From assembly GCA_023665555.1 (NCBI GenBank), contig JAMPDR010000008.1, forward strand, positions 1-58,084: a DNA stretch of 58,084 bases. Direction: 5' to 3'. Numbering within the stretch: position 1 is the stretch's first letter; every line of letters begins with the position of its first letter. Made by a program: the position numbers and the translations under genes. The notes under the pieces were generated by a model. The model was not told the origin of the DNA. It searched no databases and saw nothing but the letters and a program-made list of their open reading frames with translations. Of this stretch, positions 1 through 58,084 are shown one piece after another. The stretch is from Ruminococcus sp. (GTDB lineage: Bacteria > Bacillota > Clostridia > Oscillospirales > Acutalibacteraceae).

Positions 1-111
1 ATACATAAAAATAAAGATATTTTTGAAAATTTTATTGAGAATCGCTATAATTTTACTTTTAATTTTATCATATAGCACTAATTTATTCTCACTTTAACCT
101 CTTATAACAGT

Positions 112-153
112 ATGCGGGAAGAGTCTGAAATAAAAGCAAGACCCTACCCGCAT
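112..153. other. Interrupted inverted repeat downstream of the TSUP gene
   Basis: Seven perfect pairs (ATGCGGG with CCCGCAT), a small internal loop, then six more pairs between GAGTCT and AGACCC (one wobble) form a strong hairpin. It lies just past the end of the leftmost minus-strand gene, so a role as 3' end structure is plausible. No clear T-run follows on the minus strand, so I do not call it a canonical terminator. Nothing coding is evident in positions 1-176. Confidence 0.5.
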
Positions 154-176
154 ATTTAAATTATCATTATTTTATA

Positions 177-950
177 TCAAGAAACATAGTTAAACACGAT
201 TGTGACAATACCTATCACTATCAGTACACAACCTGTGACACGGTTGAGTGTTTTTGCACTCGCTTTGTTGGCAAGCTTGGCCGCAATCTGTGCCCAAAGC
301 AACGTTGATACAACACAGAATATCAGCGCCCAAACGTCGGGCATGCCGCCGATCACCATATGGCTTGCAGAACCTGTGAATGCAGTGAATGCCATGATAA
401 ACACGCTTGTTCCGACAGCAGTTTTAAGTTCGTAGCCGAGGACAGTTGTGAGAATGAGAAGCATCATCATTCCGCCGCCAGCACCTACAAAGCCGCAGAT
501 GAAGCCAATCATGATTCCGGCAAACAGTGAGCGGATGGTTCTCTGCTTGGCTGTTAGTTTTTCGCTCATGCCCTCCTTGGTTGTCATAACAGGTTTTACA
601 ACAAACTTAACACCGAGCAGAACCGTCATAAACGTTGACATTGTTCCCATTGTGTTGGCTTCAACCAAACTTGAAACCCAACTGCCGACCATTGTAAAAC
701 ATAGCACTGATGCCATCATCACAAGTCCGTTTTTGATGTCAAGATTCTTGTTTTTTCCGTATGTATAGGCGCTTACTGCGCTGGCAAGAACATCACTTGC
801 AAGCGCTATGCCGACCGCCTGATAAGCCGGTATTCCAAGGAAAGTTATAAGCATCGGACTGATTACCGCCGCCGCGCTCATTCCGGCAAAACCTGTTCCC
901 AAGCCTGCACCTATACCCGCAATAAAACAAATGATAAATTTGAAAAGCAT
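177..950 (-). CDS. TSUP (TauE/SafE) family membrane permease
   Basis: A 257-residue polytopic membrane protein. The TauE/SafE family exports or imports small sulfur- or carbon-containing anions such as sulfite, taurine-derived compounds or sulfonates; the substrate cannot be told from sequence. The two homologous halves typical of the family are visible. An N-terminal glycine-rich segment (GFAGMSAAAVISP, about residues 21-33) matches a second one (GFVGAGGGMMMLL, about 153-165). Hydrophobic helices run throughout and the length is normal. The ATG follows GGAG at about 10 nt. It lies 36 nt downstream of the cdaR stop on the same strand, so it may be the last gene of the cdaA-cdaR transcript. 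A cysteine-desulfurase-like gene lies further upstream, which weakly suggests a sulfur compound, but that is inference. Confidence 0.85.
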   Translation of the reverse strand: MLFKFIICFIAGIGAGLGTGFAGMSAAAVISPMLITFLGIPAYQAVGIALASDVLASAVSAYTYGKNKNLDIKNGLVMMASVLCFTMVGSWVSSLVEANTMGTMSTFMTVLLGVKFVVKPVMTTKEGMSEKLTAKQRTIRSLFAGIMIGFICGFVGAGGGMMMLLILTTVLGYELKTAVGTSVFIMAFTAFTGSASHMVIGGMPDVWALIFCVVSTLLWAQIAAKLANKASAKTLNRVTGCVLIVIGIVTIVFNYVS

Positions 951-986
951 TGTTATTGTTCTCCTATAATTAAGCCGACTTGAAAA

Positions 987-2303
987 TTACTTTTTACTCA
1001 CCGTTACCTCAGCGGTATACGTTCCGTAAATCCAGCAATCGCTGAACTCTTCAGACTGAATCGAGATATTGGACACCGTTACGGTTTGTTTTCCGCTTTT
1101 GTTCACATCAAGTGATGAAACATTAATTTCAATCTGAAGATCATCCTCTTTAATTTTATTGATTTTAGACCATGGTCCTATGATCGTTATTTTATCAAGA
1201 CCGCCCTTTTCTGTGTCTACTGAATAGTTGCAGTCTGCCGCTTGATTGAGCAAAACAACCTTGTCCGACTTTCCTTCAAGGCTTTTTTTACTCATTGAAC
1301 TCATGTCCAATGTAACAGTAAACTGTTTCACATTAGAATCAATAATATTGATTCCCGATTTATCATCAACTTTAAAAGTGAACCTATTGACACTGTTTGT
1401 CAGCTTTCGAAAATCAATTGTACCAACGTTATATGAATCGTAGTCTTCGCCGTCAAGTGCATTATATGAAATTTTAACCTTTGACGGATATATTGACATT
1501 TTTGACATTTGACCTTCATATTCAGACGGTTCGTTGACAAACTTAACCGATGTAGGAACGGTTTTAACCTTAGAAACAGGAATGGTTATTGTTGCAGGAT
1601 TTGTTTTACTTTCAATTTTTTCACAGTGCAAATACTGCGCATTTTTCATGTTATCAAGTGCATATGAAACCGTTGCTTCAAGTTCCTTGGTTGATTCAAG
1701 CGGTAAATTTTCTTCAGCAATTTCCGCATCAAAATACACTTTCTTAAGGCTTTGAATAATCGTTGCCGGACCTGTTACGTCAACTGTGCTCATAGATGCA
1801 ACAGGAGCGCCGACAACAAAGCCATCCTTGGCAAGCGAATCGGAATCATTGATAAGTCTTGCTTCAACATTGAAAGTATCTGTTGCTTTTTTATCAAAAA
1901 ATACCGTTATTGTTGACGGCTCAATTCTTGAAACGGAAACACCGCTTTCACTTGATTTTGCGGTCAGGTTGAGCACCTTATATCCCGAAGTATCAATATA
2001 ACCTACGGTTGCTTCAACTGAGATATCGTCTTTGGTTAATGAAGCCGCATTGATATTATACCCTTTACCGGTTACCTCAACTTCAACGTTTAAATCGTCC
2101 GAATCGTAAAATGGAATATAGTCGGATTTATCATCAAAAGATGTATCAAAATTAACGGCAACATTACTGATGATTCGTGATGTCTGATCACTATAGTTAA
2201 TTTTTATAACTGTCCAGAAAGCAATTGCAATAATCAATGCGAGAACAAAAACTATTCTGTTTTTTTGCAAAAGCTTTTCAAAAAAGCCTGTTTTATTCTT
2301 CAT
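987..2303 (-). CDS. cdaR: CdaR/YbbR-domain protein, regulator of diadenylate cyclase
   Basis: A 438-residue protein with one N-terminal membrane helix (about residues 16-35) followed by extracytoplasmic beta-rich repeats. About four YbbR-type repeats can be picked out by recurring segments such as VTGKGY, VTGPATII and IIGPWSKI. In Firmicutes CdaR binds CdaA in the membrane and modulates c-di-AMP synthesis. The ATG lies inside the last codons of cdaA (11-nt overlap) and its CGGAGG ribosome site is within the cdaA coding sequence, so the two are translationally coupled. The usual third gene of this operon, glmM, is absent; a TSUP permease follows instead. The family call rests on architecture and gene context. 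Confidence 0.9.
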   Translation of the reverse strand: MKNKTGFFEKLLQKNRIVFVLALIIAIAFWTVIKINYSDQTSRIISNVAVNFDTSFDDKSDYIPFYDSDDLNVEVEVTGKGYNINAASLTKDDISVEATVGYIDTSGYKVLNLTAKSSESGVSVSRIEPSTITVFFDKKATDTFNVEARLINDSDSLAKDGFVVGAPVASMSTVDVTGPATIIQSLKKVYFDAEIAEENLPLESTKELEATVSYALDNMKNAQYLHCEKIESKTNPATITIPVSKVKTVPTSVKFVNEPSEYEGQMSKMSIYPSKVKISYNALDGEDYDSYNVGTIDFRKLTNSVNRFTFKVDDKSGINIIDSNVKQFTVTLDMSSMSKKSLEGKSDKVVLLNQAADCNYSVDTEKGGLDKITIIGPWSKINKIKEDDLQIEINVSSLDVNKSGKQTVTVSNISIQSEEFSDCWIYGTYTAEVTVSKK

Positions 2304-3162
2304 TGCTGTTTTTCCTCCGACCCTTTTTGAGTGAGATAATGCCGTCGGCAGAATCGTTAATTAAAAATTCAGTCAGTTTTTCAAGCAGTTCACCTTGTGT
2401 GATATCTCTTGTTAAAGTACCATTTTCGGCAACAGAAATTGCACCTGTTTCCTCTGAAACAACAACAATCATAGCGTCTGAATGTTCACTCATACCGAGA
2501 GCCGCGCGATGTCTTGTTCCGAGTTCGCGGCTGATTTGGTTTTGTGTAAGCGGAAGAATACAGCCTGCCGCATGAATTCGGTTCTGTCTGATTATCATTG
2601 CACCGTCATGAAGCGGCGACTTCGGATAAAATATATTTTCAAGAAGCGGAATTGAAATCTGTGCATCAACAACACTGCCTGTTGAAATAATTTCGCCGAG
2701 AGGACTTTTGCCCTCAAGAACGATTAGTGCGCCGATTTTATCATCACTCATTTCACCTGCGGCTTTCGCAATAAATGAAGATGTTCTTCTCATCTGCTCT
2801 TCGGTAATACCATTGTTTTTTGATGAAAAGAAGCTGAACTTTTTAAAATCTCCCCTGCCGAAAGTTTCAATTGCGTGTCTTATTTCAGACTGGAACAAAA
2901 TTACAAGCACGATAACAAGATCATTGAACAGTTTACTAAAAAGATAACTGCTTGTTGACATATTCAGCGCCGATACGATTACAAAGATAATTCCTAAAAA
3001 TGACAAGCCTTTGACAAGATGTATCGCCCTGGTTTGTCTTAAAGTTTTGATGCAATAATATAGCACAAGAGTTACAGTTACAATATCAAGTATATCATTC
3101 CATCTAACGGAAGAAATCAGTTTAACTGCATTTTCTCCCAGCGTTTGAATAAATTCCGTCAT
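2293..3162 (-). CDS. cdaA: Diadenylate cyclase CdaA (c-di-AMP synthase)
   Basis: This membrane enzyme condenses two ATP into cyclic di-AMP, which controls potassium and osmolyte homeostasis and cell-wall stress. Its 289 residues from the ATG begin with three hydrophobic helices (about 25-40, 52-68 and 80-92), then a DisA_N catalytic domain. The two signature motifs are intact: DGA at 186-188 and RHR at 217-219. A TTG four codons upstream is possible, but the ATG at 3162 has GGTG at a better distance. cdaR follows with an 11-nt overlap. A two-hairpin intergenic stretch separates it from the aminotransferase gene upstream, so the cda pair probably starts its own transcript, although I see no convincing consensus promoter. 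Confidence 0.95.
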   Translation of the reverse strand: MTEFIQTLGENAVKLISSVRWNDILDIVTVTLVLYYCIKTLRQTRAIHLVKGLSFLGIIFVIVSALNMSTSSYLFSKLFNDLVIVLVILFQSEIRHAIETFGRGDFKKFSFFSSKNNGITEEQMRRTSSFIAKAAGEMSDDKIGALIVLEGKSPLGEIISTGSVVDAQISIPLLENIFYPKSPLHDGAMIIRQNRIHAAGCILPLTQNQISRELGTRHRAALGMSEHSDAMIVVVSEETGAISVAENGTLTRDITQGELLEKLTEFLINDSADGIISLKKGRRKNSNEE

Positions 3163-3232
3163 AAATTTCACCAACTAAATAAATATGTAATAAGCATATA
3201 ACTGTATACTTAAAGAATCTTAAAATAAGTAA

Positions 3233-3262
3233 ATCTCCGTCTGAAATCAAAAAGACGGAGAT
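3233..3262 (-). terminator. Hairpin, probable terminator of the aminotransferase operon
   Basis: A perfect 9-bp stem (ATCTCCGTC with GACGGAGAT) with a 12-nt loop lies about 70 nt beyond the stop of the desulfurase-like gene and ahead of cdaA. On the minus strand it is followed by TTTACTTATTTT, a moderately T-rich tail, consistent with Rho-independent termination. Confidence 0.55.
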
Positions 3263-3274
3263 GTTAATTTTGAT

Positions 3275-3301
3275 TGTGCACCTTTCAAAAATCGGTACAC
3301 A
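3275..3301 (-). other. Second intergenic hairpin between the desulfurase-like gene and cdaA
   Basis: An 8-bp stem (TGTGTACC with GGTGCACA on the minus strand, one wobble pair) lies immediately upstream of the 3233-3262 hairpin. Tandem hairpins between operons can act as a termination/processing pair. No ligand-binding class is recognised. Confidence 0.35.
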
Positions 3302-3330
3302 TTAACAACAGCCTTAATCTTTATATAATA

Positions 3331-4482
3331 TTAACATATTTTTGTTTCGTTTGCAATTTTATTGAGATAAAAAGCTAAACTTTTTATATTTTTTTTACAA
3401 TTGAAATACCCCGGACTCACCCTGACCGTTCCGTTTTGTGCAGTATTATAGGTGTTGTGAGCATGGAACGAACAGTGATATCCTGCCCGAACAGCAAAGT
3501 TCATTTCATCAAGCATTTCCGCTGCTGCTTCGCTGTGCATGCCGTCAATGCCGAAAGACAAAACAGGGGCATATTCCGCGCCGTGCATATTGTCGTAAAC
3601 TGTCAGATTTTCGATTGAATATAAATCTTCTTTCAAAACAGATATAAGATATTTTTCATGCTCAAAAATCGCTTTCTCTCCACCGCATGATTCAATGAAA
3701 TCAATCCCTGCACCGATGCCGGCAATTCCGGGCAGATTGCTTGTACCGCTTTCAAGTTTATCCGGATAAATCAGTGGCTGATTCATTTCCATGGAAAAGG
3801 AACCGGTTCCGCCCTCAATAAATGAGTCAAGTTCCGTGTCACTGTCAAACAAAAGTATACCTGTTCCCAGAGGTCCGAAAAGTCCCTTATGTCCCGGCAT
3901 GCAAAGAACATTAATGTGATTCTTTTTCATATCAATCGGTATTGTGCCTGCTGACTGTGCGGCATCAACAACAAATTTGATTTTATTTTCATCAGCCAAT
4001 CTGCCGATTCTTTCAATCGGCAAAATCGTTCCGAAAACGTTCGATACATGTGTACAAATGATTACAGCGGTTTGCGGTTTAATTATTCTCTTGAAATTTT
4101 CAACAGTTTCATCTTCATTTTGAGGATCGACGTATGCAACATCATAGCTTATTTTTTCCTCGTGGCAGAGTTTCACAATAGGCCGTAAAACAGAATTATG
4201 CTCAAGTGACGAAATAATCACGTGGTCACCTGATTTTACAATTCCTTTAATTGCAATATTAAGTGATTCAGTGCAGTTTTTTGTGAATATTATACGATCG
4301 GAATCAGTGCCGAATTTTTCTGCAAGCTTTTCTCTGACAGTAAATATCAGGTGTCCTGCGCGCACTGATAACATGTGTCCCCCTCTGCCGGGATTGGCAT
4401 AGCATGACTGTGCATTTATCATTGCGTGAAGCACACACTTCGGCTTCGGAAAAGTTGTTGCAGCATTATCAAGATATATCAA
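3331..4482 (-). CDS. Cysteine desulfurase-like PLP enzyme (aminotransferase class V)
   Basis: A 383-residue fold-type I PLP enzyme of the SufS/CsdA group, which removes sulfur (or selenium) from cysteine (or selenocysteine) as a persulfide. Visible motifs are an N-terminal YLDNAATTFPKP, the cofactor-side DAAQSAG, the PLP lysine in PGHKGLFGPLGTG, and the catalytic cysteine in RAGYHCSFHAH. All active-site elements appear present and the length is normal. Its ATG overlaps the stop of the upstream DUF3343 gene by 4 nt, so the two are coupled. In other genomes this pair is treated as a sulfur/selenium trafficking module. The actual acceptor here is not known: no selD or selA is in the window. Confidence 0.88.
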   Translation of the reverse strand: MIYLDNAATTFPKPKCVLHAMINAQSCYANPGRGGHMLSVRAGHLIFTVREKLAEKFGTDSDRIIFTKNCTESLNIAIKGIVKSGDHVIISSLEHNSVLRPIVKLCHEEKISYDVAYVDPQNEDETVENFKRIIKPQTAVIICTHVSNVFGTILPIERIGRLADENKIKFVVDAAQSAGTIPIDMKKNHINVLCMPGHKGLFGPLGTGILLFDSDTELDSFIEGGTGSFSMEMNQPLIYPDKLESGTSNLPGIAGIGAGIDFIESCGGEKAIFEHEKYLISVLKEDLYSIENLTVYDNMHGAEYAPVLSFGIDGMHSEAAAEMLDEMNFAVRAGYHCSFHAHNTYNTAQNGTVRVSPGYFNCKKNIKSLAFYLNKIANETKIC

Positions 4483-4703
4483 AACTGACCACCATATCTT
4501 TCAACACCCAGATTTTTTATTCCGTTTGCATCAATCAGTGCATAAGCCTCATCAGCATTGCCATCAACAAAAACAGCATAGTTACAACCCTCTTTACGGT
4601 TGGGATTTGGATTTTTTCTCAATCTTGCACGAAAACCGTTTCTTCTCAGCAGAGATACCGCTTTTTCGCCGTATGTCTGGTTTGCAAATTTTATATATAT
4701 CAT
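4479..4703 (-). CDS. DUF3343 small protein, putative sulfur/selenium carrier
   Basis: A 74-residue soluble protein with the compact alpha/beta pattern of DUF3343. The conserved cysteine is visible as Cys40 in KEGCNYAVFV. Members are found beside cysteine-desulfurase-like enzymes and have been proposed to carry persulfide or selenium, by analogy to TusA/YedF. Here it is the first gene of a two-gene operon, with a 4-nt stop/start overlap with the desulfurase-like gene. The role as carrier is established only by association. Confidence 0.8.
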   Translation of the reverse strand: MIYIKFANQTYGEKAVSLLRRNGFRARLRKNPNPNRKEGCNYAVFVDGNADEAYALIDANGIKNLGVERYGGQF

Positions 4704-4824
4704 CAGTATTCACCTCATCAACATAATAGTATCTCAATTCAATATATGAAGTAACTCTTCGTGAAGTGAGGAAACATATTATTCACTTTTTATTCATACA
4801 CAATTCAAAAGCCACAGATAACAC

Positions 4825-4853
4825 TTGCAGTCGAAATATATTTCGTGTATAAT
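4825..4853 (+). promoter_or_regulatory. Sigma-A promoter of the two-component operon
   Basis: TTGCAG at 4825-4830, a 17-nt spacer, and a perfect TATAAT at 4848-4853. It lies 35 nt ahead of the response-regulator start codon. Confidence 0.75.
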
Positions 4854-4888
4854 ATCAATGAATGTTAATAAAAGGCAAGGTGATTAAT

Positions 4889-5572
4889 ATGTCAAAAATT
4901 CTGATTGCAGATGATGAGCAGAAAATAAGAAGGCTCGTCTGTGATTTTTTGAAAAACTCCGGATATGAAACTGTTGAAGTTGATAACGGTGATGATGCAT
5001 TTTCGTTGTTCAAAAATTCATCAAATGATATATCTTTGCTTATTCTTGATATCATGATGCCGGGACTTAACGGCTGGGAAGTCTGCCGAAAAGTCAGAGA
5101 AACTTCAGATGTTCCTGTTATAATTCTTACTGCAAGAAGCCAGGAGTTCGATGAACTTATGGGATATGAGTCAGGCGCAGATGATTACGTAACAAAACCA
5201 TTCAGTCCATCGATTCTTGTAAAAAAAGTTGAAGCTTTGCTGAGAAGATATGAATCCTCAGTTGAACAACCTGCAAAATCGCCGTGCACTTCACTTGTTA
5301 TCAATCATGAAGCACATGAAGTTAAACTCGACGGCAAAACAATTGACCTCACGCTTAAAGAATATGATATATTGAAAAAACTTGTTGAAGCCCCCGGACG
5401 TGTATTCAGCAGAGAGCAGCTTCTTGACAGCATTTGGGGATATGACTATGTGGGTGATATCAGAACAGTTGACTCTCATGTTGCAAGACTCAGAACCAAG
5501 CTTGGTGAATGGGGCAACAAAAATCTGAAAACTGTTTACGGTGTCGGATATAAAATTGAGGGTACAGAATGA
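4889..5572 (+). CDS. OmpR/PhoB-family response regulator
   Basis: A 227-residue two-domain regulator. The receiver domain (about 1-120) has the acidic pocket ADDE near residues 7-10, the phosphoacceptor Asp54 in LILDIMMPG, the conserved Thr in ILTAR and Lys in VTKPF. The C-terminal winged-helix DNA-binding domain (about 135-227) has the typical LTLKEYDILKKL and RTVDSHVARLRTKL segments. I chose the ATG at 4889 because AAGGTG lies 6 nt upstream and the receiver domain starts directly. An earlier start would add nine unrelated residues. The stop overlaps the kinase start by 4 nt. Its regulon is unknown. Confidence 0.95.
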   Translation: MSKILIADDEQKIRRLVCDFLKNSGYETVEVDNGDDAFSLFKNSSNDISLLILDIMMPGLNGWEVCRKVRETSDVPVIILTARSQEFDELMGYESGADDYVTKPFSPSILVKKVEALLRRYESSVEQPAKSPCTSLVINHEAHEVKLDGKTIDLTLKEYDILKKLVEAPGRVFSREQLLDSIWGYDYVGDIRTVDSHVARLRTKLGEWGNKNLKTVYGVGYKIEGTE

Positions 5573-7062
5573 GTAAACTTCAGATTAAGAAAAGACTCAG
5601 CAGTGTTAGAAGTTCGTACATCACTGCCATTGCCGTGTTCTCTGTTTTCATTGCCGTTCTGACAGTGTTGCAGTTTTTCTTTATGGATAACATATATGCC
5701 TATTCAGCCAAAAAAACAATGATAACTGCCGCTGAAGAAATCACACAAATGGAGCGAGAAAGCGATACTTTCAGGAGAACGATTGCTGACTGTGAGGCAA
5801 GAAATAATATATACGTTGAAATATACAAGCCAAGGGATGTTCTTGTTTACACAACGGCAAGCAATGAATGGATATATTCCGAAAGCAGTTCCAACAGTGA
5901 TTTCAAACCAAGAATCATGAAAGTGCTTGACCACCGAGATATCAACAGTTCTGAATATTTCGAAATAAGGCAGGAATACTTCGCATCGGCAAAATATATT
6001 GTCTATTCAAAAACATATATTGAAAACGATTCAAGCATTGTTATCTACTATTCAAGTGATGTAATCAATGCAAACGCGAGAACAGGAAGCTGGACGCTTT
6101 TCAGCATCAGTATGCTGTTACTTATCGGATTCATTACAATAACTCTTCTTTACACATTTACTTTCGTTATACCGATTGACAAAATCAATGCTATAACAAG
6201 AAAAATCACACAGATGGAATTTGATGAATCATGTCCCCCGTTCAAAATTCGTGAACTTGACGAACTCAGTGACAGTGTTAACGCTCTTTCAGCTTCGCTG
6301 GACTTAACACTTAAGGATTTGAATATCAAAAACCGACGGCTTGAGCAGGATATTGAAAAGGAACGAGTGCTTGAAGAAACAAGAAAGCAATTCATTGCAA
6401 GTGCATCACATGAACTTAAAACACCGATTTCAATTATTCAGGGCTATGCAGAAGGTATCAAATTCGGAATAACAGACGGTTCGCCTGAAGAATATTGCGA
6501 TATTATCATTGAAGAGTCGCAGAAAATGAACAGTCTTGTTATGCGCATGCTTGAAGTGACACGATATGACAACGGCGGATATTCTCTTGACTGTTCACCG
6601 TTCCCGATTGCTGAAACGCTTAGTTCATTTGCAAGTTCCAGAATCAAAAGCATGAACGAGAAAGGCATAACATTTTCAATTGATATCGACCCATCTTACT
6701 ATGGCTATGCTGATAAACAAATGATTGCGGATGTTTTTGCAAACTATCTTTCAAACGCAGTCAGTCATGCGGATTTTGAAAAAATCATCAAGGTCACATG
6801 CAAGCAAGTTGAAGATAACTACCGTGTGAGTGTTTTCAACACGGGCAAGCAAATTGCTGATGAGGATATCAGCAGAATTTGGCAAAGTTTTTATCGTGCA
6901 GATAAATCACGTTCAAGAGCCGAGGGAAGATTCGGCTTAGGGTTATCAATTGTTGTCGCTGCACAGGATATGCACGCAAGAAAATACGGCGTGATAAACC
7001 ACGAAAACGGAGTTGAATTTTGGTTCGACATTGCAAGCTATATCATACCGTCGCAGGATTAA
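5569..7062 (+). CDS. Membrane sensor histidine kinase
   Basis: This 497-residue partner of the preceding regulator has an N-terminal membrane helix (about 17-38) and an extracytoplasmic sensor region of roughly 135 residues with no recognised fold. A second helix (about 175-202) and a HAMP-like linker follow. The HisKA domain carries phospho-acceptor His281 in ASHELKTPISIIQGYAEG. The C-terminal ATPase domain has the N-box (FANYLSNAVSHAD) and the GLGLSIV G-box. The sensor domain contains a single cysteine at about residue 75. No target operon or ligand is evident from the context: the genes on both sides are divergent or convergent. A strong bidirectional terminator follows. Confidence 0.95.
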   Translation: MSKLQIKKRLSSVRSSYITAIAVFSVFIAVLTVLQFFFMDNIYAYSAKKTMITAAEEITQMERESDTFRRTIADCEARNNIYVEIYKPRDVLVYTTASNEWIYSESSSNSDFKPRIMKVLDHRDINSSEYFEIRQEYFASAKYIVYSKTYIENDSSIVIYYSSDVINANARTGSWTLFSISMLLLIGFITITLLYTFTFVIPIDKINAITRKITQMEFDESCPPFKIRELDELSDSVNALSASLDLTLKDLNIKNRRLEQDIEKERVLEETRKQFIASASHELKTPISIIQGYAEGIKFGITDGSPEEYCDIIIEESQKMNSLVMRMLEVTRYDNGGYSLDCSPFPIAETLSSFASSRIKSMNEKGITFSIDIDPSYYGYADKQMIADVFANYLSNAVSHADFEKIIKVTCKQVEDNYRVSVFNTGKQIADEDISRIWQSFYRADKSRSRAEGRFGLGLSIVVAAQDMHARKYGVINHENGVEFWFDIASYIIPSQD

Positions 7063-7082
7063 TAACTGCATAACATAACGAT

Positions 7083-7115
7083 AAAACCGTTCATCTTAAA
7101 TTGACGAACGGTTTT
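7083..7115. terminator. Bidirectional Rho-independent terminator
   Basis: A perfect 10-bp stem (AAAACCGTTC with GAACGGTTTT) with a 13-nt loop lies between two convergent operons, the kinase on the plus strand and the membrane protein on the minus strand. It carries A-runs and T-runs on both sides, so it can terminate transcription from both directions. Confidence 0.9.
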
Positions 7116-7117
7116 GT

Positions 7118-7684
7118 TTATTTGAATCTGAACATTTTATGAAACTTCTTCTGAAAGCGTCTGACATATACTGTCACGGCACAGGTGAAACAGTAATCAA
7201 GCATTAGAAAAATAATATTTGCGAACACCAAAATAATTGCAACGGCATATCTCCCAAAGAATGATTCTTTATTAGTGATACCCATAAATTCATCAAACGG
7301 AACGCCTAACACCTTTGTTATCAGGAAAAATGATAGAATTGCCGATGCATTGAAAATCAAAAATTTAAGAACATATTCAAGCACTTTCGGCAACTTGCTT
7401 TCAAGAATTGACTTGATAATCGGATAATAGCCGAAAACAACGATATACATAATCACTGCTTGCTTATTCGGAACTACGATAAGACTTACAATTGAAGTTG
7501 CGGCATAAACACCGAATGACCACGCTTTACCCAACTCCACAACGCTGAATAATACCAAGACGCTTGCCATTGCAGGAATTGCCAATTCAAACGTTTCAAA
7601 TACACTCGGAATCATAATAATCACTGAAAGTGCAACCATCATTCCGCCTATCGCTGTTTTGCCGGCCTGACTTTTATATGACAT
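7118..7684 (-). CDS. Hypothetical integral membrane protein, third gene of the DUF5685/J-domain operon
   Basis: 188 residues that I do not recognise. It has about five hydrophobic segments (roughly 12-30, 38-72, 75-95, 105-125 and 145-170) and a short basic C-terminal tail rich in Lys, Arg and Phe. The overall pattern of short loops and many small residues resembles ECF-type S components or other small carriers, but no signature is seen. The ATG follows GAGGTG at a good distance. It starts 11 nt after the stop of the J-domain gene, so it is almost certainly cotranscribed with it and with DUF5685. A partner or membrane receptor role for those two proteins is a reasonable but untested inference. 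Confidence 0.7.
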   Translation of the reverse strand: MSYKSQAGKTAIGGMMVALSVIIMIPSVFETFELAIPAMASVLVLFSVVELGKAWSFGVYAATSIVSLIVVPNKQAVIMYIVVFGYYPIIKSILESKLPKVLEYVLKFLIFNASAILSFFLITKVLGVPFDEFMGITNKESFFGRYAVAIILVFANIIFLMLDYCFTCAVTVYVRRFQKKFHKMFRFK

Positions 7685-7695
7685 AATTCACCTCA

Positions 7696-8346
7696 TCAAA
7701 TGCAGGGAATCAGGTCACCGCCCATGCACTCACAGCATGAATCGGCACAGCACAGACCGCAACATATTTTCAGACAATCGTCATCACTGCTGCTTCGAGA
7801 ACTTCTGAATCCACCGTTTCTCTGATTTGAAAGATTTTCATATACATTTCGATATTCGACATTGGTTGGATCCATTCTGCATGCAGTCGAAAAATAATCA
7901 TACGCTTGATCAACCCAGCCGCGATTATAATTGATTCTTCCTTTAAGGTAATACCACTGTGCATCACGTGATGCTATACCGATGTTTTCAAGCAGAATTT
8001 CCGCATCGTCAAGTCTGTTTCTGTCAATAAGATTTCTGATATAAGAATAATCATTTGACGATGTACGTGAATAGCCGCTGTTATTATATTGCCTTGAATA
8101 GTCATAGTAACCCGAATTTGAGTATGCATTTCCTGCGGATTGCTGATAACTCGATGCACTGCCGTTTATGATTGCATCATATGCCTCATTGATTTCCTGC
8201 ATTTTTTCGTTTGCAACCTCTTGTAAAGGTGTGTCGGCATAGTTATCGGGATGATATTTTTTTGCAAGAGCACGATATGCTGCTTTAATTTGCTCCGAGG
8301 AGGCACCGCGCTCTACTCCGAGAACTTCATATGGATCTCTCATCAT
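7696..8346 (-). CDS. J-domain protein with TPR-like middle and a nine-cysteine tail
   Basis: 216 residues in three parts. Residues 1-70 are a J domain with the HPD tripeptide at 32-34, which stimulates DnaK ATPase. A Ser/Tyr/Asn-rich linker follows (about 72-100). Then about 60 residues of TPR-like helices ([31 protein letters not shown]). The last 26 residues hold nine cysteines (positions 191, 195, 196, 199, 200, 204, 205, 207 and 215), mostly as CC pairs. It lacks the DnaJ G/F region, zinc fingers and substrate domain, so it is a specialised co-chaperone rather than DnaJ. Its start overlaps the DUF5685 stop by 4 nt. The tail could bind metal, form disulfides or be acylated; nothing in the sequence decides. 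Confidence 0.85.
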
Positions 8347-9200
8347 TTATTTTTTCCTTTCAAAACTTTATTCATCGAACCGCTCATTCCGTCAAAAAGA
8401 ATATTTTCAATTATCGGGAAAAGCACTGTAAGTTTCAAATTATTATATGCTTCAATCGCTGATGCAACACTCAGATTTAGCGTTGATTCAATCTCTTTTT
8501 TGATTTCATCAGAAATATCCGCAGCTGTCTTAAGGTTATATCTATTGACAAAAACATTAAAGGATGAATGTTTTATATCACTTTCAATATCATCAGCGGC
8601 ATCAATAAGATATACCCATCTGCCAAGCATATACCCCAAACGATAAAGACTTGTGTTTTCTTCATCGTTATAGCAGAATATCCTTCCGAGTGCATCTGCA
8701 CTATTGTGTGCGGCTTTGTCTAAGATATCTGTTTCATTCTGTTCAACTTCAGATTGTTTTTGCATTGATTCACCTATGATCAAATCAAGCTTATCAAAGC
8801 ACTTTTTTGCTTTTCTTCGCTTAAGTGCGGCATATGGCAAAATCAGATACATCAAAAACTTTTTGAAAATTCCGCTGTCGGCAATATTATCTTTGATCTT
8901 ATAATAAAACATAATCACCGTCACTGCCGCCGCAAAACTGAAACTGTTTTCTGCGTTGGTGCAGTAATTGCATTTTTTCATCGGATTGAACGGACATCTT
9001 CCGCCTTTGAATTCAGGTGAAACACCTTGCACAGATAGTATTATCATAGCCAAAAAAGTTAAATCATAGCTTAACATGAGCCTGGATATAACTCCGTATT
9101 CTTTGCCGAGATATTTACATAGAGTACAGTACAGACCTCGGTATGCTTCATATTCCTTAACTTTCATTTCCGGCTTATTGACTCGAACATAGCCAAACAT
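8343..9200 (-). CDS. DUF5685 family protein with cysteine clusters and two Asp-rich motifs
   Basis: A 285-residue, mostly helical protein that matches DUF5685 as I remember the family; no function is established. Five cysteines sit in the N-terminal third (25, 28, 69, 77 and 80), arranged like a metal site (CxxC and CxxC). Two aspartate motifs lie in helices: D104-x3-D108 (DNIAD) and a cluster at 200-208 (DAADDIESD). Their spacing recalls the paired Asp motifs of squalene/phytoene synthase-type isoprenoid enzymes; this is only a visual resemblance. It is the first gene of an operon with the cysteine-tailed J-protein (4-nt overlap) and a membrane protein. Confidence 0.75.
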
Positions 9201-9295
9201 CGACTCACCTCAAAAGTTTAAAAATTGCGCCGATTGTTAACTTATTATTTATCATCATATTCTAAAAGTCTAACTTAAAAAATACCTTATTAATA

Positions 9296-9324
9296 TTGAT
9301 TATTGAACAAAAATATAATATAAT
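9296..9324 (+). promoter_or_regulatory. Sigma-A promoter of the hydrolase-rnhA operon
   Basis: TTGATT at 9296-9301, a 17-nt spacer and a perfect TATAAT at 9319-9324. A second overlapping TATAAT lies at 9314-9319. It sits about 48 nt ahead of the TTG start codon. Confidence 0.75.
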
Positions 9325-9371
9325 TATCTCTATACTGACAATAAATATTGACGATTAAAGGAGGATTTACC

Positions 9372-10304
9372 TTGGCTGTTATAAAAAAAGAGGCTTATTA
9401 CCTCTCATCAACCTGTGTAAATACAATCTACTGCAACATATGGCATGACGATTCAGTTAAAACAAAGGGAATCGTTCAGATTGCTCACGGTGTATCTGAG
9501 CATATCGGCAGATATGACGACTTCGCAAAGTTCCTTGCGGCGAACGGATTCATCGTGTGCGGAAATGACCATCTCGGACACGGAAAATCAGCGATGTCTG
9601 ATGAGGAAATCGGATTTTTCGCTGAAGAGGACGGAGATATTCGCCTTGTTGATGACATGCACATTTTAAGTGTAATCATGAAAAAGAAATATCCGGAATT
9701 GCCCCTTTATCTTTTCGGTCACAGCATGGGCTCATTGTGCGCAAGAGTATATGCTGCAAACTTCGGAGATGAAATTTCCGGACTGATACTTTGCGGAACA
9801 GGAGAACTCCCCTCCTCTGCCGTTGTTCTCGAGCAACCGCTCCGTTTCCTTTGCAAAAAACTCGGCACGCATACTGCTGTTTCGAATGCCCTGTTCGATA
9901 AAATCAGTACCATCGGCATCAAAAACAAGCAGACCGACAAAGACTGGCTGAGCAACAACAGGGAAAATGTGCAGAACTTCCTCAACGATCCGCTTTGCGG
10001 AACTGATATGAAACTCGGCGCGATAAGAGATATTGTTTCGCTTGCGAACTCAGCATGTGCAACAACATGGGCATCGCGTGTTCCTACAACTTTGCCGATT
10101 ATGATCATCTCAGGTGCAAAAGACCCCATCGGTTTCAACGGAAAAGGTATTATTGCTGTTAGCGATAACCTTGAAGAAGCAGGTCACGAGCCAAAAGTCA
10201 TCATGTATCCGGGCGACAGACACGAGATACTTAACGAAGAAAACAATGAAAATGTTTATTATGACGTTCTTGCATGGCTTAAAGAAACTCTTGGTGAGGA
10301 ATAA
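9372..10304 (+). CDS. Alpha/beta hydrolase, monoacylglycerol lipase-like (Hydrolase_4)
   Basis: 310 residues of the serine-hydrolase group that includes monoacylglycerol lipases and lysophospholipases. The oxyanion HG (AHGVSEH, about 39-45) and a GNDHLGHGKS loop are present. The nucleophile is Ser118 in LFGHSMGS, and the catalytic-triad Asp and His are plausible in GAKDPIG and GDRHEIL. No signal peptide, so it is cytoplasmic. I chose the TTG at 9372 because AGGAGG lies 7 nt before it; an earlier in-frame TTG at 9348 has no such site and would read through the ribosome site. The RNase HI gene follows after 9 nt. The natural substrate is not predictable. Confidence 0.85.
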   Translation: MAVIKKEAYYLSSTCVNTIYCNIWHDDSVKTKGIVQIAHGVSEHIGRYDDFAKFLAANGFIVCGNDHLGHGKSAMSDEEIGFFAEEDGDIRLVDDMHILSVIMKKKYPELPLYLFGHSMGSLCARVYAANFGDEISGLILCGTGELPSSAVVLEQPLRFLCKKLGTHTAVSNALFDKISTIGIKNKQTDKDWLSNNRENVQNFLNDPLCGTDMKLGAIRDIVSLANSACATTWASRVPTTLPIMIISGAKDPIGFNGKGIIAVSDNLEEAGHEPKVIMYPGDRHEILNEENNENVYYDVLAWLKETLGEE

Positions 10305-10313
10305 TCGGCATAT

Positions 10314-10754
10314 ATGAAAAAAGTTACTATATACACCGATGGAGCATGTTCCGGAAACCCAGGCGCCGGCGGCTGGGGTACTATTCTTGATTACATGGGT
10401 AAACGCAAAGAACTTTCAGGCGGCGAAGCGCACACAACCAATAACCGCATGGAACTGACAGCTGTTATCGAGGGACTCAAAGCATTAAAAGAACACTGCG
10501 ATGTCACGATCATTACAGACTCCCAATATGTTTCCAATGGTATAAACCTCGGCTGGGCCGCTTCATGGAAAAAGAACGGCTGGAAAAAGAAAGATAAAAA
10601 GCCGGCTCTCAACCCCGAATTATGGGATGAACTGCTGACACTCATTGCGAAGCACGATGTTAAAATTGAATGGATCAAAGGACATGCAGGGCATCCGGAA
10701 AATGAGCGCTGTGATGAGTTGGCGGTGGCAGAAAGTCGTAAATTTAACAATTAA
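10314..10754 (+). CDS. rnhA: Ribonuclease HI
   Basis: 146 residues, the normal length. The enzyme degrades the RNA strand of RNA-DNA hybrids (R-loops, primers). All four DEDD metal ligands are visible: Asp in [11 protein letters not shown], Glu in [13 protein letters not shown], Asp in ITDSQYV, and the final Asp in [12 protein letters not shown]. The handle segment rich in Trp and Lys (residues about 80-100) is of the E. coli type. A separate RNase HII gene is present at 49-49.7 kb, so the cell has both classes. It is the second gene of the operon with the alpha/beta hydrolase. Confidence 0.95.
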
Positions 10755-10756
10755 TA

Positions 10757-10792
10757 AAACGAACGGTTATGATTTTTTCTAACCGTTCGTTT
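10757..10792. terminator. Strong bidirectional terminator between rnhA and parC
   Basis: A perfect 13-bp stem (AAACGAACGGTTA with TAACCGTTCGTTT) and a 10-nt loop separate the convergent rnhA and parC genes, with A- and T-rich flanks. The loop itself contains TTTTTT. Confidence 0.93.
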
Positions 10793-10808
10793 ACTTTATA
10801 TAATTCGA

Positions 10809-13073
10809 TTAACCGTCAAAACCGTCAAAAGTCATATTATTCTTAAGTGCCGCATCTTCAGTGCTCAGAAGTGCGCCTGTTGACGGCAGGCTCTTTGCTC
10901 TGTATCTATATGCTTTGACAAATTCACCCTCAACATAATCACGAACAAGTGTGATCTTATTGCCGCGTTTAAGCGTGATACATGAAACTCCGATTGTATC
11001 TTTCATCGCTTTCGGCAAAACAAGCGACGTATTGAACAACAGTCTGCGGCCGCCCGATGTTTCAATGACGAGTTCTTTATCCTCTTCAATATACAAAATC
11101 TGAACAAGCGGCGACTTATCGCTGTATGCTTTAATTAACTTTTTACGATTTGTCTTTGTCTGATATGATGACAGGCCTACTTTTGCAACCTTGCCGTTTT
11201 CAAAGAAGAACAGCATGTAACCTTTACATTCATCATCCATAACAGTTAGATAGACAGCATTTTCACCTTCATCCATATTAAGCTTTGCCGCAACAAAATC
11301 ACCAAGTACGCTTGTTTTGGTATCGGAAAAATCGTCTGCCTTGGCTTTGTATACCTGACATTTATCTGTAAAAAACAGCAATTGCTTATTATTAGTAGCC
11401 TCAATAGTCTGCGTGATTTCGTCGTTTTCTTTAAGTTTGTGCTCACCGCTCATTCTCAACGACTGGGGTGTAATTTTTTTAAAGTATCCGCCCTTTGTAA
11501 AGAACAAAGTAACGGGATAATCAGGTATCTCTTCAACCGGCTCTTCTCCGACATCTGATACCATGATGATTTCGCTCTTTCTTTCGGCTGAATACTTTTT
11601 GATCACCTGCTGAAGTTCGTCAATAATCACTTTGCGGATTTTAGCATTGCTTGAAAGGATAGTTTCCATTTCGTTGATTGAAGCATTAAGGCTTTCAATA
11701 TCTTTCAAGCGCTTCATGATATATTCACGGTTGAGGTGACGCAACTTAATTTCGGCAACATATTCTGCCTGAATCTTATCAATACCGAAGCCAACCATCA
11801 AGTTTGGAATAACCTCTGCTTCTTCCTCGGTATTTCTGATAATTGCGATTGCTTTATCAATATCAAGGAGTATTTTCTCAAGACCCTCCAAAAGATGTAA
11901 TCTGTCTTTTGCTTTGTTTAAATCAAAGTTGATTCTTCTGCGTACACACTTACCTCTGAATTTTATCCATTCAATAAGCAGTTCTTTAACACCCAGAACT
12001 CTCGGATAACCATTAATGAGCACATTGAAATTACATGAGAAGGAATCTTCAAGCGGTGTTGTTTTATAAAGCTTCTGCATGAGTTTATCAGCATCCACAC
12101 CGCGTTTAAGGTCGATGGTGATTTTCAAGCCGTTTTTGTCGGTTTCATCACGGATATCACTGATTTCCTTGAGAGCACCTGCTTTGATACGCTCAATGAT
12201 TTTGTCGATAATAGCTTCGGCTGTTGTTGTGGGCGGAATTTCCGATATATCAATACAGTTAAAGGCTTTGTCATATTTATATTTGGCTCTGACACGGATG
12301 CCGCCTCTGCCTGTTTTATATATCTCTTTCATTGCATCACGGTCATAAAGAATCATACCGCCGCCCACAAAATCAGGTGCAGGAAGAGTATCAATAACTT
12401 CATGTTCCTGATCTTTTATAAGCTCTATTGTTGTTTCGCAAAGTTCCTTAAGATTGAATGAGCAAATTGAACTTGCCATACCAACCGCAATTCCAAGACT
12501 TGTGTTTGCAAGAATTGACGGAAACGTTACCGGCAAAAGCACAGGCTCTTTGGTTGAACTGTCATAGTTATCAACAAAATCAACGGTATCCTTGTCGATA
12601 TCACGGAACAACTCATTGCACATTGATTCCAATTTTGCTTCTGTATATCTCGCTGCCGCATAGTGCATGTCACGTGAATATGCCTTACCGAAGTTACCCT
12701 TTGAATCAACATAGGGATTGAGCAGCGTTTCATTTCCGCGTGAAAGTCTAACCATAGTTTCATAAATAGATGCATCACCATGAGGGTTAAGACGCATGGT
12801 TTGTCCGACAATATTCGCAGATTTTGTTCTTGCTCCCGTAAGGAGATTCATTTTATACATTGTGTATAAAAGCTTTCTGTGTGACGGCTTGAATCCATCA
12901 ATTTCCGGGATAGCACGGGACAAAATAACGCTCATCGCATATGGCATATAGTTAATTTCAAGCGCATCAACTATATGCTGCTCAACAACCTCGCCGGCAT
13001 CTGCAATGTGAGTATTTTCAAGCAAATTTTCTTCGCTTTGATTTTTGTTTGATGATTTTTTCTTTCTTGCCAT
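10809..13073 (-). CDS. parC: DNA topoisomerase IV subunit A (type IIA, GyrA/ParC family)
   Basis: 754 residues. The N-terminal breakage-reunion domain carries the catalytic Tyr143 in AARYTE, with the preceding Arg142. The quinolone-pocket helix reads PHGDASIYET (about 97-106): the residue equivalent to E. coli GyrA Ser83/ParC Ser80 is Ala101, while the acidic residue four positions on (Glu105) is kept. A coiled-coil (about 400-470) and a shortened C-terminal domain follow, without an obvious GyrA box. That, with the pairing with a ParE-like subunit, argues for topoisomerase IV rather than gyrase. It starts 13 nt after the parE stop, so parE-parC form one operon. Confidence 0.88.
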   Translation of the reverse strand: MARKKKSSNKNQSEENLLENTHIADAGEVVEQHIVDALEINYMPYAMSVILSRAIPEIDGFKPSHRKLLYTMYKMNLLTGARTKSANIVGQTMRLNPHGDASIYETMVRLSRGNETLLNPYVDSKGNFGKAYSRDMHYAAARYTEAKLESMCNELFRDIDKDTVDFVDNYDSSTKEPVLLPVTFPSILANTSLGIAVGMASSICSFNLKELCETTIELIKDQEHEVIDTLPAPDFVGGGMILYDRDAMKEIYKTGRGGIRVRAKYKYDKAFNCIDISEIPPTTTAEAIIDKIIERIKAGALKEISDIRDETDKNGLKITIDLKRGVDADKLMQKLYKTTPLEDSFSCNFNVLINGYPRVLGVKELLIEWIKFRGKCVRRRINFDLNKAKDRLHLLEGLEKILLDIDKAIAIIRNTEEEAEVIPNLMVGFGIDKIQAEYVAEIKLRHLNREYIMKRLKDIESLNASINEMETILSSNAKIRKVIIDELQQVIKKYSAERKSEIIMVSDVGEEPVEEIPDYPVTLFFTKGGYFKKITPQSLRMSGEHKLKENDEITQTIEATNNKQLLFFTDKCQVYKAKADDFSDTKTSVLGDFVAAKLNMDEGENAVYLTVMDDECKGYMLFFFENGKVAKVGLSSYQTKTNRKKLIKAYSDKSPLVQILYIEEDKELVIETSGGRRLLFNTSLVLPKAMKDTIGVSCITLKRGNKITLVRDYVEGEFVKAYRYRAKSLPSTGALLSTEDAALKNNMTFDGFDG

Positions 13074-13086
13074 TTGTCTACCTCAT

Positions 13087-15072
13087 TTAGCTGACGTCGG
13101 TCATATCAATATAAAGATGACCAAAGTTTGCAATGTAATCTTTTCTGCCTGAGAGATTGTCACCGAGCAGAAGATCAAACTTTTCAATTGTTGCCTCAAT
13201 ATCTGACGGTTCAATTTTAATTAATCTTCTTGTGGCAGGATTCATTGTTGTAAGATTCATCATATCCGCATCGTTTTCACCAAGACCTTTTGAGCGCTGA
13301 ACAGTATATTTTGAGTCGCCGATTTCAGCCAATGCATCGGTCTTTTCTTTTTCGGTATATGCAAACCATGTCTGTGCGCCGCTTGTGATTTCGTAAAGCG
13401 GTGATTCGGCAATGAAAACTTTACCTTCATCGATAAGAGTCGGCATCAGACGATAAATCATTGTAAGAATAAGCGTTCTTATCTGGTATCCGTCAACATC
13501 GGCATCGGTACAGATAATAACCTTGCTCCAACGCAGTTTTTCAAGGTCAAATGTAAGCATATTCTTGCTGGCTGCCGACTTTGTTTTAACTTCAACACCA
13601 CAGCCGAGAACACGCACAAGGTCAACAATGATATCGCTTTTGAAAATTCTGTCATAGTCGCACTTAAGGCAGTTGAGAATTTTACCTCTGACAGGAATAA
13701 TAGCCTGAAACTCAGAATCTCTTGCCTGCTTACATGCACCAAGAGCCGAGTCGCCCTCCACGATGAACAACTCTCTGACATTAACATCACGGCTGCGGCA
13801 ATCAACAAACTTCTGTACACGGTTTGTTAAATCATTTGAGGCAGCAAGAGTCTTTTTAAGGTTCTGCCTTGTTGATTCAGCTTTAACACGGCTACGCATA
13901 TTAATCAGCACTTGCTCGCAGATCTTATCAGCTTCCATGCGATTTTCAATGAAATACACTTCAAGCTGATGGCGCAGAAATTCAGTCATTGCTTCTTGAA
14001 TAAATTTATTTGTTATCGCCTTTTTAGTCTGATTAAGATATGAAGTTTCTGTTGAAAACGATGATGATACCAAAACAAGACAATCAGCAACATCCTGGAA
14101 CTTGATTTTAGCGTCAGATTTTGCATATTTGCCGTTTTGTTTAAGATATGAATCGATTTGATAAACCAAAGCATTTGTAACAGCTTTATCAGGTGAGCCG
14201 CCGAATTCAAGCCAACTTGAGTTGTGATAGTATTCAAGCATCTGCTTTTTGTTTGAAAATGTCAGTGCAACATTGAGTTTAACTTTATATTCAGGCAGGT
14301 CGGCTCTATCTCGTCCGCTTCTCTCACCATGCCAGAATTGTACTGACGAAAGTGCGTCTTCACCGACAAATTCACGAACATAGTCGGTTATTCCCTCTTC
14401 ATAATAATATTCATATGTTTCAAAGCCGCCCTTGATTTGATTTTTCAATTCAAAATGAACTTTGCTGTTAACAATAGCCTGACGGCGAATCGTTTTCTGA
14501 TAAAATTCAAGCGGTATATCAATATCAGTAAATACTTCAAGATCAGGTTTCCACCTAATGCGGCTTCCCGTATCACGTTTCGTGTACGGCTCACTCGTTA
14601 TGCCGCCGATGTTTATACCTTTTTCAAAGTGAAGTGAATATTTCTGACCATCGCGTTTGATTTCCGCATCCATATATTCACTTGCGAACTGAGTTGCACA
14701 AAGGCCCAAGCCGTTAAGTCCCAGTGAATATTCATAACTGCCGCCGGAATTGGTATTATACTTACCGCCCGCATAAAGTTCGCAGAAAACAAGTTCCCAG
14801 TTAAACTGGTCATATTTTTCATTATATCCGACAGGAATACCGCGTCCGAAGTCCTGAACCTCAACGGAGCCGTCAAGATAACGGGTAACAATAATTTTGC
14901 TGCCATAGCCCTCTCTTGCCTCATCAATTGAGTTTGAGAGAATTTCAAACATAGAATGTTGACATCCCTCAATACCATTTGAGCCGAAAATAACCGCAGG
15001 ACGTTTTCGTACTTGGTCAGGTCCTTCGAGTTTGGTAATATCCTGATCGCTGTAATCGGATTTTTTTGCCAT
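13087..15072 (-). CDS. parE: DNA topoisomerase IV subunit B (type IIA, GyrB/ParE family)
   Basis: 661 residues. The GHKL ATPase domain has the N-box (EILSNSIDEA), the glycine motif GRGIPVG, and the GLNGLGLCATQFAS lid. The QTK loop lysine is visible in YLNQTKKAI. The C-terminal TOPRIM domain has EGDSALGACKQ (usually EGDSAGG) and the DADVDGYQI metal site. The substitution of Leu for the second Gly of EGDSAGG is noteworthy but may be normal for this divergent clostridial clade. The ATG has AAGG about 13 nt upstream, a slightly long distance. Gene order parE-parC. gyrAB must lie elsewhere in the genome. Confidence 0.88.
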   Translation of the reverse strand: MAKKSDYSDQDITKLEGPDQVRKRPAVIFGSNGIEGCQHSMFEILSNSIDEAREGYGSKIIVTRYLDGSVEVQDFGRGIPVGYNEKYDQFNWELVFCELYAGGKYNTNSGGSYEYSLGLNGLGLCATQFASEYMDAEIKRDGQKYSLHFEKGINIGGITSEPYTKRDTGSRIRWKPDLEVFTDIDIPLEFYQKTIRRQAIVNSKVHFELKNQIKGGFETYEYYYEEGITDYVREFVGEDALSSVQFWHGERSGRDRADLPEYKVKLNVALTFSNKKQMLEYYHNSSWLEFGGSPDKAVTNALVYQIDSYLKQNGKYAKSDAKIKFQDVADCLVLVSSSFSTETSYLNQTKKAITNKFIQEAMTEFLRHQLEVYFIENRMEADKICEQVLINMRSRVKAESTRQNLKKTLAASNDLTNRVQKFVDCRSRDVNVRELFIVEGDSALGACKQARDSEFQAIIPVRGKILNCLKCDYDRIFKSDIIVDLVRVLGCGVEVKTKSAASKNMLTFDLEKLRWSKVIICTDADVDGYQIRTLILTMIYRLMPTLIDEGKVFIAESPLYEITSGAQTWFAYTEKEKTDALAEIGDSKYTVQRSKGLGENDADMMNLTTMNPATRRLIKIEPSDIEATIEKFDLLLGDNLSGRKDYIANFGHLYIDMTDVS

Positions 15073-15200
15073 TTACAGTCACAATTCCTTTCATTTTAAT
15101 TCTTTGCGTCGTCAAATTTTCCATACATCGTGCAAAGTAATAAATATCAAACACAAAATATTGTGTTAAAGTCATATGGTTATAATTTACACCATTTTTC

Positions 15201-15231
15201 AAAAAAAATCAAGAGGTTGCTTGATGCAACC
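15201..15231 (-). terminator. Terminator of the yicC-spoVM supra-operon
   Basis: A 6-bp GC-containing stem (GGTTGC with GCAACC, 5-nt loop) lies just downstream of the spoVM stop. On the minus strand it is followed by a run of eight T residues after a short spacer. Confidence 0.8.
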
Positions 15232-15241
15232 CCGAAACTAA

Positions 15242-15319
15242 TTATTCATCTTTAATTTTAAAAATCATTTTAAGTAAACCTCTGAACAATTTCGGACTTT
15301 TGACAACAACAACCTTCAT
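15242..15319 (-). CDS. spoVM: Stage V sporulation protein SpoVM (25-residue micro-protein)
   Basis: A 25-codon gene far below usual annotation cut-offs. The peptide starts MKVVVVKSPKLF and ends KIKDE. It shares with Bacillus SpoVM the initial Met-Lys, Lys7, Pro9-Lys10, the mid-helix Gly, the basic-hydrophobic amphipathic helix, and a basic-acidic C-terminus. A textbook GGAGG lies 8 nt before the ATG and a terminator follows the stop. SpoVM is an amphipathic helix that recognises the positive curvature of the forespore membrane and anchors SpoIVA, the coat basement layer. Position is decisive: Bacillus carries spoVM in the same cluster downstream of prpC-prkC-rsgA, as here. The organism is therefore probably spore-forming. 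Confidence 0.9.
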   Translation of the reverse strand: MKVVVVKSPKLFRGLLKMIFKIKDE

Positions 15320-15397
15320 TAAGGATACCTCCAATCAAAATTCCGCTTCGGCAGTTCTGTTCTTGCTATGGAAACACTGAATTGAATCTCAGTCTTC

Positions 15398-15547
15398 CTA
15401 TCTTGAACAACACATTATGCCAAGAATAACAAGCATTACCGCAAGGATAAACAACATGATTTTTGTTGGAAAACACAGCGCAAGCAACAATCCTGCGCCG
15501 AAAGCGGCAAACACCGCTCCCTTATTTTTTGCCTGCGAATGTGACAC
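15398..15547 (-). CDS. Small single-pass or hairpin membrane protein (49 aa) between rsgA and spoVM
   Basis: A short hydrophobic protein that I cannot name. Reading starts at a GTG with GGAGG 9 nt upstream. An in-frame ATG three codons earlier abuts the GGAGG and is therefore unlikely. After a short polar N-terminus (MSHSQAKNK) come two hydrophobic stretches (about 11-24 and 28-44) separated by a Phe-Pro turn, and a CCSR end. It lies between rsgA and spoVM on the same strand, in the place where Bacillus has rpe and thiN. A membrane or sporulation role is inferred only from position. Confidence 0.65.
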   Translation of the reverse strand: MSHSQAKNKGAVFAAFGAGLLLALCFPTKIMLFILAVMLVILGIMCCSR

Positions 15548-15676
15548 ATCGATCATCCTCCACCGCCCTGCCTTGCTGAAAGCTCAGCAGGTATTGTAAT
15601 GAGCAGCTGCCGACAAGTGCGGATACTGTGGCTTAACAGCTCAATATTATTATACGGTTTTCTCTGATTTTTGTGA

Positions 15677-16558
15677 TTAAACTTCCCATTCGTTGATATT
15701 TTTGACTTCATTATACATAGAAATATAACTGTCATGTCTGCTCTTACTGATAGACCCGCTTTCAACAGCTTCACAGATTTTACATCCCTTATCCGCAACA
15801 TGTGAACATGAAACTGAAAAGCGGCATGTACCGATATAATCGGAAAACTCCTTGAAATAATATTGCAGATCATCCTTGAGAATCACACCGTTACCAAGAA
15901 AATCCAGAGATGAAAATCCTGCCGTATCAATAATAAGGCAGTCACCAATATGAAAAATTTCAGCATGTCTTGTTGTGTGTCTGCCCCTGCCGAGTTTGTC
16001 ACTGATTTCGTTTGTTTCAAGATTCAGACCCGGACACAGAGCATTGATAAATGTTGATTTGCCGACGCCTGAATTTCCGGTGAATGCGGTGAGTTTACCT
16101 GCAAGATATGACTTGATTTCATCAAGAGAAGACATATCATCGGTTGACACAGTAAACACTTTGTAGCCTGTCTTGCTGTATATTTTAACAAGTTCATCAG
16201 CAGGTGCAAGATCGGTTTTAGTGATGAGAATAATCGGTTCAATATTGTTTTTTTCTGCAACGACCGTCATTTTGTCTATAATAAGAGTGCTCGGCACAGG
16301 ATTGCAGGTTGAAACAACAATCATTAAAACGTCTATGTTAGCAACAGGCGGCCTTGCAAGACTGTTTTTCCTTGTAAAAATTTCATCAATCGTGTTTTCC
16401 TTATCCTCGCGAACTGTTATTTTCACCTTGTCCCCGGCAAGCGGCGTTATGCGCTCCTTACGAAACTTTCCTTTTGCCTTACATTCAAAAACACCGTCGA
16501 CGGTTTCTACATAATAGAAACCGCCGATACCTTTTGTTATAAATCCCTTATACTCCAT
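15677..16558 (-). CDS. rsgA: Ribosome small subunit-dependent GTPase A
   Basis: 293 residues, the normal length. RsgA is a circularly permuted GTPase that assists late 30S maturation and removes RbfA. In order: an OB-fold N-terminal domain (about 1-65), G4 (ITKTDLAP), G1/P-loop (GNSGVGKSTFIN), G3 (DTAGFSS), and a C-terminal zinc region with Cys/His residues (CRFSVSCSHVADKGCKIC). It starts 14 nt after prkC. This follows the Bacillus order prpC-prkC-rsgA (cpgA), where the kinase phosphorylates this GTPase, so the neighbourhood is functionally coherent. Confidence 0.95.
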   Translation of the reverse strand: MEYKGFITKGIGGFYYVETVDGVFECKAKGKFRKERITPLAGDKVKITVREDKENTIDEIFTRKNSLARPPVANIDVLMIVVSTCNPVPSTLIIDKMTVVAEKNNIEPIILITKTDLAPADELVKIYSKTGYKVFTVSTDDMSSLDEIKSYLAGKLTAFTGNSGVGKSTFINALCPGLNLETNEISDKLGRGRHTTRHAEIFHIGDCLIIDTAGFSSLDFLGNGVILKDDLQYYFKEFSDYIGTCRFSVSCSHVADKGCKICEAVESGSISKSRHDSYISMYNEVKNINEWEV

Positions 16559-16572
16559 TTACACACTCACCG

Positions 16573-18522
16573 TCAATCTTCGTTCGGTTCTTCAAGCGGA
16601 GCTTCACTCTGAGGCTGACTGCTCGTTGTTATCGGCGCTTGCGTCGGCTTCGTTGTTATCGGCTCAGTAGCCTTTGTCGGCTTTTCGGGTGCTGTTGTTG
16701 ACGGCTCGGTCGGCTGAGTTGTTTTCGGTGCCTTTGTTGTTGACGGCTCAGTAGGCTTCGGTTTTGTCGTTTCTTTCTCTTTTTTTGTTGTGGCTTCGGT
16801 CGGAGCTTCTGTTGTTGTCGGCTCAGTGGTTGTTACAGGCGGTTTTCCGGTGCTTACATAAACAGCAATTTCTGTTCCCACTGCAACCTCTTCTCCGATG
16901 TGCTCATATCCGATTATTTCGCCTTTATTTTCAGTGCTTGCGCGATATTCGGTTCTGCGTGAATCAAGGGCAAGACCAACCTTTTCAAGTGCATCTTTAG
17001 CTTCCGAAACAGTTAAACCGAGAAGATTCGGAACATCAACAGGTTCTGAACTTTCACCCGTTGCAACATAAACGGTTATTGTTGAGCCTGCATCTGCCAT
17101 CTCGTTTCTTGCCGGAGAGGTTCTGATAACAGTTTCTGAATCTTTATCTTTATCATATACTTTCTCAATCGTAACGGAGAAGTTGGCACTTTTTAAAACA
17201 TTAACCGCAGAAGTATACTCATAGCCGTAAACATCCGGAACTTCAACTTGTTTTGATGCTTTTGCAACATAAACAGTGATAGTTCCTCCGCGTTCGAGTT
17301 TACCTTTGTTCGGCTCCTGCTTAACAATTGTTCCTGCGTCCTTATCGCTTTCCGCATCATCTTGAATATCAAAAGTGAACATTGAGTAATCATCATTATT
17401 CATGACTTCATCGGTAAAATTCATGCCGACCAAATTCGGAACATCAAATTTGTTTTTGTTCGGTTGAACAATCGCAACTATGGCGATTGCAAAAAGCACC
17501 AATGCCGCAAGTGCAACAGCTAAAATAGTGATAGTACGCTTTTTCGACTTATTGTCAGGTTCATCACCGTTATCTTCAATTGGCTCAACGGCTTTCGGTT
17601 CACGCACTGCTGCAGGCTTTTTATCCTGCACAGGAACTGAAACATACTTTGTTGGCTGCTTATCAACATAATATGAGTAATCAAACTTTATGTTGGGATT
17701 GCGCTTATATTTTTCGATATCCATCAGCATTTCAGATGCGGACTGATAGCGATCGCTCTGATTTTTTTGCATGGCTCTGATGATTATCTGCTCCAGTCCA
17801 ACGGGAATGTTCGGATTGATTTCACGCGGATTCACAGGGTTGTTCTGAAGTTGCATGATTGCAACCGAAACAGCGTTATCCGACTGGAAAGGAAGTCTGC
17901 CTGTGAGCATTTCATAAAGCACAACACCGACTGAATATACATCGGTCTTGGCATCTGTGACACTTCCCTTTGCCTGTTCGGGACTGATGTAATGCACAGA
18001 GCCGATTGCCATATCAGTCATAGTGCTTGTTTCACTGCGGCTGAACCTTGCAATACCGAAGTCTGTTACTTTAATTGTGCCGTCTGATATTAACATTATG
18101 TTCTGCGGCTTTATGTCACGGTGAACAATACCTTTATCATGTGCATGCTGTAATGCTCTGAGAATCTGAGTCACAAAATAAATCGCCTCACGGGTATTTA
18201 CCGTTCCCTGCTGTTGGATATATTCCTTAAGCGTAATACCGTCAACATATTCCATGACAATATATTGAAGTCTGTCACCGTAGCTGACATCATAAACTTT
18301 AACGATATTCGGATGAGAAAGCAAAGCAATTGCCTTTGACTCGTTTTTAAAGCGGCGTCTGAAATCTTCATTTGCAATAAATTCATCCTTAAGAATCTTG
18401 ACTGCAACAATTCTGCCGTCAATATTGTCATATGCCTTATAGACAACAGCCATGCCGCCCACACCGAGTATTTCAATAATTTCATATCTTCCGTCTAATC
18501 TTTTACCAACATAGTTTTCCAT
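16573..18522 (-). CDS. prkC: PrkC/Stk1-type Ser/Thr protein kinase with PASTA domains
   Basis: A 649-residue membrane receptor kinase. The cytoplasmic Hanks-type kinase (about 1-270) has the glycine loop GVGGMAVVYKA, the catalytic HRD loop IVHRDIKPQNIM, and DFG in TDFGIARFS. A charged juxtamembrane stretch leads to one membrane helix (about 330-352). Three extracytoplasmic PASTA repeats follow (VPNLVGM, VPDVYGY, VPNLLGL), which bind muropeptides or lipid II. The last 90 or so residues are an unusual Thr/Pro/Glu-rich repeat (EPTTTEAP-like units), probably a wall-spanning or glycosylatable tail. In spore formers this kinase signals cell-wall growth and germination. It is encoded 18 nt downstream of its cognate phosphatase. 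Confidence 0.95.
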   Translation of the reverse strand: MENYVGKRLDGRYEIIEILGVGGMAVVYKAYDNIDGRIVAVKILKDEFIANEDFRRRFKNESKAIALLSHPNIVKVYDVSYGDRLQYIVMEYVDGITLKEYIQQQGTVNTREAIYFVTQILRALQHAHDKGIVHRDIKPQNIMLISDGTIKVTDFGIARFSRSETSTMTDMAIGSVHYISPEQAKGSVTDAKTDVYSVGVVLYEMLTGRLPFQSDNAVSVAIMQLQNNPVNPREINPNIPVGLEQIIIRAMQKNQSDRYQSASEMLMDIEKYKRNPNIKFDYSYYVDKQPTKYVSVPVQDKKPAAVREPKAVEPIEDNGDEPDNKSKKRTITILAVALAALVLFAIAIVAIVQPNKNKFDVPNLVGMNFTDEVMNNDDYSMFTFDIQDDAESDKDAGTIVKQEPNKGKLERGGTITVYVAKASKQVEVPDVYGYEYTSAVNVLKSANFSVTIEKVYDKDKDSETVIRTSPARNEMADAGSTITVYVATGESSEPVDVPNLLGLTVSEAKDALEKVGLALDSRRTEYRASTENKGEIIGYEHIGEEVAVGTEIAVYVSTGKPPVTTTEPTTTEAPTEATTKKEKETTKPKPTEPSTTKAPKTTQPTEPSTTAPEKPTKATEPITTKPTQAPITTSSQPQSEAPLEEPNED

Positions 18523-18540
18523 TTATACTCACTCCTTCTT

Positions 18541-19269
18541 TCAGTTTTTTATCACAACAACTGTGATATTATCACTGCCGCCGTTTTCGTTTGCGGCATC
18601 AATATATTTTGAAGAAAGTTCATTAAACGCATTGTTTTCATAGATGACAAGCAACTGTTCATCTGAAACACAGCCGCTCAACCCGTCGGTGCAAAGAACA
18701 ATCACACTGTCGCTGCTCAATTCAACAGTATCAAAATCAATTTCAATTTTTTCTCTGATACCGAGTGCACGGGTGATTATATTTTTGTTTGGATGATGGT
18801 CAAACTGTTCTCTTGTGATCTGTCCGTTATCAAGCATTTGCTGAACCAATGAATGGTCCTTGGTGATTTGCGTTATACTTGATTTGCTTATATGATAAGC
18901 ACGGCTATCTCCGACGTGAGCAATACAAGCGATTCCGTTTTTGATTACACATGCAACTATTGTTGTACCCATACCTTTAAGAGATTCATCAGCCTCGGCT
19001 TTGTCAAAAACAGAAACATTGGCAGTTGTTATTGCCGAAAGCAGAAGATTCTCAATTGAAAAATCAGTCATAGACTTATTATAACATTTTTGAATTTTGC
19101 TTCCGACCATGTCACATGCAAGCATACTTGCAGTCTGTCCGCCTGCCGCGCCGCCCATTCCATCGCAAACAACAGCCCAAACAACACCGTCTTCAAAGCT
19201 GCCGAAACGAAATGAGTCTTCATTTTTTGCTCTTTTCATACCGACATCAGATTTACCGACAATTTTCAT
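18541..19269 (-). CDS. prpC: PP2C-type Ser/Thr protein phosphatase
   Basis: A 242-residue PPM/PP2C metal-dependent phosphatase that reverses phosphorylation by the kinase encoded immediately downstream. Metal-binding aspartates are visible in VCDGMGGAAGGQTAS (about 35-49), VLCTDGLSG, and the C-terminal GGSDNITVVV. The N-terminal SDVGMKRAKNEDSF motif is typical. The length is normal and the ATG is preceded by AAGGTG. Loss of function in related bacteria alters wall and stationary-phase phenotypes. Confidence 0.95.
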   Translation of the reverse strand: MKIVGKSDVGMKRAKNEDSFRFGSFEDGVVWAVVCDGMGGAAGGQTASMLACDMVGSKIQKCYNKSMTDFSIENLLLSAITTANVSVFDKAEADESLKGMGTTIVACVIKNGIACIAHVGDSRAYHISKSSITQITKDHSLVQQMLDNGQITREQFDHHPNKNIITRALGIREKIEIDFDTVELSSDSVIVLCTDGLSGCVSDEQLLVIYENNAFNELSSKYIDAANENGGSDNITVVVIKN

Positions 19270-19287
19270 AAACAGATCACCTTCAGT

Positions 19288-20310
19288 TCATCCGCCTCGT
19301 CTTAACTGTCCGCACGAGGCATTTATATCACTGCCGAGCGTTCGCCTGACAGTTACATTTATTCCGCGTTTTTCAAGTATAGCAATGAATGATTTTATTC
19401 TGTCATCGCCGCTTCGTTTGTAATCCCGCTCTTTTACAGCATTCACAGGAATCAGATTAACATGACACAACATACCTCTAAGTTTTGATGCAAGTTCTCT
19501 TGCACACTCGTCACTATCATTAACACCGCTTATCATTGCATATTCAAATGAGATTCTTCTTGAAGTGCCATCGGTATAATCCTTGCAGGCTTTCAAGAGA
19601 GTGTCAATGTTCCACTTATGATTTACGGGCATAGTTCTGCCGCGTATTTCATCATTTGGTGCATGCAGTGAGATTGATAAAGTAAGCTGTAGTTTCTTTT
19701 CAAGCAACTTATATATTCCGCTCACGACACCGCATGTTGACAATGAAATATTTCTCATGCTGAGATTCTGTCCATCGACATCAGTCACAAGGGAAAGAAA
19801 GCGCATAACATTATCAAAATTATCAAGCGGTTCTCCAACGCCCATCATTACTATATGCGAAATTTTGATTTCCAAGTCCTTTTGGGCGGCATATACCTGA
19901 GCAAGAATTTCACTCGGCATGAGATTTCTCACAAAACCTGCAATTCCCGATGCACAAAAGTTACACCCCATCTTACATCCGACCTGGCTTGAAACGCAAA
20001 TTGTATATCCGTATTTATACTTCATAACAACAGATTCAATAAATTCCCCATCGTGAAGTTTAAATAAATACTTAACCGTTTCATCATACACTGAAACTAA
20101 CTTTTTTTCAATAGTGCAATCATAAATATAATAAAAATTTTTCAGTTTTTCTCTTAATTTTTTTGAAATATTCGTCATTTCATCGAATGAGGAAACGCTG
20201 TGTTTATGAAGCCATGAGTAGATCTGGGTGGCAGTAAACTTCTTCTCACCCAATTCCAGCATTTCTGATTGCAATTCATCTTTTGTCATCGAACGTATAT
20301 CTTTAAGCAT
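19288..20310 (-). CDS. rlmN: 23S rRNA m2A2503 / tRNA m2A37 methyltransferase RlmN
   Basis: A 340-residue radical-SAM enzyme that methylates C2 of A2503 in 23S rRNA and A37 of some tRNAs. The CxxxCxxC iron-sulfur motif is visible in GCKMGCNFCASG. The SAM-binding GEPLDNF and the mechanism-based C-terminal cysteine (NASCGQLR, near residue 335) are present. Cfr and RlmN share this fold; the conserved position between rsmB and prpC, as in Bacillus, makes RlmN the better call. Confidence 0.95.
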   Translation of the reverse strand: MLKDIRSMTKDELQSEMLELGEKKFTATQIYSWLHKHSVSSFDEMTNISKKLREKLKNFYYIYDCTIEKKLVSVYDETVKYLFKLHDGEFIESVVMKYKYGYTICVSSQVGCKMGCNFCASGIAGFVRNLMPSEILAQVYAAQKDLEIKISHIVMMGVGEPLDNFDNVMRFLSLVTDVDGQNLSMRNISLSTCGVVSGIYKLLEKKLQLTLSISLHAPNDEIRGRTMPVNHKWNIDTLLKACKDYTDGTSRRISFEYAMISGVNDSDECARELASKLRGMLCHVNLIPVNAVKERDYKRSGDDRIKSFIAILEKRGINVTVRRTLGSDINASCGQLRRGG

Positions 20311-20325
20311 TTTCTAAATCCCTTT

Positions 20326-21630
20326 TCAAATTCTTTCAAAGGCGGCAACAAAAAAGCCGTCTGTATTATTAATATGCGGCATCAGAGTGACACAAAAATC
20401 ATCGCTTATTTGTTCAAGCGGCTTTGCGGGAACAAAATCGCTTACCGTATCAAGAAATTTTTTGCATACATTTTCGTTTTCGTCTTTGTTCAATGTGCAT
20501 GTGGAATAAATCAATCTGCCGCCTGTTTTAACGTATTTTGACGCATTACAAAGTATTTTAAACTGGATTTCAGGAAGTCCGGAAAGACTATCTTCGGATT
20601 TATATTTGATTTCGGGCTTGCGCCTTATGATACCCAATCCCGAGCAAACAACATCACACAGCACCCTGTCAGCAAGTCCGATTTTCGGATCAAACTCAGC
20701 GGCATCACCAACCTGGGCCTTGATTATGTTCAAGCCGAGTCTTTCAGCACCTGATGAAATTAGTTCAGTACGATGCGGATAGAGGTCAAAAGCAAGTACT
20801 CTGCCTTTATTGTTCATAAGTTCTGCAATAGTAAATGCTTTGCCTCCCGGTGCGGAGCAAAGATCAAAAACAGTATCTCCCTCACCCGCATCCAAAGCCA
20901 TTGAACAAAGAGTTGATGCTGTGTCCTGTACATGAAACAGACCGAGTTTATATGTATTTAAAGATTCGATATCCGTTCCCGAAAGAGATATGCGTAAAGT
21001 ATCCGCTATGTATCCGTCACTGCAATTTATGCCCTCATCAGACAACATTTGCTTTAGATTTTCAGCAGTTGTTTTCACGGTGTTGACGCGAAGAATTGTT
21101 TCGGCCTGATTTATTGATGCAGACAGCAAACTTTCTGTATTTTCTTTGCCGTATTCTCTGCACCATTTTTTTACAAGCCATTCGGGGCAGGAATATTTTA
21201 TGCTCAGGTAGTTATCATAATTACTGCCGCTCGGCAAGATCAAGCCATTTTTTGATACTTTTCTAAGAACAGCGTTTACAAGGGATGCGGCATAGGCGCT
21301 TTTATTCGCTTTAGTCAATTTCACACTTTCATTAACAGAAGCAGAAACAGGAACTTTATCCATAAATAAAATTTGATATGCACCCATGCGAAGTATTGTA
21401 ATAACCTCCGGTTTCAGCTTTTTCAGCGGCTTAGTAAGACACAGTGAAAGTTGATAGTCAATTGTAAGTTTGCGCTCAACAACCCCGTAAACCAGAGCAG
21501 ACACAAAGGACTTATCCCTTGTGTCAAGCTGTGATGCTGTCAGAATCGAATCAAGTGTTAAATTGGAGTACGCCGAGTCACGTTCAATTTTCATCAAAAT
21601 TTCAAAAGCAATCTGCCTTGCACTTTTCAT
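20326..21630 (-). CDS. rsmB: 16S rRNA m5C967 methyltransferase RsmB
   Basis: 434 residues: an N-terminal NusB-like helical domain (about 1-140) followed by a SAM-dependent methyltransferase domain. The SAM loop is DLCSAPGGKAF. Motif VI holds the nucleophilic cysteine in YSTCTLNKDENENV. Motif IV, which normally reads D(A/V)PCSG, reads CDVVCSGLG here: the proline of the Pro-Cys dyad is replaced by valine (codon GTT). The rest of the motif and the following RRKPEIK are intact, so the protein is probably functional. It sits between yugP and rlmN in the conserved cluster. Confidence 0.93.
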   Translation of the reverse strand: MKSARQIAFEILMKIERDSAYSNLTLDSILTASQLDTRDKSFVSALVYGVVERKLTIDYQLSLCLTKPLKKLKPEVITILRMGAYQILFMDKVPVSASVNESVKLTKANKSAYAASLVNAVLRKVSKNGLILPSGSNYDNYLSIKYSCPEWLVKKWCREYGKENTESLLSASINQAETILRVNTVKTTAENLKQMLSDEGINCSDGYIADTLRISLSGTDIESLNTYKLGLFHVQDTASTLCSMALDAGEGDTVFDLCSAPGGKAFTIAELMNNKGRVLAFDLYPHRTELISSGAERLGLNIIKAQVGDAAEFDPKIGLADRVLCDVVCSGLGIIRRKPEIKYKSEDSLSGLPEIQFKILCNASKYVKTGGRLIYSTCTLNKDENENVCKKFLDTVSDFVPAKPLEQISDDFCVTLMPHINNTDGFFVAAFERI

Positions 21631-21654
21631 ATAAAGTCGGTACCTTTCTATAGG

Positions 21655-22347
21655 TTATCTTCGATTTTTGTTGTTGAAACGTAAAATCAATCGCAAAAGA
21701 GATGCAATTGCCGTCAAAAGTGAGGCAACATAGGTCATCGCAGCAGCTCTGAGTACCTTTTTTGCGCCGCTTTGCTCTTCGGCATATAACATACCTGTTT
21801 CATCAATAACTTTCATTGCGCGAATTGACGCGTTGAATTCAATCGGCAGTGTTACAAGCTGAAAAAGAACAACACATGCAAAAAGTATTATTCCAATGTC
21901 AACGAGTATTCCGAAGTTAAGGAAATAGCCGATAATTGCAATCCATATTCCAACGCTTGAACCAATATTTGCAAACGGCAGAATTTTGTTGCGTATCTTG
22001 ATCGGAACGTAATTTTCCGCATGTTGGGCGGCATGCCCTGCCTCGTGGCATGCGATTCCGACTGAAGCAATTGACGAGCCTGCAAACACCTGTGGTGAAA
22101 GCCTTATAACGTTACTTCTCGGATCATAATGATCAGTCAGACTACCGCCAACTTGCTCAATTCTGACGTTAGTTATTCCGTAATATGAAAGCACTCTTTG
22201 CGCCGCCATTTCACCTGTCAGACCCTGACGGTTAGGAACTCTTGCCATCTTCTTATAAGTTCCCTTAACATTAGCTTGCGCAATTAATGAGATTATGATT
22301 GCGGGAACAACCAAAATAATGTAATAATAATCAGGCCAAAAATACAT
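21655..22347 (-). CDS. YugP-like neutral zinc metallopeptidase, membrane bound
   Basis: A 230-residue membrane protein of the YugP family (Peptidase_M-like DUF). An N-terminal helix (about 5-22) precedes a zinc HExxH motif in IACHEAGHAAQHA (about 100). Two or three hydrophobic segments follow (about 120-170, 205-225). No substrate is known. It lies between fmt and rsmB and is an insertion relative to the Bacillus order. A 167-nt gap upstream may contain its own promoter, although none is convincing. Confidence 0.85.
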   Translation of the reverse strand: MYFWPDYYYIILVVPAIIISLIAQANVKGTYKKMARVPNRQGLTGEMAAQRVLSYYGITNVRIEQVGGSLTDHYDPRSNVIRLSPQVFAGSSIASVGIACHEAGHAAQHAENYVPIKIRNKILPFANIGSSVGIWIAIIGYFLNFGILVDIGIILFACVVLFQLVTLPIEFNASIRAMKVIDETGMLYAEEQSGAKKVLRAAAMTYVASLLTAIASLLRLILRFNNKNRR

Positions 22348-22514
22348 AGCTATACCTTACCCTTCTACTGCAATATTTCAACAAATAATCAATTATCCGT
22401 ACTGCAACTGCCGCGGAGTGACTTTATATTAATCATTTTAACCTTTGATATCTCAAATTAATTTAAGGGGGCAGATTGTCCATGCGATTTTCCGCGATGT
22501 GCATTTTGAATTAT

Positions 22515-23450
22515 TCAGATATTACCTAACACTGTTCCTTTTTCGATTCTTACACCGTTGAGGAATGTTGATGTATCCATTCTTTTCTTGCCCTCAAGCT
22601 GAACCGTTTTCAGTTCAATGCAATTGTTATCGCCGCAACAGATAACAAGTTTTCCGCTGCAATCAACAATTGCTCCCGGTATATTGTTTCCCTTTATATC
22701 CGAGAGAACCGCTGAATGTATTTTTAAAATTTTACCTGCCAGTTTAGTTGATGTTCCCGGCCATGAATACAGTCCGCGAATTTTGTTATGAATCTTTTCA
22801 GCGGTATCATTCCAATCGATAACACTCATTTCTTTTGTGAGCAGACCCACATTTGATGCTTCGGCATCGTTCTGCTTTATCGGTTTAAGTTCATCTTTTT
22901 CAATAAGCGAAATCGTTTCCATCAAAGTTTTTGCACCGAGCGGAGCAAGCTTTTCATACATATCCTCGGTTGTATCATTTTCGCCGATTGCCATTTTGCT
23001 AACAAGCAGGATATCTCCTGTATCAAGACCCTCATCCATTTGCATTGCAGTTACGCCTGTTTCGCTGTCACCATTGATTACTGCCCAATGAATTGGCGAG
23101 GCTCCTCGGTATTTCGGCAGAATTGACGCATGAATATTAATACAGCCGTATTTCGGATATTTGAGAAAATCATCAGGTAAGAGTTTACCGTATGCGACAA
23201 CCACAACCAATTCCGGATCGATCTCTTTTAGGATTTCAACACCCTTGCCGTTTCTTAAAGAAGTTGGCTGAAAAATTTTTAAATCATGCTTTAATGCTTC
23301 AACTTTAACATCAGGCATTTTAAGTTCCTGCTTTCTGCCCACAGGCTTATCCGGCTGGCAAAAAACACCGACAATTTCATGTTCGGACTCTGCAAGCGCT
23401 TTAAGACAATCAACTGCAAAGTCGGGTGTACCCATAAATGCAATTTTCAT
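22515..23450 (-). CDS. fmt: Methionyl-tRNA formyltransferase
   Basis: 311 residues. Fmt transfers a formyl group from 10-formyl-THF to initiator Met-tRNA. The N-terminal Rossmann-like domain carries the conserved HASILPKYRGASPIHWAVINGD segment (shown in two parts in the family as the catalytic His and the SLLP-type loop), with the catalytic Asp region ETGVTAMQMDEGLDTG. The C-terminal OB-fold (about 205-311) binds tRNA. The start codon overlaps the def stop by 4 nt, so deformylase and formyltransferase are translationally coupled. Length normal. Confidence 0.95.
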   Translation of the reverse strand: MKIAFMGTPDFAVDCLKALAESEHEIVGVFCQPDKPVGRKQELKMPDVKVEALKHDLKIFQPTSLRNGKGVEILKEIDPELVVVVAYGKLLPDDFLKYPKYGCINIHASILPKYRGASPIHWAVINGDSETGVTAMQMDEGLDTGDILLVSKMAIGENDTTEDMYEKLAPLGAKTLMETISLIEKDELKPIKQNDAEASNVGLLTKEMSVIDWNDTAEKIHNKIRGLYSWPGTSTKLAGKILKIHSAVLSDIKGNNIPGAIVDCSGKLVICCGDNNCIELKTVQLEGKKRMDTSTFLNGVRIEKGTVLGNI

Positions 23451-23959
23451 ACATTACTTTCTCCTCTTATTCTCTCATCGCTAAGTCTTCTGACTTCATC
23501 TTCAGTGAGCATTTTTGAAACAAAATCAGTGTATAAATGACCGTCAAGATGGTCAAGTTCATGACAGAAGCATCTTGCACGCAGGCCTTCGCCCTTATAA
23601 AGGCACCACTGACCTTTTCTGTTTTGTGCTCTTACTGTTACTGATATAGGGCGCTTAACAAGTCCCCACTGATTTGGGACTGAAAGGCAACCCTCTTCGC
23701 CCTCTTCTGTTTCCTCTGACTTTTCAACAATTTCCGGATTTATGAGTTCCATCAAACCCTTGCCGTCATCTATATCAACAAGCACCACTCTTCTCAAAAC
23801 TCCAACTTGAACCGCAGCCAATCCTGCACCCTCTGCTTTTTTGAGCGTATCTTTCATATCATCAAGAAGAGTCCAAAGTTTAGCATCAAAGTTTTCAACT
23901 CTGCGGCTGATCTTTCTGAGTACCGGATCACCTACTGTAACAATTTTTCTTATTGCCAT
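23447..23959 (-). CDS. def: Peptide deformylase
   Basis: 170 residues from the chosen ATG. The enzyme removes the N-formyl group from nascent proteins. All three family motifs are present: GLAAVQVG, EEGCLSVP, and CHELDHLDG, the metal-binding HExxH type. An ATG three codons upstream (23968) is only 2 nt from the GGAAAGG ribosome site. The ATG at 23959, giving MAIRKIV as in most deformylases, is 11 nt away and preferred. A candidate pseudoknot (23971-24013) ends directly at this ribosome site, so translation of def and the coupled fmt may be controlled. Confidence 0.95.
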   Translation of the reverse strand: MAIRKIVTVGDPVLRKISRRVENFDAKLWTLLDDMKDTLKKAEGAGLAAVQVGVLRRVVLVDIDDGKGLMELINPEIVEKSEETEEGEEGCLSVPNQWGLVKRPISVTVRAQNRKGQWCLYKGEGLRARCFCHELDHLDGHLYTDFVSKMLTEDEVRRLSDERIRGESNV

Positions 23960-23970
23960 AAATCCCATTA

Positions 23971-24013
23971 CCTTTCCGACTGCAAATTATAATTTTCTGC
24001 AGCAGTCATGCAG
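23971..24013 (-). promoter_or_regulatory. Candidate H-type pseudoknot in the def leader (copy 1 of 3)
   Basis: On the minus strand a 5-bp hairpin (CTGCA with TGCAG) has the loop TGACTGC. After a 13-nt AT-only linker, GCAGTC pairs with the loop GACTGC. GGAAAGG follows with no gap, 11 nt before the deformylase start. The same architecture recurs at 52997-53044 and 57566-57628. It begins 4 nt after the priA stop codon. The pairing is seen directly; regulation is inferred. Confidence 0.6.
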
Positions 24014-24017
24014 TATA

Positions 24018-26471
24018 TTAAACCAAACTTGACGGATTTATGTCCGCCGTAAATGTAACATTTTTATATGCACTGCACTTGCCGAATTCGATAAGCAAGC
24101 GCGATATCAAAGCACGAAAACGCTTATTGTTTCTGCACTTAATTATTATTCTATACCTGTACTTATTGTTTACCTTAGAAATTCGCGGAGGCATCGGAGA
24201 AAGAATGATCAACTTCAAATCGCGGTATTCGCCGCCAAGCAAATCAGTCATTCTTGTCAGAAAAGTCTTTGCTGCTGAAAAAGCAAGATGCTCGTCTTCA
24301 CTGACAGTGTTAACTGCGCAAATATCGCAAAATGGCGGATATGTCATGATTTTCCTGATTGCGATTTCGTTTTTGAAAAATGTTTCATAGTCCTGACTTT
24401 GTGAAAGTCTGATTATATTATTCTCAGGTGTGATCGTTTGGATAACGGCAACACCTTTTTTTGCACCTCTGCCGGAGCGTCCGACAACCTGAGTCAGAAG
24501 ATCAAAAGTAAGCTCTTCACTGCGAAAATCATCGTTATTCAGCTGTTGGTCAGCATTAATGACACCGACAAGCGTCACATTTTCAAAGTTAAGTCCCTTA
24601 GCAACCATTTGTGTGCCGAGCATGATATCATAATCACCGTTTCCAAAGTCGGTCAGATTCTTCTCAAATACCTGTCTTGACATGGCAGAATCGGTATCCA
24701 TACGCAGAACGCGTGCCTCAGGAAATAACTGCTTAAGTTCTTCTTCTATTCTTTGCGTACCGTAGCCTGCATATCTCACACGTTCTTTTCCGCACTTTGA
24801 GCACTTAGATGTGAATTCGGTAGAATATCCGCAGTAATGGCACATCAAGCGATTGTTGGCACGGTGAAACGTCAATGATATGCTGCATGACGGACAGGTT
24901 ATAACACTGCCGCAATTATCACATGCAACAAACGTGTTATATCCGCGTCGGTTTATAAGCAAAATTGACTGCCTTTTTTCTTTGAGATTTTCGGCGAGCA
25001 AATCCTGCAATTCAAGGCTAATACTGTATTTATTTCCTCTTGCACGGTCATTTTTCATGTCGATAACTGTAACATCAGGCAAGACCGCATTACCGTATCG
25101 CTTGCTTAATTTTTCAAGCGAATACGTGCCTTTCTCGGCAAGTGAATATGTTTCGACGCTCGGTGTTGCAGATGCAAGAACAAGCAATGCATTATGCCAT
25201 GCTACCCTGAATTTTGCAACATCACGTGCATGATATCTCGGTGATGATTCCGATTTATATGTGTGTTCCTGTTCTTCATCAATAACAATCAGTCCGATGT
25301 TATCAAACGGAGCAAAAACAGCTGATCTTGTTCCGACTGCGATTTTTGCTTCGCCGTCACGGACACGTCTGTATTCATCCTTACGCTCTCCCATGGAAAG
25401 CGCACTATGGAAAATTGCAACCTGCGAACCAAATCTGCCTTTGAAAATCGCCATCATCTGAGGGGTAAGTGATATCTCAGGAACCATAACGATAACCTGC
25501 TTACCGTCAGCCAGCACATCATCGATCAGTTTTAGAAAGACCGATGTCTTTCCACTGCCGGTAATGCCGTAAAGAAGCGATACACCGCCGCCACCATGAT
25601 ATTTCTCCAGAAGATTTTTATACGCAGTGTTTTGTTGTTCAGTCAATGTTATATCAGCTTTTGCATTGCTGTCAATCAAATTGACTTGCGGAATTCTGTA
25701 CACATCACAGTTGTTGATATTGATTATTCCGCGTTTGGCAAGGTTCGACACAACTGCAGTTGATACGCCTGTGAAGTAGCATATTTCTTTGACGCTTGCC
25801 GAACCGACATCACGCAGAACTGACACAACGTTTTTCTGTTTATCAGTCAATGAATCGAAAATCGATTCAATTTCTGCTTCATCTTTTGCAAGACTCGCTG
25901 TTTTGACAGAAAGATTTCCTACTCGACTCACAGCTTCATAATTTCTGACTGCAACGCCCTTGGCAACAAGACGCTCTAAAGCGTCACAGCTTTCATCCAT
26001 ATCACAAGCCAAAAGTATATCATTCTTTTTCATGAACGATGCTTGCGAAAGCATGAAGTCGTGAATTTTTTTCTCTGTTGCAGTAAGATGAATATCTTCA
26101 TCAGCTGTCACCGCAATATAGGTCACATTCATTTTCAAATTGAAGCCTGTCGGAAGCTGAACTTTGGCGGCTTCAAAATATGTACAGAAAGTTCTGTCCT
26201 TAAGGAACTCTGCAACGGCAATCATTTCATCGCTCAAAATAGGTTTATCGTCAAGCACTTTAAGAATTTTTTTATATCGTGAATCAGCTTCACCTTTTCC
26301 GACTGAGAACACAATGCCCTGTCTTTCTGCTTTGCCGGCACCGAAGTTCACACTAACGCGTATTCCCGGTTTTGTCCTATCTAGAAATTCATCGGGAATA
26401 ATGTAGCTATATAGAATATCAAAATGATATGCAACATTTTCAACAGCAACATATGCAAGAAATTGTTCCAT
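24018..26471 (-). CDS. priA: Primosomal replication restart helicase PriA
   Basis: An 817-residue superfamily 2 helicase that reloads the replisome at stalled forks. An N-terminal fork-binding domain (about 1-200) is followed by Walker A GITGSGKTSV. Walker B reads VIDEEQEHTYKSE (DEEQ in place of the more usual DEEH). A zinc region with eight cysteines (CDNCGSVITCPSC ... CHYCG ... CSKCGKE) and helicase motifs V-VI (GRSGRGAKKG) follow. I chose the ATG at 26471 (MEQFLAYVAVENV): the longer open frame adds 38 residues, including a cysteine-rich run that looks noncoding. The palindromic repeat at 26519-26664 lies just upstream. Confidence 0.93.
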   Translation of the reverse strand: MEQFLAYVAVENVAYHFDILYSYIIPDEFLDRTKPGIRVSVNFGAGKAERQGIVFSVGKGEADSRYKKILKVLDDKPILSDEMIAVAEFLKDRTFCTYFEAAKVQLPTGFNLKMNVTYIAVTADEDIHLTATEKKIHDFMLSQASFMKKNDILLACDMDESCDALERLVAKGVAVRNYEAVSRVGNLSVKTASLAKDEAEIESIFDSLTDKQKNVVSVLRDVGSASVKEICYFTGVSTAVVSNLAKRGIININNCDVYRIPQVNLIDSNAKADITLTEQQNTAYKNLLEKYHGGGGVSLLYGITGSGKTSVFLKLIDDVLADGKQVIVMVPEISLTPQMMAIFKGRFGSQVAIFHSALSMGERKDEYRRVRDGEAKIAVGTRSAVFAPFDNIGLIVIDEEQEHTYKSESSPRYHARDVAKFRVAWHNALLVLASATPSVETYSLAEKGTYSLEKLSKRYGNAVLPDVTVIDMKNDRARGNKYSISLELQDLLAENLKEKRQSILLINRRGYNTFVACDNCGSVITCPSCSISLTFHRANNRLMCHYCGYSTEFTSKCSKCGKERVRYAGYGTQRIEEELKQLFPEARVLRMDTDSAMSRQVFEKNLTDFGNGDYDIMLGTQMVAKGLNFENVTLVGVINADQQLNNDDFRSEELTFDLLTQVVGRSGRGAKKGVAVIQTITPENNIIRLSQSQDYETFFKNEIAIRKIMTYPPFCDICAVNTVSEDEHLAFSAAKTFLTRMTDLLGGEYRDLKLIILSPMPPRISKVNNKYRYRIIIKCRNNKRFRALISRLLIEFGKCSAYKNVTFTADINPSSLV

Positions 26472-26518
26472 ATCATTCACATCCTTATATATTATGTTCA
26501 GAGATTTCCTATAGAAAG

Positions 26519-26664
26519 TCTGATTGATACAGTGTGTGCAGATTGCACTGCAGATTTTTCGTCGGAGTGCAAAAAACGCAAGCAATACTTTGTGTATTAG
26601 CGAGGGTTTTTAGATGCTTTGACGGAAAATATATGTGCAAGATGTGCGCACCGAATCAATCAGA
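26519..26664. repeat. Palindromic intergenic repeat, copy A (146 bp)
   Basis: Bounded by TCTGATTGATAC and its inverted form (GAATCAATCAGA) and internally quasi-palindromic, so the whole unit can fold into one long hairpin with a TTTGT apex between AATAC and GTATT. A second copy is at 45240-45389. The longest shared blocks are GCAATACTTTGTGTATTA (18 bp) and TGACGGAAAATATATG (16 bp). There is no open reading frame. It fills the rpoZ-priA gap, where Bacillus has coaBC. Probably a MITE- or BIME-like element; the family identity is unknown to me. Confidence 0.85.
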
Positions 26665-26669
26665 GTTTC

Positions 26670-26879
26670 TCATATATTTCTGATTTCTTCCGGCTCAATA
26701 ATGCCGAGTTTTCCGTCAAGAAACTCATTCAAGGCATATGAAACGGGTTTTTGTGTTCCGCACTTTTCCTTCAGCTGTTCATCTTCAGCAACAATTCTTG
26801 CTCTTTGTGCAACAGCAGTAACAAGAGAATATCGGCTTGTGTGATCTTTAAGTAACTCTCTGAGATCGGGATTAAACAT
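26670..26879 (-). CDS. rpoZ: RNA polymerase omega subunit
   Basis: 69 residues. The small subunit stabilises the beta-prime subunit of RNA polymerase. The typical N-terminal block (SRYSLVTAVAQRARIV, with Arg-Ala-Arg) and the Lys-Pro-Val-Ser-Tyr-Ala motif (KPVSYALNEF) are present. GAGG lies 9 nt before the ATG. It sits directly after gmk as in Bacillus. The normal next gene, coaBC, is missing and replaced by a repeat element. Confidence 0.93.
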   Translation of the reverse strand: MFNPDLRELLKDHTSRYSLVTAVAQRARIVAEDEQLKEKCGTQKPVSYALNEFLDGKLGIIEPEEIRNI

Positions 26880-26915
26880 TATTCATTACCTCACATATCA
26901 TATATTTTTGAATTT

Positions 26916-27470
26916 TTATTGATTTATTATTGCCATGACATTGTCAACTGCAACGTCAAGTTCATCATTTATAACGACAAAGTCATAATCACATGCTTTT
27001 TCTATTTCTTTTTCTGCAATCGACATACGTTTTTCGATGGCTTCTTCAGTTTCAGTTCCGCGTTTACATAAGCGTCTTCTGAGTTCCTCAATAGATGGCG
27101 GCATGATGAAAATCTGCTTTGCCTGAGGCATCAGCTTTCTAACCGAACTGCCTCCCTGAACCTCAATATTCAGAAAAACTATTTTACCCTCAGCAAGCAG
27201 TCTTTCAATCGGTTCAGCAGGTGTACCATAATAGTTTGAACCATATTTTGCATATTCAAGCATTCGACCGCGTTTAATATTATCTTCAAACTGTTCAGTG
27301 CTGACAAAGTAATAATGGACTCCGTCAACTTCACCCTCACGCATTTCACGGGTTGTCATTGAAATTGAAAGAAATGCATCGTCACCCATTTTTTCAAGCA
27401 GCTTAGCGATAATAGTATCTTTACCGCAGCCTGACGGACCTGAAATCACAATAAGCTGTCCTTTATCCAT
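26916..27470 (-). CDS. gmk: Guanylate kinase
   Basis: 184 residues. It phosphorylates GMP to GDP, and is essential for GTP, dGTP and (p)ppGpp pools. The P-loop is [12 protein letters not shown], and GMP-binding residues lie in [19 protein letters not shown] and the YGSNYYGTP segment. The ATG at 27470 starts MDKGQLIV; the longer frame has an unrelated N-terminus. The start overlaps the remA stop by 8 nt, so they are coupled. Confidence 0.96.
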
Positions 27471-27738
27471 TTTCCTCGTCCTCCAAATACAAGATACTGT
27501 CATCGTCACTGTTAAGACGGTGAGCAACTGTTTCAGCTTGTAAATAGGAGAGAATAACATGGTCACTGTCCATCATGATAACAGCCCTTGTGCGTCTGCC
27601 CTGAGTGGCATCAATTAACGTTCCCCGCTCTTTACATTCCTGAATAATTCGCTTTATCGGTGCGGAATCGGGACTTACAATTGCAATAAGTCTTGAGGCA
27701 TTGATCATATTGCCGAATCCTATATTTACTAACTTCAT
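27463..27738 (-). CDS. remA: RemA/DUF370 family regulator
   Basis: A 91-residue DUF370 protein. Bacillus RemA is a DNA-binding activator of matrix and osmoprotection genes; in clostridia the gene is invariably found between yicC and gmk, as here. The conserved start [21 protein letters not shown] and the core [12 protein letters not shown] are visible. A GGAGG lies 6 nt upstream. The acidic C-terminal tail ([14 protein letters not shown]) is longer than in Bacillus and overlaps gmk by 8 nt. Confidence 0.9.
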
Positions 27739-27753
27739 CTGAACCTCCGCTGC

Positions 27754-28632
27754 TTATTCGATGTTCTGAATCTGCTCTCTGATTTTCTCAATCTCGGATT
27801 TAATGTTGATAACACGTTTTGCAATGTCAACATCCTGAGCCTTTGAGCCGATTGTGTTTGCTTCACGGTTAAATTCCTGGATGAGGAAGTCAAGCTTTCT
27901 GCCGATTGCTTCGTTGCTTTCCATGAGTTCATGAAGCTGAGCAATATGACTGCGAAGTCTGACGGTTTCTTCAGCCACGGCAATTTTATCAGCATATATA
28001 GCCGCCTCGGTAAGAAGTCTCTGTTCATCAACATGAACATCTTCAAGAACGGTTCTCATTCTTTCAAGCAGCTTTGCGTTATATTCTTCAACTGTTTGAG
28101 GAGAACGGATTTCAATGAATTCAACATCACCAAGAATTGTGTCACAGCGCGAAAGAACATCATCTTTAAGCTTAACACCTTCTTTTTCACGCATAGCAAT
28201 GAAGGCAGCCAGAGCCTCATCGGTAACATTCTTGACACAGTTCCAAATTTTTTCTTCATCTGCTTCCGCTTTATGTATTGAAAAAATATCACTGTATCTT
28301 GCAATTGAAGTTACCGTTACGTCATTTGGTATACCGTATCTTTCACCGATTTCAGTAAGAGCATCAAGATACCCCTTTGCAAGAGTATGATTAACATTAA
28401 CGGTGCAATCCTCAGCCTCAAGTGATTCTATGTAAACATAACATTCAATCTTACCTCTTGAAACAGCGGATTTGATGTGAGTTTTCAGCTTTTCTTCAAG
28501 GAATCCGTATATGCGCGGCACTCTTGCAGAAAACTCATAATACCTATGATTTACGCTCTTAATTTCAACGGAAATACTCATGCCCTCAATTGTCTGCTGG
28601 GCTCGTCCGTATCCGGTCATGCTTTTAATCAT
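27754..28632 (-). CDS. yicC: YicC/YloC family endoribonuclease
   Basis: 292 residues from the ATG chosen because AAGG lies 8 nt upstream; a GTG three codons earlier overlaps that site. The family was long of unknown function. E. coli YicC and Bacillus YloC are endoribonucleases linked to RNA decay. The invariant N-terminus MIKSMTGYGRA and the C-terminal DFLIQEFNREANTIGSKAQD block are present. It is the first gene after a near-perfect promoter and a 5' stem-loop, and starts the long operon that runs to spoVM. Confidence 0.93.
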   Translation of the reverse strand: MIKSMTGYGRAQQTIEGMSISVEIKSVNHRYYEFSARVPRIYGFLEEKLKTHIKSAVSRGKIECYVYIESLEAEDCTVNVNHTLAKGYLDALTEIGERYGIPNDVTVTSIARYSDIFSIHKAEADEEKIWNCVKNVTDEALAAFIAMREKEGVKLKDDVLSRCDTILGDVEFIEIRSPQTVEEYNAKLLERMRTVLEDVHVDEQRLLTEAAIYADKIAVAEETVRLRSHIAQLHELMESNEAIGRKLDFLIQEFNREANTIGSKAQDVDIAKRVINIKSEIEKIREQIQNIE

Positions 28633-28669
28633 TAGATTCACCTTCTGTGATTTGTTTAAAGTCCATGCT

Positions 28670-28703
28670 TACGGAAACCCCGAATTTAATCGAAGTTTCC
28701 GTA
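28670..28703 (-). other. 5' stem-loop at the start of the yicC operon transcript
   Basis: A 9-bp stem (TACGGAAAC with GTTTCCGTA) lies at or within a few nt of the predicted transcription start. A hairpin at the extreme 5' end commonly protects mRNA from 5'-dependent decay, which would suit a 13-kb transcript. No ligand class is recognised. Confidence 0.6.
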
Positions 28704-28708
28704 GTTTA

Positions 28709-28737
28709 ATTATATAACATTTTATTGCATTTGTCAA
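28709..28737 (-). promoter_or_regulatory. Consensus sigma-A promoter of the yicC-to-spoVM operon
   Basis: A perfect TTGACA (28732-28737 on the minus strand), 17-nt spacer, and perfect TATAAT (28709-28714). It lies about 77 nt ahead of the yicC start. Confidence 0.93.
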
Positions 28738-28851
28738 ACATTGGGAAAAGTTAGAAATATTGACTAGCGTTATATCTTTTTATAGTAAAATATCTTGTCG
28801 GGCTCTTCTAATTAATTCAATGTATAAATATTAGATTAATCAGAGATTTCC

Positions 28852-29631
28852 CTACTTCTTTTCCCGTACCATGCCTGCGGCAAGCATGAGTTTTCTCACT
28901 TCGTCATCGGTAAGATTTCTCCAATCGCCCTGCTTGAGCATACCGAGTTTGACAGAGCCGATTGCAGTGCGCTTAAGTCTTGCAACTTCAAGTCCGATTT
29001 CTTCACACATTTTTCTTATCTGGCGGTTCCTGCCCTCATAAAGAATCACCTCAAGAACAACCCTGTTTTCCTCCTTGGTTACAACACGAACCTCAGCAGG
29101 TGCGGTTTTGCGGTCATCAATAATGATTCCCTGAGTCAAAGCTGTAAGCTGTTCTTCGGTAACAGCAGGTCTGACTGTTACACGATAGGTTTTGGGAACA
29201 TGCTTTCTCGGATGTGTCATTGCGTTTGCAAATTCACCGTCATTTGTGAAAAGGAGCATACCCTCAGAATCACGGTCAAGTCTGCCCACCGGATAAACTC
29301 TGCCCGGTACATCGCTGATAAGTTCAACGACACACTTTCTATCAAGCTCATCACTCATGGTTGTGATGAATCCTCTCGGCTTGTGCAACATGATATAAGT
29401 TTTATCTTTTTGTTTGATAACCTTTTTGCCGTTAACAAGCACAGTGTCTTTTTTTGGATTAACTTTATCTCCGATTGAAGCAACAGAGCCGTTTACTTTG
29501 ACTCTGCCCTGTTCAATCAATTCTTCACTTTTTCTTCTTGATGCTACTCCGCACTCAGAAAGAAATTTCTGTAATCTGATTTTTCCGTCTGTCATTTTCA
29601 GTTTTTCAATGCGGTATGCGACTTTGAGCAC
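28852..29631 (-). CDS. rluB: rRNA pseudouridine synthase, RluB/RsuA family
   Basis: 259 residues. An N-terminal S4 RNA-binding domain (RLQKFLSECGVASRRKSEELI) is followed by the catalytic domain with the invariant Asp in GRLDRDSEGMLLFTNDG. In this neighbourhood (with scpAB and ytfJ) the family member is usually RluB (23S U2605). I took the GTG at 29631 because GAGG lies 7 nt before it; the ATG 12 codons in (29595, MTDGKIRLQ) has no ribosome site but is the more usual N-terminus, so the start is uncertain. A repeat-end fragment lies against the stop codon. Confidence 0.9.
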   Translation of the reverse strand: MLKVAYRIEKLKMTDGKIRLQKFLSECGVASRRKSEELIEQGRVKVNGSVASIGDKVNPKKDTVLVNGKKVIKQKDKTYIMLHKPRGFITTMSDELDRKCVVELISDVPGRVYPVGRLDRDSEGMLLFTNDGEFANAMTHPRKHVPKTYRVTVRPAVTEEQLTALTQGIIIDDRKTAPAEVRVVTKEENRVVLEVILYEGRNRQIRKMCEEIGLEVARLKRTAIGSVKLGMLKQGDWRNLTDDEVRKLMLAAGMVREKK

Positions 29632-29670
29632 AGTAAAACCTCAAGCGCATACGCCGCAAAACTCCTTTCA

Positions 29671-30813
29671 TTAAACTCTATGTAATATATCATTTATTTT
29701 CATCTTAATTTTATCTATAAAACTTATTTTTTCAACATAAGTCGGCTCGACGCACTGCGCATCTTCTGCGGCGATTATATCATCCGTAGCAATCAGTTTA
29801 CCGCCGCAATATATATTGACAAAACCGAGTTTATCGCCAGCTTCAATCGGAGCATAAACGAACTTAGGAAGATACACCTGCTGTGTGATTTTACCCTGAT
29901 TCGCATTATAAGCATAGCGATAAGGATACTGTGCCGCGGTGATTTTTATTTCGGACGCCGTTGAACCTTGGACAGTAATTGTTTCGGGCATTCTTAAATA
30001 AATATCTTCCATTTGAACCGATGAGAAAGCCGCGTTGAACATCTTTTTGTGGTCGTTCCAGTCATCACCTGCACTGAGCGTAACCGCAATATATGTTGTA
30101 CCGTCACGCTCTGCCGCCGAAACGAGGCATCGCCCGCTCTTTTTGGTGAACCCGGTTTTGATTCCGATCGTTCCGTCATATGCACTTAAAAGTCTGTTGT
30201 GGTTCGAAAAAGTCACGCAAATGTCAGGCTCAATAAAATCTATCCGTTTACTTTTGGTCGAGCATATTTCCCTAAGAAACGGATTTTTCATGGCATATGC
30301 ACCAAGAATTGCCATATCTCGTGCAGTTGTGTAATGATTCTCATCATCCAAGCCTGACGGTGTGACAAAGTTTGAACCGGTCATACCGATTTCTTTCGCC
30401 TTTGCATTCATTAAACCTGCAAAATTACTCATACTGCCCGCAAGAAAAATTGCAGTTGCATTGGCGGCATCATTGCCCGATTCAAGCATCATACCGTATA
30501 CAAGGTCGTAAAGTTTCAGTTTATATCCGGCCTTAAGTCCAATAGAAGTACCCTCTGCTCCTGTCATTTCGGCAGTAACGTTGACAGTATCATACATTCT
30601 GCCTGATTCAGCCGCAAGAACAGCTGTCATAATTTTTGTTGTGCTTGCCATAGAACGTCTGGTATCTGCATCCTTTTCAAAAAGCACCTCGCCTGTTTCG
30701 CCGTTGATGATTATCGCGCTTTTTGCGCTTAAATCAGGTACATTGACAGCACCCACAGTAAACACTGTGAGTATCATGATAAAGATTATTGAAACAATTT
30801 TTTTAATTAACAA
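29671..30813 (-). CDS. Serine-type D-Ala-D-Ala carboxypeptidase (PBP5/DacF-like), copy 1
   Basis: About 380 residues: a signal peptide (hydrophobic run VSIIFIMILTVFTVGA), then the S11 peptidase domain with STTK (SxxK), SGND (SxN) and KTGFT (KTG), and a C-terminal beta domain ending in an amphipathic segment. It trims the fifth D-Ala of peptidoglycan stems. No ATG is available; a TTG at 30813, 5 nt after AGGTGG, fits better than the GTG at 30822, which lacks a ribosome site. Both the ribosome site and the start lie inside an 11-bp hairpin (30816-30851). It follows ytfJ in a run with scpAB. A second copy is at 51.8-53.0 kb. Confidence 0.92.
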   Translation of the reverse strand: MLIKKIVSIIFIMILTVFTVGAVNVPDLSAKSAIIINGETGEVLFEKDADTRRSMASTTKIMTAVLAAESGRMYDTVNVTAEMTGAEGTSIGLKAGYKLKLYDLVYGMMLESGNDAANATAIFLAGSMSNFAGLMNAKAKEIGMTGSNFVTPSGLDDENHYTTARDMAILGAYAMKNPFLREICSTKSKRIDFIEPDICVTFSNHNRLLSAYDGTIGIKTGFTKKSGRCLVSAAERDGTTYIAVTLSAGDDWNDHKKMFNAAFSSVQMEDIYLRMPETITVQGSTASEIKITAAQYPYRYAYNANQGKITQQVYLPKFVYAPIEAGDKLGFVNIYCGGKLIATDDIIAAEDAQCVEPTYVEKISFIDKIKMKINDILHRV

Positions 30814-30815
30814 AG

Positions 30816-30851
30816 CAACCACCTGCCATTTTTATGATATGCAGGCGGTTG
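30816..30851 (-). promoter_or_regulatory. Hairpin sequestering the ribosome site of the first carboxypeptidase gene
   Basis: On the minus strand CAACCGCCTGC pairs with GCAGGTGGTTG (11 bp, one G-U) around a 14-nt loop. The AGGTGG ribosome site lies inside the 3' arm, so translation should depend on opening this hairpin. The loop also contains an ATG that opens an 8-codon mini-frame overlapping the start. Confidence 0.6.
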
Positions 30852-30904
30852 GCGTAAAATTATTAAATTTGAAACAGAAATTCTGATTAATTCCGTTCTT
30901 TCTA

Positions 30905-31318
30905 TTATTCCTGTGTTTCCGCATCAATAGCAGCTTCAACCGCTGCGTCCTTTTTTGTCTTTTTAACAAGACCTGTTACCTTGTCAAACATTTCCGGCAC
31001 AAGGTTAACAACTCTCTCAGCCGCATTGTCATAAGCAGTGATGTGCTTAAGAGTTACTTCGCCGTCATTGATTACAAGGAAAGCAACAGGAGTGATTGTA
31101 ACACCTGCTCCTCCTCCGCCGCCGAAAAGTTCTTTGCTGTTCTTTGACGGGAAATCTGCTCCGCCTGATGCAAAGCCGTATGTAACCTTTGAAACGGGGA
31201 TAATTGTGATTCCGCCCTCGGCATAAATTGCCTCACCGATGATTGTGCTTGTATCAACAAGATCACGGATTTTTTCGATTGTTGAGCTTAAGATTGCTCC
31301 TGCTGATTTTTCTGACAT
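30905..31318 (-). CDS. ytfJ: YtfJ/GerW family sporulation protein
   Basis: 137 residues of the GerW family. In Bacillus the spore protein is needed for proper germination response. The typical segments EAIYAEGGITIIPVSKVTYGF and FGGGGGAGVTITPVAFLV are visible (each under a conserved block). A basic/acidic C-terminal tail follows. The upstream gene is DUF2953 (YtfI), the same pair as in Bacillus; the stop and start share one base. This supports an endospore-forming host. Confidence 0.92.
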   Translation of the reverse strand: MSEKSAGAILSSTIEKIRDLVDTSTIIGEAIYAEGGITIIPVSKVTYGFASGGADFPSKNSKELFGGGGGAGVTITPVAFLVINDGEVTLKHITAYDNAAERVVNLVPEMFDKVTGLVKKTKKDAAVEAAIDAETQE

Positions 31319-32052
31319 TATTTTTCGTCCTTTCCTGAGTCAATATTTTGAGTCTGCTCTGCTTTAGGAGCAGGTGATGGTTGTTTATTCTTTTTTGCAC
31401 CGCTTAAGAATTTGAGCAAAACCTTGAAAACAAGTCTTACCGCCATCGCAAGTGTTGCATTAATTATCTTTCTGATTATCAGATGAAATTCCAGATTGAA
31501 TTCGCCTTCTGAATGGTTAGCAAGAAAATCAGGCTCAACCACAGCATCATATCTTTTGACAACATTGTTTGAGCAAAGGAATCCGACAAACGGATATACC
31601 TTTTCACACGTTTTACCGTATTTTATTGCTGTTGATGCGGCATCTCCTGTACCGACAGTTATGTATATCTCAATTTCATCGAAAACAATGCTTTTCAGCA
31701 GCTTACCGCCGTATAGTCCGAGAACATGTCCGAGATTGCCTAATACTTCCATCATGCCGTCATAGCCGTTGGCTTTAACCATTTGCATAATAGGATTCGG
31801 TTTTTTCTCTTTTGTTTCTTCTTCTTTCTTTTCTTCGGTCGGCTTATCTTCTTTTGGTTTCTTTTCCTTTTTGGGCTTTTTAGGCTTATTCGGGTCAACA
31901 GGCAAAATGTTGAACTTTATAAATAAATACCGCACTGTCATGTATATCTTATCGGTATAAGCGAAAGACACGTGAACGGGAACAGACAGTATTAAAACAA
32001 TAAGCGCAATTATGCATGCAAGCACCAACAGGAAAATTTCAAATCCGCTCAC
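31318..32052 (-). CDS. DUF2953 domain membrane protein (YtfI-like)
   Basis: 244 residues. An N-terminal membrane helix (about 4-28) is followed by a highly charged Lys/Glu/Pro linker (about 58-88) and the DUF2953 domain, with a hydrophobic patch near 205-225. Function is unknown; in Bacillus the equivalent gene is adjacent to ytfJ and both are sporulation associated. A GTG start is used: GAGGGG lies 7 nt before it and no in-frame ATG exists at the right place. Confidence 0.85.
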   Translation of the reverse strand: MSGFEIFLLVLACIIALIVLILSVPVHVSFAYTDKIYMTVRYLFIKFNILPVDPNKPKKPKKEKKPKEDKPTEEKKEEETKEKKPNPIMQMVKANGYDGMMEVLGNLGHVLGLYGGKLLKSIVFDEIEIYITVGTGDAASTAIKYGKTCEKVYPFVGFLCSNNVVKRYDAVVEPDFLANHSEGEFNLEFHLIIRKIINATLAMAVRLVFKVLLKFLSGAKKNKQPSPAPKAEQTQNIDSGKDEK

Positions 32053-32145
32053 TTCTCCACCCCTCTTTATAAATCTAGATAAACGATGATTAAATTCGGT
32101 GCTACGATTTATTCAGCGGTTACCTTATATATGTTAACCCAAAAA

Positions 32146-32745
32146 TCAATTTTCGTCAACACTTTGTGACAAATCAGCTTCCTGTTTATCGGAATTTTCT
32201 TCGCTTTTTTCCGTAATCACTTCATTTTGCACGCTTTTATCAGGCAAGGACGGCAATTCATCAAGCGACGATACACAAAAACATCTTAAAAAGTTTGCTG
32301 TTGTTCCATAGATAAGCGGTCTGCCCGGAAGATCGAGTCTACCTTTTTCTTCAATCAGCTGCTTTTGACAAAGTGACGAAATAACACCCGAACAGTCAAC
32401 ACCTCTGACTTGCTCAATAAAAGCTTTAGTAACAGGCTGATTATAAGCGATGACAGCCAAAACTTCAAACGCAGCCTGCGAAAGCGGAGTGTTACGCTTA
32501 ACTTCAAGTACCATGCGTATCTCATCAGCATATTGCTTTGCGGAACAAAGCTGATATTTATTTTCGAGTTTCAGCAAACGAAGTCCGCTGTCACGTTCTT
32601 CGTAATCTGTCTGAAGCTTCTTGAGAACCTCTTCAAGTGTCAGTTCATCAATTTCAAGTGCAGATGCGAGTCTTTCAAGTTCAATCGGCTCTGCAACCGC
32701 AAATAATACAGCTTCAAGCATACTCTGCATTTTTTTCAAATTCAT
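32146..32745 (-). CDS. scpB: Segregation and condensation protein B
   Basis: 199 residues. ScpB is the winged-helix kleisin-partner of the SMC complex that compacts and separates replicated chromosomes. Two winged-helix domains are visible (about 1-85, 90-160), with the conserved NTPLSQAAFEVLAVIAY and GRPLIYGTT. The C-terminal 35 residues are acidic and variable. It overlaps the scpA stop by 4 nt, so ScpA and ScpB are coupled. smc is not in this window. Confidence 0.94.
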   Translation of the reverse strand: MNLKKMQSMLEAVLFAVAEPIELERLASALEIDELTLEEVLKKLQTDYEERDSGLRLLKLENKYQLCSAKQYADEIRMVLEVKRNTPLSQAAFEVLAVIAYNQPVTKAFIEQVRGVDCSGVISSLCQKQLIEEKGRLDLPGRPLIYGTTANFLRCFCVSSLDELPSLPDKSVQNEVITEKSEENSDKQEADLSQSVDEN

Positions 32746-33461
32746 TCTTTCTGCTTCCTCCGTTTATCCAAAGACACAACAGAATTTTCTCCGTCCCCGT
32801 CAACAGTAATTTTATTAGCCTTAACAAGTTCTAACAGAGCAAGAAATGTTGCAACCATTTCAGAGCGCGAGCCTGACTTTTCAAAAAAATCACCGAAACG
32901 CGTTTTCGCCTTCTTCAATAATCTGCGATATATAAACACAATTCTTGAATTGACCGAAACAATTTTGTGTGCTACTATCCCGCCAAAAGCCTCAAACGGC
33001 GGCGGAAGTTTGTTTTTGCCCCTGCCTACAGCGGCAAGGTAGAATCTTAGCAAATCCTGTGGTTCATGAAGACGCTCATATTTCATATTAACAGGCAGTT
33101 CGAGCGGTTTTCTTTCAAAATAATCGAAGCCGTTAGCTTGTTCTGAAAGTTTTTGCGCCATCAGCTTACAGTCACGATATTCTATAAGTTCACCGGCAAG
33201 CTCTTTCTTCAGCTGCTCTGCTTCTTCATGCACAGGCAGAAGTGATACTGTTTTTATGTAGATAAGCCTTGCAGCCATTTCAACAAACTCGCTTGCAATT
33301 TCCATATCTGATTCTTCCATCCGGTGAACATAGTCGATATACTGTTCAACCAAATCAAAAATCGGAATATCATTGATGTTGAGTTTATGCTTGCTTATCA
33401 AATGTAAAAGAAGGTCGAGCGGCCCTTCAAATACATCAATTTTATACTGAATTTTTTCCAT
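32742..33461 (-). CDS. scpA: Segregation and condensation protein A (kleisin)
   Basis: 239 residues. The kleisin subunit bridges SMC heads. The conserved N-terminus (FEGPLDLLLHLISKHKLNI) binds the SMC neck, the middle is charged, and the C-terminal winged helix (about 165-230: FLALLELVKANKI) binds the SMC cap. GGTGGG lies upstream of the ATG. The upstream gene is the site-2-type protease, with 13 nt between them. Confidence 0.95.
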   Translation of the reverse strand: MEKIQYKIDVFEGPLDLLLHLISKHKLNINDIPIFDLVEQYIDYVHRMEESDMEIASEFVEMAARLIYIKTVSLLPVHEEAEQLKKELAGELIEYRDCKLMAQKLSEQANGFDYFERKPLELPVNMKYERLHEPQDLLRFYLAAVGRGKNKLPPPFEAFGGIVAHKIVSVNSRIVFIYRRLLKKAKTRFGDFFEKSGSRSEMVATFLALLELVKANKITVDGDGENSVVSLDKRRKQKE

Positions 33462-33474
33462 ATCAGACCCACCG

Positions 33475-34152
33475 TTAAATCGCTAATCCGAAAATTGCCG
33501 CACCTGCTTTAAGGAACAGGTTTGAAATGAAACCGGAAGCAATTGCCATCGGAGTATTGAACACACCAAGCAGAACAAGAAGCAAAACTGCATAAACCAA
33601 ATATCTCTCATATTGTGCAATTTTATAATAAGTTCTGTCAGGTATAACCAGCCTGAGTATTCTTGAACCGTCAAGAGGCGGCACAGGAATAAGGTTGAAA
33701 ACTGCAAGGGAAATATTTATCTGTGCACAATAGCTGAAGAAATATGCGATTGCATAGGAAAATGAACCGTCCTGAACATACATAAATTTAATGCATCCGC
33801 AAAAGCACATCATGAAAATGAAAGCCATGATCAAGTTGGAAACAGGACCGGCAAGAGCAGTCAGCGCCATTCCGCCTTTTTGATTCTTAAAGTTCCTCGG
33901 ATTTACCGGAACAGGCTTTGCATATCCGAAGCCTGCAATCAAAATCAAAAGTGCTCCGAAAGGATCAATATGTGCAATAGGATTCAACGTCAATCTGCCC
34001 GACAGACGTGCGGTTTTGTCGCCCAATCTATCTGCAACAAAAGCATGCGCATATTCATGAATCGGCAAAACGCAGAACATAACAAATAACCTTGCACAGA
34101 AATTAACGAGCAAGTCAATTGTGAATCCGTTTCTGAATAAGTCAAAAATCAT
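33475..34152 (-). CDS. Site-2 protease family intramembrane metalloprotease (M50)
   Basis: 225 residues, polytopic. The zinc motif HEYAH is at residues 32-36 within a membrane helix, and the distal ligand Asp lies in NLIPVPPLDGSRIL. The protein has no PDZ domain, so it belongs to the short YwhC-like group, whose substrates are unknown. It precedes scpA, a very common arrangement in Firmicutes. Confidence 0.92.
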   Translation of the reverse strand: MIFDLFRNGFTIDLLVNFCARLFVMFCVLPIHEYAHAFVADRLGDKTARLSGRLTLNPIAHIDPFGALLILIAGFGYAKPVPVNPRNFKNQKGGMALTALAGPVSNLIMAFIFMMCFCGCIKFMYVQDGSFSYAIAYFFSYCAQINISLAVFNLIPVPPLDGSRILRLVIPDRTYYKIAQYERYLVYAVLLLVLLGVFNTPMAIASGFISNLFLKAGAAIFGLAI

Positions 34153-34182
34153 AAGTTTATTCCCTTTCGAGTTAAATCATTT

Positions 34183-35037
34183 TTAATCGGCAATTTTAAA
34201 TCCGGCAACAAATCGATCGAATCCATTGAAATCCTTTATTATTTCAATTTTTTCACAAGCATCAGAAAACAGCGAACCCACTGTTTGTGCCTGTTCCTCG
34301 CCGCATTCAACCGCGATAAAGCCATCTTGAATAGCAGGCAACCATTTTTCTGCAAGAGCATGATAGAATATTAATCCGTCGTCACCGCCGTCAAGGGCGG
34401 TAATCGGTTCACGTAAAACCTCTTTCTGCAAGGTCGGTATCTGTGCCGAACTGATGTAAGGCGGGTTAGATACAATGATATTAGGTTTCGGTAAAAATGA
34501 AAACTGTTCAAAACCACCGAGTACATCGCCCTTTATGCATGAAACTTTATCTGTGAGATTAAGCGCTGCCCGATTTTTTTCAAGATAAGCAATTGCATCA
34601 TCCGAAATTTCAACGAGGTAAACCTCTGCCTGCGGAACTAAGTGCTTAATTGAAAGTCCTATGCATCCGCTGCCTGAGCATAAATCAAAAACAATCGGTT
34701 TTTCCATGTTCCTGATTTTATCTGCAACGTATTCTACAAGTTCTTCGGTTTCAGGCCTCGGAATAAGAACCCCTTCTCCGACCCGGAAAGTCAGATCCAT
34801 AAAATCCCATTCGCCGAGAATATACTGAATCGGTCTGCCCGATATACGCTCAGCAATCATATCGTCTATTTCAGTTTGCTCACATTCAGTTACGCTTCTG
34901 CTTTTTTCAAGCAGAAAACCGTTATAATCAAGTTTACAGCATTTTTGAATGATGAGTCTTGATTCAAATTCAAAGTCGTCTATGCTGCTTTTTTTTAGCG
35001 TCAGACAACACTTCTTATATATTTCATTGATTGTCAT
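34183..35037 (-). CDS. prmC: Peptide chain release factor N5-glutamine methyltransferase
   Basis: 284 residues from ATG 35037 (MTINEIYKKC). PrmC methylates the GGQ glutamine of release factors. An N-terminal helical domain is followed by the SAM-binding domain (FDLCSGSGCIGLSI) and the NPPY catalytic motif (IVSNPPYIS). A single nucleotide separates the DUF1385 stop from this start, so translation is coupled. The upstream in-frame extension has no ribosome site. Confidence 0.93.
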   Translation of the reverse strand: MTINEIYKKCCLTLKKSSIDDFEFESRLIIQKCCKLDYNGFLLEKSRSVTECEQTEIDDMIAERISGRPIQYILGEWDFMDLTFRVGEGVLIPRPETEELVEYVADKIRNMEKPIVFDLCSGSGCIGLSIKHLVPQAEVYLVEISDDAIAYLEKNRAALNLTDKVSCIKGDVLGGFEQFSFLPKPNIIVSNPPYISSAQIPTLQKEVLREPITALDGGDDGLIFYHALAEKWLPAIQDGFIAVECGEEQAQTVGSLFSDACEKIEIIKDFNGFDRFVAGFKIAD

Positions 35038-35038
35038 A

Positions 35039-36037
35039 TCAGGTTTCGCTGTCTTTCTGCGGTTCATCGTCATCAATAACGGCTTTGAATGCTTCAAGAG
35101 CAACTTCAATCATCGAGTCGTCGGGTTCTTTGGTTGTCAGCCTTTGCATCCAAAGTCCGGGTGCGGACAGAATCTTTACAAGGATATTGTCATGCTTACC
35201 CGCATACCTGATAAACTCATAGCCTATTCCCATAACCAACGGCAAAATCAACAGCTTAACAGCCATCCAAACAGCAGTATTATTACGAAGTGCAGGAAAA
35301 ATAACCGACACAGCTGAAGAAACAATAACACTGATTATAATCATAACAAACATGAAATTTGTTCCGCATCTAGGATGAAAGCGTGACTGCTTTCTGACAT
35401 TTTCAACCGTCAAATCAAGTCCGTGCTCATAGCAAAAAATCGTTTTATGCTCGGCGCCGTGATACATGAAAGTTCTTTTTATGTCTTTCATGAGCGAAAC
35501 CGCTGCTATGTAAATAATGAATATGACGGCGCGCATTATACCCTCAAGCAATGCACGATAATTAGTCAGAGCGCCATTTGCAAGTGAGTTGAACCAGTTG
35601 GTGATTTTTGTGGGGGCATAGAAGAAAAGCGCAAATGCAAGCAAAACACCGAGAACAGATGCAACACCGGTAAGTATATTCATGAATTTTTTATTCATAT
35701 GGTCATTGAGCCATTTATCAAGCTTTGACATGTTTTCTTCATCGTCAACTTCAATATCTTCAAGTCCGGACTTTTCGGCAGATTCCATAAGACAACTGTA
35801 ACCGAAAATCATCGACTCGATGAAGTTAACAACACCTCTTATCAGCGGCCAGCCGAGAAACTTAACTTTATCCCTGATGTGCTTAACCTCTTTTTCTTCG
35901 GTGTCAATTGTTCCGTCGGGCAAACGAACAGACATGGCGGCGCCTTTCGGTCCTTGCATCATTATACCCTCAATCAGTGCCTGACCGCCGACCGAAGTTT
36001 TACGCAAAACATCGTTTTTCTGCTTTTTCTCAGACAA
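35039..36037 (-). CDS. DUF1385 (YqhQ-like) membrane protein
   Basis: A 332-residue membrane protein of unknown function, conserved in Firmicutes and normally beside prmC/prfA. A conserved VGGQALIEGIMMQGP block near the N-terminus, several transmembrane helices (about 115-140, 165-185, 230-255, 270-290), and the HGAEHKTIFCYE motif with its His and Cys residues are visible. The latter looks like a metal or catalytic site. The start is TTG: AGGGGG lies 8 nt upstream. It is the first gene after a clear promoter. Confidence 0.9.
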   Translation of the reverse strand: MSEKKQKNDVLRKTSVGGQALIEGIMMQGPKGAAMSVRLPDGTIDTEEKEVKHIRDKVKFLGWPLIRGVVNFIESMIFGYSCLMESAEKSGLEDIEVDDEENMSKLDKWLNDHMNKKFMNILTGVASVLGVLLAFALFFYAPTKITNWFNSLANGALTNYRALLEGIMRAVIFIIYIAAVSLMKDIKRTFMYHGAEHKTIFCYEHGLDLTVENVRKQSRFHPRCGTNFMFVMIIISVIVSSAVSVIFPALRNNTAVWMAVKLLILPLVMGIGYEFIRYAGKHDNILVKILSAPGLWMQRLTTKEPDDSMIEVALEAFKAVIDDDEPQKDSET

Positions 36038-36089
36038 TTCATAGTCCCCCTTTATAAAAAATAATATTTATTTTAATATAACAACCTTT

Positions 36090-36117
36090 ATTCTAACATA
36101 AATTTCGCTTTTTTCAA
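36090..36117 (-). promoter_or_regulatory. Sigma-A promoter of the DUF1385-prmC operon
   Basis: TTGAAA (36112-36117), a 16-nt spacer and TAGAAT (36090-36095) on the minus strand, about 52 nt before the TTG start. It sits between the phosphohexomutase stop and the DUF1385 start. Confidence 0.7.
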
Positions 36118-36142
36118 CACTTATGTAAACTTTTATATTTCG

Positions 36143-37654
36143 TTAATAATTTTCAACCATTGAAATATCAAGTTTATCGCATGTCCTAAGAAAGTCTAAA
36201 ACCTGTTTAATGATAATCTTCACACCGCCCACACTATCACTTTCTGCATTAAGAGGCATGATTGGGTCATGAACGCTGAGCCTTAGCAAGAACCAACCAT
36301 TGCCGTGGTTCTCATCAAGAAAAATACGAAGTCCTTCACGATTATCATCGGCAAGAGTCCATCCGTCAGCATTTCTTGCGTATTCTTCAAGCGAAGCAAT
36401 AACATCATTACCGTATGCTCTGAAATCATCACAAAGGATTTTCGGGCGAAGTTCGCATGCTTCAACAGGGTCTTTAAGTTCGCTGATGAGAGATTCAAGT
36501 TTTTTACCCTCTTTACCCATCTGCGCCATTTTTATAACAATTTTTGTGACAAGATATGCACCGTCGTCAAGATAATAGTTCTCACGAAGTGCGGCATGTC
36601 CTGATGTTTCAATCGCCAGCGGACAGTTAACTCCGTCGTTATTGAGTTCAATCTGTCTGTTTATAACATTGCGATATCCTCTTTTGAAACGGTAATGTAC
36701 ACCGCCAAGGGTATTGTTTATAAAATCTGTAAGTCCTGTTGAGGTTACAGAGTCAGTAACAATTGTTCCACCCTCATTACCCTCAAGAGCAATGATTGAT
36801 GCAAGTGCAACCAATCTGTTACGGTTAATTTCGTTTCCGTGTTCATCAACACAACCGGCACGATCAACATCGGTATCAAAAATGATACCTAAATCAGCTT
36901 TATTGTTTACAGTTGCTGCACTGACTGATTCCATTGCCTGCTTATTTTCGGGGTTCGGGATATGGTTAGGAAACATACCGTCAGGCTCAAGAAACTGACT
37001 GCCCTTAATATCTGCACCAAGCGGCGCCAAAACCTCACTCGCATAGAATCCGCCGACACCGTTACCTGCATCAACAACAATTTTGTAGTTTTCAAGCGGC
37101 TTTTCGTAGTTTTCAGCGTTAACTTCGCGGCAAATCATATCACGGAGTCTTTTTGCGTAGTCACTCATGTAGTCAACAGGTTTAACTATTCCCGGCTCTG
37201 TGTTCGGCAGTTCATAATCAGAGGCAAGAACGATCAGTCTTTCGATATCTGCGCCGTCAAGTCCCCCGTTTGTTGTGAAAAATTTTAATCCGTTTCTGTC
37301 AAACGGATGATGGCTTGCAGTGATCTGCACAGCAGCTGCGCATCCAAGGTCAACAGTAGTCATGAACATTGCAGGAGTTGATGCGTATGAACAGTCAATA
37401 ACTGCAAAGCCAAATGAAGTAAGTGCCTTAATAACCTGTGCTTTGATTCTTTCGGCTGATATTCTTGAATCATGACCGACCGACACTTTTGCGCCGCGTT
37501 CAATACCTTTTTCAAAAAGCCACTGACAAAATCCTGCCGTTAAATCAAAAACCGCTTCATCGGTAAGTTCAACTTTTCCGTTTTCTGTTTCAACAGCAAT
37601 ACCTCTGATATCTGTTCCGCTTTTGAGTTTCTTATATAAATCCAGCTTAGTCAT
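36143..37654 (-). CDS. Phosphohexomutase (phosphomannomutase/phosphoglucomutase family)
   Basis: 503 residues. The alpha-D-phosphohexomutase superfamily interconverts hexose 1- and 6-phosphates. The phosphoserine loop is ITASHHPFDRNGLKF, the metal loop DTDVDRAGC, and the sugar loop ETSGHAALRENYYLDDGAY. The TASHHP form places it with AlgC/ManB-like PMM/PGM rather than GlmM (TASHNP). It is the last gene of an operon with DUF2461, GNAT and two M42 peptidases. The ATG overlaps the DUF2461 stop by 8 nt. Mannose or glucose preference cannot be told. Confidence 0.9.
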   Translation of the reverse strand: MTKLDLYKKLKSGTDIRGIAVETENGKVELTDEAVFDLTAGFCQWLFEKGIERGAKVSVGHDSRISAERIKAQVIKALTSFGFAVIDCSYASTPAMFMTTVDLGCAAAVQITASHHPFDRNGLKFFTTNGGLDGADIERLIVLASDYELPNTEPGIVKPVDYMSDYAKRLRDMICREVNAENYEKPLENYKIVVDAGNGVGGFYASEVLAPLGADIKGSQFLEPDGMFPNHIPNPENKQAMESVSAATVNNKADLGIIFDTDVDRAGCVDEHGNEINRNRLVALASIIALEGNEGGTIVTDSVTSTGLTDFINNTLGGVHYRFKRGYRNVINRQIELNNDGVNCPLAIETSGHAALRENYYLDDGAYLVTKIVIKMAQMGKEGKKLESLISELKDPVEACELRPKILCDDFRAYGNDVIASLEEYARNADGWTLADDNREGLRIFLDENHGNGWFLLRLSVHDPIMPLNAESDSVGGVKIIIKQVLDFLRTCDKLDISMVENY

Positions 37655-38348
37655 AACTTTGCCCCTTTTCCGTAATCATTTTTTCTGTTACCTTGATTAA
37701 GAATTTATACATTGGAGCGTACGCTCTGATCGTTTCTCTGATTTCCTGCAAAACACTGCCGTCAAACAGCGGTGTAAGGTCACTTGAATATTTGATGAAG
37801 TAAAGATATTTTGCATTATAATATGGCTTCAAATCCGCGGCAATATCGCCTTCTTTAGCCTTTTTATAGCAATCCATATCAGCAATTGCACCTGATTCTA
37901 TGCATGCTTTAAGCGCAGTGCGAAACTCCTTTTGATTTTCAAGCATCACCTTGCGGTATACATCCAGATACCTCGGTTCGGGACTGAACATACCCACCCC
38001 AATTGAATAACCGCCCGGCATGAATTCAAACCACATGCACGGCTGATATTTCCACTCATGCTTGTGACGCATGAACATGCACCACACGTTCTCCCTGTAT
38101 AAATCCTTATTTTTTGAAAAGCGTGTATCACGTCTTATTCTTGAAACCATTTTCGTCGGTATAAGATTCATATGTTCATCTATTTCAAAAAGCTGATCGC
38201 AAAGATCAGAACATATTTGACGCATCGGAACTATTGCTTTTTGTTTGATGCTCTCCTTAACCGATTCATAATGCAACTTGCTGTCGTTAAACTTATTTTC
38301 CGCAAGAAGAAGCAATGTATCTGAATCGAAGCCATTAAAGCTATCCAT
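37647..38348 (-). CDS. DUF2461 family protein
   Basis: 233 residues, matching DUF2461 by the N-terminal FNGFDSDTLLLLAENKFNDSK, the RIRRDTRFSKNKDLYRENV segment and PGGYSIGVGMFSPEP. Function is unknown; no catalytic motif is obvious. GAGGTG lies at a good distance. It is downstream of a GNAT gene (13-nt gap) and upstream of the phosphohexomutase. Confidence 0.85.
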   Translation of the reverse strand: MDSFNGFDSDTLLLLAENKFNDSKLHYESVKESIKQKAIVPMRQICSDLCDQLFEIDEHMNLIPTKMVSRIRRDTRFSKNKDLYRENVWCMFMRHKHEWKYQPCMWFEFMPGGYSIGVGMFSPEPRYLDVYRKVMLENQKEFRTALKACIESGAIADMDCYKKAKEGDIAADLKPYYNAKYLYFIKYSSDLTPLFDGSVLQEIRETIRAYAPMYKFLIKVTEKMITEKGQSYD

Positions 38349-38361
38349 TTTTACACCTCAT

Positions 38362-39123
38362 TTATTTTGCATACGAAACCGTACCGCATTGTTTGAATCC
38401 TATTTTTTCATAAAAAGCACCTGCACCGTCGTTAAGTGCAATCACATAAACCTTTTTGCCCTCTTCGGCAAGTTCATTTGCAAGCGTTAAAACCGTGTTT
38501 TTTCCCAACCCTGTACCTCTTCTTGATGAATCACATGCAACACCGCTGATAATCGCTGCATTTTCACTTTCAGCAGCCGTCATCGCGCAGGAATACACTC
38601 TATCATCATCACACACAGCTTTCATTCTTGCAAGATTTCTGCTCTTTCTGAATGTAAAATCAGAGAGCCACGAGAGATAAGCATCTCTGCTATTCGAAAA
38701 AGAGTTGGGAATTGACAGTGATATAAGAGCGTATGCGCTTTTAAACAGTGTATCATCACAGCTTTTCACCGCAGAGTAAGATACTCCTTTTTCAAAGACA
38801 AACATGCACTTATCTTCGGTATCTGTAAAGCCGAGTTTTTCCATTATATCGTTTTCAGCACAAATCGAATCGTAACCATACATGTTGATAAAATCTGAAA
38901 TTTCGGAAAAATCTGCACCACTGTTTGCACATACGGTTACAGCACCAAAAAACGATGCAACAACTGCATTAACTTCACTTTCATTCATGCTGTACCAAAC
39001 ATTGAAAAAATCGCGGTCAAGTCCATAGGCGCTGAGATAACAACTTACGCGTGTTCCGAGCGGATACAACGAGCAAAACTTATTTATCTGATTTGTATCA
39101 GCAGTTTCAGCTTTTTTAAGCAT
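38362..39123 (-). CDS. GNAT family N-acetyltransferase
   Basis: 253 residues. The C-terminal GNAT fold (about 140-253) has the acetyl-CoA loop SSRRGTGLGKNTV and the FYEKIGFKQCG end. An N-terminal region of about 110 residues is variable and may carry substrate binding. AAGGAG lies 7 nt before the ATG at 39123, which lies inside the end of the upstream M42 gene (8-nt overlap). The substrate is not predictable. Confidence 0.85.
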   Translation of the reverse strand: MLKKAETADTNQINKFCSLYPLGTRVSCYLSAYGLDRDFFNVWYSMNESEVNAVVASFFGAVTVCANSGADFSEISDFINMYGYDSICAENDIMEKLGFTDTEDKCMFVFEKGVSYSAVKSCDDTLFKSAYALISLSIPNSFSNSRDAYLSWLSDFTFRKSRNLARMKAVCDDDRVYSCAMTAAESENAAIISGVACDSSRRGTGLGKNTVLTLANELAEEGKKVYVIALNDGAGAFYEKIGFKQCGTVSYAK

Positions 39124-40135
39124 TGGCATACTCCTTGAACAACGCTGCCGCAAGCTGACAGCATGACTGCATATCATTTATATCTGCGACACTTGTTGCC
39201 GAGTGGATATATCTGCACGGCAAGGAAATCGTTATCGTATATATGCCGCCGTTACTCTTGTGGATCGCGCCTGCATCGTTGCCGCCTGCTACTGCTGTTT
39301 TTGTTTGGCACTTTATTCCGTTTTCGTTTGCAATTTTGAATGCGCCCTTGAAAAGTTCACGGTTATATACAGTTGATCTGTCCATAAATGACACCACAGC
39401 ACCTTCTCCGAGTTGGCAAACGCAATCAGCCCCGGATACACCGGAAACATCGGCTGCGGTTGTTGACTCAAGCACAATTGCATAGTCGGGCGCAATCGAG
39501 AAAGCGGCAGGAGCGGCACCGCGTAAACCGACTTCCTCCTGAACGAGGAAAGCAAACCATGCATCATATTCAAGGTCGCTGTCGAGCATACCGAGCATAA
39601 CAGTGCAGCCGAAACGATCATCTATTGCCTTTGCTTTAACTTTATTGTTGCCAAACTGCTCAAAGTCCGAGATGAAATATGCCGAATCACCTATTTCAAC
39701 ATACTTTTCGGCCTCTTCTTTTGTTGATGCGCCGATATCTATACACATTTCACTGACCGACGGCACTTTGCCCTTTTCGTCGGCATTTGTCATATGGATA
39801 GGTTTGATGCCGATTACACCCGGAACACTATGCTCGCCGACTGTAACACTTCTGCCAATAATAACTTTGCTGTCAATACCGCCGACTGGTGCAAACTTCA
39901 AATAGCCGTCATCGGTGATATAAGTAACTATAAAACCGACTTCATCCATATGAGCAGAGAGCATAACTTTATTTTTCGGTGTTTTTTTCCCTTTTTTGAA
40001 AGCAAGGATATTGCCCATTGGGTCAACCTTCCAGTCACATTTTCCGTCAATGCAGCTGATTATATATTCACGGACTTTCTCTTCACGTCCGGAAGTTCCG
40101 TTGATTTCACAAAGCGTTTTGAGTGTTTCAAGCAT
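39116..40135 (-). CDS. M42 family metallopeptidase, copy 1
   Basis: A 339-residue dinuclear-zinc aminopeptidase/glutamyl-aminopeptidase family member. Zinc ligands are visible in SAHMDEVGF (His and Asp), IDDRFGC, VQEEVGLRG (catalytic Glu), VLESTTAADV and the final His in YIHSATS. It forms dodecameric tetrahedral particles in characterised homologues. The ATG at 40135 (MLETLKTLCEINGTSG) lies inside the end of the sister gene (8-nt overlap); tandem paralogues suggest duplication and possibly hetero-oligomers. Confidence 0.9.
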   Translation of the reverse strand: MLETLKTLCEINGTSGREEKVREYIISCIDGKCDWKVDPMGNILAFKKGKKTPKNKVMLSAHMDEVGFIVTYITDDGYLKFAPVGGIDSKVIIGRSVTVGEHSVPGVIGIKPIHMTNADEKGKVPSVSEMCIDIGASTKEEAEKYVEIGDSAYFISDFEQFGNNKVKAKAIDDRFGCTVMLGMLDSDLEYDAWFAFLVQEEVGLRGAAPAAFSIAPDYAIVLESTTAADVSGVSGADCVCQLGEGAVVSFMDRSTVYNRELFKGAFKIANENGIKCQTKTAVAGGNDAGAIHKSNGGIYTITISLPCRYIHSATSVADINDMQSCCQLAAALFKEYANA

Positions 40136-41153
40136 CGAGTTCACCGTCCTTTTCCAGGATAAATGCAGCAATAAGCTTAGCTGTGTTATCAATATCACTG
40201 AGGTCTATAACTTCAACAGGTGTGTGCATGCTGCGAAGCGGAATTGAAAGCAAAGCTGTTTTTACACCGCCGCGAGAAATATTTATCTTATCTGCGTTCG
40301 TTCCTGTAAGAGAACTCATGACGTCATGCTGATAAGGAATGTCGTTTTTCTTTGCAATATCTTTCAGCGACTGCATAAGCACTCTGTCAAGAACAGGAGA
40401 AATTCCGATTGACGGACCTTTTCCGAGTTCAATCGTTTCAGCCTTATGACAAAACGTATCGTCACCGAATCCGACATCAACTGCAATAGCGTAATCAGCC
40501 AAAGCATTATATGCACCGACGGTCGCACCGCTTCCTCCGACTTCCTCCTGAGAGGTAAACTGAACTGAAAGGCGAACATTTTTTATTTTATCATGAACCA
40601 TTTCAATCGCTTTGATAACAGCCGCAATTCCGCATCTGTCGTCAAAGGCAGGCGATGCGATTCTGTTACCAAGCAGTTCAAGCTGTTCACCGTGTATGAT
40701 TGCTCTATCGCCGATTTCAACCAGCGATTCAGCCTCTTGCCTGCTGAATCCGATATCTATTGCCATTTTTAAAATATCGGCACCTGCTTCCTTTTGAGCG
40801 GCAGAGAGAAGATGCGGAGGAGTTGAGCACACAACACCCGTAAGTTCTTTTTTGCCGAATACAGTTACTTTTGCACCTGTCATGATTCTGACATCTGCAC
40901 CGCCGACCTTATCAACAAGCAAAAAGCCTTTATCGTCAATCCCACGCACGACAAGACCCACTCTGTCGATGTGCGCATCAAGAAGAATGTTAACTCGGCC
41001 ATCCCCGCATGTACCGATAACATTGCCAAGTCTGTCAGTGTGAACTGTCATATATTTACTGAGAATGTCTTTTGCTGCTTCGCAGGCATCTTTTTCATCG
41101 CCCGAAGTTCCATTTTTATTCGCAAGCAAAAAACAAAGTTCTTTAGTCGTCAA
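40128..41153 (-). CDS. M42 family metallopeptidase, copy 2
   Basis: A 341-residue paralogue of the neighbouring gene. Zinc and catalytic residues are present in DAHIDRVGL, FDDRCGI, TSQEEVGGSGA and SMHTPVEVI. The start is TTG at 41153 (MTTKELCFLL), 8 nt after GGAG; a GTG three codons upstream overlaps that ribosome site. It is first in the operon after a promoter at 41188-41215. Likely roles are peptide breakdown in the cytoplasm. Confidence 0.9.
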   Translation of the reverse strand: MTTKELCFLLANKNGTSGDEKDACEAAKDILSKYMTVHTDRLGNVIGTCGDGRVNILLDAHIDRVGLVVRGIDDKGFLLVDKVGGADVRIMTGAKVTVFGKKELTGVVCSTPPHLLSAAQKEAGADILKMAIDIGFSRQEAESLVEIGDRAIIHGEQLELLGNRIASPAFDDRCGIAAVIKAIEMVHDKIKNVRLSVQFTSQEEVGGSGATVGAYNALADYAIAVDVGFGDDTFCHKAETIELGKGPSIGISPVLDRVLMQSLKDIAKKNDIPYQHDVMSSLTGTNADKINISRGGVKTALLSIPLRSMHTPVEVIDLSDIDNTAKLIAAFILEKDGELDA

Positions 41154-41187
41154 AATGATCACTCCATAATATAAACATACATTTTAT

Positions 41188-41215
41188 ATTATAACCATAC
41201 TTAACCAAAAATCAA
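41188..41215 (-). promoter_or_regulatory. Promoter of the M42-phosphohexomutase operon
   Basis: TTGATT (41210-41215), a 16-nt spacer and a perfect TATAAT (41188-41193) on the minus strand, 34 nt before the TTG start. Confidence 0.7.
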
Positions 41216-41226
41216 GCAAAACCTTT

Positions 41227-41254
41227 TTAGGCAGTCAATATTAGGCAGTCAATA
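41227..41254. repeat. 14-bp tandem duplication
   Basis: TTAGGCAGTCAATA is present twice in direct, perfect tandem just upstream of the promoter at 41188-41215. The size and position suggest a slip-strand duplication or a pair of regulator sites. The rest of the 41164-41350 gap shows nothing else recognisable. Confidence 0.7.
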
Positions 41255-41350
41255 TGTAAGTATATACTTTCACTTTTAGCGGCATTACGGAACTGTTACT
41301 GAATAAATATGAATATATTCTGAATACGCATAATTACATTAGTTCATTAA

Positions 41351-41380
41351 AATAAAAGCCGCCCGATAAACGAGCGGTTT
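41351..41380 (-). terminator. Rho-independent terminator of secG
   Basis: On the minus strand AACCGCTCG pairs with CGGGCGGCTT (one wobble) around a TTTAT loop and is followed by TTTATTTT. It lies just downstream of the secG stop. Confidence 0.85.
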
Positions 41381-41400
41381 TACTGTTAAATTAAGCTATT

Positions 41401-41652
41401 TTATGCGCCGAAAAGAACAAGCAGTGACGATACAAGTGCGATTATAAAGAAAACTACACCTGCAATTTTTGTGAACTTAGCAAGTTTTGCTTCCATAGTT
41501 CTGCCCTTATTCTTGCCGAAGAAAGTATCAGCTGCACCTGAAATTGCACCTGAAAGACCCTGCTGTTTGCTTTCCTGGAGCATTACAAGAGCGATGATGA
41601 TAATAGACAAAAGAATCGTCACGATTGATAATACATATTGAAGTGCTGTCAT
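41401..41652 (-). CDS. secG: Preprotein translocase subunit SecG
   Basis: 83 residues. SecG is the small accessory subunit of SecYEG. Two hydrophobic helices (about 3-25 and 60-80) flank the conserved cytoplasmic segment LQESKQQGLSGAISG. GGAGG lies upstream of the ATG. It has its own promoter and terminator, and is thus monocistronic between the M42 operon and clpX. Confidence 0.92.
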   Translation of the reverse strand: MTALQYVLSIVTILLSIIIIALVMLQESKQQGLSGAISGAADTFFGKNKGRTMEAKLAKFTKIAGVVFFIIALVSSLLVLFGA

Positions 41653-41688
41653 TATGATAAACCTCCACCATATTTTAACTACTACGGT

Positions 41689-41718
41689 ATTTTAACACAT
41701 CTTAAAGTTATTTGTCAA
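41689..41718 (-). promoter_or_regulatory. Promoter of secG
   Basis: A perfect TTGACA (41713-41718), an 18-nt spacer and TAAAAT (41689-41694) on the minus strand, just past the clpX stop. The bases from the -10 onward read ATACCGTAGTA, close to the tig promoter. Confidence 0.8.
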
Positions 41719-41720
41719 TA

Positions 41721-43022
41721 CTATGCCTTTTGTTTTTTTGACAAAAAGCTATTATGCACCTTTGATGTGTTCATGTCTTCATTTTCACCGTATTTCACGA
41801 TTGCATCACCCGTACCCTCAACATAGGCTTTGGTAATAACAAGTTCCTTAATCGTCGTGTCGGACGGTATATCATACATATATTTCATCAAAAGTTTTTC
41901 AACAACCGAACGCAAGCCTCTTGCACCGGTCTTATATTCAAGCGTTTTTTCCGCAATCGCCAGAAGTGCGTCATTCTCAAACTCAAGTTTAACACCATCA
42001 AGTTCAAACATGAATTGATATTGCTTGATGATTGCGTTCTTCGGCTCAGTCATGATCTTAACAAGATCTTCCTTGTCAAGTGAATTGAGAGCTGTGATAA
42101 CCGGCAAACGACCCACAAGTTCCGGGATAAGTCCGTACTTAACAAGGTCGTGATGAACAACCTTTTGCATCAGTCGGCTTGAATCGACCTCTTCCTTAGT
42201 GCGGATTTTTGCACCAAAGCCAAGTCCGGAATTGCCCATGCGGTTTTCAACCATCTTTTCAATTCCGTCAAAAGCACCTGCACAGATAAACAAAATGTTT
42301 GTTGTGTCAATTTGAATGAATTCCTGCTGAGGATGTTTTCTGCCGCCCTGCGGAGGAACGTTTGAAACAGTGCCTTCCAGAATTTTCAAAAGTGCCTGCT
42401 GAACACCTTCGCCGCTAACATCACGAGTCAGCGATGTACTTTCGGATTTACGGGCAATTTTGTCGATTTCGTCAACATAGATGATTCCGCGTTCTGCCTT
42501 TTCAATATCATAATCTGCCGCCTGGATGAGTCTGAGAAGAATGTTTTCAACGTCCTCACCGACATATCCCGCTTCAGTAAGTGTTGTTGCATCGGCAATT
42601 GCAAACGGAACATCAAGTATTTTTGCCAAAGTCTGGGCAAGTTTTGTTTTACCGACACCCGTGTTTCCGAGCATCAAAATATTACTTTTAACAATTTCAA
42701 CATCACTGTCTGACTTTGTGTAAATACGTTTATAGTGGTTATAAACCGCAACGCTCAAAATCTCCTTTGCCTCACTCTGCCCGATTACATATTCATCAAG
42801 TTTCTCCTTGATTTCATGCGGCGTCGGAAGTGATTTAAGAGAATTGTCGCCGCCTTTTTTATTAGGCTTAGGAGCATTGTCGATTATTGAATTACAAAGA
42901 TCAACACACTCATCACAAATATACACACCCGGTCCGGCAATGAGTGTTGCGACCTCATTTTGAAGCTTGTTGCAAAATGAACAACGAACAGGCTTTTCCC
43001 TGCTATCGTCATCTCTTGCCAT
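41721..43022 (-). CDS. clpX: ATP-dependent Clp protease ATPase subunit ClpX
   Basis: 433 residues. This AAA+ unfoldase feeds ClpP. The N-terminal zinc finger has four cysteines (CSFCNKL ... [10 protein letters not shown]), then Walker A GNTGVGKT, Walker [13 protein letters not shown], the pore loop GYVGEDV, and the IGF-type ClpP-docking loop, here in [12 protein letters not shown]. All appear intact. It is the last gene of tig-clpP-clpX. Confidence 0.96.
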
Positions 43023-43079
43023 CTGATCAACTCCTTAAATTTATGGAAGTTCGATTAATTCAAAGTACCCGAAACTTCC

Positions 43080-43661
43080 TTATCTCTTGTACAGTATCTT
43101 ATCAACAAGGCCGTAATCAAGAGCTTCTTCAGCCGTCATGAAATTGTCGCGTTCAGTATCCTGTGCAATAACTTCAATCGGCTTGCCGGTGTTTTCAGCA
43201 AGAATTTTGTTCAGCTTTGTTTTGGTTCTGAGAATATGGTCTGCAACAATTTTGATGTCTGTTGCTTGACCCTGTGCACCGCCCGAAGGCTGATGAATCA
43301 TAATCTCACTGTTTGGAAGAGCAAATCTTTTGCCCTTAGTGCCCGATGAAAGCAAGAAAGCACCCATGCTTGCAGCGATACCCATGCAGATTGTTGAAAC
43401 ATCGCACTTGATATACTGCATTGTATCATAGATAGCCATGCCTGCGGTTACTGATCCGCCGGGGCTGTTGATATAAAAGCTGATGTCCTTTTCCGAATCC
43501 TGACTTTCAAGGAAAAGAAGCTGTGCAACAACAAGGCTTGCAGTTGCATCGTTAACTTCATCAGAAAGAACAATAATTCTGTCGTTTAAAAGTCTTGAAT
43601 AAATGTCATATTGACGCTCACCGCGATTGGTTTGCTCAATAACATAAGGTACTAATGCCAT
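43080..43661 (-). CDS. clpP: ATP-dependent Clp protease proteolytic subunit
   Basis: 193 residues. The catalytic Ser is in [11 protein letters not shown], His in [12 protein letters not shown], and Asp in the [15 protein letters not shown] segment. The N-terminal [20 protein letters not shown] is typical. A GGAGG lies 8 nt before the ATG. It lies between tig and clpX. Two hairpins occupy its upstream gap. Confidence 0.96.
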
Positions 43662-43729
43662 GTAAATGTCCTCCTTTAAATCTCACGGATCTATTACGCC
43701 GTGATAATATTATTTTGCGAATCAACATA

Positions 43730-43761
43730 ATTAATTTTTGCCGTAATGAGCAAAAATTAAT
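43730..43761 (-). promoter_or_regulatory. Perfect 12-bp hairpin in the tig-clpP gap
   Basis: ATTAATTTTTGC pairs with GCAAAAATTAAT around an 8-nt loop, about 70 nt ahead of the clpP start. A second weaker stem (TCACGG with CCGTGA) lies closer to the clpP ribosome site. Possible attenuation, processing or stability element. Confidence 0.55.
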
Positions 43762-43790
43762 CATGAAAATCGCTAAATCGGAGTTTCAGT

Positions 43791-43811
43791 TAAAAAATCG
43801 GAACCCGATTA
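43791..43811 (-). terminator. Short terminator-like hairpin at the tig stop codon
   Basis: AATCGG and CCGATT form a 6-bp stem with a 3-nt loop overlapping the tig stop and followed by TTTTT on the minus strand. Its small size suggests partial termination, which would lower clpPX expression relative to tig. Confidence 0.5.
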
Positions 43812-45158
43812 TTCAGCAGCTGTTTCCTCGCTGTCGTTCTTTTCTTCTTCCTGAACTTTTGCGGCTCTCGGCTTTCTTGCAGTTGTTACCTTTGCATTAT
43901 CTCTTACAAACTTAATTGCTTTGTTCAAAGCAAGGTCAGACTTGATGCCGTCAGCGGGAACAATTTGCTTAACCTGGTCAGCTTCCATGCCGTACTGCTC
44001 TGCAAATTTAGCATATTCAGCTTCAACTTCTTCGTCAGTAACTTCGATTGACTCAAGTTCAACAATCTTTTCAAGTGCAAGACGAACCTTAACATTCTTT
44101 TCAGCGTTCGGCTTAGCCTGCTCTTTATACTGTTCAACTGTCATGCCTGTATACTGAAGATACAGTTCAAAATTCATGCCCTGCTGTGAGAGTCTGTAAT
44201 CAATATCCTTGATTTGATTGTCAAGTTCATTTTCATACATTACTTCCGGAATTTCGCCTACAACGTTATCAGCGAGTTTTTCAAGAAGCTGCTGTTCAAT
44301 TTCTCTTTCGTTTTCAGCAGTCTTTTGCTCTTTAATTTCGTTTGTGATGCTCTTCTTGAGATCTGCAACAGTATCGCAGTCAGCTGCATCCTGTGCAAAC
44401 TCATCATCAACTTCCGGAAGTTCCTTAACTTTAATTTCATGAAGTTTAACTTTAAATACTGCTGCCTTACCTGCAAGTTCAGGTGTGTATTCTTCGGGGA
44501 AAGTTACGTTAACATCGAATTCATCATCAATGTTGTGGCCTACGATCTGATCCTCAAAGCCCGGAATGAATGTACCCGAACCGAGTGTGAGTTCATAGTT
44601 TTCGCCCTTACCGCCGTCAAATGCAACACCGTCAACAAAGCCTTCAAAGTCGATAACTGTGATGTCACCGTTTTCGGCTGCTCTGTCTTCAACTGAAATA
44701 ATTCTTGCATTTCTTTCAACAAGTTCATCAATCTTAGCCTGAACTTCTTCGTCCGTTACTTCAACTTTTTTCTTTGTAGCTTTCAACTCTTTGTAAGCCT
44801 TAAGTTCAATTTCGGGTTTAACGTAAACTTCAACGGTCATTTCAACACCGTCTTTGCCGATTTCCTGAACGTCAACTTTGTTTGTGCCGACTACTTCAAG
44901 ACCGGACTCTTTGATTGCTGCCTCAACTGCATCGGGATAGCAAATGTTGAGAGCATCCTCATATAAAAAGCCTTCACCGTAGAACTTTTCGGCAACATGA
45001 CGTGTAACCTTACCTTTGCGGAAACCCGGAATTGAAATACGATTTTTAAGTTTTGCAAATGCTTTGTTGCAAGCATTGTTGAAATCCTCAGCACCTACTG
45101 AGATTTCCAAGGAATACAAATTTTCTGTTTCCGTCTTTTTCGATGATTTTAAACTCAT
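43809..45158 (-). CDS. tig: Trigger factor
   Basis: 449 residues. The ribosome-bound chaperone and peptidyl-prolyl isomerase meets nascent chains. The ribosome-docking signature GFRKGK is in ISIPGFRKGKV (near residue 42). The FKBP domain (about 155-245: NGDITVIDFEGFVDGVAF) and the C-terminal helical arms follow. The tail of about 25 residues is Lys/Glu/Ala rich. AAGGAG lies upstream of the ATG. It is transcribed from the promoter at 45427 through a leader that contains palindromic repeat copy B. Confidence 0.96.
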   Translation of the reverse strand: MSLKSSKKTETENLYSLEISVGAEDFNNACNKAFAKLKNRISIPGFRKGKVTRHVAEKFYGEGFLYEDALNICYPDAVEAAIKESGLEVVGTNKVDVQEIGKDGVEMTVEVYVKPEIELKAYKELKATKKKVEVTDEEVQAKIDELVERNARIISVEDRAAENGDITVIDFEGFVDGVAFDGGKGENYELTLGSGTFIPGFEDQIVGHNIDDEFDVNVTFPEEYTPELAGKAAVFKVKLHEIKVKELPEVDDEFAQDAADCDTVADLKKSITNEIKEQKTAENEREIEQQLLEKLADNVVGEIPEVMYENELDNQIKDIDYRLSQQGMNFELYLQYTGMTVEQYKEQAKPNAEKNVKVRLALEKIVELESIEVTDEEVEAEYAKFAEQYGMEADQVKQIVPADGIKSDLALNKAIKFVRDNAKVTTARKPRAAKVQEEEKNDSEETAAE

Positions 45159-45239
45159 GGTTTATGCTCCTTACTTTAAAACTTATAATGGTGAAAATTT
45201 TAAGGAAAATCTGATTAATTCAGTACTCTCCCGGGAACT

Positions 45240-45389
45240 TCTGATTTAATTCAAGGTGTACAGATTGCGCAATAGATTATTCGTCAGATTGTTCAAAAAC
45301 CGCAGGCAATACTTTGTGTATTAACGAGGATTTTTGGGCGATATGACGGAAAATATATGCGCTAGATGTGCGCCATGGATTAAATCAGA
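45240..45389. repeat. Palindromic intergenic repeat, copy B (150 bp)
   Basis: Same family as 26519-26664: ends TCTGATTTAAT and ATTAAATCAGA, complementary arms, apex AATAC-TTTGT-GTATT. It lies in the 5' leader of tig-clpP-clpX, so it would be transcribed as a long hairpin of roughly 150 nt. Differences between the two copies fall largely in the arms, and several are compensated on the other arm. Confidence 0.85.
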
Positions 45390-45416
45390 GATTCCCTAAC
45401 TTCCCATTATAGATTG

Positions 45417-45432
45417 ATACCACGGTATTATA
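45417..45432 (-). promoter_or_regulatory. tig promoter (extended -10) with overlapping inverted repeat
   Basis: A perfect TATAAT (45427-45432) preceded by TG as an extended -10. No good -35 is visible. A near-perfect palindrome, ATACC-N2-GGTAT (45417-45428), overlaps the -10 and the start site, a classic position for a repressor operator. The regulator is unknown. Confidence 0.55.
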
Positions 45433-45463
45433 TCAGTATTTTCAAAAAATTACCATAGTTTTT

Positions 45464-46156
45464 TTAAAATTTTTCGATTAATTTCGGACAAAAACCAAGA
45501 TAATCGGCTGAAATCAGTCTAAATTCCACTTCATCACGAATTCCGTTGAAAGAATTTAAGGTCGATTCACCGTGAAGATGTCCGTAATAGCAGCGTTTTA
45601 TATCCTCGCTTTTCAGCACATTCATTATTTCTTCACACTCCTGTGTCTGCGTAACAGGAGGATAATGCAAAAAAACTATCGGCTCACCGCCAAGTTGCTT
45701 TGCGCAGTCAATTGACATTTTTAGTCTGCCTGCTTCGCGTTTGAGTACCTTCATATCTGCGCTTTTTTCTGCATCATAGAACCATCCGCGACTGCCGCAT
45801 ACAACAAAATCACCGACCTTGAACGCGTTATTGAACATTATTTCAATGGTATCAAAGTCATTCGCCTTCACAAATTCATCAAGTTTCTTTTTGGTTTGCC
45901 ACCAATAATCGTGATTGCCTTTCATGATTATCTTTCTGCCCGGAAGTGAGTTGAGAAACTTAAAGTCACTCACTGCCTCTTCAAGTTTCATCGCCCATGA
46001 AATATCGCCTGCAATCACAACGGTATCATCTTCATTGACAATGGCTCGCCAATTTTTTTCCAGACGTTTCTCATAATCGTTCCAACCACGGAAGATATCC
46101 ATCGGCTTATTTGTTCCGAAAGATAAATGTGTATCTCCCAGCGCAAAAAGTGACAT
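45464..46156 (-). CDS. Metallophosphoesterase (calcineurin-like)
   Basis: 230 residues. All metal-ligand motifs are present: GDTHLS, AGDISWAM, GNHDYWW and GHLHGES, the standard order in calcineurin-like phosphoesterases. GGGAG lies 8 nt before the ATG at 46156; a start three codons earlier is less likely. It is monocistronic between the thrC terminator and the tig promoter. The substrate is unknown. Confidence 0.9.
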   Translation of the reverse strand: MSLFALGDTHLSFGTNKPMDIFRGWNDYEKRLEKNWRAIVNEDDTVVIAGDISWAMKLEEAVSDFKFLNSLPGRKIIMKGNHDYWWQTKKKLDEFVKANDFDTIEIMFNNAFKVGDFVVCGSRGWFYDAEKSADMKVLKREAGRLKMSIDCAKQLGGEPIVFLHYPPVTQTQECEEIMNVLKSEDIKRCYYGHLHGESTLNSFNGIRDEVEFRLISADYLGFCPKLIEKF

Positions 46157-46190
46157 TTTTCTCACTCCCTTCGTTCCTCATACATATCAA

Positions 46191-46211
46191 AAGAAGTCCA
46201 CAGGACTTCTT
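46191..46211 (-). terminator. Terminator of the rnhB-thrC operon
   Basis: A perfect 9-bp stem (AAGAAGTCC with GGACTTCTT) with a 3-nt loop, followed on the minus strand by TTGAT, 46 nt past the thrC stop. Confidence 0.8.
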
Positions 46212-46256
46212 CTAATATGAATTTATCAGGAAATTCTGAATGATTCAGTAGTTCCT

Positions 46257-47753
46257 TTATTTTATCTCAAGCATTTTATAGACCATGTCTATCATTTCTT
46301 CTTTGTTGCAGCACTCGGTGAATCTTACTTCCTTACCGCCAAGATTTGCAAGCTGCGGCGGACAAGGCTCACCTGTTTTACTGATGAGAAGATCAACCTG
46401 TTCAAATTCATCCGCATTTTCCGGAATCTCTCCGCCGACCGCACTGAGAACAGCAGCTGAGAATTTATATGGGTTTGCGGTTGATGCAAGCACCGTTTCG
46501 GTCTTATCGCCTGTTCTGTTTACATATTCCTCGTAAACCTTAACTGCAACTGCGGTGTGTGTATCGCAAAGATAGCCGTTTTTATAGGTTTCTGCAATAG
46601 TATCACGTGTTTCATTATCATCGCAACAGCCGGCATCAAACAGTGCAAAAACTTTATCTGCAACGTCCTTATCAATTTCATATTTTCCATCAGCTGAAAG
46701 TTTACCCATCCAATCTCTTATTTTAGCATCATTTTCATCGCTGAGATGGAAAAGCAGGCGTTCAAGGTTTGATGAAATGAGAATATCCATTGACGGAGAA
46801 GTTGTTGCATAGAAAGCTCTGTTTTTGTCATAAGTACCGCTCTTAAGGAAGTCAGTCAAAACATTGTTTGCATTCGATGCACAGATAAGAGTTTTAACAG
46901 GGATACCCATGCGCTTTGCGTAATACGCTGCAAGGATATTACCGAAATTACCGGTAGGAACAACAACGTTCATTTCATCGCCGTTTTTGATTGTTCCGTT
47001 TTCAATCAAATCACAGTATGCCGAAACATAATAAACAATTTGCGGAACAAGTCTGCCCCAGTTGATTGAGTTGGCCGAAGAGAACATCATGCCGTTTTCT
47101 TCAAGTTTTGCCGCAACATCCTTATCAGTGAATATCTTTTTAACACCGCTTTGGGCATCATCAAAGTTGCCATTAATTGCGCAAACGCAAACATTGCCGC
47201 CCTCCTGAGTTGTCATCTGAAGTTTCTGCATCGGACTTACTCCGTCATTCGGATAGAATACCATAATTTTGGTTCCCGGTACGTCTTTGAATCCCTCAAG
47301 AGCAGCTTTACCGGTATCGCCTGAAGTTGCAACAAGGATAACAATTGTTTTATCAGCAACAGTCTTTTTTGCAGCAACCGTAAGGAGATACGGCAAAAGC
47401 TGAAGCGCCATATCCTTAAATGCGCATGTAGGACCTCTCCAAAGTTCAAGCACATTTGCACCATCTGCAATTTTTTTGAGCGGTGCAACTTTTTCGCTGC
47501 TGAACTTACCTGCCGCATATGCTCCTGATACGCACATGTCAATTTCTTCTTCTGTAAAATCGGTAAGATAAAGTGACAGAACTTTTTTAGCCCTTGAAAT
47601 ATAATCAAGACCTACAAGTGAATCAATAAACTGCTTATCAATCTGCGGTATTGATTCAGGAACAAAAAGTCCTCCGTCTGCTGATATGCCCCTGGCAATT
47701 GCCTGTGATGATGTAACGCGGACATTTTTATCTCTTGTACTTGTGTAAAACAT
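46257..47753 (-). CDS. thrC: Threonine synthase
   Basis: 498 residues. It converts O-phosphohomoserine to threonine with PLP. The PLP-lysine is in GPTCAFKDMALQLLPYLL (near residue 110) and the glycine loop is ATSGDTGKAAL. The size matches the long (fungal/gammaproteobacterial-type) form. GGAGG lies 10 nt before the ATG; the open frame extends 17 residues further but without a ribosome site. No other threonine-pathway genes are nearby, and no T-box leader is seen. Confidence 0.94.
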   Translation of the reverse strand: MFYTSTRDKNVRVTSSQAIARGISADGGLFVPESIPQIDKQFIDSLVGLDYISRAKKVLSLYLTDFTEEEIDMCVSGAYAAGKFSSEKVAPLKKIADGANVLELWRGPTCAFKDMALQLLPYLLTVAAKKTVADKTIVILVATSGDTGKAALEGFKDVPGTKIMVFYPNDGVSPMQKLQMTTQEGGNVCVCAINGNFDDAQSGVKKIFTDKDVAAKLEENGMMFSSANSINWGRLVPQIVYYVSAYCDLIENGTIKNGDEMNVVVPTGNFGNILAAYYAKRMGIPVKTLICASNANNVLTDFLKSGTYDKNRAFYATTSPSMDILISSNLERLLFHLSDENDAKIRDWMGKLSADGKYEIDKDVADKVFALFDAGCCDDNETRDTIAETYKNGYLCDTHTAVAVKVYEEYVNRTGDKTETVLASTANPYKFSAAVLSAVGGEIPENADEFEQVDLLISKTGEPCPPQLANLGGKEVRFTECCNKEEMIDMVYKMLEIK

Positions 47754-47807
47754 TTTGTTTAAACCTCCGTTTTTGTCTTTAACTATACTTTGATATATTA
47801 ACACAAA

Positions 47808-48683
47808 TTATTGATTAAGTAAAACATTATTGAAAAATTTTTCAGCATTTTTGAAAAAAATATCATCCAAGGTGCTTTCAGCTATCCCTTTTTTCTTCAA
47901 ATATCTGTGAAGTTCGCCAATTTTTGATGGATCTTTAAGTCTGCGATTCATTTTAGATCCGTCAAAATCACTGCCGAACGCAATTGATTTTTCTCCGCCC
48001 AACTCCGATATATGACAAATATTCTGATAGATACGCTCAAAAATATTGCCATCGCCGAGAAAGACATGATAAAAGTTTATACCTATTAAACCATGCGATC
48101 CTATGATTTCTTTTATCTGCCAATCCTTAAGGTTGCGCCTGTGCGGACAGATGGAAAAACAGCAGCTGTGAGAAGCAATAAAAGATTGATGCATAATTCT
48201 GACTGTATCACAAAAGCTGTCTTCGTTGAGGTGAGATACGTCAATAATTATGTTCTGTCTTTGTGCCTCCCGAACTGCATCACGTCCAAAAGCAGTCAAG
48301 CCTCCGGATGCAATATCTGCTCCGCATGCAAGTTCGTTTTCTCCATTCCATGTGAGAGTCATTGCACAAACCGAACGCTCTTTCCAAAGCGATATATTTT
48401 CAAGCTTGCCGCCGAGAGATACAGCATTTTCAAGAGTAAGAAACGGTTTTATATTTCCGGGCAATATGGATTTTCCTGTTAAATAGTATTTATATAATTC
48501 TGTTGCATAGTCAAAAGCAGCTTTTCCATGGAAATTATCATTAAGCCACAGCGCAAAGCATTGATTGTATTTCTTGAATTCTTTTGTATTTTGAACATTC
48601 ACCTGCAATTTTTCACTTTCAAAATCAAGACCGTTTGAAAAAGCCTTTTCAACAGTGTCACAATGCAAATCAAAATATTCCAT
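47808..48683 (-). CDS. Membrane dipeptidase family (M19) peptidase
   Basis: 291 residues of the renal-dipeptidase (M19, amidohydrolase-fold) family. Zinc ligands are visible in FDLHCDT, IDVSHLNED and ASHSCCFSICPHRRNL. The length is near the lower end for the family and there is no signal peptide, so it is probably cytoplasmic. GGAG lies 6 nt before the ATG at 48683, which lies inside the end of yraN (14-nt overlap). Activity could be on dipeptides or on D-amino-acid-containing peptides. Confidence 0.9.
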   Translation of the reverse strand: MEYFDLHCDTVEKAFSNGLDFESEKLQVNVQNTKEFKKYNQCFALWLNDNFHGKAAFDYATELYKYYLTGKSILPGNIKPFLTLENAVSLGGKLENISLWKERSVCAMTLTWNGENELACGADIASGGLTAFGRDAVREAQRQNIIIDVSHLNEDSFCDTVRIMHQSFIASHSCCFSICPHRRNLKDWQIKEIIGSHGLIGINFYHVFLGDGNIFERIYQNICHISELGGEKSIAFGSDFDGSKMNRRLKDPSKIGELHRYLKKKGIAESTLDDIFFKNAEKFFNNVLLNQ

Positions 48684-49056
48684 AATCATCTCCGAAATCA
48701 GATAAATCAAAAGCGTTTTCAATTAAATTGAAATTGTTTATCCGTCCGTTGTTTTGCATAATTTCAAAGACATCAAAGCGTGGCTGTTTATCAGTCAGAT
48801 TTTCCTGCATATACTGCATTGCCGTGAGAATTATTCTTTTTTGCTTCTTACGGTCAACCGCCTCTCGCGGTAATGAAAACTTACCGCCGCTTCTTGTTTT
48901 CACTTCAACAAAAATAAGATACGTATCGCTTTCAACAATTACATCAATTTCACCGTATAGAGAATGATAGTTACGGCATAATACCCTACAGCATTTTGCA
49001 GTAAAGTAATCTGCTGCAAAAGTTTCGCCAAGCTTACCAACATCTGCACTATCCAT
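48670..49056 (-). CDS. yraN: YraN/UPF0102 endonuclease-like protein
   Basis: 128 residues. The UPF0102 family has the PD-(D/E)xK nuclease fold. The motif YGEIDVIVESDTYLIFVEVKTR carries the Asp, Glu and Lys. It is classically found beside rnhB. The ATG at 49056 overlaps the rnhB stop by 8 nt; the longer open frame adds only 22 rnhB-antiframe residues. Confidence 0.92.
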   Translation of the reverse strand: MDSADVGKLGETFAADYFTAKCCRVLCRNYHSLYGEIDVIVESDTYLIFVEVKTRSGGKFSLPREAVDRKKQKRIILTAMQYMQENLTDKQPRFDVFEIMQNNGRINNFNLIENAFDLSDFGDDYGIF

Positions 49057-49657
49057 TTTTATCACCGAGTATTTTCTTAAGAAACGTTTTTCTGTGTTCG
49101 GGGCAAATCCCGTGTTCGGCAATCATTTCATAGTGCAATTTTGTGCCGTAACCCTTGTGCTGAGAGAATTTATATTCGGGATACTTGATATCCATCTCAC
49201 GCATGTATCTGTCACGTGTTACTTTAGCGAGAATTGATGCAGCCGCAATTGAAATTGATTTTGCATCGCCTTTAACAATTGTGCGCTGTTCAATATCAAG
49301 TCCGGGTTTTTGGTTTCCATCAATCAATGCAATGTCAGGCTTAACCGAAAGTCCGTCAACTGCCTGACGCATAGCAAGAAAGGTTGCCTGCAAAATATTT
49401 ATTTCATCAATCGTTTTTGCGTCAACCATAACGGCACAATAAGCAATCGCCTTTTCTTTTATAACGTCGTAAAGTACTTCACGCTTCTTTTCGCTCAGTT
49501 TTTTTGAGTCATTTATTCCATCGATTTCACAATCTATCGGAAGAATGACAGCGGCAGCACAAACAGGTCCGCACAAAGGACCTCTTCCTGCTTCATCAAT
49601 TCCGCAAACCGCTTGATACCCCTCAGCTATTGCTTTTTTTTCATATTCATAGGTCAT
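49049..49657 (-). CDS. rnhB: Ribonuclease HII
   Basis: 202 residues. It removes single ribonucleotides and RNA primers from DNA. The catalytic DE is in CGIDEAGRGPLCGP, with the further Asp residues in VDAKTIDEI, IALIDGNQ and the KVTRDRYM helix. Its ATG lies just after the stop of a small candidate ORF at 49662-49802. A separate RNase HI gene is at 10.3-10.8 kb. Confidence 0.95.
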   Translation of the reverse strand: MTYEYEKKAIAEGYQAVCGIDEAGRGPLCGPVCAAAVILPIDCEIDGINDSKKLSEKKREVLYDVIKEKAIAYCAVMVDAKTIDEINILQATFLAMRQAVDGLSVKPDIALIDGNQKPGLDIEQRTIVKGDAKSISIAAASILAKVTRDRYMREMDIKYPEYKFSQHKGYGTKLHYEMIAEHGICPEHRKTFLKKILGDKNG

Positions 49658-49661
49658 ACTT

Positions 49662-49802
49662 TCATGAACCTTTCTTATTTACATAATTTAAGGGACTGAC
49701 ACGATAAATGCGCCAATCCCTCATTACGGCAAAGCCAACAGCCTTACCGCTAAGTTTCAATTCATCTGTGCGGCAATATACTTTATGAGATGAATCACAC
49801 AT
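49662..49802 (-). CDS. Candidate small ORF (46 aa) just upstream of rnhB
   Basis: An ATG-initiated frame of 46 codons whose stop lies 4 nt before the rnhB start. The product begins MCDSSHKVYCRTDELKL and ends SPLNYVNKKGS. It has a plausible amino-acid composition, but no ribosome site precedes it and I know of no family. It could be leaderless, translationally coupled, or not coding. Kept only as a candidate. Confidence 0.3.
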   Translation of the reverse strand: MCDSSHKVYCRTDELKLSGKAVGFAVMRDWRIYRVSPLNYVNKKGS

Positions 49803-49834
49803 AAACGCATATTGACAAATAAAACACAGTCAAA

Positions 49835-50251
49835 TCAGATTACAGTACAGAAATTGAAGATTGAGCCGGGAAGCTCCTCTTTGTCAGCTGAAATTGTGAA
49901 AGTGAATTTCTTATCAGTAACAGAACTCAATTCATACACTGCTTCAAGGAATTTTGCAAGTTCATTGTAATCTCTGCCGCCGATTCTGAGAGTTGCATCA
50001 ACAAGAACATCGGTGATATCATGGTCACCTGCACAAATTCCCGAAAGGAAACCATAGAATGCATCGTAACCTCTAATTTCGAAATCATCAGCAGCAACAA
50101 GTCTTGCACGATGGTCAACATCATATGTCAGCTTTGTTTCCTTTTCAACGCAAATAACATTTCCTTTTGATGCCTCGATAGCCTCGTTTACGCATGCGAT
50201 GAGGTGCTTAGTTTTGCCTGAACCTTTGTGTCCTAAAATAAGAGAAATCAT
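49835..50251 (-). CDS. Small P-loop protein of unknown function
   Basis: 138 residues. A Walker A motif (LILGHKGSGKT, residues 4-14) opens the protein, followed by a possible Walker B (ITDVLVDATLRIGG, about 80-93). It is too short for a complete kinase or AAA domain, but resembles stand-alone P-loop NTPases in Oscillospirales. GGAGG lies 8 nt before the ATG. It sits between pgi and rnhB on the same strand, 61 nt after pgi. Confidence 0.65.
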   Translation of the reverse strand: MISLILGHKGSGKTKHLIACVNEAIEASKGNVICVEKETKLTYDVDHRARLVAADDFEIRGYDAFYGFLSGICAGDHDITDVLVDATLRIGGRDYNELAKFLEAVYELSSVTDKKFTFTISADKEELPGSIFNFCTVI

Positions 50252-50312
50252 GTTAATTTCCTCCTTGTATATATTTTTCCGCCACTATGTGGTCTTTTCA
50301 CTTAGTATTATA

Positions 50313-51653
50313 TCACTTTCCAAGTCTTTCTTCAAGTGCTTTCTTCTCATTTTCATAACCCGGTTTGCCTAAAAGTGCAAACATATTCTTTTTATAGCTT
50401 TCTACACCGGGTTGATCAAACGGATTTACACCGAGAACATAGCCTGAAATTGCACATGCTTTTTCAAGGAAATAAATGAGATAGCCGAGATTTTCTTCAT
50501 CAGGCTTTTCAACATTGAGAACAATGTTTGGAACACCGCCATCATTATGAGCGAGAACTGTTCCCTCAAATGCCTTGCGGTTAACAAATGACATCGGCTT
50601 ACCCGCAAGGAAGTTAAGACCGTCAACATTTTCGCTGTCCTCTTTGATGATATATTCCTGCTTAGGAGCGTCGAAGTTGATAACAGTTTCAAACATAATT
50701 CTTTCGCCCTGCTGGATATACTGACCGAGTGAGTGAAGATCGGTTGAGAAAATTGCAGATGTCGGGAAAAGTCCCTTGCCCTCTTTGCCTTCGCTTTCGC
50801 CGAACAACTGCTTGATCCATTCGTTCATCATCGTGAAGAACGGCTCATAGCTTACATACATTTCAGTGCATTTGCCCTTGTTATAAAGAGCGTTGCGAAT
50901 TGCAACATATTTATAGCAGTCGTTTTCATCAATTGATGTTGACATAAGCTCTTCTCTTGCTTTTGCAGCTCCACCCATCAATGCATCAATGTCGATACCT
51001 GCTGCTGCAATCGGAAGAAGTCCGACAGCTGTAAGAACAGAATATCTTCCGCCGACTTCATCAGGAACAACAAATGTTTCATAGCCTTCCTTGTCAGCAA
51101 AAGCCTTAAGTGTTCCTCTGGCCTTATCGGTTGTTACGAAAATTCTTTCAGCAGCAGCTTCCTTGCCGTATTTTTCAATCAGAAGTTCACGAAAAACTCT
51201 AAAAGCGATTGCAGGCTCTGTTGTTGTGCCTGACTTTGAAATTACGTTTACGCAAACGTCCTTGCCATCGCAGAGTGAAACAAGTTCACTGAGAGATGAT
51301 GAACTGATAGAATTACCTGAGAAATAAATTGCAGGTGTGCCTTTGCGAAGATCGTTATAGTTTTGTGATTTGATTGCCTCAATAACGGCTCTTGCACCAA
51401 GGTATGAACCGCCGATGCCGATAACAATAAGAACATCACAGCTATTCTTGATTTTTTCTGCTGCAACCTTGATTCTTGCAAACTCATCCTTATCATAATC
51501 AACCGGAAGATCTACCCAGCCTGTGAAGTCACTGCCCGCGCCTGTTTTTGTGTGAAGCAGCTGATGAGCGTTTGCAATTTTTTCCTGATATGAATATATT
51601 TCTTCATCTGTTACAAAATCTGAAACATATTTCTTAACTAATTTAGTTGACAT
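50313..51653 (-). CDS. pgi: Glucose-6-phosphate isomerase
   Basis: 446 residues. It interconverts glucose 6-phosphate and fructose 6-phosphate. The conserved [22 protein letters not shown] and [14 protein letters not shown] blocks are present, with the C-terminal His/Lys region (ALEERL). AAGGAGG lies 8 nt before the ATG. A consensus promoter lies upstream. Confidence 0.96.
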
Positions 51654-51696
51654 AAAATAAGCCTCCTTACAAAATATCATACGATATTATTGGATT

Positions 51697-51725
51697 ATTT
51701 TAATACAAATACAAGATTTTGTCAA
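51697..51725 (-). promoter_or_regulatory. Sigma-A promoter of pgi
   Basis: A perfect TTGACA (51720-51725), a 17-nt spacer and TAAAAT (51697-51702) on the minus strand, 44 nt before the pgi ATG. Confidence 0.88.
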
Positions 51726-51757
51726 CCAAAAATCGCTAAATGGTTACCAACTGTATC

Positions 51758-51774
51758 AAAACCTACATGGTTTT
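51758..51774 (-). terminator. Weak terminator-like hairpin after the carboxypeptidase gene
   Basis: AAAACC and GGTTTT form a 6-bp stem with a 5-nt loop just past the carboxypeptidase stop and before the pgi promoter. The T-run is part of the stem, so it is a marginal terminator. Confidence 0.4.
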
Positions 51775-51790
51775 ATGTTCTTCAACAATT

Positions 51791-52984
51791 TTAAGCGGCA
51801 GTTTTTTCTGTGGAACTCTGGTCAATCATAGATTTTCTTGTCAGTGAAGAAATCAGACGATACATAATATCCGTAACCTTTAATCTTCTCACCGCCGTTT
51901 CGCTTATCAGCTTATATTCGGCAATGCTTTTTCCATCAATTGTGAACTTCACTGTACCAAGAACCTGACCCTGTTCAACAGGTGCTTCCACATCGGCGGC
52001 AAGGTCAATTTCAGTTTGTATTTTACTTTTTTGACCGCTTTCAAGTGTCAACGATTTTATCTGTTCAAGTTTTGGCATGACCGCCGCGTCAATGCCTTTG
52101 ATCACTCTGACTTCGGTAATCAAACTCATGTCAAATTCGGGGGTTACAGTTTCGTAATTGGCAAAACCCCAATTAAGCATTGTCTTTGCCGCTTCGAATC
52201 GTTCAGAGCCGCCGCTGCTGCCCATTACAACAGCAATCAGATGCAAGCCATCTCTTTGTGCAGATGCCGATATGCAATGTCCGGCTTTTGTTGTTGTTCC
52301 TGTTTTGAGTCCTGTTGTGCCCTTATAGAATCTTACCAACTTATTTGTATTAACAAGCTGAGTCGCGCCGTCACGAAGTGAATCCATCCAAACAGTTGTA
52401 TAGTTTTGTATACGTTCATGGCTAAGCAGCTGCTTTGACATCAGCGCAATATCATATGCACTTGTCAAATGCTCGGTGGTATCATCATCAAGTCCTGTAC
52501 AATTTACAAAATTCGTATCATTCATTCCGAGTTCTTTGGCACGGTCATTCATCATTTTCACTATTCCGTCTTCACTTCCTGCGATGTGCTCACCCAAAGC
52601 AGTGCATGCATCGTTTGCACTTGATATCACCGCCGCTTTAAGCAATTCATCAACTGTCATTTGCTCACCCTCCTTGAGCCATATCTGCGAGCCACCCTTT
52701 CCTGCCGCAACTGCACTTGCCGTGATTTTATCGGTCAATGACAACTTGCCTGAATCAATTGCTTCCATCACAAGCAGCAGCGGCATAATCTTTGTTACGG
52801 ATGCAGGATAAAGTTTTTTATGCTCATTTTTACTAAACAGCACCTCACCTGTTGATGCATCCATTAATACCGCCGCTTTTGCATCAATATCAAGTGCTGT
52901 TTCACCTTTTTTTGCGGATGCAGAGAAAACCGGTGAAGATACAGTTAACACAATGCAGGCAACAAAGCATAAGAATTTTTTCAT
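51791..52984 (-). CDS. Serine-type D-Ala-D-Ala carboxypeptidase (PBP5/DacF-like), copy 2
   Basis: 397 residues with a signal peptide (MKKFLCFVACIVLTVSSPVFSASA) and the S11 motifs SVTK, SANDA and KTGTT. A C-terminal beta domain (about 285-370) and a short C-terminal segment follow. It trims peptidoglycan; a role in spore cortex (as DacF) or vegetative wall cannot be decided from sequence. Its leader has a candidate pseudoknot that ends at the GGAAAGG ribosome site (52997-53044). The gene is divergent from mtaB. Confidence 0.92.
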   Translation of the reverse strand: MKKFLCFVACIVLTVSSPVFSASAKKGETALDIDAKAAVLMDASTGEVLFSKNEHKKLYPASVTKIMPLLLVMEAIDSGKLSLTDKITASAVAAGKGGSQIWLKEGEQMTVDELLKAAVISSANDACTALGEHIAGSEDGIVKMMNDRAKELGMNDTNFVNCTGLDDDTTEHLTSAYDIALMSKQLLSHERIQNYTTVWMDSLRDGATQLVNTNKLVRFYKGTTGLKTGTTTKAGHCISASAQRDGLHLIAVVMGSSGGSERFEAAKTMLNWGFANYETVTPEFDMSLITEVRVIKGIDAAVMPKLEQIKSLTLESGQKSKIQTEIDLAADVEAPVEQGQVLGTVKFTIDGKSIAEYKLISETAVRRLKVTDIMYRLISSLTRKSMIDQSSTEKTAA

Positions 52985-52996
52985 TTAATATTGTTT

Positions 52997-53044
52997 CCTT
53001 TCCGACTGCCGATTCACGAAATTCCCTGCCGCAGTCGAACAAGG
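52997..53044 (-). promoter_or_regulatory. Candidate H-type pseudoknot in a carboxypeptidase leader (copy 2 of 3)
   Basis: On the minus strand a 5-bp hairpin (CCTTG with CAGGG) has the loop TTC-GACTGC-GG. After a 14-nt linker, GCAGTC pairs with the loop GACTGC, then GGAAAGG, 12 nt before the start codon. A flanking weak outer stem (TTCA with TGAA) is possible. The loop/3' pair is the same sequence as in the def copy while the hairpin arms differ. Confidence 0.6.
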
Positions 53045-53130
53045 CGCGATGAAATTTTGAGAAAGATGCTTCAAGCATAATATCCCTCACAAAATGTTAT
53101 GATTAAAAGATTAAAATTAAAACAAAGATA

Positions 53131-53159
53131 TTGAATAAATTTTCACTTTGCATTATAAT
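53131..53159 (+). promoter_or_regulatory. Sigma-A promoter of mtaB
   Basis: TTGAAT (53131-53136), a 17-nt spacer and a perfect TATAAT (53154-53159). About 75 nt of leader separates it from the mtaB ATG; it contains a GATGC-TTACT-GCATC hairpin. Confidence 0.85.
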
Positions 53160-53239
53160 CTTTGATTGAGCGATGCTTACTGCATCAACAACATTCTGTC
53201 ATAGCTGCTCTGACCGACAGCGGAAAGATTGAGATAATT

Positions 53240-54529
53240 ATGAAAGTTGCTTTTTATACCTTAGGTTGCAAGGTTAATCAATATGAAAGCCAGGCAATGA
53301 GTGAAACTCTTGCCAAAAACGGATATGAGATTGTGGGCAGTGACGAAAATGCTGACATTTTCATCGTCAACTCATGCACTGTCACAGCTGTTGCGGACAA
53401 AAAAACACGTCAGTCTGTCAGACACTTCAAACGCAACAATCCTGATTCAATTGTTGTTCTTACAGGCTGCATGCCGCAGGCTTATCCCGATGATGCGGAT
53501 AAACTCATTGAAGCCGATATTGTTATCGGAAACAAGAATAACAATAAACTGCTTGATATGCTTGATACATACGTGAAATTCGGCAAGCGCGTCGTCAGTA
53601 TCAACGAGCACGAAAAAGGAGATAAATTCAGCAGCACTTCAATTTCAAGTTTTGATGAGCGCACAAGAGCGTATCTTAAAATTCAGGACGGCTGCAACAG
53701 ATTTTGCTCATACTGTATCATTCCTACCTCGCGCGGCAGAGTACGGTCAAAGCCGCTGGATGAATTGAAAACAGAGGTTGAACAGCTTGCGTCCAACGGT
53801 TTTGCTGAAATTGTGCTTGTAGGAATCAATCTTTCGTCATATGGTTCTGACATTGGAACAGATTTTCCGACAGCTGTTGAAACAGCATGCTCTGTTGACG
53901 GAATCAAGCGTGTCAGACTCGGCTCACTTGAACCCGACCATCTGACAGATGAAGTTATCGACAGGCTTGCAAAATGCAAAAAACTATGCCCGCAGTTTCA
54001 CATATCACTCCAAAGCGGCTGTAATAAGACGCTGAAGGCGATGAACAGACACTACACCTCCGAAGAATATGAAACGCTTTGCAATAAGCTGAGAAGCAGC
54101 TTTAAGGATTGCACTCTCACAACCGATGTTATGGTCGGATTCGCAGGTGAAACCGATGAGGACTTTGAGGAAAGCCTTAAGTTTGTTAAGAAAATTGGCT
54201 TTGAAAGTGTTCACGTATTCCCCTATTCGATCAGAACAGGTACTCGCGCCGAAAAGATGAGCGGCCACAATCCGAAAAGTGTTAAGGAAAAGCGCTGTGG
54301 CATAATGCTTGCGGAAACCGAAAAAATCAGACTTGCATTTTACAATTCGTTGATTGGCAAAATTCAAAGTGTACTTTTTGAAAGTTCAACAGCAGACGGA
54401 TTTGTTCGCGGACATACTGCCAATTATACACCTGTAAAAGTAAAATCTCCGCAAGCGGTTTGCGGAGAAATCATGGATGTTAAAATAATCGAAATTGCAG
54501 ATGATATCTGCATCGGAGAATTAGTATAA
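53240..54529 (+). CDS. mtaB: tRNA t6A37 methylthiotransferase MtaB
   Basis: A 429-residue radical-SAM methylthiotransferase that adds a methylthio group to N6-threonylcarbamoyladenosine at position 37. The N-terminal UPF0004 domain has its cluster cysteines (TLGCKVNQYE, VNSCTVT, TGCMPQ). The radical-SAM CxxxCxxC is in GCNRFCSYCIIP, and a C-terminal TRAM domain (about 365-429) follows. I chose the ATG at 53240 (MKVAFYTLGC); the longer frame has no family N-terminus. It is the only plus-strand gene in the right third of the window. Confidence 0.94.
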   Translation: MKVAFYTLGCKVNQYESQAMSETLAKNGYEIVGSDENADIFIVNSCTVTAVADKKTRQSVRHFKRNNPDSIVVLTGCMPQAYPDDADKLIEADIVIGNKNNNKLLDMLDTYVKFGKRVVSINEHEKGDKFSSTSISSFDERTRAYLKIQDGCNRFCSYCIIPTSRGRVRSKPLDELKTEVEQLASNGFAEIVLVGINLSSYGSDIGTDFPTAVETACSVDGIKRVRLGSLEPDHLTDEVIDRLAKCKKLCPQFHISLQSGCNKTLKAMNRHYTSEEYETLCNKLRSSFKDCTLTTDVMVGFAGETDEDFEESLKFVKKIGFESVHVFPYSIRTGTRAEKMSGHNPKSVKEKRCGIMLAETEKIRLAFYNSLIGKIQSVLFESSTADGFVRGHTANYTPVKVKSPQAVCGEIMDVKIIEIADDICIGELV

Positions 54530-54551
54530 GAAAATTGTGATTAATCAGTTT

Positions 54552-55736
54552 TCAAGATTTGTAAATTATAACGCGGCTTGTTTGCTCCAGCGCACAAGCC
54601 CTTATTTTTTTCTGCATAAGCATATATAAGTCAGTTGAGCGGCACTGGATATTATAGACTTCTTTTGAAAAGGTATTTTGCTTAAGGATATCATTATATT
54701 TCATAATAAGCGGTAACTTTAAATCAGATCTGCAAATAATCTCAGCACCTTTTCTATTAGCCGCAAGCACACGTATGTAAGGCGGCGATTTCTTCGAAAT
54801 ATCGGCAGGGATTTTCAGCATAAGCCTTATAATACACCTGCGAAGTCTTGCCATGGTCATGCTTTTTGTCTTTGCCGAATTCAAAAGTTCATCAATCGAA
54901 CACGCAGTTTTCAAGGCCTTATGTATTCTTTGCGAAATGCCGCTTTCATCTTGTATAACGGCTTGAATCTCCGAAAGCGACATTGAACGAAGTGCTGAAA
55001 GAACAGTTCTTTCATACTTCTTCACATCATCAACAACGTAGCCGTTTTCAATTGCTTCGCTTATTTTTTCGTATGCATATTCGGGCATAAAGTTTTTAGC
55101 AGATGTAAAGTCATCCATTGACCGTATTGCAGCGGCACTTGCAAAGAAATCTGATGTGGTTGTGCTGTCATGGTCACACTCCTTGCGTTTAACTGCAAAT
55201 ATCTCGGCAGGCGAATTCAAACGCTTAAGAGCACGAATATATTCAATAGCAAGCGTACTGTTCGGCATATTAATAACCGATGCAGCCTCACTGCCGAACA
55301 CTTCCTCAACCGCCAAAGAAAGAGCAGACGGATAGGACTTTCCACATGCCATTTTGCTTTTTATCAACGCTCCAACCTTTTCATCATCAATACTTTCAGC
55401 ACATTTTTTCAAAAGTGCTGTATCGCTGATTTCACTGCCAAAACTCAACATGTCGATTCCGATTGCGTTAAGCAATGACACAGCACCGAAAGCGAAGTTT
55501 TCTGCGCTGTCACACGACCACGGAACAGGCAAATCAACAACAAGGTCGGCGCCGCAATGAATTGCCGCTTCTGCTCGAATGAATTTGTCAACATATGACG
55601 GTTCACCGCGCTGAACAAAATTGCCACTCATTACGCACACAATATGAGTTGCACCGGCCTTACGTGTTTGTTCAAGCTGGTATACATGTCCGTTATGTAT
55701 AGGATTATATTCACAAACAACTCCCGCAATTTTCAT
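54552..55736 (-). CDS. tmcAL: tRNA-Met cytidine acetate ligase TmcAL
   Basis: 394 residues. TmcAL (YlbM) makes N4-acetylcytidine at C34 of elongator tRNA-Met from acetate and ATP. The nucleotidyltransferase HxGH (PIHNGHVYQLEQTRKAG), the EYNP start (VCEYNPIHNGH) and the ALPFPRKRE-like region (AVKRKECDH) are visible. Convergent with mtaB, another tRNA modification gene, with 22 nt between stops and no obvious terminator. Confidence 0.93.
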   Translation of the reverse strand: MKIAGVVCEYNPIHNGHVYQLEQTRKAGATHIVCVMSGNFVQRGEPSYVDKFIRAEAAIHCGADLVVDLPVPWSCDSAENFAFGAVSLLNAIGIDMLSFGSEISDTALLKKCAESIDDEKVGALIKSKMACGKSYPSALSLAVEEVFGSEAASVINMPNSTLAIEYIRALKRLNSPAEIFAVKRKECDHDSTTTSDFFASAAAIRSMDDFTSAKNFMPEYAYEKISEAIENGYVVDDVKKYERTVLSALRSMSLSEIQAVIQDESGISQRIHKALKTACSIDELLNSAKTKSMTMARLRRCIIRLMLKIPADISKKSPPYIRVLAANRKGAEIICRSDLKLPLIMKYNDILKQNTFSKEVYNIQCRSTDLYMLMQKKIRACALEQTSRVIIYKS

Positions 55737-55805
55737 CTCTTCGCCATCCTATTCCCTTATTTGTAATGCTCATTTTATATTGTTTCACCGGCAAAGTCAA
55801 GGCAA

Positions 55806-55842
55806 ATGAAAAGAACTTTGAAACAGAATCGCTTCAAAGTCC
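55806..55842 (-). terminator. Rho-independent terminator of the DUF1540 gene
   Basis: On the minus strand GGACTTTGAA and TTTCAAAGTTC form a long stem with a 9-nt loop, followed by TTTTCATTT. Confidence 0.85.
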
Positions 55843-55859
55843 TCAACGCTGTAAATTAC

Positions 55860-56033
55860 TTAGCTTTCGGGAACAAATGATTCACAGTCAACGCATTGAC
55901 ACTGAGTCGGGTTGCTTTCATGTGTACCGATTGAAACCTTATCAAGGGTACAATAGTTTGCTTCGTGGCAATGGTGGATACACTTACTTACTGTACAGCC
56001 GATGCTGCTGTTTGCTTCATCTTTGCAACTCAT
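55860..56033 (-). CDS. DUF1540 domain protein (57 aa, cysteine rich)
   Basis: A 57-residue protein with nine cysteines and two histidines arranged as in DUF1540 (CTVSKCIHHCHEANYCTLDK, then CQCVDC). It is probably a small metal-binding protein; DUF1540 genes in clostridia are often sporulation-regulated, but the sequence does not show it here. GGAGG lies 8 nt before the ATG at 56033. It is monocistronic, with a terminator downstream. Confidence 0.88.
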   Translation of the reverse strand: MSCKDEANSSIGCTVSKCIHHCHEANYCTLDKVSIGTHESNPTQCQCVDCESFVPES

Positions 56034-56171
56034 GGGTATAACCTCCAAAAGATAAAATATGGCATGAACAGCCGCAGATGTTCGCGCCGCAATTATAGTT
56101 TTACCTGTAATTCAGATTTTATAACTTTCAAAATTAAATTTTATAAATGAAAGCATATACTTCCATAAAGT

Positions 56172-56205
56172 GAACACACACAGACCGTAAAGCCTGTGTG
56201 TGTTC
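56172..56205. terminator. Perfect 12-bp hairpin between the secreted-protein gene and the DUF1540 gene
   Basis: GAACACACACAG and CTGTGTGTGTTC pair perfectly around a 10-nt loop. On the plus strand TTTTTATTTT follows after 6 nt; on the minus strand, the coding strand of the upstream gene, the T-run is poor. Probable terminator of the 56263-57555 gene. Confidence 0.65.
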
Positions 56206-56262
56206 GCGCACTTTTTATTTTGGATTAGAGGAAATGACGATTTTGTGTTGGGATAAATTTAC

Positions 56263-57555
56263 TTAATTTTCGGGTTGATACCATTTACCAAAGTTTATAA
56301 ATGACTGATAAATTCTATCCCAGAAATTCAAGAAAGACTGGAGCAAACTTGAAAGCATTGCGCGCCAACCGCCGCTTACAGTATCTTTAATATCATTAAT
56401 CTTATCCTGCGTACTTTCCGAGAGCATGTCCTGAATCATTGTGACACCTGCTGCAAGGTCAGTACCATTAAGGAATACATTGATGATCGTTGTAAGTCTT
56501 GTTTTATCAGTTTCGCTGAGTTTGTCACTGCTGTTAACAGCTTCAATCATCTTTGAAATCGGCAATGCATTTTGTGCATCCTTACCGATAAGGTTAAGAT
56601 AAATCATAACATAAAGGAACAATTCTGTTCTGTCTGCTGCTGAAGCGAATCTGTAAACAGGCATTGTCATGAAGTGCAAGTGCTCTGTATCTGTTTTATC
56701 GTTATGATTTACAATGAGATTGAACAGACCGTGCAATGTCTGGAGTTCAGTTTCTGTGATTGATGGCACAAAATAACCATTGATAAGCTGACCATTGGTA
56801 AGATATCCCTGGAAGAGAGCCTTGACGGCAGGATAATAAACTGTTTTGTATCCTGCGGCAAACTTAGAAAGAAGATCAAGGAAATAGTTAACCGGACCCT
56901 GATCGAGCGCATTTTTGATGATTGCCTTAACAAGCATCTGACCCATAAGCTGACCGTTTGAATAATCACTTTCAAGATAAATACTCTCAAAGCTTACACC
57001 AAAAGCCTTCATAAGAGTCTTGAATTCAACATTCTGATAGCACCAGTTATGCTGAATTACGTCACCGAGTCCGCTCTTTTCGACAACAAGTCTGTAGAAA
57101 GCTTCTTCAGGCTCATATACATAGTTGAAGTTGATGTAAACATCGGTGTAATCAGGATTGATAAGATGTCCGATGAAGTTAGTCAGTTTTGATACATTTT
57201 CAGAAGTGAAAAGCTTGTTGTCATCTGCATAGAGTTCTGTAAGAACTGTTTTAAAATATGAGTTCAAACTTGCCTTAAGGAGAGTAAGCTCATTCTTTTC
57301 GAAATCAATGCCGCTTTGAACAACAACACCATCCTTAACTTCTGTTTGTTTCCAGAATATCGGCATTGAGGTGTTGTAGATGTAATCAAGAGTAACACCG
57401 AGAATATTCACGCTTTTGAGATCGCCGTTTGCAAGCAGGTTTTCAACATCAATACCCTGTTTCGGTGCAATCTCGTCATCAGCAGCTGATGAAACAATTC
57501 CCAATGATGAAACAATCATGAGTACAGACAATAATAAAGCAATAAACTTTTTCAT
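56263..57555 (-). CDS. Secreted protein of unknown function (430 aa)
   Basis: I do not recognise this protein. From the ATG at 57555 it has a clear signal peptide (MKKFIALLLSVLMIVSSLG, cleavage after about residue 26, ...SSAAD). The mature part is mostly helical by composition, with a high content of Leu, Asn, Thr and Tyr, and has no cysteine-rich or repeat domain. The last 35 residues are aromatic and amphipathic (LQSFLNFWDRIYQSFINFGKW), without LPXTG or dockerin. The leader is about 157 nt, strongly structured and ends in the third candidate pseudoknot. A consensus promoter drives it alone, so it is likely abundant. Confidence 0.8.
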   Translation of the reverse strand: MKKFIALLLSVLMIVSSLGIVSSAADDEIAPKQGIDVENLLANGDLKSVNILGVTLDYIYNTSMPIFWKQTEVKDGVVVQSGIDFEKNELTLLKASLNSYFKTVLTELYADDNKLFTSENVSKLTNFIGHLINPDYTDVYINFNYVYEPEEAFYRLVVEKSGLGDVIQHNWCYQNVEFKTLMKAFGVSFESIYLESDYSNGQLMGQMLVKAIIKNALDQGPVNYFLDLLSKFAAGYKTVYYPAVKALFQGYLTNGQLINGYFVPSITETELQTLHGLFNLIVNHNDKTDTEHLHFMTMPVYRFASAADRTELFLYVMIYLNLIGKDAQNALPISKMIEAVNSSDKLSETDKTRLTTIINVFLNGTDLAAGVTMIQDMLSESTQDKINDIKDTVSGGWRAMLSSLLQSFLNFWDRIYQSFINFGKWYQPEN

Positions 57556-57565
57556 ATGACCATAG

Positions 57566-57628
57566 CCTTTCCGACCACAAACAATAATTATGATCACACG
57601 CTCTCTGCTGTGGTCTGACAGAGTGTGA
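57566..57628 (-). promoter_or_regulatory. Candidate H-type pseudoknot in a secreted-protein leader (copy 3 of 3)
   Basis: On the minus strand a 10-bp hairpin (TCACAC-TCTG with CAGA, 4-nt bulge, GTGTGA) has the loop TCA-GACCAC-AG. After a 15-nt AT-rich linker, GTGGTC pairs with the loop GACCAC; GGAAAGG follows directly, 10 nt before the ATG. Relative to the other copies both strands of the loop pairing changed together (GACTGC/GCAGTC to GACCAC/GTGGTC), which is covariation. Confidence 0.65.
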
Positions 57629-57713
57629 TTAAAATTCATCCGTTTATCACAGATGCACAATACAATCAGTGGATAAATACGCACTGACCCCTTTGCGAAA
57701 GTTCTACATATAG

Positions 57714-57742
57714 AGTTTATCATTAACTTTTGATTCTGTCAA
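57714..57742 (-). promoter_or_regulatory. Consensus sigma-A promoter of the secreted-protein gene
   Basis: A perfect TTGACA (57737-57742), a 17-nt spacer and TAAACT (57714-57719) on the minus strand. The predicted leader is about 150 nt and includes a GTCAGTG-CACTGAT hairpin ahead of the pseudoknot. Confidence 0.85.
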
Positions 57743-58084
57743 TAAAATATTTAAACATTAATAAAAATTTATATAATTTTGCCGAAATGCTGACCCAAAT
57801 ATCAGGCCATTATGCTAAAGAATAAAAAAATCTCTTTCGCCTGCACTGATTTGAAGTAATAAGTAAAAAGTAATAGTGAATATGGTCGCGGGGAAAACAG
57901 TGACATATTTTAAATGGCATCCGCGAAATGCCGTAACTGTTAATTTTTAGATTTTTAATTTTAACACTGTTTAAAATTGTTACTTTTCTCCGCGGACGAA
58001 AACTCCATATTGTAACAATATTATTCGCAACCGCACTGAAAATTGTCAAGAATTATGGACAGAAAAAAGAGTGAAAAAATTTGT
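57743..58084. other. Noncoding right edge of the window
   Basis: No convincing gene; the only open frame is antisense-like, without a ribosome site. The region is AT rich and contains one striking feature, the palindrome at 57879-58011. Confidence 0.6.
57879..58011. repeat. 133-bp imperfect palindrome, unrelated to the other repeat family
   Basis: Outer arms AATATGG and CCATATT, then CGCGG with CCGCG, GAAAA with its inverse, and ATTTTAAA with its inverse, form a long quasi-continuous inverted repeat around a central region that has a small GGCAT-ATGCC hairpin and TGTTAA-TTAACA arms. No coding content. It could be a mobile miniature element or a structured RNA. Confidence 0.7.

Follow-up and report, generated by a model that had tools for sequence, protein, structure and literature searches.

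Three leaders with a candidate pseudoknot beside the ribosome-binding site in Ruminococcus sp. as probable copies of a dispersed structured element

Three leaders of one architecture

The question raised by this locus is why three minus-strand leaders in one piece of Ruminococcus sp. DNA end in the same candidate pseudoknot joined without a gap to a GGAAAGG ribosome-binding site, and whether they represent a new translational cis-regulator, as the original prediction suggested. The window, by which we mean the whole analyzed stretch of 58,084 nt of contig JAMPDR010000008.1 (assembly GCA_023665555.1), carries these leaders in front of genes that we take to be def, dacA and a gene for a secreted protein. 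The common architecture, i.e. a hairpin with six pairing bases in its loop, an AT-rich linker, the complementary six bases and the Shine-Dalgarno (SD) sequence, was confirmed in the sequence for all three. The expected distance of 10-12 nt between GGAAAGG and the ATG is correct as well, with 11 nt for def, 12 nt for dacA and 10 nt for the secreted-protein gene. Only the linker length of 13-15 nt needs a correction: it holds for def (13 nt) and dacA (14 nt), whereas the corresponding stretch in the secreted-protein leader has 24 nt, of which 14 are left outside an outer stem.

The dacA leader (ATG beginning at 52984; all features given here are on the minus strand) is made up of CCTTG-TTC-GACTGC-GG-CAGGG, the linker, GCAGTC and GGAAAGG. 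Its hairpin P2, with the arms CCTTG and CAGGG and the loop, occupies 53024..53044, and both arms vary in other copies. The 5' strand of the pseudoknot (GACTGC, 53031..53036) is situated in the loop and pairs with the 3' strand GCAGTC at 53004..53009, these pairs covarying across copies, and GGAAAGG, here called SD2, follows at 52997..53003. An outer stem P1 (53014..53049), formed by TCGCG at 53045-53049 and CGTGA at 53014-53018 and based on the TCGC/GTGA pairing parsed for locus L043, encloses P2 with a bulge on its 3' side. Farther upstream, the palindrome ATGCTTGAAGCAT (53066..53078) stands in the position of hairpin H1 of the full-length element described below. It is a possible remnant of H1, an assignment that is uncertain because the same 13-mer precedes dacA in a congener without the element (L301). 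The motif GAGGG at 53084..53088, now 99 nt upstream of the gene, is apparently the ancestral ribosome-binding site (SD1) and corresponds, in an alignment by eye, to TCATAACATTTT...GAGGTG...ATG of congener L300.

The def copy (23971..24013, ATG beginning at 23959) consists of the hairpin CTGCA-T-GACTGC-TGCAG at 23997-24013, the pseudoknot 3' strand GCAGTC at 23978-23983 and SD2 at 23971-23977. The secreted-protein copy (57566..57629, ATG beginning at 57555) has the hairpin CTCTG-TCA-GACCAC-AG-CAGAG, with the P2 arms CTCTG/CAGAG and an outer stem ATCACAC/GTGTGAT, then the linker, GTGGTC and GGAAAGG; its pseudoknot is formed by GACCAC at 57610-57615 with GTGGTC at 57573-57578, and SD2 lies at 57566-57572. 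By analogy with full-length copies, AAAGGGG (57688-57694) and the hairpin CAGTG...CACTG (57667-57686), together at 57667..57694, are a possible SD1 and H1 remnant. The hairpin arms thus differ in all three leaders, and the loop pairing covaries between GACTGC/GCAGTC in def and dacA and GACCAC/GTGGTC in the third leader, both as originally described.

The sequence GTCGGAAAGG occurs exactly three times in the window and is confined to these leaders. With up to one mismatch, four sites are found compared to a mean of 1.92 in shuffled sequence, and 10 of 100 shuffles reach four; the 10-mer by itself is not striking, the architecture is. A descriptor consisting of GGAAAGG, six preceding bases that pair with an upstream hairpin loop, and an ATG 7-20 nt later matched four of the six GGAAAGG sites examined in the window, while 300 Markov dinucleotide resamplings of the window averaged 0.06 such sites and never exceeded one. 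Three of these sites are the leaders of def, dacA and the secreted-protein gene, and the fourth, whose SD lies within the dacA coding region at about 52702, has probably arisen by chance.

Copies, full-length form and distribution of the element

In the whole 2.6 Mb assembly, GTCGGAAAGG was found 20 times versus nine times for the reversed pattern, and at 15 of these 20 sites the bases that precede the SD are paired with a hairpin loop. An alignment of 13 of the sites (A1), which omits five without a clear hairpin (L002, L005, L007, L008, L010) and two with a hairpin (L012, L015), surpassed, for the whole structure, the shuffled controls in four out of five measures and, in paired cells, every slid control, with 94.2% of the pseudoknot cells paired; the exception was the number of further pair types (18 vs 18.1 in shuffles). 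A covariance model pairing only the stem (R1) gave 36 matches at E<=1e-5 in the window's genome (G000), those outside the seed reaching down to 1.7e-18 and including many with a different loop pairing (GGCTAC/GTAGCC). The wider model R2 was trained on 57 hits in a selected set of 56 loci, omitting weaker hits including L046, L048, L049, L083-L087, L089 and L091-L099. It gave 39 copies at E<=1e-5 in G000, many of which, those of the window included, are training sequences; the window copies score 66.8 (secreted protein), 51.3 (def) and 44.5 bits. Hence, the anticipated existence of many copies beyond the three was borne out. That the architecture could not be matched to a known RNA class was upheld, too: the window has no Rfam match at gathering score, and permissive scans of the dacA leader, nine loci with short or full copies and five full-length loci gave no gathering-score match on the element.

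Ten places in G000 share a longer repeat or its 3' half, and the sequence of this longer repeat recurs in other genera. With a profile of its 5' part, 86 hits in overlapping loci were obtained, which correspond to 45 unique full-length or nearly full-length copies of about 165 nt among the fetched loci, excluding L274 and L087, which have no SD2, and partial H1-H2 hits. The 5' part comprises an SD-like motif, a short gap, hairpin H1 (TAGYGTGAAAAATCACRCTA in the complete form), a spacer and hairpin H2 (GYCCTCAAAATTTG...CAAATTTTGAGATGGRC). It is followed by an outer stem P0 around P1/P2, the linker, the pseudoknot, GGAAAGG, the 3' strand of P0, a gap and the start codon, such that the 3' strand of the pseudoknot runs straight into GGAAAGG and the 3' strand of P0 fills the space up to the start codon. 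An ORF follows 41 of the 45 copies; among the other four, one precedes a second tandem copy and one has a frame of 57 codons. Seven other full-length places in G000 are 74-85% identical to the query copy, and very recent copying does not appear in this genome apart from a tandem pair.

This pair at L013 (1099-1439) consists of two full-length copies 159 bp apart, the second starting directly after SD2 and the spacer of the first and preceding a gene that is presumably TraG/VirD4-like. A degenerate full-length copy (L274, G000 contig C36, ~9144-9220) has no recognisable pseudoknot pairing or SD2; another SD-like motif, GAAGGG, closely precedes a downstream ATG, as though SD2 had given way to a new ribosome site. 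Moreover, a second repeat of about 80 nt was seen at L042 (~1586, plus strand) and L048 (~1572, minus strand), which share AAGGAGGCAGCGGTACGGACACTCAG(A/G)TAAAATATTTCAT. Its end reads CATGG(C/T)GATT(T)ATTATG, and it is flanked by an SD-like AAGGAGG on one side and an ATG on the other. In both cases a copy of the pseudoknot element stands immediately upstream of it, and from its sequence the repeat may represent another family with the same behaviour.

The further covariation proposed for the pseudoknot was detected in two sets of copies. When 57 copies were aligned to the stem-only model, in which the pseudoknot is unpaired, 53 could be parsed for the loop pairing and four showed no such pairing. 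The most frequent types were GGCTAC/GTAGCC (20), GACTGC/GCAGTC (11) and GACTAC/GTAGTC (7), and single cases include GACCAC/GTGGTC, GGCCAC/GTGGCC, GGTCGC/GCGGCC and GCTCAC/GTGAGC. The excess of G.U over A.C cells in the pseudoknot (11 vs 3) and in P2 (19 vs 3), counted on related and not independent sequences and with P2 as part of the model, points to RNA of the sense strand as the probable carrier of the structure. In leaders common to two species of another genus (G300 and G363), compensatory changes of the pseudoknot are found at two genes, a third leader being unchanged. In front of a gene that we assume to be yfcE-like, GGCTAC/GTAGCC in one species corresponds to GGCTGC/GCAGTC in the other, and in front of the presumed rpe gene GGCTAC/GTAGTC corresponds to GACTGC/GCAGTC, each case also including a G.U step.

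The second set (A5) contains 42 of the 45 full-length copies, without L121 and L124, in which H2 is altered, and without one copy of the L013 tandem pair. Here, 24 of 46 pairs show two-sided changes, 91.9% of the cells pair, and 128 cells with two-sided changes compare with 43.1 in shuffles and 17-25 in slid versions. The ratio of G.U to A.C cells is 18:6 in P0, 5:1 in the pseudoknot, 6:5 in P2, 16:16 in H1 and 18:28 in H2. H1 and H2 combined (34 vs 44) are without a sense-strand bias, and on the full-length set the sense-strand signal is confined to P0 and the pseudoknot. The outer pairs of H1, beside the SD-like motif (A5 columns 22-23 with 45-46), are highly variable yet paired, one of them being AU in 16, UA in 14 and CG in one copy and unpaired in two.

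Regarding its distribution, the element has a match at E<=1e-5 in five of 33 congeners and in 16 of 394 genomes of an even sample of the order, the window's own included and with 12 candidates scored per genome. At the same threshold, R2 finds 13 copies in G026, 9 in G024, 10 in G180, 8 in G333, 7 in G300 and 6 in G428; G180, G333, G300 and G428 are outside the R2 training, to which G000, G026 and G024 belong. A fuller search of 24 chosen genomes gave up to 10 and 7 copies in the genera g33 and g41 of the same family and one copy each in two genomes of family f19. Across the phylum, two of 397 other sampled genomes reach about E 1e-5, each by a single match of at most 27.5 bits (again from 12 scored candidates per genome). 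A named genome collection, scanned with an exact pattern, yielded 87 stretches. Among the 80 matches listed, most are from gut Oscillospiraceae and Clostridia MAGs, often with several per assembly (eight stretches each in HAN078 and U_127168), and five single matches from clearly distant taxa look like chance. One stretch was found in viral contigs, where IMGVR_UViG_3300010163_000450 (L389; 12.3 kb, with a viral classification) contains a full-length copy, and plasmids searched with one full-length copy gave no match. The element looks, from these sequence searches, dispersed in Oscillospirales and some uncultured gut bacteria.

Position in front of genes and comparison with congeners

Among the fetched loci, 143 unique descriptor matches were found, 128 of them with a downstream frame that has at least 60 aa or reaches the locus edge. 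The start codon is ATG in 126 of these 128 and follows the SD by 10-16 nt in 118, in agreement with the proposal that many copies should lie just upstream of start codons. The 128 proteins fall into 114 clusters, a number that includes some chance matches (e.g. inside dacA) and, with loci fetched by motif, describes the variety of genes and not a target preference. The genes presumably include glyS, dtd, purB, glmM, ispD, def, dacA, tpiA, rpe, guaA, clpX and acpP; the set is nearly random, and the genes that carry the element differ between species.

At the other end of the element, an SD-like 4-mer occurs within 18 nt before H1 in 36 of 42 full-length copies (shuffled mean 9.7, maximum 17) and is absent from the remaining six. 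On either side, towards the SD-like motif as well as towards the start codon, a gap of 3 nt is most frequent. Comparison with congeners was possible for three genes. In the case of spoIIAB, 29 of 29 congener loci examined (31 congeners have a match) are without the element and have an SD-like motif a few bases before the start codon, while in G000 the same AAAGGAGG ends the upstream frame and some 200 nt separate it from the start codon, which is likewise the same. For dacA, 29 of 32 congener loci were examined, and the element is absent from all 28 readable ones, L310 being cut by the contig end; the leader in the window keeps TCATAACATTTT and the GAGGG SD much as L300 does. For def, the element is absent from 29 of 29 congener loci, among them that of G026 (L241), which has 13 copies elsewhere, and an ancestral SD is not recognisable in the leader of the window. 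From the sequence comparison, dacA and spoIIAB apparently keep the ancestral SD upstream of the element, and, because few congener loci have copies, the data are read more simply as a gain in the lineage of the window.

Homologous copies at unrelated loci that are absent from the orthologues of relatives, as found for the three genes compared, characterize a small interspersed repeat. No clear target duplication was seen by eye at the three sites, a DNA search of the G000 assembly gave no autonomous copy, and no mobilising enzyme for the element was found. An origin from REP or IS200-IS605 elements was rejected, because the Y1 transposase PF01797 is absent from six of the eight element-bearing genomes searched (G000, G026, G024, G333, G363 and G428); it occurs once each in G180 and G300, in the latter with stops, and also in the element-free G004, G027 and G339. 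Integron attC-like sites were set aside, since the compared genes are syntenic housekeeping genes, in pairs that we take to be priA-def and spoIIAA-spoIIAB. A conserved upstream ORF starting in H1 was likewise dismissed: read by eye, the sequences vary in both reading frame and length, and only 3 of 45 full-length leaders stay open in the reading frame of the gene.

Possible mode of action and meaning

The leaders are probably copies of a dispersed structured element that has entered SD-AUG spacers and brought its own pseudoknotted SD. Insertion would take place between the SD of a gene and its start codon, moving the two apart, and the element would at the same time supply a substitute SD at a suitable distance from the start codon. 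After insertion, the 5' part would decay while the pseudoknot and SD2 would persist, presumably since translation of the gene has come to rely on them. SD2 is probably kept accessible by the pseudoknot, and CCUUGUCC, the 5' strand forming P2 and loop 1, may alternatively pair with GGAAAGG in a long hairpin hiding SD2. A translational role of the element is likely; its insertion by a mobility process, the 5' decay, the use of SD2 by ribosomes and the role of the pseudoknot are what we infer. The covarying outer pairs of H1, at the variable edge of the element, are a point against this explanation.

Pseudoknot-free folding of four full-length copies predicted H1, H2, P0 and the long CCUUGUCC/GGAAAGG hairpin, and the hairpin hiding the SD is part of the nested minimum-energy fold in all four. 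When the pseudoknot forms, CCUUG forms P2 with CAAGG and leaves the SD free. According to the nested fold with its hidden SD2, an intact copy could be silencing its gene rather than serving it. The possible anti-SD pairs amount to 5.84 of six tested in 44 full-length copies and to 4.58 in 24 older G000 copies, in a parse that required a pseudoknot and failed for one of 45 full-length and two of 26 chosen older copies. P2 is equally long in both groups (6.41 and 6.46 bp, respectively). Since the anti-SD pairs fall while P2 keeps its length, the comparison suggests that genes kept the pseudoknot and the SD and partly lost the hiding hairpin. A more far-reaching version, which we put forward tentatively, is a mobile ribosome-binding site that inserts specifically between SD and AUG, spares the host gene by its own SD beside a self-folding pseudoknot, and has a built-in off state.

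It seems rather unlikely that the element is a true regulatory switch with a large regulon, in which the choice between the pseudoknot with free SD2 and the long hairpin with hidden SD2 would be made by temperature, by a factor acting in trans or by ribosomes coming from the gene upstream. The capacity of CCTTG to pair either with CAAGG in P2 or with AAAGG of the SD and the almost complete anti-SD pairing of the full-length copies would fit such a switch. So would the position of 74 of the 128 copies, before which a reading frame of 80 or more codons on the same strand stops at a distance of no more than 100 nt, as in coupled translation; the remainder lack such a frame, and several copies lie within 11 nt of the stop of the upstream frame. 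However, the nearly random gene set, which is not common to congeners at the three genes compared, and the off state, which is not well kept in the parsed older copies, speak against it. An improbable alternative is a palindromic repeat acting at the DNA level only, whose SD-like bases are incidental and whose pseudoknot simply results from a long inverted repeat. The long hairpins of the four folded copies and the lack of a sense-strand bias in H1 and H2 agree with this view, but the G.U excess in the pseudoknot and P2 of the 57 copies, the older copies that keep P2, pseudoknot and SD and lose part of the long hairpin, the tight spacing to the start codon, and the SD-like GAAGGG nearer the following ATG in the degenerate copy L274 argue against it.

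The initial idea of a new metabolite-binding riboswitch acting on translation was not supported. Small translational riboswitches have an H-type pseudoknot joined to the SD, as the element has, and those for preQ1 control access to the SD. A single-ligand riboswitch is nevertheless very improbable, because the downstream genes are nearly random (114 clusters for 128 genes) and lack coherence; in addition, no strongly conserved unpaired pocket was visible by eye in the loops and the linker, and many copies belong to a dispersed longer repeat. preQ1 riboswitches are described, in excerpts of the source, as compact RNA pseudoknots that regulate downstream genes (PMC11625349), and the element differs from them by the absence of an Rfam match, of a visible conserved ligand pocket and of a common gene pathway. 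Finally, a remnant or miniature of a self-splicing intron, whose removal from between SD and AUG would restore the old ribosome site, is hardly credible: in 30 of 39 measurable copies, the two flanking gaps together have the length of an SD-AUG spacer (4-9 nt), but no Rfam intron family matched at E<=1 in five full-length-copy loci, a catalytic domain was not observed, and an SD is part of the element itself.

The preferred reading of a dispersed element with its own pseudoknotted SD can be compared with several known systems. In the repZ pseudoknot, a hairpin loop pairs next to the SD, and this enhancer involves coupling to an upstream reading frame. The pairing of a hairpin loop with bases adjoining the SD is present in the element as well. 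Judged from excerpts of the cited reports, the mechanism most resembles the repZ pseudoknot (PMC8383071) and the standby pseudoknot of tisB (PMC7708055). However, repZ of the IncI-alpha plasmid ColIb-P9 is one plasmid gene under antisense RNA control, whereas the element is a dispersed family before unrelated genes. The pseudoknot in the 5'-UTR of tisB mRNA is required for binding of 30S and S1 and for initiation and acts about 100 nt from a sequestered ribosome-binding site, whereas that of the element abuts the SD (PMC7708055). Among repeats, BOX, RUP and SPRITE of the pneumococcus are small, multi-copy and interspersed, have extensive secondary structure, are nearly confined, like the element, to few species and are thought to be parasitic; the abstract reports for them neither a position between SD and AUG nor an own SD, and the element has both (PMC3049150). 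The TAACTGA repeats of marine Beggiatoaceae, many of which lie directly before start codons without a functional pattern of genes and for which a translational role was proposed, are short direct heptamer repeats with, according to the excerpt, little SD character, unlike the element (PMC4679880). The ribosome termination structure is an mRNA structure just after the stop codon with a role in operon re-initiation, and many copies of the element likewise follow a stop codon; as far as the excerpt describes it, it is a general stable structure and not a homologous, sequence-conserved family with its own SD (PMC7518266). In the open-access literature, we found no described element between SD and AUG that brings its own SD. 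The element is classed as an interspersed repeat, a known kind, and as a variant of it rather than as a new class, because mobility is what we infer for it.

The meaning of these data lies in an element family that sits where an insertion should stop translation and that seems to make good the loss by means of a structured ribosome site of its own. If true, a mobile ribosome-binding site would be a translational counterpart to introns, and the hairpin hiding the SD could make each insertion a new translational switch. Dozens of genes of the G000 genome stand behind a copy, among them likely glyS, purB, spoIIAB, def and ispD. They provide many natural replicates, some with a visible ancestral upstream ribosome site, for the effect of a pseudoknot adjacent to the SD. 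Hence, the copies bear on the question of how translation signals get replaced in evolution.
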